Below are positions 1 through 37,063 of a stretch of 37,063 nucleotides of DNA, in pieces (position 1 is the first letter of the stretch; the number at the start of each line of letters is the position of its first letter). A model generated the notes under the pieces. That model was not told where the DNA came from. It was given only the letters and a program-made list of their open reading frames with translations, and searched no databases. The stretch comes from Verrucomicrobiota bacterium (GTDB lineage Bacteria; Verrucomicrobiota; Verrucomicrobiia; Verrucomicrobiales; Verrucomicrobiaceae). A program made the translations under genes and the position numbers. The DNA is taken from assembly GCA_026397605.1 (NCBI GenBank), contig JAPLUM010000764.1, positions 1 to 37,063 on the forward strand, in the 5' to 3' direction.

Positions 1-1263
1 CTGTCAGCACGCGCTTGGAATGCCCTGCATGCTGAGGCCAAAGAGGGTACACTAGACATGCTCGTGCTCACGGGCATTTCCTCTTTCCGCATCGTCTGGG
101 GAAAGTGGGTATCCTTGTATAGCCAGACGCTGCTCGTTGTCAGTTCCCTACTGCCTTACATGATCGCCCGCTATCAGCTCGGCGGGGTTGAGATAGTGCG
201 CGAGTTAGTCGGCCTGTATCTATTGATACTTGGCTCCGCCGTCATCACCGCTGGAATGGTGGCTTTTTCATCCCAGTCACTAATTCTAATTCGCCTGTTG
301 TTTAGTGGCTTAGTTGGTTTGGTGGCCTTTGGGTTTGGAGTGTTCACGTTCTTGGTTACCATTAAATTTGACCAAGATAAGATGTTCGAAAATCTCATTC
401 CGGATGACATAGCAGACATTGCCATGCTTGGAACTGGCCTTTCTGGCCTATCAGCCTATCTCATTTATGTAATGCTCTGCATAGGCTCCGCACGATTACC
501 TCGGATTCATGACAGTCAGGGGACAATCAAGCGCATCGTGGCGTTGATACTATTCACATTGCTAGCATCGGCCGTTTGGGGAATGAATTTGTATGAACTT
601 CGATTCAGTCGTTTCCCTCTTGAAGCGACATTAACCATTTTAACGTGTTTTACTCTGTTTATTGGAATGGACGTTCTTACCGAGCTTGCAGCACCTCCCT
701 ATTTAAGATACTCGAATGGCATCAAACAAGCGCGCGCCTTCAGTTGGTTGACGTTTATTTTCTTTTCAGGTTGGCCTTCAGGTGTTTTTTTTTATCTGCT
801 GATCAGCCTGCTTCCTTTCTATGCCCAATTGGCCATAAGTAGGAGTTATTCTAGCGTCGGTGATATTGAGTCCCTCTGCATTGTATGCTGCGTGCTGGTG
901 ATCAATTTGATTCCGGTCTGTGTCATTTTCTATCAGAAGAATTCACGACTATCACACTGGCTCGGAGTCCAGTTGATCATTTTCGGCATCGGCTTCATAT
1001 TCCAATCTATTATAAGATACATCTACTATGAAGAAAATCGTAACTTGGCATTCCTTATGATGCTGAGTCCTGTAACAGTGTTGCTTGAAGTGAATAGATC
1101 TACCTTCAGTCATCAAGATGAAATCGTGGAAATAGGATCACTGTTCAGCCTTCTCTGGGTTCTAGCCGCCATGTTCCTAGCCATTCGTGAGATCAATCGC
1201 CTCCGTGCTTTGGCCATATCTTCTGACTCCACAACCCCACCCTCCGATGCCAAACTCACCTGA
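1..1263 (+). CDS. Polytopic membrane protein, ABC-2-type permease-like (5' partial; frame open to window start)
   Basis: Frame 1 is open from base 1 (LSARAWNALHAEAKEGTLDMLVLTGISSFRIVWGKW...), matching the 'EGTLE-LLLTP-S--EI--GK' pattern of ABC-2 permeases. Multiple hydrophobic segments. Confidence 0.65.
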   Translation: MSARAWNALHAEAKEGTLDMLVLTGISSFRIVWGKWVSLYSQTLLVVSSLLPYMIARYQLGGVEIVRELVGLYLLILGSAVITAGMVAFSSQSLILIRLLFSGLVGLVAFGFGVFTFLVTIKFDQDKMFENLIPDDIADIAMLGTGLSGLSAYLIYVMLCIGSARLPRIHDSQGTIKRIVALILFTLLASAVWGMNLYELRFSRFPLEATLTILTCFTLFIGMDVLTELAAPPYLRYSNGIKQARAFSWLTFIFFSGWPSGVFFYLLISLLPFYAQLAISRSYSSVGDIESLCIVCCVLVINLIPVCVIFYQKNSRLSHWLGVQLIIFGIGFIFQSIIRYIYYEENRNLAFLMMLSPVTVLLEVNRSTFSHQDEIVEIGSLFSLLWVLAAMFLAIREINRLRALAISSDSTTPPSDAKLT

Positions 1264-2125
1264 ACACCTCCAGACCATTCAGTTGCGTGCTCGCGAATGG
1301 GCTCGGGTCTTAAAACTGCCGTTTCGGCAGCAGCGCTGGCGCGGTCATGCGGGGGAGTTTGCGGGCACGGGGGTGGGCAGCAGTCTCGACTTCCAGGACC
1401 ATCGTGTCTATCTCCCCGGAGATGATCCACGGCAGATCAATTGGCAGGCGTATGCCCGCACGGGCACTTACACCATTAAGCAATATCGGGAAGAAGTGCG
1501 CCCCCTCGTGGACGTGATTCTTGATGCCTCAGACTCCATGTTTGCGCATCCGGCCAAAGCGCAGCGCACGCAGGAACTGCTGGCCTATGCAGTGGAGGCC
1601 GCGCTGCAAACCGGAGCCACCGTGCGCTGTTACGCCGTGCGTGGACAGACGCATCTAGCATTAGAAACAGAAGCCGTCATCGCTGGGCGTTGGGCTCGGG
1701 AAGTGCAGGTCATGAAAGCCAGTGCCGACGCCCCAGCGCTGGCTCGTATTCCCCTCCGTGCGGGGGCCATGCGTGTCTTCATCAGTGATCTGCTTTTCCC
1801 AGCGGAACCTGAGGCACTGCTGGCACCACTAGGCTCACGAAATGGGCGCGGCATCGTCTTTGTGCCCCATGCCATGCAGGAATCCGCCCCGGCCTGGGAT
1901 GGGAACTACGAGTTCATCGATTCCGAGACTCAGCTACCCCATGAGCACCGAGTGGAGTCGGACATCCTGCAAAGTTATCTGCGCGCCTATGCCCGCCATT
2001 TTGATCTCTGGAAAAACGCCGCAGCCAAACATGGTGTCGCCCTAGCCAGAGTGAGCGCTGAAGACGAGTTCATCTCTGCCTTACGCGCTGAAGGCGTGGG
2101 CAGCAATGCGGTGGAGGCTGCCTAA
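1247..2125 (+). CDS. DUF58 domain-containing protein
   Basis: GTGVGSSLDFQDHRVYLPGDDPRQINWQAYARTGTYTIKQYREEVRPLVDVILDASDSM is a typical DUF58 signature. Start chosen at ATG 1247 (MPNSPEHLQT), overlapping the upstream CDS by 17 nt. Confidence 0.9.
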   Translation: MPNSPEHLQTIQLRAREWARVLKLPFRQQRWRGHAGEFAGTGVGSSLDFQDHRVYLPGDDPRQINWQAYARTGTYTIKQYREEVRPLVDVILDASDSMFAHPAKAQRTQELLAYAVEAALQTGATVRCYAVRGQTHLALETEAVIAGRWAREVQVMKASADAPALARIPLRAGAMRVFISDLLFPAEPEALLAPLGSRNGRGIVFVPHAMQESAPAWDGNYEFIDSETQLPHEHRVESDILQSYLRAYARHFDLWKNAAAKHGVALARVSAEDEFISALRAEGVGSNAVEAA

Positions 2126-2637
2126 GCCGCCAAATCAAGCCGCTGGATGCGCTGATAAGTCACAATTTCAAAGGAAACAGCATGGTCATCATCCATGGCC
2201 TGAGACCGGCGCGATACAGGTTCCCAGTCGTGTTTGGAGATTTTTGGGAAAGGTAATCCGCCAGCTAGAAACTCATGCACCTCCGTGATGATCAGGCGAT
2301 GCGCGTGCACGATTGCCGCCTGATAAATCTCTGCTCCACCACAGCAGATAAGTTCCCTTTGGCGATCCGCAAGTCGCAGCGCTTCAGGCACAGATGCCAC
2401 AGCTTTTCCATTGGGAACCAGCAGCTTTGGATCATGCGTGAGCACCAGCGGATGATGCCCTGGCTGAAACCAACCCAGCATCTCCTCATAGGTGCGCCGT
2501 CCCAGCAGCAGCCATTTGTCCCGCGTATAACTGCGGAAGTGCGCACGGTCCGCTGGCAGATCCCAGGGCACTCCCGTGCCTCTAGAAATGTAGCCATCCA
2601 CAGAAACCGCAGCGATGAGAGTGAGGGTAGCGCTCAT
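2122..2637 (-). CDS. folA: Dihydrofolate reductase
   Basis: MSATLTLIAAVSVDGYISRGTGVPWDLPADRAHFRSYTRDKWLLLGRRTYEEM...CCGGAEIY: DHFR active-site PWDLPxD, GRRTYE and GGxxIY motifs. Start chosen internally at 2637. Confidence 0.8.
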   Translation of the reverse strand: MSATLTLIAAVSVDGYISRGTGVPWDLPADRAHFRSYTRDKWLLLGRRTYEEMLGWFQPGHHPLVLTHDPKLLVPNGKAVASVPEALRLADRQRELICCGGAEIYQAAIVHAHRLIITEVHEFLAGGLPFPKISKHDWEPVSRRSQAMDDDHAVSFEIVTYQRIQRLDLAA

Positions 2638-2735
2638 GACTCTGAGGCTAGGCGGAGAAAGCCTGCTTGTCTCGGCGAAATGTATCCCCTCTGCCGCTGC
2701 TTGCCAGCAGCCTAGTTTGCGGGCATGGAAGAGCT

Positions 2736-5700
2736 GTGTCCGAAACAACAACATCAGCTAAACCCAAGAGCCGACTCCGCAAATGGCTTTGGCGTCTGCT
2801 TGCCACCGCTGTTTTGCTGCTGGTAGGACTGATTGTGTTTCATCGCCCAATGATCCTAGCGCTTGTCCGCTGGGCTGGACCGCAGGGTGCAGCCACCCAG
2901 GGCCTGCCTCTGAGCTGGACGGTGAATGGCTCACTCTGGGAGGATCTGGAAATCACAGATCTTAAAACAGGCGGCGGCGATTCTCATTGGTTACCCAAGG
3001 CTACGCTTAGAAAACTAGCACTCAGCTACGATCCGCGCGCTGAGCTTGAACATATCGTTAAAGGTATCACCATTCATGATCTAGCGGCTGAAGTCGATTT
3101 GCGGAAGCTACCAGCTGCGGACTCTAAGGTCGAAGCACCGCTCAAAACCGAGTCGACAGGCAAAGCACCACCGTTAGTTTGGCCGAGCTTCATCGACCTT
3201 AAAAATCTGAATGCGAACGTTGTGCTGGCAGATGGGAAAAAGATCATCCTCCAGGGACTCACCCTGCAAGTAGGTGAAGGCATGAGCGGAGTCTTTGAAT
3301 GCCGAGCTTTGCGCATGGAGCCAGATGGACTGGTCTTAGAAAATCTCAAAGCACAAGTGGACTGGCAACCGCGCCTGCTCGTCATCAAAGGTTTTTCACT
3401 GCCCAAAGACGTCGTGCTAGATGAACTGCGCCTTGATCTTAAAGACTTCGAGTCGGGCACTCTCGTGGCACGCATCCTGGCGCACCTGGGTGCGGCAAAA
3501 GTTGTCGTGAATGCTAACGTGACGGACGCTTTTGGCTCAAATCTGATGATAAAGGCCGATACGCAGGTGAATGACCTCCGCTCGCTGGAACTGCAGACAC
3601 TGGGCCTGCCAAAGGATGTCCAGTTTGACCAAGGCAGCCTCCATATAAAGGTCGAAGGCGATCCCCTCACGCCACCTCTCCTGAAAATGCAGTCGCAATT
3701 CTCGCTGGCCAATATCCGCGCCGCAGGTGCTAAGATCGACAAAGTCGAGCTCCAAGCCAACCTCACCGATTCAGTGGCAAAGGTAACTGCCCTACGAGTC
3801 ATCAGCGGCAGCAATCTGATTGAGACGACAGCGGAGGCAAAGCTACCTCTTAAACTCGAAGACTGGCCCCAAACACAGTGGAGTGCCGTCACAAATGCCA
3901 GCATCCGAGATTTAACTCAGCTCCTGGAAAGCCCTCCTCCGGCCAGTGGCTTCATCATGCTAGAGGCCAAGGCCAGGGGAGTGGGTGCCACTCCAACCGA
4001 AGTCACCGGCACGCTGAATGGAGAAACGTTGGCCTTTCAAGAATACCGACTCCCCAAGCTGGGCAGTCAATTTAGCCTGAATGGAAAACAAGCCCGCTTT
4101 GAAATTCCCGGTTTAGAGCTCGGCGTTGGCAACCAACTCTCAGTTAAAGCCACCTTGTCCATGGACGACGCCATGCCCGTGCAGGCTGAGTGGAAACTCG
4201 GCCTCAGTGAACCGATGGAGCTTTTCAAAACCACCGGCTTGAAAGCACCCGAAAAGCCCATCTCTGGGATCATCGACTTAACTGGCAATGCCGCTTTAAA
4301 CGTGAAAGATCTCAGCGCTGGGAACTATGATGGAATCCTCGCCGACCTCACTTTGCAGGTGCAAAAAGTCCGCTTCGGCGATAGCCAGCTACCCAGCATC
4401 GCCCTAGAGGCACATACTCAAAATGGCCAAGCTCAGGTGAAGCCATGCTCCATCCGCTTTGACGATGAGAACCATCTGGAACTCAGCGCTGATGTGGCCA
4501 TGAAGCCGCCCTACGCCTTCACGACTCAGGGCGGCATCGCTATGCCGACTCTTGTGAAACTAAACACCCTGCTGACTAGTTTTGGCGCGCCTGAAATGAA
4601 GACCGGCAGCCTTTTCAGCAGCCTAAATGCCACCGGACAAATCCAGCCCTGGCAGTGTGAGGGGAAGGCGACTTTGACTGCCGCAAAGGTCCACCCATCA
4701 AGCCTGCCAGAACCTGCTGACCTCACGCTCGATGCGACCTTTGCCGGAACACGCGCCGATGTAAAATCCATGGAAGCCAAGCTCGGCCTCTGGAAGCTGG
4801 TGCTCAAAGGTGTGGTGGATGATAAGTCTGCCAATCTCTCCCAACTGCAAGTGTGGCAAAGAGACACCCTACTCATGGATGGTCATGCCAGCGCACCCTT
4901 TGATGTCATGCAGAAATCAAAGGCAGATAGCACGCCGGTCGATGTCGTCATCAAAGCCAAAGACCTGCGTCTCAATGAAGTGCTGGCTGCGGCTGGCATC
5001 AAAGACGTCCCACCTGGAATTCTCAATGCCGACATTGCCATCAAAGGTCGATTGGAAACGCTGGACGGCGTGGTGAAAGTCAATCTGCGGGACGTGAAAG
5101 TGCCCAAGGGGCCGAAGGCCTTTACGCCTGCGACTTTCGATCTCGATACCACTCTGCGTGGTGATCAGATGAAGTCCTTCATCAAGTTGACCCAGCCACC
5201 CTTGCAACCTCTGACCGTTGATGCCTCCATGCCTCTCGATGTCGATGCTGTGGTGAAAAAACCTGCCTTACTCAATGACACCGCGTTGAAGATTGCGGTC
5301 CGCATGGCTGAGAGTGATCTGGGCTTTCTCCGCGAGTACGCCCCAGACATGATCCAAAGTCTGCCTGCCAAATTCAAGCTCAATGCCGATGTGAGCGGGA
5401 CCGTGTCCAAGCCGCTCATTCAAGCCTCTGTTGATCTAGATGCTAAAGAAGTCTCCTGGGCCAAAGCCGATATGCCTTCCGTTCGCGATGTCCGCGTGCG
5501 CTTGCGGGTCAATGACCGAAAGCTCAACATCGAAGATCTTTCGCTCCTGATGGCTGGCGGACGCGTGAAGCTTGGTGGCAGTGTGGATGCCGCTGATACC
5601 AAGAACCCCGCTTTGAATCTGAAGATCGAGGCCCGCGAAGCCCTCGTCTTCCGTGATCCCACTACCTCCCTGCGCGCCAATGCCGACATCACCTGCGTCG

Positions 5701-6548
5701 GCACACTCGCCGCTGCTCGTGTGGCTGGATTGGTGGAAGCGGTGCGTGGTCGTGTCTTTAAAGAGATCGATCTCCTACCCGTGCTTAAGCTACCTGCCGA
5801 CGTGCCGCCTGTGCCGGAAAACACGCAACGCAGTGAGGCCAAGCTAGCTCTGCCTCCTGCGCTGAAGGATTGGACCTTTGACCTGCGAGTGAAGAGTCGT
5901 GACCCATTGCTCATCTCCGGGAATTTAGCCAATGGTGCCATCTCTGCCGACGTCCTGCTCAGTGGTAATGGCGCCGCCCCGCAGTTGACCGGCGGAGCCA
6001 ACATAGACCGCCTGCTGTTAAAGCTGCCCTTCAGCCTCGTGAAGATCACCAAAGGCGTCGTCACGCTCAAGCCCCAGACACCCTTTGATCCGTCCCTGGA
6101 CATCCGTGGGGAATCCCGTATCGGCAACAACGACATCAGCCTTTATGTCTATGGCGACTCCACAAATCCCAAGACCCGCTTCGTCAGCTCTCCGCCGATG
6201 AGCGAGCCCGACATCGTCACCCTGCTCGCTACAGGCACCACGCTGAATGGCAGCGCCAGCGATCTAGCCTCAGAGGCCGCCAGCCGCGCTGCACTGCTCT
6301 TTGTCAGCGAGCTGTATCGAAAGACGTTTAACAAAAAGAAAGTCGTGCGAGAAGAGCCGCCGCGCCTTCACATGAGCGTGAACCCTTCCGGCGGCGACCG
6401 CAGCAGCGATGCTGTGCAAGCCATGTATGATCTCACCGAAAAATGGCGCATCACCGGACGCTTCACTCAAGCAGGCCGCATGAAGGCCCTGCTCGGCTAT
6501 GTCATCCGCTTTGGTCAGGCTGCTAAGGCGGTGGATGAGAAGAAGTAA
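2736..6548 (+). CDS. Translocation/assembly module TamB-like (AsmA/DUF490) protein
   Basis: Very long protein with an N-terminal TM, repeated beta-rich segments and the C-terminal TamB-like block (GVVTLKPQTPFDPSLDIRGESRIGNNDISLYVYGDSTNPKTRFVSSPPMSEPDIVTLLATG). GTG start at 2736 after GGAAGAG preferred over ATG 2667. Confidence 0.85.
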   Translation: MSETTTSAKPKSRLRKWLWRLLATAVLLLVGLIVFHRPMILALVRWAGPQGAATQGLPLSWTVNGSLWEDLEITDLKTGGGDSHWLPKATLRKLALSYDPRAELEHIVKGITIHDLAAEVDLRKLPAADSKVEAPLKTESTGKAPPLVWPSFIDLKNLNANVVLADGKKIILQGLTLQVGEGMSGVFECRALRMEPDGLVLENLKAQVDWQPRLLVIKGFSLPKDVVLDELRLDLKDFESGTLVARILAHLGAAKVVVNANVTDAFGSNLMIKADTQVNDLRSLELQTLGLPKDVQFDQGSLHIKVEGDPLTPPLLKMQSQFSLANIRAAGAKIDKVELQANLTDSVAKVTALRVISGSNLIETTAEAKLPLKLEDWPQTQWSAVTNASIRDLTQLLESPPPASGFIMLEAKARGVGATPTEVTGTLNGETLAFQEYRLPKLGSQFSLNGKQARFEIPGLELGVGNQLSVKATLSMDDAMPVQAEWKLGLSEPMELFKTTGLKAPEKPISGIIDLTGNAALNVKDLSAGNYDGILADLTLQVQKVRFGDSQLPSIALEAHTQNGQAQVKPCSIRFDDENHLELSADVAMKPPYAFTTQGGIAMPTLVKLNTLLTSFGAPEMKTGSLFSSLNATGQIQPWQCEGKATLTAAKVHPSSLPEPADLTLDATFAGTRADVKSMEAKLGLWKLVLKGVVDDKSANLSQLQVWQRDTLLMDGHASAPFDVMQKSKADSTPVDVVIKAKDLRLNEVLAAAGIKDVPPGILNADIAIKGRLETLDGVVKVNLRDVKVPKGPKAFTPATFDLDTTLRGDQMKSFIKLTQPPLQPLTVDASMPLDVDAVVKKPALLNDTALKIAVRMAESDLGFLREYAPDMIQSLPAKFKLNADVSGTVSKPLIQASVDLDAKEVSWAKADMPSVRDVRVRLRVNDRKLNIEDLSLLMAGGRVKLGGSVDAADTKNPALNLKIEAREALVFRDPTTSLRANADITCVGTLAAARVAGLVEAVRGRVFKEIDLLPVLKLPADVPPVPENTQRSEAKLALPPALKDWTFDLRVKSRDPLLISGNLANGAISADVLLSGNGAAPQLTGGANIDRLLLKLPFSLVKITKGVVTLKPQTPFDPSLDIRGESRIGNNDISLYVYGDSTNPKTRFVSSPPMSEPDIVTLLATGTTLNGSASDLASEAASRAALLFVSELYRKTFNKKKVVREEPPRLHMSVNPSGGDRSSDAVQAMYDLTEKWRITGRFTQAGRMKALLGYVIRFGQAAKAVDEKK

Positions 6549-6621
6549 GCTCGGATTCGTACACAAAAATGCTGCAATGCAGTTAGTGAACGGTCAGGAT
6601 CGGCGTTTAATCCTCATAACC

Positions 6622-9117
6622 ATGAAACAGCTTCTCATTCTTCTTTGTCTTTCGTCCATCTCAGCCTGGAGTGCGGAAGTGTTCGAGGCCGCTCTTGGCA
6701 GGGAAACTGAACTACCCAAAGGCAAAGAAGCGGATGGCATCATGGGCGACTTCGTTTTGCGAAGCGATAAGGTAGAAGCTGTGATCTCTAAAAACGCACC
6801 TCTGCGTCGAGCCAACATGAGCACCTTTTATGGGGCGGATGGCGTGACTCCGGGCTGTCTCTATGATCTCACGCTACGTGGTGCCGACAACGATCAGCTA
6901 GTCGTCTATGGTCCCTGTGGTCATGGCGAAGTATCGTATGTGAAGGTGGCAGCCACCAAGGAGGATGGCGCAGCAGCGGTAGAATCCGTCACCACTGCGG
7001 CCAAAAATGCAGGCGTCTTCAAACGCCATGAATACCGCGTCAAGGATGGCGTTCAGGGGATCTTTATCACGACCGTTTTACGCAATGAATCTGAGAAGGC
7101 CCAAAAGGTGTCCACCAAGTCTGACTTCACACGCTTTGAATCGACTGGCACGACCTCAGACGGCATCTACTGGGTGGGAGCCATCAATCCTGCCCATAAG
7201 TGTGGCTATGCACTCACCACGCTTAGCCTCACAGGAATCACTGAGCTGAAAGACACCATCGAGATGCAGCCAAAACAGGAGATCGTGATTCAGCGCTTCT
7301 TCGCTGTCGGCACATCACCCGCCCAAGCGGTGGGGGAGGCACGTGCAGCGAAAGACGGAAGCCTTGCCATCGTCACAGGACAGGTCCAGGCTAAGAGCGG
7401 CAAGGGCCTCGCCACAGCCACCCTTTCGATACCAGACGCTAAGGGTGCCATCCCTGGATATCCTGACAGCGAAGGAAAATTCAGCTTCAAAATGCCCATC
7501 GGAACCAGCGAGTTACTTGTTAATGATCTGGGTCGCTCTCAGTCCAAAGTGGCTCTAACCGTGACCACAGGTGCTAATCCAGAGCAGAAAATCGTCATGT
7601 CTGCAGCCTCAGCCATCCGCTTTGACATCACCGACGAATCCGGCAAATCCATCCCCTGCAAGGTTCACTTTGAACCACTCGACAAGACTGCGCCTGCCTT
7701 GAATCTGGGGCCAAAGCATCGTGCTCATGGTTGTGTGGATCAGTATCATAGTGAGAAAGGGCAATTCACCGTGCAACTGCCAGCCGGCAAGTATCGCGTG
7801 GTCGTGGTGCGCGGGCCTGAGTATGGAAATTTGTCCAAAGAGGTGACTTTAGAAGCGGGCACGGAGTTTGTCTTCAAAGGCACCCTCAAGCGCCTGGTAG
7901 ATACCAAAGGCTGGATCAGTGCTGACTTTCATAATCACAGCACGCCGAGTGGAGACAATGTCTGCGACACGGATGGCCGCCTCATCAACATCGCGGCAGA
8001 GCATCTGGAGTTCACACCCACGACAGAGCATAATCGCATCTACGATTGGGAGCCGACGATCAAAGCGTTGGGACTAGAATCATACATCAAAACAGTCAAA
8101 GGCATCGAACTCACCGGCAGTCGTCAGCACTTCAATGCCTTTCCCTTTGAGCCTGATCCTCTGCTGCAAGATGGCGGCGCACCCGTATGGCATGATGATC
8201 CACGCATCACCGCGCTCACCCTACGCCGCTGGCAGGGTGAGCGCGAGGATCGCTGGATCCAGTTCAATCATCCTGATCTATCCAACATGTTCATTGATCG
8301 CAATGGCGATGGCGTTGCCGATGGCGGCTTTGTCGGTGTCGGCGAAATGATTGACGGCGCTGAGTCTCAAAATGGACCGGGCACAGACATCCTCTCTGAT
8401 TCACCTTTCAAAGTCAGTCGCGCCCCAGGTGCCTTGGCTGCAAAAGCTAGCACCGTGCGTGAGTTTATTTGGAAACAGCTTTTGAATCAAGGCCAGCGCC
8501 TTGTTGCCGTCGGTGTGGCAGATGCTCATTCCGTCTATGGAAATGGGGTTGGCTGCTGGCGCTGCTACCTACCGAGCAGCACGGATGAACCTGCTAAAAT
8601 TGACTGGGCAGAAATGTCTCCACGCGCTAAGCAAGGGAACATGATCCTGACCACGGGTCCCTTCCTGGAAGTGACGACACAGAATGGAAAAATCGCCGGA
8701 GATGACGACCGCGCCACAGGCGGCATCGACCTCAAAGTGCGCGTGCAATGCACGGACTACATCGACATCAATCGCGTGCAGGTTTTAGTGAATAGCCGCC
8801 CTGAACCAAAGCTGAACTTCACCCGCGAGTCACATCCCAAGATGTTTAAAAACGGCGTCGTGAAGTTTGATGAAAAGATCCATGTGCAGCTGCAAAAAGA
8901 CGCGCATCTCATCGTCGTTGCCATCAATGAAAAGGGCGACTCAAAAATATGCTACGGAACCAGCGACTACGCCAAAATGCGCCCCTGCGCCTACAATAAC
9001 CCCATCTATGTGGACGTAGATGGCCACGGCTTCAAAGCCAACGGAGACACACTCGGCTATGATCTGCCTACCATGGGCATGACCGCAGATAAGGCCAGAT
9101 TGCTGGAGAAGAAGTGA
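6622..9117 (+). CDS. CehA/McbA family PHP metallohydrolase, secreted
   Basis: Signal peptide MKQLLILLCLSSISAWSA. C-terminal PHP-like motifs DFHNHSTPSGDNVCDTDGRL, EFTPTTEHNRIYDW, VGVADAHS. Middle carboxypeptidase-regulatory-like repeat. Confidence 0.8.
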   Translation: MKQLLILLCLSSISAWSAEVFEAALGRETELPKGKEADGIMGDFVLRSDKVEAVISKNAPLRRANMSTFYGADGVTPGCLYDLTLRGADNDQLVVYGPCGHGEVSYVKVAATKEDGAAAVESVTTAAKNAGVFKRHEYRVKDGVQGIFITTVLRNESEKAQKVSTKSDFTRFESTGTTSDGIYWVGAINPAHKCGYALTTLSLTGITELKDTIEMQPKQEIVIQRFFAVGTSPAQAVGEARAAKDGSLAIVTGQVQAKSGKGLATATLSIPDAKGAIPGYPDSEGKFSFKMPIGTSELLVNDLGRSQSKVALTVTTGANPEQKIVMSAASAIRFDITDESGKSIPCKVHFEPLDKTAPALNLGPKHRAHGCVDQYHSEKGQFTVQLPAGKYRVVVVRGPEYGNLSKEVTLEAGTEFVFKGTLKRLVDTKGWISADFHNHSTPSGDNVCDTDGRLINIAAEHLEFTPTTEHNRIYDWEPTIKALGLESYIKTVKGIELTGSRQHFNAFPFEPDPLLQDGGAPVWHDDPRITALTLRRWQGEREDRWIQFNHPDLSNMFIDRNGDGVADGGFVGVGEMIDGAESQNGPGTDILSDSPFKVSRAPGALAAKASTVREFIWKQLLNQGQRLVAVGVADAHSVYGNGVGCWRCYLPSSTDEPAKIDWAEMSPRAKQGNMILTTGPFLEVTTQNGKIAGDDDRATGGIDLKVRVQCTDYIDINRVQVLVNSRPEPKLNFTRESHPKMFKNGVVKFDEKIHVQLQKDAHLIVVAINEKGDSKICYGTSDYAKMRPCAYNNPIYVDVDGHGFKANGDTLGYDLPTMGMTADKARLLEKK

Positions 9118-9123
9118 TCCTGC

Positions 9124-12100
9124 TCACACTTCCACCACTTCACAGCGGTGTGTGAAAAGTAGCTGGCATCGGATGCTAGCAGCTGGCAGACCTGTCATCC
9201 GTGACAACACTTCTCGGTAAGTATGCAGCTGCGGCGTGTAGCCTTCCACACGCGCAGCCAGAGCTTCCGCGCTTTCCACCTTATCAGTTTTAAAATCTTG
9301 GATCGTTGCGCGGTCGGGCTCAACGACCACTCGATCGAAGGTGCCTGAAAGCCACTCGCCCTTAAGCACGATTTCAAAGCGCTTTTCCCGCCAGCATTCA
9401 GCCTGTGGAGACGGGCGACTGAGTGCCGCACTCACAGCGCTAGCACTGAGACTGCGGCGGACTTCATCCAGAGCTTTGTGGCGGATGCCTTCATCTAAAC
9501 AAGGCACAGCGGCCCAGAGATTCTCGAGATTCGCGGGATCCATCTCATTCAGCCATTGGATCTGCTCAAACAACGCATGAACCAAGGTGCCGTAAGATCT
9601 GGCAAAGCGTCCACTCCGTGAGAAGAGCTGCTTGGCCGTGACGATGCTGGTTTCTGATCCACTCGGTGTGCGGCGCTGAGGACGCAGACGACCTTCACCC
9701 GTGACTTGGACGCTCTCTTTTTCCGCTGACACCTCAGGCTTCTTCGCTGGCAGTGCTTCAAACCAGCGCCGATTCGTAGCAGTGGTCTTACTCCCATAGA
9801 CCACCGCAGCATCAACTCCGCCAAAGCTATCTGTGACGGGCTCCTTTTCATCTCCGAGCGTCAGATTGAGCAACTTGATGAAATTGTTTGACGTCGATTT
9901 CTCTGGGCGCGGTGTGGCAATCAGGTAGTTGGCGTGTTTTGCACGAGTCAGTGCTACATAGAACTTGCACAGCTCTTCATAAGCCGCCTCAGCTTCACGA
10001 TCGTCACGGTATTCCCTCAGCACGGGATCAGCCTTCACGATGTCACTCGGCGGTAGATCCAGAACCCACTCGACACGACGCTTTTCGCCATGCTTCACGC
10101 CGATACCACGGCGCACGGTTGTCATGGAATTGCCCTCGAGGTCAGGCAAGATCACGCAATCAAAAGTCAGTCCTTTAGATTTGTGCACGGTCATCACTTG
10201 CACGGCATGACGCGTATCCGCCTCCCGCGTGGTGTAACCTTCGGCATAGAGCAGGAATTCGTCGATGTCCCGGCTGCCGCTCTGATCAAAGAGTCGCGCG
10301 GCAAGAGTGAAGTCTTCCATCCGCTTCCGGCTAAAAGCATCCAACGTTAGGCCACTCTGAATCAGTTCGTGCAGACAATGCCGCAGCGTACTCTCAAATC
10401 CATCTTCAAAGATCTGGCGCAGAACTTCTGAAGCCAGCATGCCCACCTTAAGACCACGAGCTTCAAACAAACTGCGGAAAGGCGTCATCATTAAATGCTG
10501 CCAGGCAAGACTGTCGGCAGGATGCGCAGAACAGCGTAGCAGGCTGAGCAGAGAAAGGGTGACCGGATTGTCCGTGGCCACGGAGATTTCAGACTCGCAC
10601 ATGACAGGAATGCGCGATGGCGAATGAGCGCGGATGTAGTCCACCAGATCACGTGCCGTGCTGTTTGACTGCACCAGGATGGCGCAGCTGAGTCCATGAC
10701 TCACAGGCTGGATCTCCTCTAACAAGCCGCAGACGAGAGCAAAGCGATCCTCCTCCTGCACCTTCTCACCACTGGCAGGGATCGGATGCAGCAGCGCTGC
10801 ATAGCCGGGCATTTTTTGGTGAATGCCAGCTACCTGATGATTTTGCCAAGGCCAACGATTCTGCGTTTCCTCGGGCAATTTCATTTCCTTCAAAGCAGGT
10901 GCATCACCAAACACTCGATTCACCATCGAGATCACATCATGCCCTGAGCGCCAAGAGACATTCAGCGGGCGCCTCTGGATGCGCGGCTCAGCTCCCGAGT
11001 TGTAGCGTTTGGCGATGTCCTCAAACAACCGTGTATCCCCACCGCGCCAGGCATAGATGGCCTGCTTCACATCCCCCACCTGAAAGAGCGTGCGCTCATT
11101 GGAAGTGTCCTGCACGGCTTCATCGATCAGATTTTCAATCACTGACCATTGGGTGTAATTCGTGTCCTGAAACTCATCCAACAGCCAATGATCGTAGCGT
11201 GCATCCAGGCGGTAATCGATGCGTAGCCGCTCCTCTTCACCAGGAACCTGAGAGAGCATGGGACGCGGCAGTTCATTGGTAAACTCATGCCCGGCTAGGA
11301 TGAGTTCCATATCCTGAAAGGTCAGCCGACCACGGCGACGCACTTGCTGCGACCAGTTTTTTTCGAACAAGCTCAGCACCTGCCATGCACCCTGAGTCCG
11401 CTCAAGTCTCACCGTAATTTCTGCACCTACGATGTGAGCGATGATGTCGCGGAAGGCATCGCAACTGCGACCAGCGAGCTTTTGTTTGTGGCGGTTCACC
11501 ATCAGCGTGCAGTTCTTTGACTCAATGTCTGACCAGACCTCCAGCGCCTTGGCGACAAACATTTTCACACGTGCAGGCATGGAGCTCCCCGGAATATGCG
11601 CGGTAGCTTGTTCCTGAAATTCACGCCAGAAGTCCCAGGCACTTTCTTTGACTTCATCGCCCTCAAAAAGTCTGAAGAGATGCTGGAAAGCTTCTTCCAG
11701 ATTCAGCTTCGAGCCCATCCATAGGCTGCCCTTTGGCCAGATGACCTTCGCGTCTCCCCACAGCTCCTGACCCGCAGCATGCAGAAGAATACCGTGCTGA
11801 TTTTCCACAAACTGATCCAGCACCGAGCGGATGCCTGCCTCTTCCTTGCCAAAGGTAGCTCGGCGAAAGGCCTCTAAAAAATCCTTCTGTGCGCTGATGC
11901 TTTCATTGCGGGCTTTGAGTCCTGGCAGTGTGCGCTGAAAGACCAATCGATACACGCGCTCACGCTCCACGCTGCCTTGATGATCGCTGAGGATTTCAAA
12001 GTCGCCCGCCAGTCCAAACTCGGCTGGGAAACTACGCAAAATGGCCGAGAAGAAACTATCCAGCGTGCCAAGAAACAACCGTGGCATGCGAGTGATGAAG

Positions 12101-12441
12101 CAACGCAGCAACTGACGGAAATTTGCCTGAGACAGCTGCCGCATGATCGGCCGCAACGGATCATTCACCACTTCAGGATCGATGGACTCATCTCCAGCCA
12201 ATGACAGGGCAAACTTCTCGTCGGATGAGGCTTTAGCCAACTTCACCAAGATGGAGTCAAAGAACTCTCCTGCCGCTTTTCGAGTGAACGTCACGGCAAC
12301 GATGCGCTCTGGCGTGACCTCTTGCCCAGCTAGCAATTGCTGCCCCATCAGAGCGATGAAGCGATTGGTCAATTGCCAGGTTTTACCAGATCCCGCTGAG
12401 GCGAGAATCATTTCATTGGGGATAGCACTCATCGAGTTCAT
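9124..12441 (-). CDS. addA: AddA-like UvrD/RecB helicase-nuclease
   Basis: Walker A ASAGSGKT, VAVTFTRKAA, LLDEFQDTNYTQW, VGDVKQAIYAWRGGD, VMTVHKSKGLTFDCVILPD. C-terminal RecB-type nuclease GTFDRVVVEP...IQDFKTDK...YTPQLHTY. Confidence 0.88.
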   Translation of the reverse strand: MNSMSAIPNEMILASAGSGKTWQLTNRFIALMGQQLLAGQEVTPERIVAVTFTRKAAGEFFDSILVKLAKASSDEKFALSLAGDESIDPEVVNDPLRPIMRQLSQANFRQLLRCFITRMPRLFLGTLDSFFSAILRSFPAEFGLAGDFEILSDHQGSVERERVYRLVFQRTLPGLKARNESISAQKDFLEAFRRATFGKEEAGIRSVLDQFVENQHGILLHAAGQELWGDAKVIWPKGSLWMGSKLNLEEAFQHLFRLFEGDEVKESAWDFWREFQEQATAHIPGSSMPARVKMFVAKALEVWSDIESKNCTLMVNRHKQKLAGRSCDAFRDIIAHIVGAEITVRLERTQGAWQVLSLFEKNWSQQVRRRGRLTFQDMELILAGHEFTNELPRPMLSQVPGEEERLRIDYRLDARYDHWLLDEFQDTNYTQWSVIENLIDEAVQDTSNERTLFQVGDVKQAIYAWRGGDTRLFEDIAKRYNSGAEPRIQRRPLNVSWRSGHDVISMVNRVFGDAPALKEMKLPEETQNRWPWQNHQVAGIHQKMPGYAALLHPIPASGEKVQEEDRFALVCGLLEEIQPVSHGLSCAILVQSNSTARDLVDYIRAHSPSRIPVMCESEISVATDNPVTLSLLSLLRCSAHPADSLAWQHLMMTPFRSLFEARGLKVGMLASEVLRQIFEDGFESTLRHCLHELIQSGLTLDAFSRKRMEDFTLAARLFDQSGSRDIDEFLLYAEGYTTREADTRHAVQVMTVHKSKGLTFDCVILPDLEGNSMTTVRRGIGVKHGEKRRVEWVLDLPPSDIVKADPVLREYRDDREAEAAYEELCKFYVALTRAKHANYLIATPRPEKSTSNNFIKLLNLTLGDEKEPVTDSFGGVDAAVVYGSKTTATNRRWFEALPAKKPEVSAEKESVQVTGEGRLRPQRRTPSGSETSIVTAKQLFSRSGRFARSYGTLVHALFEQIQWLNEMDPANLENLWAAVPCLDEGIRHKALDEVRRSLSASAVSAALSRPSPQAECWREKRFEIVLKGEWLSGTFDRVVVEPDRATIQDFKTDKVESAEALAARVEGYTPQLHTYREVLSRMTGLPAASIRCQLLFTHRCEVVEV

Positions 12442-15416
12442 GCTGCCTCCTGGTTGATGATGAAACTGGCATCCACGGCTTTGAGCGGATCGCCAAAGAA
12501 CAGATGACCGAAGTCATCCCCAAAGGGTAGCTTCTCAGTCGGCGGCCAAAATTGGCGAGCCATGATAGCGCTGATGATGCCCTGGGCACAGGCTCTGGCG
12601 TGCTCCAGCTGACTGCCTTCCAGATCAGGCCAGGCATCAATGCCAATATCCCCGCGCGTCTTGCCCAGCGTGGCATAGGCCGTGTGGATTTTTTCATTCG
12701 GATAGCGGCGCTGCATGGCCAAGTGATAAAGCGGCAACTGCAAGTCTGCCCAGCGCACTTCTTCGCCTTTGCTACTGATGGTGAGTACCCATGGCGGTAG
12801 CAGGCTGGCATCTTCGCTGCGTTTGATTTTCCTCAAATGATAGTCTTCCACGCTTTTACGTTCACCCTTTAGTGCCGTGCTTGGCGAGTAGGTTTTAAAG
12901 TCGATCAATCGAATGCCCAACTGCTGATGCCGCTCCACTCGATCCACGATGCCACTGATGATCATGTCCCCCATTTTCCAGGGATCACCTTCCGGACTCA
13001 GGCGAGTCTCCGCAGCCACGATTTGCCAGCCCTTAGCACGTTCTTCGGCCTCCACCTCTGCCCACCAGGATAGACGCTGGCGAGCAGACTCACACTGGAT
13101 CATCACCGGCACGGTCAGTCGCTGACCAAAGGTGGCATGCAGTCGCGCTTCCAGGAGTCGATGAAACTCTGCTCGGATGACTGCCGGATCAGTGGAGGTC
13201 TTCGCGGGACTCTCGGTGGCAAACTTTTCCAGCACATGATGCATCAGACTGCCAAAGGCCATCGCATCCATTTCCGTGCCCGCAGCATCCACGCTGTTCG
13301 TTTTGAGCCCATGCTTCAAGTAGAAGCGGAAAGGACAGGTCAAGTAGTCACGAAATTGCGTCACACTCAGCTTGCTGAAGATCCCCGCATCATCCGCCAA
13401 AGGCCTAGGCTTCAAGCGCCAGGCCAGCTGCCAGGGCATGGGTTCAGAATGCGTGACAGGTTTTTTGAAAAATTGCAGCGTGCGCTCGGCTAGATCGGCG
13501 TCCGGGCATTGGAATAACAATCGAGAAGGTCTCATCGGTTCCTCGGCAGAACCGATCCTGCCAAAGATGAAATCAACCCGACCACCGCTGCGCTTGCGTA
13601 GCTCGATCATGCTGGTCATGAGACAGGCATCTCGGGCAAAGCGGGTATCATTATTTCTTAACCCGAGAGCGCGACGCGCCGAATCCGGAAGAAACTGATG
13701 ACTCAGGATGGACTCCGGCACCTTGCCATCATTCATGCCCGTGACGATGAGATGCTGCGCATCCTCCCAAAGCAGCTCCAGCCAACCTTGCAGATCGATG
13801 TCGCGCGCTGTGCGCTCGGGATAAAAGACCTGATCTTCCATCACCCGCAGCAGCAGTTCCAATCGACTACTCGCATTCAGCTTGGCTTGGAATGGCTCCG
13901 CAGCAGGGCCTTCAAGAGCATCCAGCACTTGGGAAATTTGATCCGCAATGGCAGCGAAGACAGCATCTTGTGGCCGGTCCAGCCTGAAGGGTCTCGACGA
14001 AAAAACATCTGCCAGGAAATCCGTCAAAGCACTGCCAAAGCTGGAGCCAGATAGATTTTTTAAGGTGTTATCCAACCATGACAAACCAACGATCACAGGA
14101 CTGAGAGACGTTTCATCAAAGTGACGCGGCGCCAGCTCAATGGCGTCATCCAGTGTGTCTGGCAGGGCTTCACTTGCCAGCTCATCCAAATCATTAAGCA
14201 GTCGCGTCAGGCTAGGGTCTATACGCGTTTGCTTCTCAGCCATCACTCGAATCGTCTTAGCGATGTCTGGGCAGCGCATGAGCTGGGACGCTGCGCTGAA
14301 AGAGCGCGAGGCCGCAAGCTGACTCAGCAGACGCAGCAAATGAAACACGCCATGCGTGCCCATGCGTCTGCCCGCTGGGTCATAGGCACCGATGTCATGC
14401 TCCGCCAGCGTCTTTTCCAGCGGCGCGCTGATCTCCACATCCGCCACGCCGATGGCGGCGATCTCGCCAGGCTTCGAATGTGAGGAGAGCAGTTCCATGG
14501 CCTGTGCTGCCTGCGCGGCTGGTGTGCCACCTTGATGAATCCGCGTCTCTGGTTTCTCGATGTGGATCGGCTCCGTGAGCCACAGCTCGGCGAGAGGTCT
14601 GCCCCATGGATCAAAATAGCCACTGTGAGAGGTCTGCGGTGCAAAGATCAGCACCTGCACTGGCAAGCTCCGCGAATACCGATCCAGCGCCTGGATGGCC
14701 AGAGCTGACGGATCTAGCACGCCCGCGATCATGATGCGACGCACTGTTTCAGGCAGGTCACCCTTTGCCGCAGCCTCACGTCGTGCCACCTGCCAATCCG
14801 TGAACCCAAGGTCCTCTGTGGCGGCGATGCATTGCTTTTCCAGACGCCCAAGATCCCGCCAGCGTTCAGGCTCCATCTCCGACTTCTCCAGCATCCGCGC
14901 CGCATCTTCCAGACTCAGTCCATTTTCATTCAGCGTCTCCCGCACTTGCAGCAGATCGCCCGCTGTCTTCAGAGCCCAGCTAAACGTGCGCTCTACAGGA
15001 TCAACCGGGAACAAGTGGCGATAATCCTCAAGATCCAGCTTCAGCATCCCCGCCGTCCATAGAAGGAGCGTCTCCACCTGCCCTGCAGCCTGAAGATCCC
15101 GCCGCCGCTCTGGCGAGCTGAGGAAATCTGGCGTGACCGTCAGTGGCGGCAGCACCGCCGCATCTCGCGTCGACGCCAGCAGTGCCAGCGCCTCCCGCAG
15201 GCGACGGCTCGCATGTTTCGTCGGCACCACGATCATCCAATCACTCAGATCCAGCGCCCCCGTCCCATCCCACCCCGCCGCGAGATACTCTGCGACGGAC
15301 TGCACCAGCGGCTTTTCCCAACCAAGAAACACACGCGTCGCCCCGGCATTCAACAAGGGAACACCATGAAGAAATAGATCCTCTTCGGAGATGGCTGATC
15401 GTGACGGGCGCGGCAT
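12438..15416 (-). CDS. AddB-like PD-(D/E)XK nuclease family protein with inactivated helicase fold
   Basis: C-terminal LSVTQFRDYLTCPFRFYLKHGLK...FGSLMHHVLE...GIVDRVE...LIDFKTY...LQLPLYHLAM (PD-(D/E)XK). No Walker A. 4-nt overlap with addA. Confidence 0.82.
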   Translation of the reverse strand: MPRPSRSAISEEDLFLHGVPLLNAGATRVFLGWEKPLVQSVAEYLAAGWDGTGALDLSDWMIVVPTKHASRRLREALALLASTRDAAVLPPLTVTPDFLSSPERRRDLQAAGQVETLLLWTAGMLKLDLEDYRHLFPVDPVERTFSWALKTAGDLLQVRETLNENGLSLEDAARMLEKSEMEPERWRDLGRLEKQCIAATEDLGFTDWQVARREAAAKGDLPETVRRIMIAGVLDPSALAIQALDRYSRSLPVQVLIFAPQTSHSGYFDPWGRPLAELWLTEPIHIEKPETRIHQGGTPAAQAAQAMELLSSHSKPGEIAAIGVADVEISAPLEKTLAEHDIGAYDPAGRRMGTHGVFHLLRLLSQLAASRSFSAASQLMRCPDIAKTIRVMAEKQTRIDPSLTRLLNDLDELASEALPDTLDDAIELAPRHFDETSLSPVIVGLSWLDNTLKNLSGSSFGSALTDFLADVFSSRPFRLDRPQDAVFAAIADQISQVLDALEGPAAEPFQAKLNASSRLELLLRVMEDQVFYPERTARDIDLQGWLELLWEDAQHLIVTGMNDGKVPESILSHQFLPDSARRALGLRNNDTRFARDACLMTSMIELRKRSGGRVDFIFGRIGSAEEPMRPSRLLFQCPDADLAERTLQFFKKPVTHSEPMPWQLAWRLKPRPLADDAGIFSKLSVTQFRDYLTCPFRFYLKHGLKTNSVDAAGTEMDAMAFGSLMHHVLEKFATESPAKTSTDPAVIRAEFHRLLEARLHATFGQRLTVPVMIQCESARQRLSWWAEVEAEERAKGWQIVAAETRLSPEGDPWKMGDMIISGIVDRVERHQQLGIRLIDFKTYSPSTALKGERKSVEDYHLRKIKRSEDASLLPPWVLTISSKGEEVRWADLQLPLYHLAMQRRYPNEKIHTAYATLGKTRGDIGIDAWPDLEGSQLEHARACAQGIISAIMARQFWPPTEKLPFGDDFGHLFFGDPLKAVDASFIINQEAA

Positions 15417-15560
15417 AGCCAGAGATTAGAAGGCCGGACCGAATTGTCGAATGGTCCTGACCTTGATTATTTTTTGGACCGAATGAAGCGCGCTATATCC
15501 ATGATTCTAGACTTACAATCGGCTTGCATCAAATGGGGCTAAATTTAAGATCTCACAGAC

Positions 15561-15917
15561 ATGAAACCTTCGCTATTCTCCTGCTGGTATCCATTCCGAT
15601 CACCCGAAGTCAGAGACATTCATGCAAACCTGACACCCGAAGAGATTTATCGTTTAAATGTCGGGACTTTTGCGGAAGGTGCGTTGCATGTAATCATTTT
15701 GACTGCCGGGATTTATTTTCTCCTCAGCCTCGTGCCTCCGCAATGGGGATTTACAGCTCATATAGCCCTCATGTATGCAAGCGGACTACTTTTCAGTCTC
15801 ATGGCTGAAGCTCATATGCGGAAAAAAGCAAAAAAGCTGCTTTGCAGCTCCGCCTATGCCAGAGAGAAAGGCTACACCCCTCAGGATCTGCGGCTTTATT
15901 CTTTCCGCTTATGGTAA
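15561..15917 (+). CDS. Hypothetical small membrane protein (118 aa)
   Basis: ORF in an otherwise empty interval, with two hydrophobic helices (ALHVIILTAGIYFLLSLV, HIALMYASGLLFSLMAEA) and a basic C-terminal region. No family recognised. Confidence 0.5.
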   Translation: MKPSLFSCWYPFRSPEVRDIHANLTPEEIYRLNVGTFAEGALHVIILTAGIYFLLSLVPPQWGFTAHIALMYASGLLFSLMAEAHMRKKAKKLLCSSAYAREKGYTPQDLRLYSFRLW

Positions 15918-16116
15918 GCCATGTGGATGTATAATTTCCCACTCTCTGAAGCGCGACAGCGAAACACACCGGAAAGAATATAGGGTAGCTTGTGCTTAGC
16001 TCGGCCCGAAACTGCCTCATTCCCGCTGCCTGAAATTGATTTATAAGGTTTCCGTTCTTTGCCGTCTTATTCATCGACAGCTTCAAGTCGTGCAGGTTGC
16101 AACCCCATGCCACTTT

Positions 16117-17451
16117 TCATACGCTTGCTAGAGGAATCTTGATCGTCACAAGCCCACCGCCAGCTGACTGGTTGCTTAGTTTTAAAGCGCCTCCGTGGGC
16201 ACTGATGATTTCGTGGACGACGTTGAGTCCGATGCCCATGCCACCTTCTTTTTCGGAGAAAAACAGATCTGCTCCGTGGGCCAGAGCGTCAACTGAAAAA
16301 CCTTGGCCGCTATCCTGGAAACTCAGTCGGCAGTGCTTTTCATCCGATCTCAGACTGACTCGGAGCTTACCTCCCCGTGGCATGGCTTGGATGGCATTGA
16401 GGACGATGTTTCGGAAGGCTTGCTGCAGTCTGGCTCGGTCTCCTGAGATTAGCACAGCCTCATCCTGAATTTCGGTCATGACCTGAACGTTGGCGTGATC
16501 TGTCTGCGCTTTGAGCAAGGCAAGTGTCTCGATCAACACTTCTGCCAGCTTGATCGGTTGGCTTTTAGGCGGCGTTGGCCGTGTGAGATACAGCCATTGA
16601 TTCACCAATCCTTCGATCACTTGGGCCTCATCCTGCACATGCTTCAGGGACCGCACGGACTCTGCATCAAGCGCCGAAACATCCATGAGCTGTGTATGCA
16701 GTTGGATGGCGGCCAGTGGGTTTTTGATTTCATGCGCTAGCCCTGTGGCTACCCGTCCCAAGAGTGCCATACGCTCGGATTGCTCACGTTTTTCACGCTC
16801 CTGCCAGAGATCATCCCGAGCTTGTGTCAGGCGGCGTGCCAATTCGCCGATCTCGTCCTTTCTTAGGGCCTCATCTGGGATGGTGGCTTTCGAATCAAAG
16901 AAGCTATCAAGTCTGCTTGTAAGCCGCTGAACCGGGCGAATAACCTGCCTGGCGATCACCCAGCCTAGCGCGGCTGATAGCAGCCAAAAAGCCAGGAGAG
17001 CATTCCGAGTGGCTGGGTGCAGAAGGCTTAAGGCAGGCTCTAAATCATCACGGATGAAGATCATGTCGTGCCGCGCGTCCAAGCGTAAAATGAGCGCCTG
17101 TCTTCCACCTTTGAGCTCATGCACTTCATTCCGAGGCATGTCTTTGAGCCAGGCTCTTTGATCCAGTGGCAGCGTTGGTTCGAACTGACCTGTTGCATCC
17201 CGAAAGTACAGATTCATGCGCAACAATTGTTGAAGATCTTCCGCCAACTTGGCGCTACGCGGAAGATTCAGCCTTTGGACAAAATCAGCATCCGTGTGAG
17301 CCAGCCGCAAAAACACACGTTCATCTTCTGACTGCTGCTGAAAGCGTAACCAAGTCAATAATAGCAGCGACCCCACAGCCACAAAGGTCACAAAGGCCAA
17401 AATAAAGCGCGTGGCTAGACTTCGACTGCGCTCTGGCGCATGAAGCTTCAT
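16117..17451 (-). CDS. Sensor histidine kinase (HAMP-HisKA-HATPase)
   Basis: N-terminal TM, extracytoplasmic loop, TM, RPVQRLTSRLD HAMP, GLAHEIKNPLAAIQLH H-box, NIVLNAIQAMPRGG N-box, DSGQGF and GMGIGLNVVHEIISAHGG G-boxes. Confidence 0.93.
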   Translation of the reverse strand: MKLHAPERSRSLATRFILAFVTFVAVGSLLLLTWLRFQQQSEDERVFLRLAHTDADFVQRLNLPRSAKLAEDLQQLLRMNLYFRDATGQFEPTLPLDQRAWLKDMPRNEVHELKGGRQALILRLDARHDMIFIRDDLEPALSLLHPATRNALLAFWLLSAALGWVIARQVIRPVQRLTSRLDSFFDSKATIPDEALRKDEIGELARRLTQARDDLWQEREKREQSERMALLGRVATGLAHEIKNPLAAIQLHTQLMDVSALDAESVRSLKHVQDEAQVIEGLVNQWLYLTRPTPPKSQPIKLAEVLIETLALLKAQTDHANVQVMTEIQDEAVLISGDRARLQQAFRNIVLNAIQAMPRGGKLRVSLRSDEKHCRLSFQDSGQGFSVDALAHGADLFFSEKEGGMGIGLNVVHEIISAHGGALKLSNQSAGGGLVTIKIPLASV

Positions 17452-18398
17452 GATGACACTTGGTTAGGCTTGGTGTCAGCAGGCAGCCCGTCTTTCGTCC
17501 AAAGCTTGCCAGCTTTAAGCCACTCGCTGATCAGATCACGGAAGGCTTTTTCTGGAGGGGAGTCGTCCTCAGGATTCCACACCATGACCAGCGGCACACT
17601 GCGGGTCGGTGTCACGGAGATGTAGCGCAGACTGGCAGGCATGGAAGCCGCCGCAACACTGTCTGTGGCGATGCCGATGCCAGCGCCGGCCTCGACATAA
17701 CTCAGCACTGTGCCCATGAGACTAGGACTATGCGCAATGCGTGGCGTGAACTCGGCCTCGCGACAGGCGGCGATGATTTCATCATGCAGCCCTACTCCCT
17801 CACGTCGTGCCAATACGATGAGCGGCTCATTTTCCAGGGCTTTCCATGAAATGGACTTCTTTTTGGCCAAAGGATGATGGGAAGGCACCACGACAGCGAG
17901 CGGCTCCTTGCGCAGCAGAAGAGTCTTTAAAGCACGCTCCCCCTGCCCCGGCAAAGGTCGCGTCAGGGCGATAGAGAGACGTCCTTTGGCCACCATTTCC
18001 CAGACTCGCTCAGGCGTGCGCTCTTCGAGATGCACGGAGACTTTTGGGAACCTCAACCGATACTCATGCAATAATCTGCCAAGAAACGATTGGGTTGGCG
18101 GCCCGATATAGCCGAGGCGCAGCTCACCTTCCTCACCTAAAGCTGTGCGTTTGACCCGCCGTAAGGCTTCCTCTAATCGCTCGAGGACTACAGCAGTCTC
18201 AATCAGCAGCACGGATCCAGCAGGCGTGAGGGCGAAGGTGCGACGATTGCGGTCAATGAGTCTCATGCCGAGATCCTGCTCTAGCTCCTGCACCGCACGA
18301 GAGAGCGCAGGCTGGGCGATTCGCAGGCGCTTGGCTGCGCGGGAGAAGCTGAGCTCCTCCGCCACTGCCTGAAAATATCTCAAATGCCGCAAATCCAT
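17448..18398 (-). CDS. LysR family transcriptional regulator
   Basis: MDLRHLRYFQAVAEELSFSRAAKRLRIAQPALSRAVQELEQDLGMRLIDRNRRTFALTPAG: classic LTTR HTH. Substrate-binding-like C-terminal domain. Confidence 0.95.
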   Translation of the reverse strand: MDLRHLRYFQAVAEELSFSRAAKRLRIAQPALSRAVQELEQDLGMRLIDRNRRTFALTPAGSVLLIETAVVLERLEEALRRVKRTALGEEGELRLGYIGPPTQSFLGRLLHEYRLRFPKVSVHLEERTPERVWEMVAKGRLSIALTRPLPGQGERALKTLLLRKEPLAVVVPSHHPLAKKKSISWKALENEPLIVLARREGVGLHDEIIAACREAEFTPRIAHSPSLMGTVLSYVEAGAGIGIATDSVAAASMPASLRYISVTPTRSVPLVMVWNPEDDSPPEKAFRDLISEWLKAGKLWTKDGLPADTKPNQVSS

Positions 18399-18486
18399 GA
18401 ATCGCTATTTAAATGCGGCCTTGGTCACTGACAACTCCTCAAAGCCGAGTTGCACAAGTCGCTCAACCGATGAACATGCAGTCCTC

Positions 18487-18699
18487 ATGACCCGCCCCGA
18501 AGCCATCCAACAAATCCGCGACGCCGCCAAAACCATCGCCCTTCAAATGATGAAGATCCACCCAGCCCTGCCGCATCTTCAAGACAGCGAAATCATGGCC
18601 GATAGTCTGAAGTGCCTGCACGAGATGACCGTGCAGCTAGAAGTGATCAAAAAGAAAATCGGCAAACTAGAGCGTCAGGACGACAGCACGCTGCTGTGA
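18487..18699 (+). CDS. Hypothetical 70-aa helical protein
   Basis: ATG 18487; MTRPEAIQQIRDAAKTIALQMMKIHPALPHLQDSEIMADSLKCLHEMTVQLEVIKKKIGKLERQDDSTLL. Divergent from the LysR gene, no overlap with other genes. Confidence 0.5.
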   Translation: MTRPEAIQQIRDAAKTIALQMMKIHPALPHLQDSEIMADSLKCLHEMTVQLEVIKKKIGKLERQDDSTLL

Positions 18700-18705
18700 C
18701 TTGGA

Positions 18706-20328
18706 TCACTTTGCCTGGGCTTTTTGCACTTCCTGGAAGGGAGAAATCACACCCATAGTCGTGGGGATGAATTCATCGGTGCGGAAGCAGCCGGCTGGAA
18801 GGCCTTCGGCGTTGATGAGATTGGCGCCTTCAGGCCATGCGGCCCAGGCGTAGCGGACGCCGATGGGAGTTGGCACTTCCAGGCTGGTGACAATTATTTC
18901 ATTGCCCTCAATCTTGGCCTGCGCCCAGACCCATTTTTTATCTTCGCCTGTGATTTGGAAATGCTTCAGCTCCCCGCCATCACGGGTTTTCAGACCACCG
19001 CCGACGTGATCAAACTGGAGCCGAACTTGGCTGCCTTCGACCAGGGCATTTTTAAACATCGGGCCACTGAAGACGGCATCAGCTCTGCCGTAGTCTTTAG
19101 CCAATGCCCACAGTGCTAGGCGGCGACCGACTTACTGTTTGTTTTTGGGATGGATATTTTTTTCTTCACCGATGTCGTTGGTGACGGCTAGACCAACTTT
19201 CGGCAGGGTAATGGCGGTTAAATATTGGGCCTCTTGCAATTCAGCCCAGGTATCGGCTATGCCAGGTTCTTTGGCGATGGGCAGACTGTTCCCAAAGCTA
19301 GCCAGCTGCACGATGTAAAAGCTAAAGGGATCATTCCAGCGGGTGCGCCAGTCATTGATCATGTTTGGGAGCAGTTCCTGATATTGAAAGGCACGTTTCT
19401 GATTGGATTCACCCTGATACCAAATGGCTCCCTGCACGGCATAAGGGATCAAAGGGGCCACCATGGCATTGAAGAGCACGGCTGGGTGATGCGGTGTCTT
19501 ATTCGGATCATCGGGTGGGCGCGGGGCTGGTGGGACTTTCTTTTTTTGATCAGCGGGCAGTTTAGCGTTCTCTTCGCTGATCTTCTTGGATTCAGCCTGC
19601 CAGGCGACTTTGGCGGCCTCGAACTTTGCAGTTTCAGCGGCCTGATCCCAGCTCTGGCGGATGCCGTCCCAGTCGCTAAGCATCTGCGCTGCGCAGGGAC
19701 GCTCTTCCAGAGATTCACGACTGGTCCAGGCTTCTACCCGAGTACCTCCCCAGGAGGTATTGATGAGCCCGACAGGCACTTTCAGAACCTGATGAAGATG
19801 GCGTCCGTAAAAATAAGCCACCGCAGAAAAGCTACCCACATTGGCGGGATTAGCCTCTTTCCAGGAGCCTTTCACATCTGTCGCCGGCGTCATGCCTGTA
19901 GCACGCTCGACACCGAACATGCGGATCTGGGGTGAATTGGCACCTGCGATTTCTTGCTCTGCGTTGCCGGACTGGCTCACGGTCCATTGCATATTGGATT
20001 GGCCAGAGCAGACCCAGACTTCACCGATGAGCAGGTTCTTCAGTGTAACCGTGTTTTTACCACTGACCGTCAGCTCCTGCGGTTGCGCATTGGCAGCCAT
20101 CGGGTCCAAAGTCACCCGCCATTTGCCGTCCAGATCAGCGCGGGTGACCTGCGTCTGTCCGGCAAAGCGCACGGTGACATCCTCATCCACTGCCGCCGAT
20201 CCCCAGACCGGAACGGGCTTACCCTGCTGGAGCACCAGATTGTCGCTGAAGATGACAGGCAGGCTCACATCAGCCAAGGCGAAGCCTGTGAGAAAGCTCA
20301 GGGTAAAACAATGCAGAAACAGTTTCAT
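18706..20328 (-). pseudogene. Sialate O-acetylesterase (SASA/SGNH) interrupted by an in-frame TAA at 19132-19134
   Basis: Both ORFs (19132-20328, 18706-19104) are in the same frame: ...[35 protein letters not shown].... GQSNM nucleophile motif and D...IHP catalytic region lie upstream of the stop. Confidence 0.8.
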
Positions 20329-20441
20329 AGAATAGGTCTAACGCTACTCGGAACCATAAACACGCAGACGAACTCTGGGCAAGGCTGGATTTAGAAGTGC
20401 TTACAGGTATCCGACCAGCAAAGATGCTGATTATGCTGTGA

Positions 20442-22505
20442 TTAAAACCGATACGTCACACGGCAGCGGAACATGCGAGGCTCTACGGGGTGGATGTGTG
20501 TGTCATTGGCTGCGAGTTGGCCTGGAGCTCGGCTCTCATAGAAATAGGAGATGTCGTTGTCTTGACGGTTCAGCAGATTCAGGCAATCGACGGCTACTTC
20601 CCAGTTCTTCTTCCGATAGCCAACCGTGGCATTCACCTGAATGCTATCGCGACCGCGTTGGGTATCGGTTTCTTCGAGGGGACTGTTGGCAAACATGCGC
20701 ACACGTGCTCCTGCAAACCAACCTGAATCATTGCCCTGCGCACCGAGATTAAAACCTCCGCTGAACATGATGGGGATACTGTTAGGGATGTGATTGGCAT
20801 TGCTCGGAGCATCGATGAATCGGGCGTAGGTCAGGGCCAGTTCGGCATCGGTGCTGAACCATTTCGTAGGCCTCCAGTAACTGGCTAGCTCGATCCCATA
20901 CCGCTCCGAGCCAGGCCCTGGTTCATTCGTGCCGGCATCACCCACATAGACGAGCTCGCTGTCACTCTGAAGCCAAAAGAGGGCCAGTGTAGTTGTCATG
21001 TTTTTCACTGTCTGACTACGCACACCGATCTCGGCACCCATGGTGCGAACCAAGGCATCTGCGGGATTAGTGCCTGACATGACGCCACGGGCGTCATTGC
21101 TATGAAAACCAGTGCCAAAATTTAGATACAGCTCATTCTTTTTCCAAGGACCAAAGATGGCGCTGAATTTAGGACTGATGATGCCAGCCGTTTCAGCATC
21201 TTGGCCGCTGCTCGTGCTGTCTTGTGGCTCAAAGTAATACAAATCACCACGCAGGCCCAAGACTGTTTTAAACCAGGGTGTCCAACGCGTGACCACTTCC
21301 CCATAAAGACCGATGCTTGACTGTAAAATGTCGTCTTGTCGGATCTCCGTATGACGACGCCGATTTTGCGTCTGCCATAGCCCGATGCCATCGATCAAAT
21401 CAGTACGTGTTTGCAGGCCCAGAGTGATGTCTGATTCCACTCCTAGGAAGTCGCGCTTCTCCCAGGTGCGGGCCACGTTACCCCCAAAGACCCAGCGCTG
21501 CTCGGCTTGCTGAAACTGATCTCCTGTGGGCAACCCTGGATCAAGCTGGTAGGTGAAGTTTGAATAGAGATCCAGGATGTAATAAATCGCGTAAAGATTG
21601 GCGCGAGTGACAACATCATCGTTCCGCTGCTCCATAGCGATATTTAGGCTGTAGCGCTCGCTCTCCCCGCCTGCGGTTGGGTCCAGTGTATCATAGCCGC
21701 CGAGAGTGCCATTATTGACGAGCCTGGAGGGGATCTGATCCGTGCTGGTCCAGGAACCATGATAACCCATGAAGGTCACAGAGAGCTTCGTGTCATCATC
21801 GTTTTTAAACCAGCGTAACAGGCCGTTCCAACGATTGAATTCCTCCGGCTGAGTCCAAGGGCCATCATAATAGTTATACTCCAAAGCGTAGGTGAGGCCC
21901 TGCTGCACACCTTGTTCCAAATTGGATGGTAGATCCAAGGTGCCCGCGACGAGAGCTCGGTAGTAGTTGTATTCGCCAAACTCAACCTTCACCAAATTTT
22001 TCGGCACCACATCCCACAGAAGAAAGTTGGCACTGCCTGCTGTGGATAAATCCCCGTCAGCAGCCGTATAGGTACCTTTGGCATAGTCCAGTGACCCAAT
22101 CATTTCTGGGATCAACGGATTCAGGTCTGTGTAGCCCTGACCATGGGCATGAGTCCGCATGTTCAGCGGCATGCCTTCCAGGCTCATGGCAAAGTCAGTG
22201 CCGTGATCCAGATTGAAGCCACGCAAAAAATACTGGTTCGCCTTTCCTCCACCCGCATGCTGTGTCGCGATCATGCCAGGGATGGCCTCCACGATTTCTC
22301 CACGCCTGAGCAGTGGCCGCGCCAGGAAGTCCGCCTGAGTTGCATGTCCTTTGGATGCGGCGTCCGTTTTCCCGAGTAAATCCTCCGCCTTGCCCTCGAT
22401 CACGATTTCATCCAGCGTCTCCGTTTTTGTCGCTGGGCTGGCTGTTTGCGCCTGGGTGGCTACCCATGACATGAAATAGATTGCTAGAGAAAGACGAATG
22501 ACCAT
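20442..22505 (-). CDS. TonB-dependent outer-membrane receptor
   Basis: Signal peptide MVIRLSLAIYFMSWVATQAQTA, TonB-box-like ETLDEIVIEGKA, plug motif GGKANQYFLRGFNLDHGTDFAMSLEGMPLNMRTHAHGQGYTDLNPLIPE, beta-barrel ending VEPRMFRCRVTYRF. Confidence 0.92.
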   Translation of the reverse strand: MVIRLSLAIYFMSWVATQAQTASPATKTETLDEIVIEGKAEDLLGKTDAASKGHATQADFLARPLLRRGEIVEAIPGMIATQHAGGGKANQYFLRGFNLDHGTDFAMSLEGMPLNMRTHAHGQGYTDLNPLIPEMIGSLDYAKGTYTAADGDLSTAGSANFLLWDVVPKNLVKVEFGEYNYYRALVAGTLDLPSNLEQGVQQGLTYALEYNYYDGPWTQPEEFNRWNGLLRWFKNDDDTKLSVTFMGYHGSWTSTDQIPSRLVNNGTLGGYDTLDPTAGGESERYSLNIAMEQRNDDVVTRANLYAIYYILDLYSNFTYQLDPGLPTGDQFQQAEQRWVFGGNVARTWEKRDFLGVESDITLGLQTRTDLIDGIGLWQTQNRRRHTEIRQDDILQSSIGLYGEVVTRWTPWFKTVLGLRGDLYYFEPQDSTSSGQDAETAGIISPKFSAIFGPWKKNELYLNFGTGFHSNDARGVMSGTNPADALVRTMGAEIGVRSQTVKNMTTTLALFWLQSDSELVYVGDAGTNEPGPGSERYGIELASYWRPTKWFSTDAELALTYARFIDAPSNANHIPNSIPIMFSGGFNLGAQGNDSGWFAGARVRMFANSPLEETDTQRGRDSIQVNATVGYRKKNWEVAVDCLNLLNRQDNDISYFYESRAPGQLAANDTHIHPVEPRMFRCRVTYRF

Positions 22506-22568
22506 AAAAGGATGCTGTGTGCAGCCTTTAGGACGACTTGCTTCAAGCCAGCCCACAAAAAAGATTTC

Positions 22569-23180
22569 TCACAGCACCGTATTCCACCATTCCAGGAGCA
22601 TCTGGCGCGCCCGATAGAGCCGCCCCTCCACGGCACGCACGGAACAATTCAGCACCTCAGCACACTCCACCTGACTGAGACCTTCCACGGTAATGAGCAT
22701 CAGGACGATTCGTAGAGGCTCCGGCAGGATGGCTAGCCCACGATCTAACTTTTCCATCTCGCCCGTCCACTCCGCGCGCACATCAGGAGCATTTTGCTGA
22801 CAGGCAGGCGTGTGATCCAGCTCGTCAAAAGACGACGTTTTCGCTTGTTGCTTCGAGGTGCGCGTTTTTGCACGATCACGGCATAGATTGAGCGCTATCT
22901 GATAAAGCCATGAAGATAGCCTGGCCCGTCCCTTAAACTCCGGCAAAGCCCGCCAAGCATGGACAAAGGCATCCTGACAGACCTCGCGAGCATCCTCTGC
23001 GCAATGTAGCCAGCGGAAACAAAAGCTCATCAGCCGAGATTCATACTGCCGCATGATCCACTCAAAAGCCGCCATATCTCCAGCCTGCGCAGCACGGATC
23101 TTCTTCGCCTCCAAACTTTCGCAGGGAGACGATTCCGTCTCTAAGGCAAAGAGATCAAGGCTCGCGGGTAAGGCTATCAT
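22569..23180 (-). CDS. ECF-type RNA polymerase sigma factor (CnrH-like position)
   Basis: ESRLMSFCFRWLHCAEDAREVCQDAFVHAWRALPEFKGRARLSSWLYQIALNLCRDRAK (sigma2) and LPEPLRIVLMLITVEGLSQVECAEVLNCSVRAVEGRLYRARQMLLE (sigma4). Confidence 0.93.
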   Translation of the reverse strand: MIALPASLDLFALETESSPCESLEAKKIRAAQAGDMAAFEWIMRQYESRLMSFCFRWLHCAEDAREVCQDAFVHAWRALPEFKGRARLSSWLYQIALNLCRDRAKTRTSKQQAKTSSFDELDHTPACQQNAPDVRAEWTGEMEKLDRGLAILPEPLRIVLMLITVEGLSQVECAEVLNCSVRAVEGRLYRARQMLLEWWNTVL

Positions 23181-23616
23181 AGGTCCAATCTAAAAGCCGC
23201 TTGGCCTGCGCAGGCCGCAGGTGGCGTTTCATGGCAAAAAAGTGATCAAGAGTGAGGCGTTGAAGCTCGCCCTGAGACTGGTTCAGGCCTGCTAGAGCTG
23301 ACTTCAAGCGTACGTCATTCGGATCAGCGGCAGAAATGGATTCAGCCACCGCCAATCCCGATCTGCGAATATCCGCCTTGAGCTTCATGCGTTTCACCTC
23401 AAACTCTGCTTCCAACGGCTCCAAGATCGCATGTTGTTCAGGCGTGATGTCTAAATGCTCATGCATCCATGCATGGAAATCAGGCTGCAGATGATCCCCT
23501 GCATGAGCCTCACCATGTCGGTGCAGGACCCAGTCCGTGACCCACCAAGCCGTGCCGCCTGCCATGATCACAGAAGACAGGACCGCGATCAGCAACCATT
23601 TCACGCGTGTCGTCAT
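23155..23616 (-). CDS. TM-anchored periplasmic heavy-metal sensor, CnrX-like
   Basis: N-terminal TM anchor then PDFHAWMHEHLDITPEQHAILEPLEAEFEVKR...ELQRLTLDHFFAMKRHLRPAQAKRLL. HxxxH, E, HxxxM arrangement as recalled for CnrX. Confidence 0.8.
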   Translation of the reverse strand: MTTRVKWLLIAVLSSVIMAGGTAWWVTDWVLHRHGEAHAGDHLQPDFHAWMHEHLDITPEQHAILEPLEAEFEVKRMKLKADIRRSGLAVAESISAADPNDVRLKSALAGLNQSQGELQRLTLDHFFAMKRHLRPAQAKRLLDWTYDSLTREP

Positions 23617-23900
23617 TGGGCTTTAGCCTCTCTAAAAAGGGTCATCGTTGGTGGAGTTGCGTGTGTTTGATCCTGCGAGGCTAACGACCAACAGACGATG
23701 ATCGCAGTCACCACACCCGTTATTAAGGAAGCGATCAGCAGCAGCCTCACAAAGAACCGCCAGCGCTGCGCTCGGCCATCATCGCATTGAAGCCTCTTTT
23801 TGAGTTCGTCGTCTCTCGAAGGCAATAGTCCTCCTGGCGCATCCCATGCAGTACGCTTCAGCAGGCTGTTTAACTCGGTCTCATTCATTTCTGAATCCAC
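23613..23900 (-). CDS. Small single-TM protein, candidate CnrY-like anti-sigma factor
   Basis: About 46-residue cytoplasmic N-terminus, one TM (FFVRLLLIASLITGVVTAIIVCW), short periplasmic tail. ATGA overlap with the CnrX-like gene. Start GTG 23900 or ATG 23888. Confidence 0.65.
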   Translation of the reverse strand: MDSEMNETELNSLLKRTAWDAPGGLLPSRDDELKKRLQCDDGRAQRWRFFVRLLLIASLITGVVTAIIVCWSLASQDQTHATPPTMTLFREAKAQ

Positions 23901-23902
23901 TA
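23892..23902 (-). repeat. Inverted repeat copy A (minus-strand TAGTGGATTCA)
   Basis: Plus strand TGAATCCACTA is the exact reverse complement of TAGTGGATTCA at 23976-23986. Confidence 0.75.
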
Positions 23903-23975
23903 TGAAGTGAATATGAGTTCGATGAAAAGCTAATTTAGAAGAACTCTAACGAAACTTCCTCAACGCATGACTCCG

Positions 23976-23986
23976 TAGTGGATTCA
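23976..23986 (+). repeat. Inverted repeat copy B (TAGTGGATTCA)
   Basis: Exact 11-bp inverted copy. With flanks, ACTCCGTAGTGGATTCA versus ACTTCATAGTGGATTCA (15/17 identical). Confidence 0.75.
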
Positions 23987-24059
23987 ATGACACACTCAAG
24001 GCCTACTCAATGCCAATCCCTGAGGAGCAAGAGGACGACTCTGATGCTTTCTTATACAC

Positions 24060-24983
24060 ATGGATAACCATTCATACTCCCACAGTCGGTGGCTGCGCAA
24101 ATTCGGTCTCGGGGCCTGCGCAGCCGTGTCTCTCCTGAGTCAAGCTCAAGCCGGCGCGCCCGTGCTATCTGCGAAAACAGCCACACCTCCGGTGGACGCT
24201 GTCGATTGGAAGCAGCACACCATCGCGCCAGTGACAAATCCGATCTTCTTTGAAGATGCCGTGATCCGCTCTGAGATCCGCCCCATCTTTGCTTATCATA
24301 ACATTGATGATTCCTTCCTTGGTGGCGGCAATGCTAAGCTATACGCTTTACAGATCCGCTATGCCATCACAGATCGCCTAGCCTTCATCGCCAATCAGGA
24401 TGGCTACTTGCAAGTGCACAATGCAGCCTTGGCCAATCCTGAAGGCTGGATGGATCTGGCGCTCGGCTTCAAATATGCCCTGATTGATGATAAAGCATCA
24501 CAGTTCATTTTAACCCCAGGTCTCACCTTTCATGTGCCAACTGGCGATGATGTCGTCTTCCAAGGCCGTGGGGGTGGCGAGTTCAATCCCTTCATCTCTT
24601 TCCAAAAAGGATTCGGTGATTTCCATATTTCCGGCAATGTGGGTGCCCGCATCCCCGTCACTGGCAACGAACAAAGCACGATTGGCCACTACAGCTTGAT
24701 GCTGGATTATTATGTCTGCCGCTGGTTCATCCCATTTGTGTCTTTCAATGGCTTTACCGTGCTGAATGATGGTCAAAACATCGGCCTTGATACCGAAGGT
24801 TATGATGTGATGAACTTCGGTGCTAGCCAAGCCAATGGTCGCACACAAGGCATGCTCGGTGTCGGCTTCCGCTCCCGCCTATTGGACAACTTGGATTTAG
24901 GTGTTGCCTATGAAAAAGCCGCCATCAAACCTTACGGGCTGACAGAAGACCGCTTCACCTTCGATCTTTGTATCCGCTTCTAA
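24060..24983 (+). CDS. Predicted outer-membrane beta-barrel protein (hypothetical)
   Basis: Signal-peptide-like N-terminus (CAAVSLLSQAQAG), alternating beta strands, C-terminal ...FTFDLCIRF aromatic end typical of OM proteins. Confidence 0.65.
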   Translation: MDNHSYSHSRWLRKFGLGACAAVSLLSQAQAGAPVLSAKTATPPVDAVDWKQHTIAPVTNPIFFEDAVIRSEIRPIFAYHNIDDSFLGGGNAKLYALQIRYAITDRLAFIANQDGYLQVHNAALANPEGWMDLALGFKYALIDDKASQFILTPGLTFHVPTGDDVVFQGRGGGEFNPFISFQKGFGDFHISGNVGARIPVTGNEQSTIGHYSLMLDYYVCRWFIPFVSFNGFTVLNDGQNIGLDTEGYDVMNFGASQANGRTQGMLGVGFRSRLLDNLDLGVAYEKAAIKPYGLTEDRFTFDLCIRF

Positions 24984-25017
24984 TTTCTCTGACCGGCCGC
25001 TTCGGTCTTTGAAACCC

Positions 25018-25050
25018 AAGGCGCATGAGAGCCCCGCTCTCATGCGCCTT
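25018..25050. terminator. Strong hairpin, probable terminator
   Basis: AAGGCGCATGAGAG (25018-25031), loop CCCCG, CTCTCATGCGCCTT (25037-25050): perfect 14-bp stem, followed by CTCGTTTTG. Lies between convergent genes. Confidence 0.8.
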
Positions 25051-25117
25051 CTCGTTTTGATCGTGGGATGGATAGCAGCACTGGCCTTTTCTATCTTTGG
25101 CGCGTCAGCCCTGCCAC

Positions 25118-26290
25118 TTACCCCAGCACGTTTTTTCTCAAATCTCGCATCGAAAACAGAGTACCATCGCCGCCCTTGAGTCGGCGTGCTCCAGTCTTCC
25201 GCTTCGGGCCAAATCGACTTCGATTCTCAGCGAAGATACTTTCCACGAACTCCTGACTGCCCAACACCAATCCATCGCTGAAATAACGCACTCGTAGCCT
25301 CACAAGCTCCATTTGGCTCAGTTTCCCCTTTTCCTTGAGCACCTGTCGCGCCTCATCTGCCGTCACTCCTCTGCGCACCACATTCACATTTTGCGCATCC
25401 TTGACCTCCACGCCCGTGGAAAATAGCAAGCAGCGATAGGAATCTGCGCCGCCATTTTCCCAACCATCCACGGGCGTTCCCGTCACCTTGCTAAGCCCTC
25501 GCTGCGCCTTTCGTATCCCACTCACGGCCTCCGCATAACCGCACCAGCGATAGTCCTTCGGATCATCCACCAAGCCTGCACGCACGGGATTGAGATCAAT
25601 ATAAGTCGCCATCGTGTGTAGAGGCTCACCTTTGCCCTCCACCATCACACTTTTATAGCGATCCATCCAAAGCGTCCCCTTTCTCTCGCGACGTTTATTA
25701 AACCAGCGACTGAATCGCTCCTTCACCTCCTTCATGTAGGTAGCTAGATCACAAAACCGCTTCTTGATTCCCTCCAGCTTCGTCTGAACTAGAGCTTCAA
25801 GACCCATCTTTCGGAGATCAGCGATTTCAGCTCTCAAAAAATCCACGTAAGCCTTGCTATAAAGCACTCGCAAATGCGCCAGCAACCGCTCCTCGCCCTC
25901 TGGACCAGCGAAACGTTCCAGCCACATCTCCTTTTTTGGCACCTCCACCAGTGCATGGAAATGGTTCCCCATAATGCAGTAGGTGACCAGTTTCACGCCG
26001 GAGAACTCCGCCAGCCTCCAAAGCACCCGCTTAAGAGCCTCTTTTTCCACATCATCAAAGAACACCTCGCCACCACAAGTCCGTGACATCACATGGTAAG
26101 TGTAACTCTCCAGCGCCCCCTTCCCAAGGATCCTCCTCCGTCCTCCAGACCAGCTTCGCGCCGTCAAATAAGGCCCCGTCTTTACATTGATGCCAACCAA
26201 CTGGCTTTCCCACAATTTATTCTGATTATCAACCAATTCCATTTCTTTCATGACAATGAAATCGCCTAATCTCGAAAACAATTCAAGCAT
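25118..26290 (-). mobile_element. REP-associated tyrosine transposase (RAYT, Y1_Tnp/IS200-like)
   Basis: YTYHVMSRTCGGEVFFDDVEKEALKRVLWRLAEFSGVKLVTYCIMGNHFHALVEVP (HUH), YMKEVKERFSRWFNKRRERKGTLWMDRYKSVMVE, ATYIDLNPVRAGLVDDPKDYRWCGYAEA. Confidence 0.92.
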
Positions 26291-26397
26291 AAATTTATAA
26301 AATGCCTGACATTTAGAATGATACCGTCAATCCTAAATCTGCTGCACCACGGTTCTCTCCTTGCCAGGGGATCTGAGCGCGCCAAGTGTCGCGGCCT

Positions 26398-27273
26398 ATG
26401 AAAAGCATGACCGGATTTGGCAGGGGTGAGGCTCGGCAGGGGGACACGACTTGGGTGGTGGAGTGCAGCAGCGTGAATCGGAAGCAGTTGGAAATTTCCA
26501 TCAATCTGCCTCGTGATCTCCATGATCTGGAGACTCAGATCCGCAATCAGATCGCGGCGGATTGTTCCCGTGGGCGGATCAATGTCTCTCTGCGGGGAGA
26601 TCGCCCGGCGACGGAAGATGCGATGCCTCGCCTGGATGAGGCCGTGGCTGCGCGGTATCTGGAAGATCTACGCGGCATGTCGGCACGGCTGGGAATCTCT
26701 GCGGAACTGTCTTTGAGCGAGCTGATTCGGTTGCCAGGCGTACTCGTGAATGAATCACGGGAAACGGTAGCAGAGGAAATCTGGCCGGTGGTGCAAGTGG
26801 CGCTGACGGCAGCTTTGGAACAATTCATTGCCATGCGAAAGGCAGAGGGAGACAATCTGCGCAAAGAGATCGAGATGCGACTGACGACGATCGAGACACT
26901 GGCGGCGAGCATTGCGGAAAAAGCGCCCTTGGTGCCAGAGCATCAGCGGGCGGTGCTGCGCCAGCGCCTTGAGCAGGCGGGACTGCCGTTACCACTGGAT
27001 GATGAGCGATTGCTCAAAGAGATCGCGTTGTTTGCGGATCGCACGGACATTTCAGAGGAGATTTCTCGTGCGGCCAGTCATCTGAAACAATTCCGCAGTT
27101 ACATGTCCTCGGGCGAGCCTGTGGGCCGCAGTTTGGATTTTTTGGTGCAGGAGTTTTTCCGCGAATTCAATACGATGGGCTCCAAGTGCAACAATTCCGA
27201 GATCGCTCATCATGTGGTGAGTGCCAAGACGGAACTGGAGAAGATCCGCGAGCAAATCCAGAATGTGGAATAG
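26398..27273 (+). CDS. yicC: YicC family protein (YicC/YloC-like endoribonuclease)
   Basis: MKSMTGFGRGEARQGDTTWVVECSSVNRKQLEISINLPRDL... and C-terminal GRSLDFLVQEFFREFNTMGSKCNNSEIAHHVVSAKTELEKIREQIQNVE. Confidence 0.95.
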   Translation: MKSMTGFGRGEARQGDTTWVVECSSVNRKQLEISINLPRDLHDLETQIRNQIAADCSRGRINVSLRGDRPATEDAMPRLDEAVAARYLEDLRGMSARLGISAELSLSELIRLPGVLVNESRETVAEEIWPVVQVALTAALEQFIAMRKAEGDNLRKEIEMRLTTIETLAASIAEKAPLVPEHQRAVLRQRLEQAGLPLPLDDERLLKEIALFADRTDISEEISRAASHLKQFRSYMSSGEPVGRSLDFLVQEFFREFNTMGSKCNNSEIAHHVVSAKTELEKIREQIQNVE

Positions 27274-27281
27274 TCGGCGTG

Positions 27282-28499
27282 CTACTTCACCAATGTGATC
27301 CGCTTCAGTGCTGGCACGGCAATGAAGAGAGCCAGCAGCATCATCGCTGAACTCAGGAAAAAAGGTGCTCCTGGCAATAGCGCGGGGGCTTTTTCGCCAA
27401 TGAAAAATCCAAAAAGCTGCGTGCAAAGCAGCGGCCCAGCGACTCCAGCGACACTGGACAGGCTGCTGAGCGAGCCCTGCAGCGCGCCCTGCTCATCAGC
27501 GGGCACACCTTGCGACATGAGCGACTGCACGGCGGGTGTGACTATGCCTGAGAGGCTGCCGATGACGATACAAACATAGATCATCCACGGCTGTGTGGCT
27601 AAGCCGTAGGCAGCATAAAGGAAAATGGATAGTGTGAGACAATAGCGCACCGTTTTCTGCTCCCCAAGCCAACCGACAACGCGCTTTGTCAGGCCGCCCT
27701 GCACCATGCCGGCCATGAAGCCGACTGCGGCGAGCGACAGACCCGTTTGCAACTCTGACCAGCCATAGCGATAAGTGGTGTAAAGCACCCAGATGCTAGG
27801 ATAAACCTGATGCGCCAGCACGGCGATGAAGTAACAGGTCACGAGTCCAATCAGAGCTGGAAAGCGCTTCAAAGCCACCAGTGCTCCGACGGGATTACTC
27901 CGCGCCCAACTAAAAGCACGGCGGTTTTCAGGTCCGAGTGACTCCGGCAGCACGAACCAGCCATAAGCCCAGTTCACCAATGTCAGGCCGCCTGCGAAGA
28001 AGAAGGGCACCTTTACCCCCCAGGTGGCTAACACACCGCCGAGGATCGGCCCAATGATGAACCCAATGCCAAAAGCGGCACCGATCAGGCCAAAATTAGC
28101 TGCCCGTTTTTCTGGCGGACTGACATCCGCAATGTAGGCTGAGGCGGCTGCATAGTTAGCCGCAGTGATTCCCGCGATGATCCGCCCAGCGGCAAACCAA
28201 ATGAGATTAGGGGCAAAAGCGATGAGGAAGTAATCGATGGCTGACCCCAGCAGAGAAACCAGGATCACTGGCCTGCGCCCATAGCGATCAGACAAACTCC
28301 CGATCAGCGGCGCAAAAAGAAACTGCATCAGCGCATATAGTGCAGCCAGCAGGCCATAGCTGAAGGACCCAGCGGCCACATCCCCACCCTGATAATGCTG
28401 GATGAGCTTTGGCAGCACCGGCACGATGAGGCCAATGCCCAGGATATCGAGCACGAGGGTGATGAAAATGAAAAGGACAGCTGGACGGCGGGCGGACAT
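27282..28499 (-). CDS. MFS transporter, TetA-like (TCR/Tet) family
   Basis: FIFITLVLDILGIGLIVPVLPKLI...FAPLIGSLSDRYGRRPVILVSLLGSAIDYFLIAFAPNLIWFAAGRIIAGITAANYAAASAYIADVSPPEKRAANFGLIGAAFGIGFIIGP. Confidence 0.93.
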   Translation of the reverse strand: MSARRPAVLFIFITLVLDILGIGLIVPVLPKLIQHYQGGDVAAGSFSYGLLAALYALMQFLFAPLIGSLSDRYGRRPVILVSLLGSAIDYFLIAFAPNLIWFAAGRIIAGITAANYAAASAYIADVSPPEKRAANFGLIGAAFGIGFIIGPILGGVLATWGVKVPFFFAGGLTLVNWAYGWFVLPESLGPENRRAFSWARSNPVGALVALKRFPALIGLVTCYFIAVLAHQVYPSIWVLYTTYRYGWSELQTGLSLAAVGFMAGMVQGGLTKRVVGWLGEQKTVRYCLTLSIFLYAAYGLATQPWMIYVCIVIGSLSGIVTPAVQSLMSQGVPADEQGALQGSLSSLSSVAGVAGPLLCTQLFGFFIGEKAPALLPGAPFFLSSAMMLLALFIAVPALKRITLVK

Positions 28500-28594
28500 C
28501 GCTGTCCTTAAAGGTGAATCGGCGCTCTCGCAAATGACTGTCTTGCCAGATGCAGCACACTGTCCCAGATTACAGGAGTCATTTTTAGAATTTT

Positions 28595-28972
28595 ATGGTC
28601 ACAAAACTCCTCCATACTCGCTATCGCGTGAACGATCTGGTCAAGACCGTCTCTTTTTACAAGGACGTCTTGGGACTGGAAGAAGTGAAGCGCCACAAAT
28701 CCCCCCGTGGCTCAGAACTGGTCTTTTTCAAAACACCCAACAGCGACGAACTCATCGAAATTTGCAGTTTTCCCGCCAGTGGGCCGGTCACTTTGGGGCC
28801 TGATGTCACCCATTTAGCTTTTGAAGTAGCCGATTTGGAAGCTTTCGCTCTCCATGCAGCCGCGCATGGCTACCCGCTTTCCGACGGTCCGACAGAATGT
28901 TCCAGCGGAACCTTCGCATTTATTGACGCGCCTGAGGGTTATGAGATAGAGTTAATTCAATACCGAAAATAA
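28595..28972 (+). CDS. VOC family protein, glyoxalase I-like
   Basis: LLHTRYRVNDLVKTVSFYKDVLGLEEVKRHKSPRGSELVFFKTPNSDELIEI...VTHLAFEVADLEAF...FIDAPEGYEIELIQ. Confidence 0.9.
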   Translation: MVTKLLHTRYRVNDLVKTVSFYKDVLGLEEVKRHKSPRGSELVFFKTPNSDELIEICSFPASGPVTLGPDVTHLAFEVADLEAFALHAAAHGYPLSDGPTECSSGTFAFIDAPEGYEIELIQYRK

Positions 28973-29017
28973 ACAAAACCACCCGCTCCGTTACGTTACA
29001 TCAAATAAACACACATC

Positions 29018-29296
29018 ATGGACTTTGACTGGCTCGGCGTAACTTTTGATCTGACCAAACTACCTCCCAAGGATATTGAGGAGTCGTTTGAAGATCCCTT
29101 TTCGCTGAAGCTACTGCCCGGCGATAACGATAACACGACTGAATCGCGCTTTTACAATCTGGGCAAGTCGCTCGGTGGCCGTGCGGTCTTCAGTGTATTT
29201 TGGACAGATGGGAAACGCTATCGTGTCATCTATGCTCGAGACATGACCAATGGTGAGTTTGATTTTTTTGAAAGGAAAAGAGCGGAGGATGTATAA
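29018..29296 (+). CDS. BrnT-like toxin (divergent)
   Basis: IEESFEDPFSLKLLPGDNDNTTESRFYNLGKSLGGRAVFSVFWTDGKRYRVIYARDMTNGEFDFFERKR aligns by eye with the BrnT/DUF497 core (F-DP--L...E-R...G-S--GR-L-VV-T-R...IR-ISAR-A---E---YE). Confidence 0.7.
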   Translation: MDFDWLGVTFDLTKLPPKDIEESFEDPFSLKLLPGDNDNTTESRFYNLGKSLGGRAVFSVFWTDGKRYRVIYARDMTNGEFDFFERKRAEDV

Positions 29297-29302
29297 CCGA
29301 TC

Positions 29303-29641
29303 ATGAGTACTGAACCACGCCGCAGAGAAACCACGATTACCACCCGCCCCATCATCATGGAGGGGGATCTCATGCTAGTGCGTGCTTGGAAGGACGTGCC
29401 ATCTTTTGAAAGCGAAGAGGCTGAGGGCAAGTATTGGTCCCAGCATCAGCTGGAATCACGACTCATGCAGATGTCCATTCATCGCACCGACGTTCGTGAA
29501 TCCACGACCATCACCCTGCGTTTCGATCCCCGGATGCTCAGCCGCATCAAGCGCATCGCCCGCCGCCGCTACCTGAATTACCAAAGCATGATCAAGCAAT
29601 GGCTCAGTGAGCGCATGGAGGAGGAAATGAAGGAAGGATGA
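29303..29641 (+). CDS. CopG/RHH-type antitoxin
   Basis: VPSFESEEAEGKYWSQHQLESRL (CopG-antitoxin 'IP-F-SE-EE--FW--HD' motif) followed by RHH-like STTITLRFDPRMLSRIKRIARRRYLNYQSMIKQWLSERMEEE. Confidence 0.75.
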   Translation: MSTEPRRRETTITTRPIIMEGDLMLVRAWKDVPSFESEEAEGKYWSQHQLESRLMQMSIHRTDVRESTTITLRFDPRMLSRIKRIARRRYLNYQSMIKQWLSERMEEEMKEG

Positions 29642-30063
29642 GCGTGGGTGGCTCATGGTTTACCAAGCTCTGCGCGCAGTGGGTGCCCAGAAATTGGTTC
29701 TGGCGTCTAGGCATTGTCATTTGGCTGGTCGTACTTTGGAATCTCTCGGCCAATACCACGCTGCCGAGTGGACCCTCCTTCCCTTTTAAGGACAAGCTCC
29801 TGCACTCGATCTACTACTGTGGCGGCGCGTTATGCTTTTTGTTTGTCCTCTTTGGCAGAAAGGCATCACTGCCCAGTTTCCGCTCTCTTTTGATTCCGAG
29901 TGTTCTCTTCACGGCCATTGTCGGAGCCACGGATGAGTATCATCAAACCTTCACGCCAGGCCGCATGGGCAACGATCCTTGGGATTGGCTGGCAGATATT
30001 TCTGGAGGTGTTTTAGCCGCCTACCTTGTGTGGCGCGTGCTACGTTATATGGCGGCCCACTGA
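29638..30063 (+). CDS. VanZ-like family membrane protein
   Basis: KDKLLHSIYYCGGALCFLFVLF...GATDEYHQTFTPGRMGNDPWDWLADISGGVLAAYLVW: VanZ signature. ATGA overlap with the antitoxin. Confidence 0.88.
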   Translation: MSVGGSWFTKLCAQWVPRNWFWRLGIVIWLVVLWNLSANTTLPSGPSFPFKDKLLHSIYYCGGALCFLFVLFGRKASLPSFRSLLIPSVLFTAIVGATDEYHQTFTPGRMGNDPWDWLADISGGVLAAYLVWRVLRYMAAH

Positions 30064-30803
30064 TCCCAGAGGAGCTTCAGCACCATCACAAAGACGACGC
30101 TAATAAAGATAATGCGAATAAACGGGGCACCATGACGAATGGCCATGCCAGCACCCAGCCTCCCGCCAATCAGTTGCCCTGCGATCATCGCTGCGGCGAT
30201 CTCGTAATTCACTCGAGCTGTCAGGACGAATACGATCAGCGAGGCGCCATTACTAGCCAGATTGGCCACCTTGGTGAAAGCGGTCGCGTGGGTTAAACTG
30301 AGCCCAAGCAGAGAAAGGCAGGCCAACGTCCAGAAGGTGCCCGTGCCTGGGCCAAAAAAGCCATCATAGAACCCAAGCACAGCGCCAACCAAGCAGGCGA
30401 AGACCGCCAATCCCAGTCGCGCCTTTGCAGTCGTCTTACCCAGCCCAGGACTGAGCAGCACATAAACAGCAATGCCCAGCAACATCCAGGGCACGATCTT
30501 TTTCAGCACCTCATTGCTCACCTGCGTCACTGCCCAGGTGCCGATGCCAGAAAAAACAAAGGTCACCAGCACCGTCAGCCGCACCTGCGGCCAGCTGATC
30601 AGTCCTGCTTTGGCATACTTCCACACCGCCATGAGAGTGCCCCAGGTGCTTTGCATTTTATTGGTGCCGAGTGCCATCTGTGGCGGCAATCCAGCCCAAA
30701 GCAGAGCTGGCACGGAGATCAATCCGCCCCCGCCAGCAATGGCGTCAATAAATCCCGAACTAAGTCCGGCAAAAAAGAGGAGAGCGAGCATTTCCCAAGT
30801 CAT
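30045..30803 (-). CDS. TSUP family transporter (sulfite exporter TauE/SafE family)
   Basis: GLSSGFIDAIAGGGGLISVPALLWAGLPPQMALGTNKMQSTWGT and repeated half GFYDGFFGPGTGTF: TSUP signature. Confidence 0.93.
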   Translation of the reverse strand: MTWEMLALLFFAGLSSGFIDAIAGGGGLISVPALLWAGLPPQMALGTNKMQSTWGTLMAVWKYAKAGLISWPQVRLTVLVTFVFSGIGTWAVTQVSNEVLKKIVPWMLLGIAVYVLLSPGLGKTTAKARLGLAVFACLVGAVLGFYDGFFGPGTGTFWTLACLSLLGLSLTHATAFTKVANLASNGASLIVFVLTARVNYEIAAAMIAGQLIGGRLGAGMAIRHGAPFIRIIFISVVFVMVLKLLWDQWAAI

Positions 30804-30893
30804 AGATCCATGAAGAGGCTACATGACAGAGCCTTTTCAACAAAGAAAAAGCCTAGCAAACGAGGCTATATCAGCGTTAAAGAGGAAGTGATC

Positions 30894-33257
30894 ATGAAGT
30901 ATTTTCTCTTTTCCTTGTTCGTCACACTGACGGCCACCGCACAGCAGACGGGAGCACCTGTCGGTAAATTTCAGCAGCTGGATCAGACCATGCCAACCCC
31001 ATCAGCCCAGCGAATTGCCTCAGGAGCACCTGGCGCAGCCTACTGGCAGAACCGAGCCGACTATGACATCGCTGTAGAGTTGGATGACATCAAACGAAGC
31101 ATCTCAGCAGAAGCCACTGTCACCTATCACAATGCCTCTCCAGATGCGCTGAGCTACCTTTGGGTTCAATTGGATCAGAACTATCTCTCTCACAATGCCG
31201 ACTCCCGCACAGCGCCGAACACCAAGCGCGGAGTCGATCTGGCTAAATTTAGTTATTCCGCTCTGGATCGCCTGCGCGCTTATGAAGAGTACGATGGCGA
31301 AATGAAAATCAGCAAGTTAACGGATCCACAAGGCAAGCCCCTACCACACACCATTGTGAAGACCATGATGCGAGTGGATCTTCCTACACCACTAGCCGCA
31401 GGAGCTGACTTTGTTTTTAAAATTGCCTGGAGCTATCCCATCAATGACGCCAAACGCATCAGTGCCCGCACTGGCTATGAGCATTTCAAGGAAGACGGTA
31501 ACTGCATCTACACCATCGCCCAGTGGTTCCCCCGCATGGCGGCGTACACCGACTACGCTGGCTGGATCAATAAGCAGTTTCTTGGCACAGGCGAGTTCAC
31601 TCTGGAGTTCGGTAACTACGATGTGCGCCTGACTGCTCCTGATGATCACATCGTCGCGGCGACAGGGGCTTTGCAGAATCCAGAGACCGTCTTATCAGCG
31701 GCTCAACAGGAACGCTTCAACAAGGCTCAGAAAGAAACGAAAAAGCCGGTCTTTATCGTCACTCCAGATGAAGCTAAGGCCGCTGAAAAAGGCAAACCAA
31801 AGGGCAAGAAGACCTGGGTTTTTAAAGCCGAAAACGTGCGTGACTTCGCCTTTGCTTCGTCACGAAAATTTGTCTGGGATGCCATGGCCGTGGAAGGCGC
31901 TAATCTCAACGGCAAGCCTGTGATGGCGATGTCTCTCTACCCGAAAGAAGGCATGCCTCTGTGGGACAAATACTCGACCCACGCCATTGCTCACACAATT
32001 CAGGTCTATTCACGGTACACCTTTGATTATCCTTATCCCGTGGCCTGGTCCATCCATGGAGCCATCGGCGGCATGGAATACCCCATGATTTGCTTCAATG
32101 GCCCACGCCCTGAAAAAGACGGCACCTATCCAGAAAAAACCAAGTATGCCCTGATCGGCGTCATCATTCACGAGGTCGGGCACAATTACTTCCCCATGAT
32201 CGTCAACAGTGACGAGCGCCAGTGGACCTGGATGGATGAAGGCCTGAACTCCTTTGTGGAATACCTCGCTGAGGAAGAATGGGAAAATGATTGGAATCAT
32301 CGCCGGGATAATCGCGGCATGGTGGACTACATGCGACTCACAGATCGCGTGCCAGCCATGACCAATTCCGAGTCCATTGCTGATCTGGGACCCAATGCCT
32401 ATGGCCAACCAACCGCGGCCTTAAATATTTTGCGTGAATACATCCTGGGCCGAGAAGCCTTTGATCACGCCTTCAAGACCTACGCCAAGCGATGGATGTT
32501 TAAGCGGCCAACGCCCTCCGACTTCTTCCGCACCATGGAAGATGCTAGTGGCGTCGATCTGGACTGGTTCTGGCGCGGCTGGTTTTACAGCGTCGATCAT
32601 GTCGATGTATCCATCGATGAAGTCCGCTGGATGCAGCTGGATTCTCGTGATCCGACAATTGAAAAGCCAAAGAAAAAGCAGGAGAAAGAAGAGCTGCCAC
32701 AAACCCTTAGCAAGGAGCGCAACTACCCTCTGACGAAGCGTGTGGATCGCTATCCAGACCTGAAAGACTTCTACGATACCTTTGATGAAGCCACCGTCCT
32801 GCCGAGCGAAAAGAATAAGTTTGAATCCCTCATCAAAGATCTCAAACAAGAGGAGATCGATCCGACACTGCTCCAGACCAAGCACAACTTTTATGTCTTT
32901 GAATTCAGCAATCTCGGTGGCCTCGTTACACCCTTGTTTTTGAAAATCGACTATACGGATGGCAGCAGTGAAGAACTGAAACTGCCTGCTGAGATCTGGC
33001 GCTTCAATACCGAAAAAGCCACCAAGCTACACTTCACTAAAAAAGAAGTGAAAGCCGTCACATTTGATCCTCGCCAGGAACTCGTGGACACCGATGTGGA
33101 GAACAACTTCTGGCCCCGCCGCCCCGTGAAGAGCAAATTCCAACTCTACAAAGACGACAAAGCCACCAATCCAATGCGTGAGATGACCAAGAAAGAGAAG
33201 GTCAAAAAAGCCGACCCGAAAAAGGGGGACGCTGAGGAAGACAAGGAAGAGGAATAA
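30894..33257 (+). CDS. M1 family metallopeptidase (secreted)
   Basis: Signal peptide MKYFLFSLFVTLTATA. GGMEYPMI exopeptidase motif, HEVGHNYFPMIVNSDERQWTWMDEGLNSFVEYLAEEEW (HExxH-x18-E). Charged Lys/Glu tail. Confidence 0.93.
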   Translation: MKYFLFSLFVTLTATAQQTGAPVGKFQQLDQTMPTPSAQRIASGAPGAAYWQNRADYDIAVELDDIKRSISAEATVTYHNASPDALSYLWVQLDQNYLSHNADSRTAPNTKRGVDLAKFSYSALDRLRAYEEYDGEMKISKLTDPQGKPLPHTIVKTMMRVDLPTPLAAGADFVFKIAWSYPINDAKRISARTGYEHFKEDGNCIYTIAQWFPRMAAYTDYAGWINKQFLGTGEFTLEFGNYDVRLTAPDDHIVAATGALQNPETVLSAAQQERFNKAQKETKKPVFIVTPDEAKAAEKGKPKGKKTWVFKAENVRDFAFASSRKFVWDAMAVEGANLNGKPVMAMSLYPKEGMPLWDKYSTHAIAHTIQVYSRYTFDYPYPVAWSIHGAIGGMEYPMICFNGPRPEKDGTYPEKTKYALIGVIIHEVGHNYFPMIVNSDERQWTWMDEGLNSFVEYLAEEEWENDWNHRRDNRGMVDYMRLTDRVPAMTNSESIADLGPNAYGQPTAALNILREYILGREAFDHAFKTYAKRWMFKRPTPSDFFRTMEDASGVDLDWFWRGWFYSVDHVDVSIDEVRWMQLDSRDPTIEKPKKKQEKEELPQTLSKERNYPLTKRVDRYPDLKDFYDTFDEATVLPSEKNKFESLIKDLKQEEIDPTLLQTKHNFYVFEFSNLGGLVTPLFLKIDYTDGSSEELKLPAEIWRFNTEKATKLHFTKKEVKAVTFDPRQELVDTDVENNFWPRRPVKSKFQLYKDDKATNPMREMTKKEKVKKADPKKGDAEEDKEEE

Positions 33258-33280
33258 CAGCTTCTGTTCGAGCACCCTTG

Positions 33281-33808
33281 ATGCATTCTGCCTCAATCCT
33301 CATCCTTACAGCAGCCTTGTGCGTGTCTTGGCAGGCCCATGCGCATACCTTACACCGCTCTACAGCTGAGGCTGAGTACAATCCAAAGACGCAAAAGCTG
33401 GAAGTAAGCTTGACGGTCTTCATCGATGATTTTGAGCTGGCGCTGATCCGTCAGTCGGAAAAACGAATGTCTTTTGAACAGACTCCTAAGGCGGATCTGG
33501 ATGCTCAGATCCAGAGCTATCTAAACAAAAACTTCCAGCTAATGGATGCCAAAGGCAGCATGTCCAAACTGACCTGGGTAGGACGAAAAATAGATGCCAT
33601 CTCCGCCCAAAAGGATGATCCCGAGGTGTCTGTTTTTTTCGAACTCGATCTACCCGATGGATTCTCAGGCATCACCCTGCGTTACGCCATTCTTCAAGAT
33701 TTGTTTAAGGATCAGGTCAATCTGCTGCATCTCCGCGCTGACAACAAACAGCGCGAACTCCTCTTCACTCAAGCTGAAGCGGAGAAACGACTCGATGCGG
33801 CCCACTGA
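33281..33808 (+). CDS. DUF6702-like secreted hypothetical protein
   Basis: Signal peptide, HTLHRSTAEAEYNPKTQKLEVSLTVFIDDFELAL..., FELDLPDGFSGITLRYAILQDLFKDQVNLLHL. Follows the M1 peptidase gene. Confidence 0.7.
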   Translation: MHSASILILTAALCVSWQAHAHTLHRSTAEAEYNPKTQKLEVSLTVFIDDFELALIRQSEKRMSFEQTPKADLDAQIQSYLNKNFQLMDAKGSMSKLTWVGRKIDAISAQKDDPEVSVFFELDLPDGFSGITLRYAILQDLFKDQVNLLHLRADNKQRELLFTQAEAEKRLDAAH

Positions 33809-33812
33809 TTCT

Positions 33813-34988
33813 TTATTGCAGCTTCCAGAGCTTCTTATCGCTTCGCACAAAGACGGCTCCGTTGCTGATGGCAGGTGTGCAGAGCAGGGTGTCTTTGAGC
33901 TCAATGGTATGAATCACTTCACCTTCCTTGGCGTTGGTATCGATGACTTGGAAATCGCCACGCTCACTAACGATGTAGATGTATTGACCCGCAGCAACGG
34001 GTGAGCCGCTAAGTGGACCTTTAAGCCGCAGTTTCCAGGCTTCGTCGCCATTGGCGATGCTGGCCTTGATAAGAACTCCGGTGCCATTGAGAACGTAGAT
34101 CGACTCAGCAATCACTAAGGGGCTGCCAGTGCCTGGCTTCAGACCTGCTGCGCGCCAGAGTTGCGATGCTGCTCCGCGTTCTGGAGCCAGAGCCGTCACT
34201 CCATTAGAGGGGACATAGATGGCATTTTGAGTGACGGCCGAACTGGGAATCGTGCCTGCGCCGTCAGTGTAGTCCCACTCGATCTCTCCGGTCTTCGGAT
34301 TCACGCCTGTGAGGCCTTTGCTGGATTGCAGCGCCACAACGTCTTTGTAAACCACAGCGCTGGTCCAGTTCGCTGCTTTGGGGCGCTCCTTCTTCCAACG
34401 GTTTTTCCCTGTCACCACATCAATGCCAACAGCGATGGATTCGCTATCGTTCTCACTCTGCACGACCAGCGTTTCATCGAGGACGACTGGTGAGGATGAC
34501 ATGCCGAGGCTATTGCTGGCATTCGAGTAATCATAAGTCAGTCCACGCAGCCAGAGCAGGTTCCCATCCAGATCAAATGCAAAGAGATCGTTGCATGAGT
34601 AGAGAGCAAAAACACGCTTGCCATCGCTGCACGGAGTCGGCGCAGCAACGCTGGTCTTACTATGGGCCATTGTACGGCCCGTAGCCTTCATCACTCGCTC
34701 CCAGAGTTTTTTGCCATCCACAGCACTGAAACAAAAGACGTGGAGGTTCGCCTGATCCGGCCCACTGGAGCAGGTGATGAACACCTTTTCGCCCACCACA
34801 ATCGGACTGCTAAGCCCACGCCCAGGAAGATCGATATTCCAAGCGAGGTTCACTTTTGGCCCAGGCACTGTGGCTTCCGCTGAAACAGCACTTCCATTCG
34901 GGCCGCGAAACTGCGGCCAGTCAGCGGCGGAGAGAAAGGATGAAGGGAGAAGGATGAGGGATGAAAGGAGAGTGAATGTGGAGCTCAT
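33813..34988 (-). CDS. PQQ-binding-like beta-propeller repeat protein, secreted
   Basis: ADWPQFRGPNGSAVS... opening and repeated GEKVFI..., DGKRVFALYSCNDLFAFDLDGNLLW, ...GAVFVRSDKKLWKLQ blades. Confidence 0.9.
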   Translation of the reverse strand: MSSTFTLLSSLILLPSSFLSAADWPQFRGPNGSAVSAEATVPGPKVNLAWNIDLPGRGLSSPIVVGEKVFITCSSGPDQANLHVFCFSAVDGKKLWERVMKATGRTMAHSKTSVAAPTPCSDGKRVFALYSCNDLFAFDLDGNLLWLRGLTYDYSNASNSLGMSSSPVVLDETLVVQSENDSESIAVGIDVVTGKNRWKKERPKAANWTSAVVYKDVVALQSSKGLTGVNPKTGEIEWDYTDGAGTIPSSAVTQNAIYVPSNGVTALAPERGAASQLWRAAGLKPGTGSPLVIAESIYVLNGTGVLIKASIANGDEAWKLRLKGPLSGSPVAAGQYIYIVSERGDFQVIDTNAKEGEVIHTIELKDTLLCTPAISNGAVFVRSDKKLWKLQ

Positions 34989-34992
34989 AGAA

Positions 34993-35277
34993 TTAATGTG
35001 ATTTCAAACGGCGATCTTGGATAACTTTCCGATACTTCTTGAGGTCTAAATCAAAAAATAGAAGCCAAACACCGATTGGCCACGTCATGCTGAATAGAGC
35101 CGTGATTAACCCAAAGGAATAGGGATTGGCGGTTTGCTGCGGTGGCAAGAAAAAAGCCAAGCAAATGAGCGTGCCAAATAATGCTGAAACAAGACAAACA
35201 AGATAACGCATTGGTGTCATTTTGAAAACGCTGTAAAAAATCAAAAACGCTATCAAAACGACTTTTGAATATCCCAA
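34993..35277 (-). CDS. Hypothetical small membrane protein
   Basis: TTG-start ORF with two or three hydrophobic segments (MRYLVCLVSALFGTLICLAFFL; LITALFSMTWPIGVWLLFF). Could start at an internal ATG. Confidence 0.4.
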   Translation of the reverse strand: MGYSKVVLIAFLIFYSVFKMTPMRYLVCLVSALFGTLICLAFFLPPQQTANPYSFGLITALFSMTWPIGVWLLFFDLDLKKYRKVIQDRRLKSH

Positions 35278-35411
35278 ACGAACTCAGACCATAATTTTCC
35301 GCTGATTTTCGTCCCCAAGAAACCAATCACGATCGGTATAAGGCAGGATAAACCAGCAAGGATCAACTTAGCCTTGGTTCGGTCTACAGTGGCTTTGGCG
35401 TCTGGGCTCAT
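35253..35411 (-). CDS. Hypothetical 52-aa single-TM protein (below the ORF-track cutoff)
   Basis: Manual translation: MSPDAKATVDRTKAKLILAGLSCLIPIVIGFLGTKISGKLWSEFVWDIQKSF*. Its stop overlaps the next ORF start region. Confidence 0.35.
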   Translation of the reverse strand: MSPDAKATVDRTKAKLILAGLSCLIPIVIGFLGTKISGKLWSEFVWDIQKSF

Positions 35412-35422
35412 TGATAGTTGAT

Positions 35423-36529
35423 TCACTTCTTCGCCAAAATCGCCGTTCCAGTCTCATCACAGATGCGCAGCTGGAATTGCCATTCGACGGTCCAGGATTC
35501 GGTTTGTTCGTTCTGGCAGCATTTGACGAGGATGGTGTTTTTGCCCTTCTTGAGATTCACGGGCAGTTTGTATTGATCCAGTTTGGCTCCGCGATGGTAT
35601 TCATCTCGGGCAAAGAGGAGTTCGCCATTGAGCCAGACTTTCCAGCCATCTTTGCAGCCCAGGCGGATTTGCGCATCCCGCTCTGCAGCTGATTCAAACT
35701 CCGTGTAGGCATAACCAGTGACTTCCTTGAGCATGGTGAAGGGCTTATTGAAGTCGATCTGGCCGTATTCATCCTTGCTGGTGAAGTCGATCCATTTTGC
35801 CTCGGCGTTTTTGCCGGGATAGCCAGCGTCTAACCGGATCTCTTTTTCGGGTGGAAACTCGGTATCGAATCCTTTGCGCTCCACATTGGTGAAGGGGGCG
35901 ATGAGTTTCCAGTCCATGAGAAATCCGAAGTGTTTTGGTAGATCGACGGGCTTGCCGAGGTCCTTGAGCTTTTTGGCCAAGTCCTTGATCTGATCTTCAT
36001 CGCGGGCGCTGTTCATGGCCTTGAGATAAGCATTGGTCGCCTCGTCTTTGCGGCCCTGAGCTAACTCTTCATCACCCGCTTGCAGTAGCTTTGCCACAGG
36101 ATGACGGCGCAGCTCGCTGCTCGGGTCTTCTAACAGGGAAGGCGTGATCTTTTCGGCCAATTCTGGCTGCGCACGCTGGATGAGATCAAAAGCCACGACT
36201 CGTGGAGCAGGACTGTTTTTCGTATCGGCTAAGAAGGCCTGCACAGACTCAATGGGCAGCTTTTTGGACAAGATCGCCTGATCAGCGATCACGCCGACAG
36301 CCGCGCGTAACCAATTTTCAGCGAGCGGGTTGGCCCCGTTCATGCCAGCAAGCACTTCTGGTAGTGTCGCAGGATCAGCCTGGGTGAGCTGCTGCCAAGC
36401 ACGGGTAGCCTGTTCATTTCCTGAGCCTTCACGATTGACGGCGCGGATATCTTCCAGCGGAGCGCTAAGGCTGGCGGCCTGGATGGCAATGGAACTGAGG
36501 GTAAGACAACTGATCAGGGCGGCTTTCAT
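35423..36529 (-). CDS. Secreted hypothetical protein with C-terminal beta-sandwich (PA14/GLEYA-like 'WKVWLNGELLF...KGKNTILVKCCQN' region)
   Basis: Signal peptide MKAALISCLTLSSIAIQAAS, helical repeat N-terminal half, C-terminal LGCKDGWKVWLNGELLFARDEYHRGAKLDQYKLPVNLKKGKNTILVKCCQ. Confidence 0.7.
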   Translation of the reverse strand: MKAALISCLTLSSIAIQAASLSAPLEDIRAVNREGSGNEQATRAWQQLTQADPATLPEVLAGMNGANPLAENWLRAAVGVIADQAILSKKLPIESVQAFLADTKNSPAPRVVAFDLIQRAQPELAEKITPSLLEDPSSELRRHPVAKLLQAGDEELAQGRKDEATNAYLKAMNSARDEDQIKDLAKKLKDLGKPVDLPKHFGFLMDWKLIAPFTNVERKGFDTEFPPEKEIRLDAGYPGKNAEAKWIDFTSKDEYGQIDFNKPFTMLKEVTGYAYTEFESAAERDAQIRLGCKDGWKVWLNGELLFARDEYHRGAKLDQYKLPVNLKKGKNTILVKCCQNEQTESWTVEWQFQLRICDETGTAILAKK

Positions 36530-36687
36530 GCGTGAGTGGATGCTTTCACAAAGAACGGGAATCGCCAAGACACAGTTTCGAGCTCCGTGCATTTTTATTG
36601 GCCAATACTTTGGCGCAACATGCGTCCACGCATCGCCAAGCGACGCGGAGACACTGCCGACATTCTTTTCATAGTGATCCTACCACC

Positions 36688-37063
36688 ATGAAAAGAAACG
36701 ACCCTATCTCCCACCTCATGACCCGTAACGTGATCACCGTGCATCACGGTGATCCGATTTCCAAAGTTCGTGCTTTGATGCAGGAACACGGTGTTCATCA
36801 CATTCCTGTTGTTCAAGGTGACCAGTTTGTTGGCATCATCAGCTGGAGTGACATTCTCCGTGTGAGTTTTGGTGACACCTTCCAGACGGACGAACGCACC
36901 GTCGATGCCACGCTTGATCACACTTTTTCCATCGAACAAGTGATGCAAAAAGAGGCGATCACGTTGCAAGAGACAGGCAGTGTGCGCGAAGCCGCTGAGA
37001 TTCTCGTGGCCAATACCTTCCATTCCCTGCCGATCCTTTCTGGCAGCAAGCTGGTCGGCATGG
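36688..37063 (+). CDS. CBS-domain-pair protein (3' partial; runs off window end)
   Basis: Manual translation MKRNDPISHLMTRNVITVHHGDPISKVRALMQEHGVHHIPVVQGDQFVGIISWSDILRVSFGD...IEQVMQKEAITLQETGSVREAAEILVANTFHSLPILSGSKLVGM: two CBS motifs. Not in the ORF track because no stop lies in the window. Confidence 0.92.
   Translation, partial: MKRNDPISHLMTRNVITVHHGDPISKVRALMQEHGVHHIPVVQGDQFVGIISWSDILRVSFGDTFQTDERTVDATLDHTFSIEQVMQKEAITLQETGSVREAAEILVANTFHSLPILSGSKLVGM

Follow-up and report, generated by a model that had tools for sequence, protein, structure and literature searches.

Among periplasmic alarms that detect nickel or cobalt and trigger efflux, the CnrYXH module is the textbook case. In the DNA analyzed here, a contig of 37,063 nucleotides from a Verrucomicrobiota bacterium (hereafter the window), a module of this type stands directly before a TonB-dependent receptor of a family predicted to import nickel or cobalt. 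It is puzzling, on this arrangement, that a signal of metal excess should govern a metal importer.

Organization of the locus

Open reading frames and their translations give the minus-strand order cnrY-like, cnrX-like, extracytoplasmic function (ECF) sigma factor, and TonB-dependent receptor. The cnrY-like and cnrX-like genes overlap by 4 nt (ATGA), and the cnrX-like and sigma genes by 26 nt. No terminator-like site was found on the minus strand within the 63-nt gap between the sigma and receptor genes. The order, strand, overlaps, and 64-nt receptor spacing given in the original prediction match the sequence base for base; its description of the genes as fused in one operon holds insofar as they form one putative operon, but there is no gene fusion. 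Because the same four-gene order is present at 10 other Verrucomicrobiota loci, the arrangement is more than chance. The features of the locus are as follows.

23889..24059, minus strand: upstream region expected to hold the module promoter (related-module motif not detected here)
23613..23900, minus strand: CnrY-like small protein with a single transmembrane (TM) segment, putative anti-sigma factor (open reading frame, TM prediction, alignment with CnrY-position proteins)
23155..23616, minus strand: CnrX-like membrane-anchored periplasmic metal sensor, 153 aa (PF13801, PDB matches, predicted fold)
23410..23475, minus strand: codons of metal ligands H48 (23475-23473), H52 (23463-23461), and E69 (23412-23410), equivalent to CnrX H42, H46, and E63 (alignment with CnrX/NccX and homologues)
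23230..23244, minus strand: codons of metal ligands H125 (23244-23242) and M129 (23232-23230), equivalent to CnrX H119 and M123 (alignment)
22569..23180, minus strand: ECF sigma factor in the CnrH position, 203 aa (Pfam, PDB CnrH, identity to CnrH)
22506..22568, minus strand: gap of 63 nt from the sigma stop to the receptor, whose ATG lies 64 nt past that stop
20442..22505, minus strand: TonB-dependent receptor, 687 aa, ATG at 22505 (signal peptide, plug, and barrel; predicted nickel/cobalt receptor family)

The search for a promoter gave little in the window. Only 2 promoter-like sites occur in the region against 2.6 expected by chance, and no convincing sigma-70 promoter was found. Six modules that lie beyond the receptor clade yielded a motif, TTGAGGGNNN-N12/13-NCGTTWAA, which takes the top rank among 16,969 positions in the held-out module L107; near the cnrY-like gene of the window, the best site ranks 25th, and the motif is also weak in other members of the receptor clade. 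An element found by eye, TTTCGTC-N20-CTAGCC, lies upstream of cnrY in only 3 of 12 loci. The divergent gene at 24060-24983 was dismissed as a member of the system, having no homologue near other modules.

A CnrYXH-type regulatory module

The 153-aa protein is a CnrX homologue by both sequence and predicted fold. It has a predicted N-terminal TM segment, matches the Pfam family Metal_resist (PF13801, 1e-11), and has NccX (9e-8) and CnrX (6e-7) as its best PDB relatives by sequence, with 26% identity to CnrX of Cupriavidus metallidurans; CnrX and NccX structures fill the top 15 matches to its predicted fold. The five CnrX metal ligands (His42, His46, Glu63, His119, and Met123), a full N/O/S set, are all kept in the window and are near-invariant across 31 homologues. 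In a divergent CnrX-like paralogue encoded in the same genome, these columns read LRHHT, with the ligand set lost, which argues that the ligand set is not merely a constraint of the fold. A Spy/CpxP/ZraP-type chaperone, the grouping without metal ligands that would have contradicted the original prediction, was ruled out given the lack of an LTXXQ (PF07813) match and the 15 best fold matches to CnrX/NccX. The comparison of the 153-aa protein with CnrX and NccX thus places it in the CnrX class, and the CnrYXH-type identity proposed for the module is supported.

The first gene is annotated with a GTG start at 23900, giving 95 aa, but an internal ATG at 23888 (91 aa) is the likelier start, judging from the protein of the closest relative (locus L126), which begins MNEHDLNQML. 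A single TM segment is predicted (residues 49-67 of the 91-aa form). Although no Pfam family model matches it, the protein can be aligned with those that relatives and C. metallidurans encode in the CnrY position, and both its size and its one-TM topology fit CnrY. The third protein matches Sigma70_r2 (3e-16) and Sigma70_r4_2 (1.5e-12), has CnrH (1.9e-16) among its ECF matches in the PDB, and is 33% identical to CnrH over 180 positions.

The module shares with cnrYXH (C. metallidurans CH34, plasmid pMOL28) and nccYXH the order of anti-sigma factor, sensor, and ECF sigma factor, the protein topologies, the CnrX fold (an N-terminal TM segment and a periplasmic helical domain), and the five ligands. 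The sizes are also close (95, 148, and 191 aa in cnrYXH; 91-95, 153, and 203 aa in the window). The locus is a variant of CnrYXH and no new class of system. It differs in what lies downstream, a TonB-dependent receptor rather than the cnrCBA RND pump.

The original prediction that no RND genes adjoin the module is correct for the locus, where the adjacent gene is the receptor, but the absence is local: elsewhere in the genome, two RND genes score above the cut-off for CusA/CzcA. These pumps, together with the cnrCBA-like OEP-HlyD-RND operons that some modules precede in other Verrucomicrobiota, could suggest that metal efflux is the main target of the sigma factor, acting in trans, and that the receptor has only a minor or accidental place in the operon. 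We regard this as improbable, considering that no module-like sigma factor or CnrX accompanies either pump, apart from one weak fragment, and that repeated attachment of one receptor family would be unexpected for a passenger.

The receptor and its recurrent coupling to the module

The receptor contains a TonB plug domain (PF07715, 1e-8) and no N-terminal signaling (STN) domain detectable by Pfam search. The adjacency of an ECF sigma factor, a membrane anti-sigma factor, and a TonB receptor recalls FecIRA and FpvIR, where it is the receptor that detects its ligand and passes the signal on to the anti-sigma factor. Such surface signaling is highly improbable here and is largely refuted by domain content: besides the missing STN domain, the membrane proteins resemble CnrX and CnrY, not FecR, so that a separate periplasmic protein would do the sensing.

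Comparison with a receptor encoded beside nikR/hypB on plasmid pHCG3 (39% identity over 91% of the length) places the receptor, by sequence, in a family predicted to import nickel/cobalt. From the plasmid and the gene context, we infer that this pHCG3 receptor is locus pHCG3_081, which, with Bll6948 and Daro_3944, belongs to cluster 987 of predicted nickel/cobalt TonB-dependent receptors (PMC3400609). Seven near-invariant histidines are common to the family, the receptor of the window included. Plasmid-borne relatives have HoxN, hyp, or [NiFe]-hydrogenase genes alongside, and genes for HupE/UreJ permeases neighbor the Verrucomicrobiota relatives (HupE at 8 of 29 loci). Unlike relatives from other phyla, found beside NikR, HoxN, or hydrogenase genes, the receptor of the window belongs to a putative CnrYXH-type operon, and neither NikR nor HoxN occurs next to Verrucomicrobiota receptors within the stretches examined.

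An AlphaFold2 model of the receptor (pLDDT 84.8) matches TonB-receptor folds, but the fold cannot name the ligand, since PqqU, FoxA, FecA, and OprC match about equally well (13-17% identity). For the same reason, a profile match to PqqU/YncD was not taken to indicate that function. Regulation of the receptor by a cobalamin or NiCo riboswitch was also rejected, with no Rfam match at the gathering threshold in the window and 29 receptor loci.

The module lies directly before a receptor of this family at 11 Verrucomicrobiota loci (the window and L071, L072, L075, L076, L126, L133, L135, L137, L141, and L149), so the CnrX-sigma-TonB arrangement sought by the original prediction recurs in the phylum; a rough binomial estimate, based on the phylum sample, puts the chance of this adjacency at about 5e-11. 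L137 comes from the cultured Haloferula sp. BvORR071. In a survey of receptor-family genes, the module adjoins 6 of 29 Verrucomicrobiota loci and 0 of 50 loci from other phyla. The receptor tree requires at least three separate changes in the coupling. In the sensor tree, the receptor-linked modules form one clade (support 100/99), apart from RND-efflux-linked modules, including cnrYXH and nccYXH, and from copper-linked ones; coverage of CnrX-like sensors across phyla was limited to plasmids. Our literature search, which covered an open-access library, found no work linking CnrX-type sensors to TonB receptors. Given the nickel/cobalt links of the receptor family and the repeated coupling, the output originally described as outer-membrane metal traffic is supported and can be sharpened to a predicted nickel/cobalt receptor.

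The ligand set itself is no proof of nickel because copper-resistance genes follow CnrX-like modules on alphaproteobacterial plasmids, and these modules agree with that of the window in their Y-X-sigma order and their HHEHM ligands. They have genes for a multicopper oxidase, CopB, CopC, and CopD as their copper-resistance output, in contrast to the importer-type receptor of the window. The module could accordingly sense copper or some other metal, with the receptor carrying a complex of that metal; a crystal structure of CnrX with copper (PDB 3epv, among the fold matches of the sensor) and the structural match of the receptor to OprC are compatible with this. We nevertheless consider it unlikely, as nickel genes rather than copper genes are linked to the relatives of the receptor, and many other barrels match it about as remotely as OprC does.

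Regulatory logic

In the known system, Co or Ni has been reported to trigger the release of CnrH, and Met123 to be required (PMC7689651). Applied to an importer, and unless the logic is inverted, this behavior of CnrX suggests substrate-induced uptake. By analogy with C. metallidurans, the CnrY-like protein would hold the sigma factor at the inner membrane in the resting state. Periplasmic Ni(II) or Co(II) would be bound by H48, H52, E69, H125, and M129 of the CnrX-like sensor, which would then loosen the CnrY-like protein and free the sigma factor; transcription of its own operon would raise the level of the receptor. The outcome would be uptake with positive feedback. Its logic would resemble that of FecIRA, except that a periplasmic protein, instead of the receptor, would do the sensing. 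The anatomy and homology of the parts, combined with this analogy, lead us to lean, with modest confidence, toward a CnrYXH-type trans-envelope module wired to a nickel/cobalt-type TonB receptor and driving substrate-induced uptake.

Several observations count against substrate induction. An importer switched on by a metal-excess sensor is physiologically odd. The one conserved promoter motif, that of modules beyond the receptor clade, was not detected in the window, and an orthologous receptor occurs without the module in the same genus. Nor were genes for nickel enzymes or permeases found in the genome, which is 87% complete: searches for urease, [NiFe]-hydrogenase, Ni-SOD, HupE, and NiCoT were all negative. 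The closest operon-bearing relative has urease and HupE.

Inverted polarity offers a second reading, in which metal-free CnrX frees the sigma factor and the metal-bound form holds it, so that the receptor would be made under nickel/cobalt scarcity. NikR is a nickel-dependent repressor, and its logic is uptake under scarcity. NikR adjoins receptor-family genes at 12 of 50 loci outside Verrucomicrobiota and 0 of 29 within, the complement of the 0 of 50 and 6 of 29 for the module, so the two seem to stand in for each other. The separate clade of receptor-linked sensors also leaves room for changed signaling. Yet they keep all the ligands of efflux-linked and copper-linked sensors, also the methionine through which Ni/Co binding is coupled to activation, and their sequences show no alteration of the switch. 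We hold inversion, with the module replacing NikR, to be a possible but distinctly less probable alternative. It would make the circuit of this Verrucomicrobiota clade an ECF-sigma response to nickel/cobalt starvation. A further comparison, by description, is with Helicobacter FrpB4/FecA3 (PMC7689651, PMC11247825), TonB-dependent nickel import regulated by a nickel-responsive protein, there the cytoplasmic repressor NikR and here an envelope-spanning sigma circuit.

Substrate-induced uptake remains the reading we favor. A CnrX-type sensor with intact ligands has more than once been coupled to receptors of a predicted nickel/cobalt import family, which poses two testable questions: whether these receptors import nickel or cobalt, and whether the metal-activated sensor drives import by positive feedback or works with inverted polarity. 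The recurrent coupling shows that the CnrYXH module is a swappable unit, joined to nickel/cobalt efflux, to copper resistance, or to a receptor.

Organization of the CnrYXH-type operon

Four genes on the minus strand of the window form a putative operon in which a CnrYXH-type module precedes a TonB-dependent receptor:

23900-23613, minus: CnrY-like small single-TM protein (likelier ATG at 23888)
23616-23155, minus: CnrX-like sensor, 153 aa
23180-22569, minus: ECF sigma factor
22505 (ATG)-20442, minus: receptor, 687 aa

The cnrY/cnrX and cnrX/sigma pairs overlap by 4 and 26 nt, respectively, and the 63-nt gap between the sigma and receptor genes holds no terminator-like site on the minus strand. 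Gene order, strand, overlaps, and spacing agree with the original prediction, but the ~95-aa size given there for the first product is likely too long: because CnrY of the closest relative, L126 (a Verrucomicrobiaceae bacterium), begins MNEHDLNQML, the window protein probably starts at 23888, not 23900, and comprises 91 residues. The source genome (6.2 Mb, 900 contigs) is 87% complete with 4.5% contamination; the presence of the same operon in L126, with a receptor 86% identical to that of the window, argues against a misbinned contig.

The 153-aa protein matches Metal_resist in Pfam (1e-11); compared with all solved structures, it comes closest to NccX (9e-8) and CnrX (6e-7). In a fold search with an AlphaFold2 model built from the sensor’s own clade (pLDDT 80.9), the best 15 matches were CnrX/NccX (E 1e-4 to 1.5e-3), with ZraP-type proteins behind, so that sequence and structure both uphold the proposed CnrX-type identity. 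The CnrX metal ligands H42, H46, E63, H119, and M123 (HHEHM) align with H48, H52, E69, H125, and M129 of the window protein. Of 32 sequences compared, which come from C. metallidurans, Verrucomicrobiota, and plasmids of Proteobacteria, all but two have the complete set; in the exceptions, Tyr or Gln replaces the second His.

A small single-TM protein is encoded upstream of the sensor in nearly every related module, often with the ATGA overlap kept. No family model matches the CnrY-like protein; from its position and topology, we infer that it binds the sigma factor. Members of the receptor-linked clade have a PPxLxLF-like motif in the periplasmic tail of this protein, plausibly a contact with CnrX. 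The sigma is of the plain ECF type and shares 33% identity with CnrH across 180 positions; CnrH is among its PDB matches (1.9e-16), with RpoE/SigH-type factors scoring higher.

The operon is flanked by the following genes:

20328-19132, minus: SASA (sialate O-acetylesterase-like) piece, ending after ...NIHPKNKQ
19104-18706, minus: second SASA piece
24060-24983, plus: outer-membrane beta-barrel protein (weak PF13557), encoded divergently from the same upstream region as the module
25118-26290, minus: protein with an IS200-like Y1 transposase domain (PF01797, 3e-12), perhaps of the REP-associated type

The apparent split of the SASA protein (18706-20328) between two frames suggests a frameshift or assembly error. 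The barrel protein was found beside none of the other modules.

The receptor family and its predicted metal

The receptor consists of a signal peptide, plug, and barrel, and the domain search revealed no N-terminal signalling domain. Its AlphaFold2 model is a confident TonB-receptor fold (pLDDT 84.8, pTM 0.86), and fold comparison names no ligand. Annotated plasmid relatives (39-44% identity) have telling neighbors: HoxN and regulatory hydrogenase in C. necator pHG1, NikR and hyp genes in Afipia pHCG3, NikR in Methylomagnum, HoxN and hydrogenase genes in Bradyrhizobium, NikR and HoxN in Paraburkholderia, and cobalamin genes in Methylorubrum. Of 79 genome loci, 50 belong to other phyla and 29 to Verrucomicrobiota; NikR lies within 3 kb of the receptor in 12 of the former, and a HupE/UreJ nickel permease in 8 of the latter; one further Verrucomicrobiota locus has the receptor followed by HupE (PF13795, 7e-42). 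A published clustering groups pHCG3_081 with Bll6948 and Daro_3944 as nickel/cobalt receptors (PMC3400609); the pHCG3 receptor, probably this pHCG3_081, is 39% identical to that of the window. Across 37 receptors from several phyla, seven histidine positions hardly vary. The proposed traffic in “metal or metallophore” is thus supported by gene neighbors and clustering and narrowed to a receptor family for which sequence context, where the fold does not, points to nickel/cobalt, a substrate that is predicted for every member of the family.

Recurrence and phylogeny of the coupled operon

Among 390 sampled Verrucomicrobiota genomes, 19 encode a CnrX homologue and 32 the receptor. The survey anticipated in the original prediction showed that the arrangement recurs: the module directly precedes the receptor on the same strand in the window and ten other loci, namely, L071, L072, L075, and L076 (four genomes from another family of the same order; 0.75 kb separates module and receptor in L075) and L126, L133, L135, L137, L141, and L149. 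Five of 21 CnrX loci lie within 3 kb of a receptor (chance 5e-11 by a rough binomial that ignores relatedness).

In the receptor tree, the coupling requires at least three changes, and the window and L126 are nested in a clade otherwise without the module. In the CnrX-plus-sigma tree, all receptor-linked modules form one clade (support 100/99), the only unlinked member being an additional copy whose genome carries a linked module too; cnrCBA-type, P-type-ATPase-near, and copper-linked modules fall outside. Together, the trees indicate one sensor subfamily tied to the receptor family, with the tie made or lost several times.

Other members of the window/L126 receptor clade often have, with the module absent, an upstream ~140-aa membrane protein (LYLLALFQLLGGPLVLG..., proline-rich C-terminus; no Pfam match). 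It precedes the orthologous receptor in the window’s genus and family (L065:9866-10282, minus; also L067, L068, L074, and L128). Genome G310, besides a complete coupled operon (L071), carries on contig C4 (L097, L081) a module without a receptor, which a HupE/UreJ permease gene precedes by ~1 kb, and a separate receptor without a module.

Regulation, physiology, and other outputs

Modules outside the receptor clade (L098, L099, L104, L105, L107, L109, and L110) share an ECF-type motif upstream of cnrY, TTGAGGGNNN-N12/13-NCGTTWAA (shortened, TTGAGGG-N-CGTTWAA), which takes the top rank among 16,969 positions in L107, a held-out module. Upstream of the window cnrY there is no clear copy; that this sigma controls the receptor is therefore inferred from operon conservation rather than from a site.

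In C. metallidurans, Co or Ni on CnrX weakens the grip of CnrY on CnrH; Met123 is required, and the Zn-bound form is inactive (PMC7689651). If the window module works likewise, periplasmic Ni/Co would raise the level of its own receptor, that is, substrate-induced uptake. Alternatively, the module could stand in for NikR and be active under scarcity: NikR is a neighbor of the receptor in other phyla but in 0 of 29 Verrucomicrobiota loci, and only Verrucomicrobiota loci have the module. The switch residues, however, are unchanged, which speaks against activity under scarcity. The sigma possibly also acts in trans on unlinked RND pumps.

The HupE/UreJ permease is present in 9 of the 11 genomes with a coupled operon, and a nickel enzyme was detected in six (urease in five, Ni-SOD in one, the Ni-SOD search covering the window’s genome and those of L071, L072, L075, and L076). 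The window’s own genome (87% complete) yielded no HupE/UreJ permease, urease, or Ni-SOD, and no [NiFe]-hydrogenase turned up in the 13 genomes tested.

CnrYXH-like modules have other outputs as well. The cnrCBA-like operons sought elsewhere in Verrucomicrobiota do occur: in L103, the module is followed by OEP, HlyD_D23 adaptor, and CusA/CzcA RND permease genes, and L107 and L109 were assigned by gene sizes (L109 also by an OEP match). On alphaproteobacterial plasmids (L211-L214), copper-resistance genes lie downstream of, or are flanked by, modules with full HHEHM; therefore, HHEHM alone cannot separate nickel from copper. The window’s genome has a second CnrY-X-sigma-like module (L114, contig C220; 10244-10651, 9762-10247, 9179-9748, and 11140-13407, all minus) adjoining the genes for a small protein rich in cysteine and for a P-type ATPase that has heavy-metal-binding domains. 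Its divergent, cysteine-rich CnrX-like paralogue has LRHHT at the ligand columns, so HHEHM can disappear while the module persists; this is possibly a copper or thiophilic-metal version.

The gene arrangement is real and conserved, largely as originally proposed, and involves a predicted nickel/cobalt receptor family, and the module is a swappable sensor.
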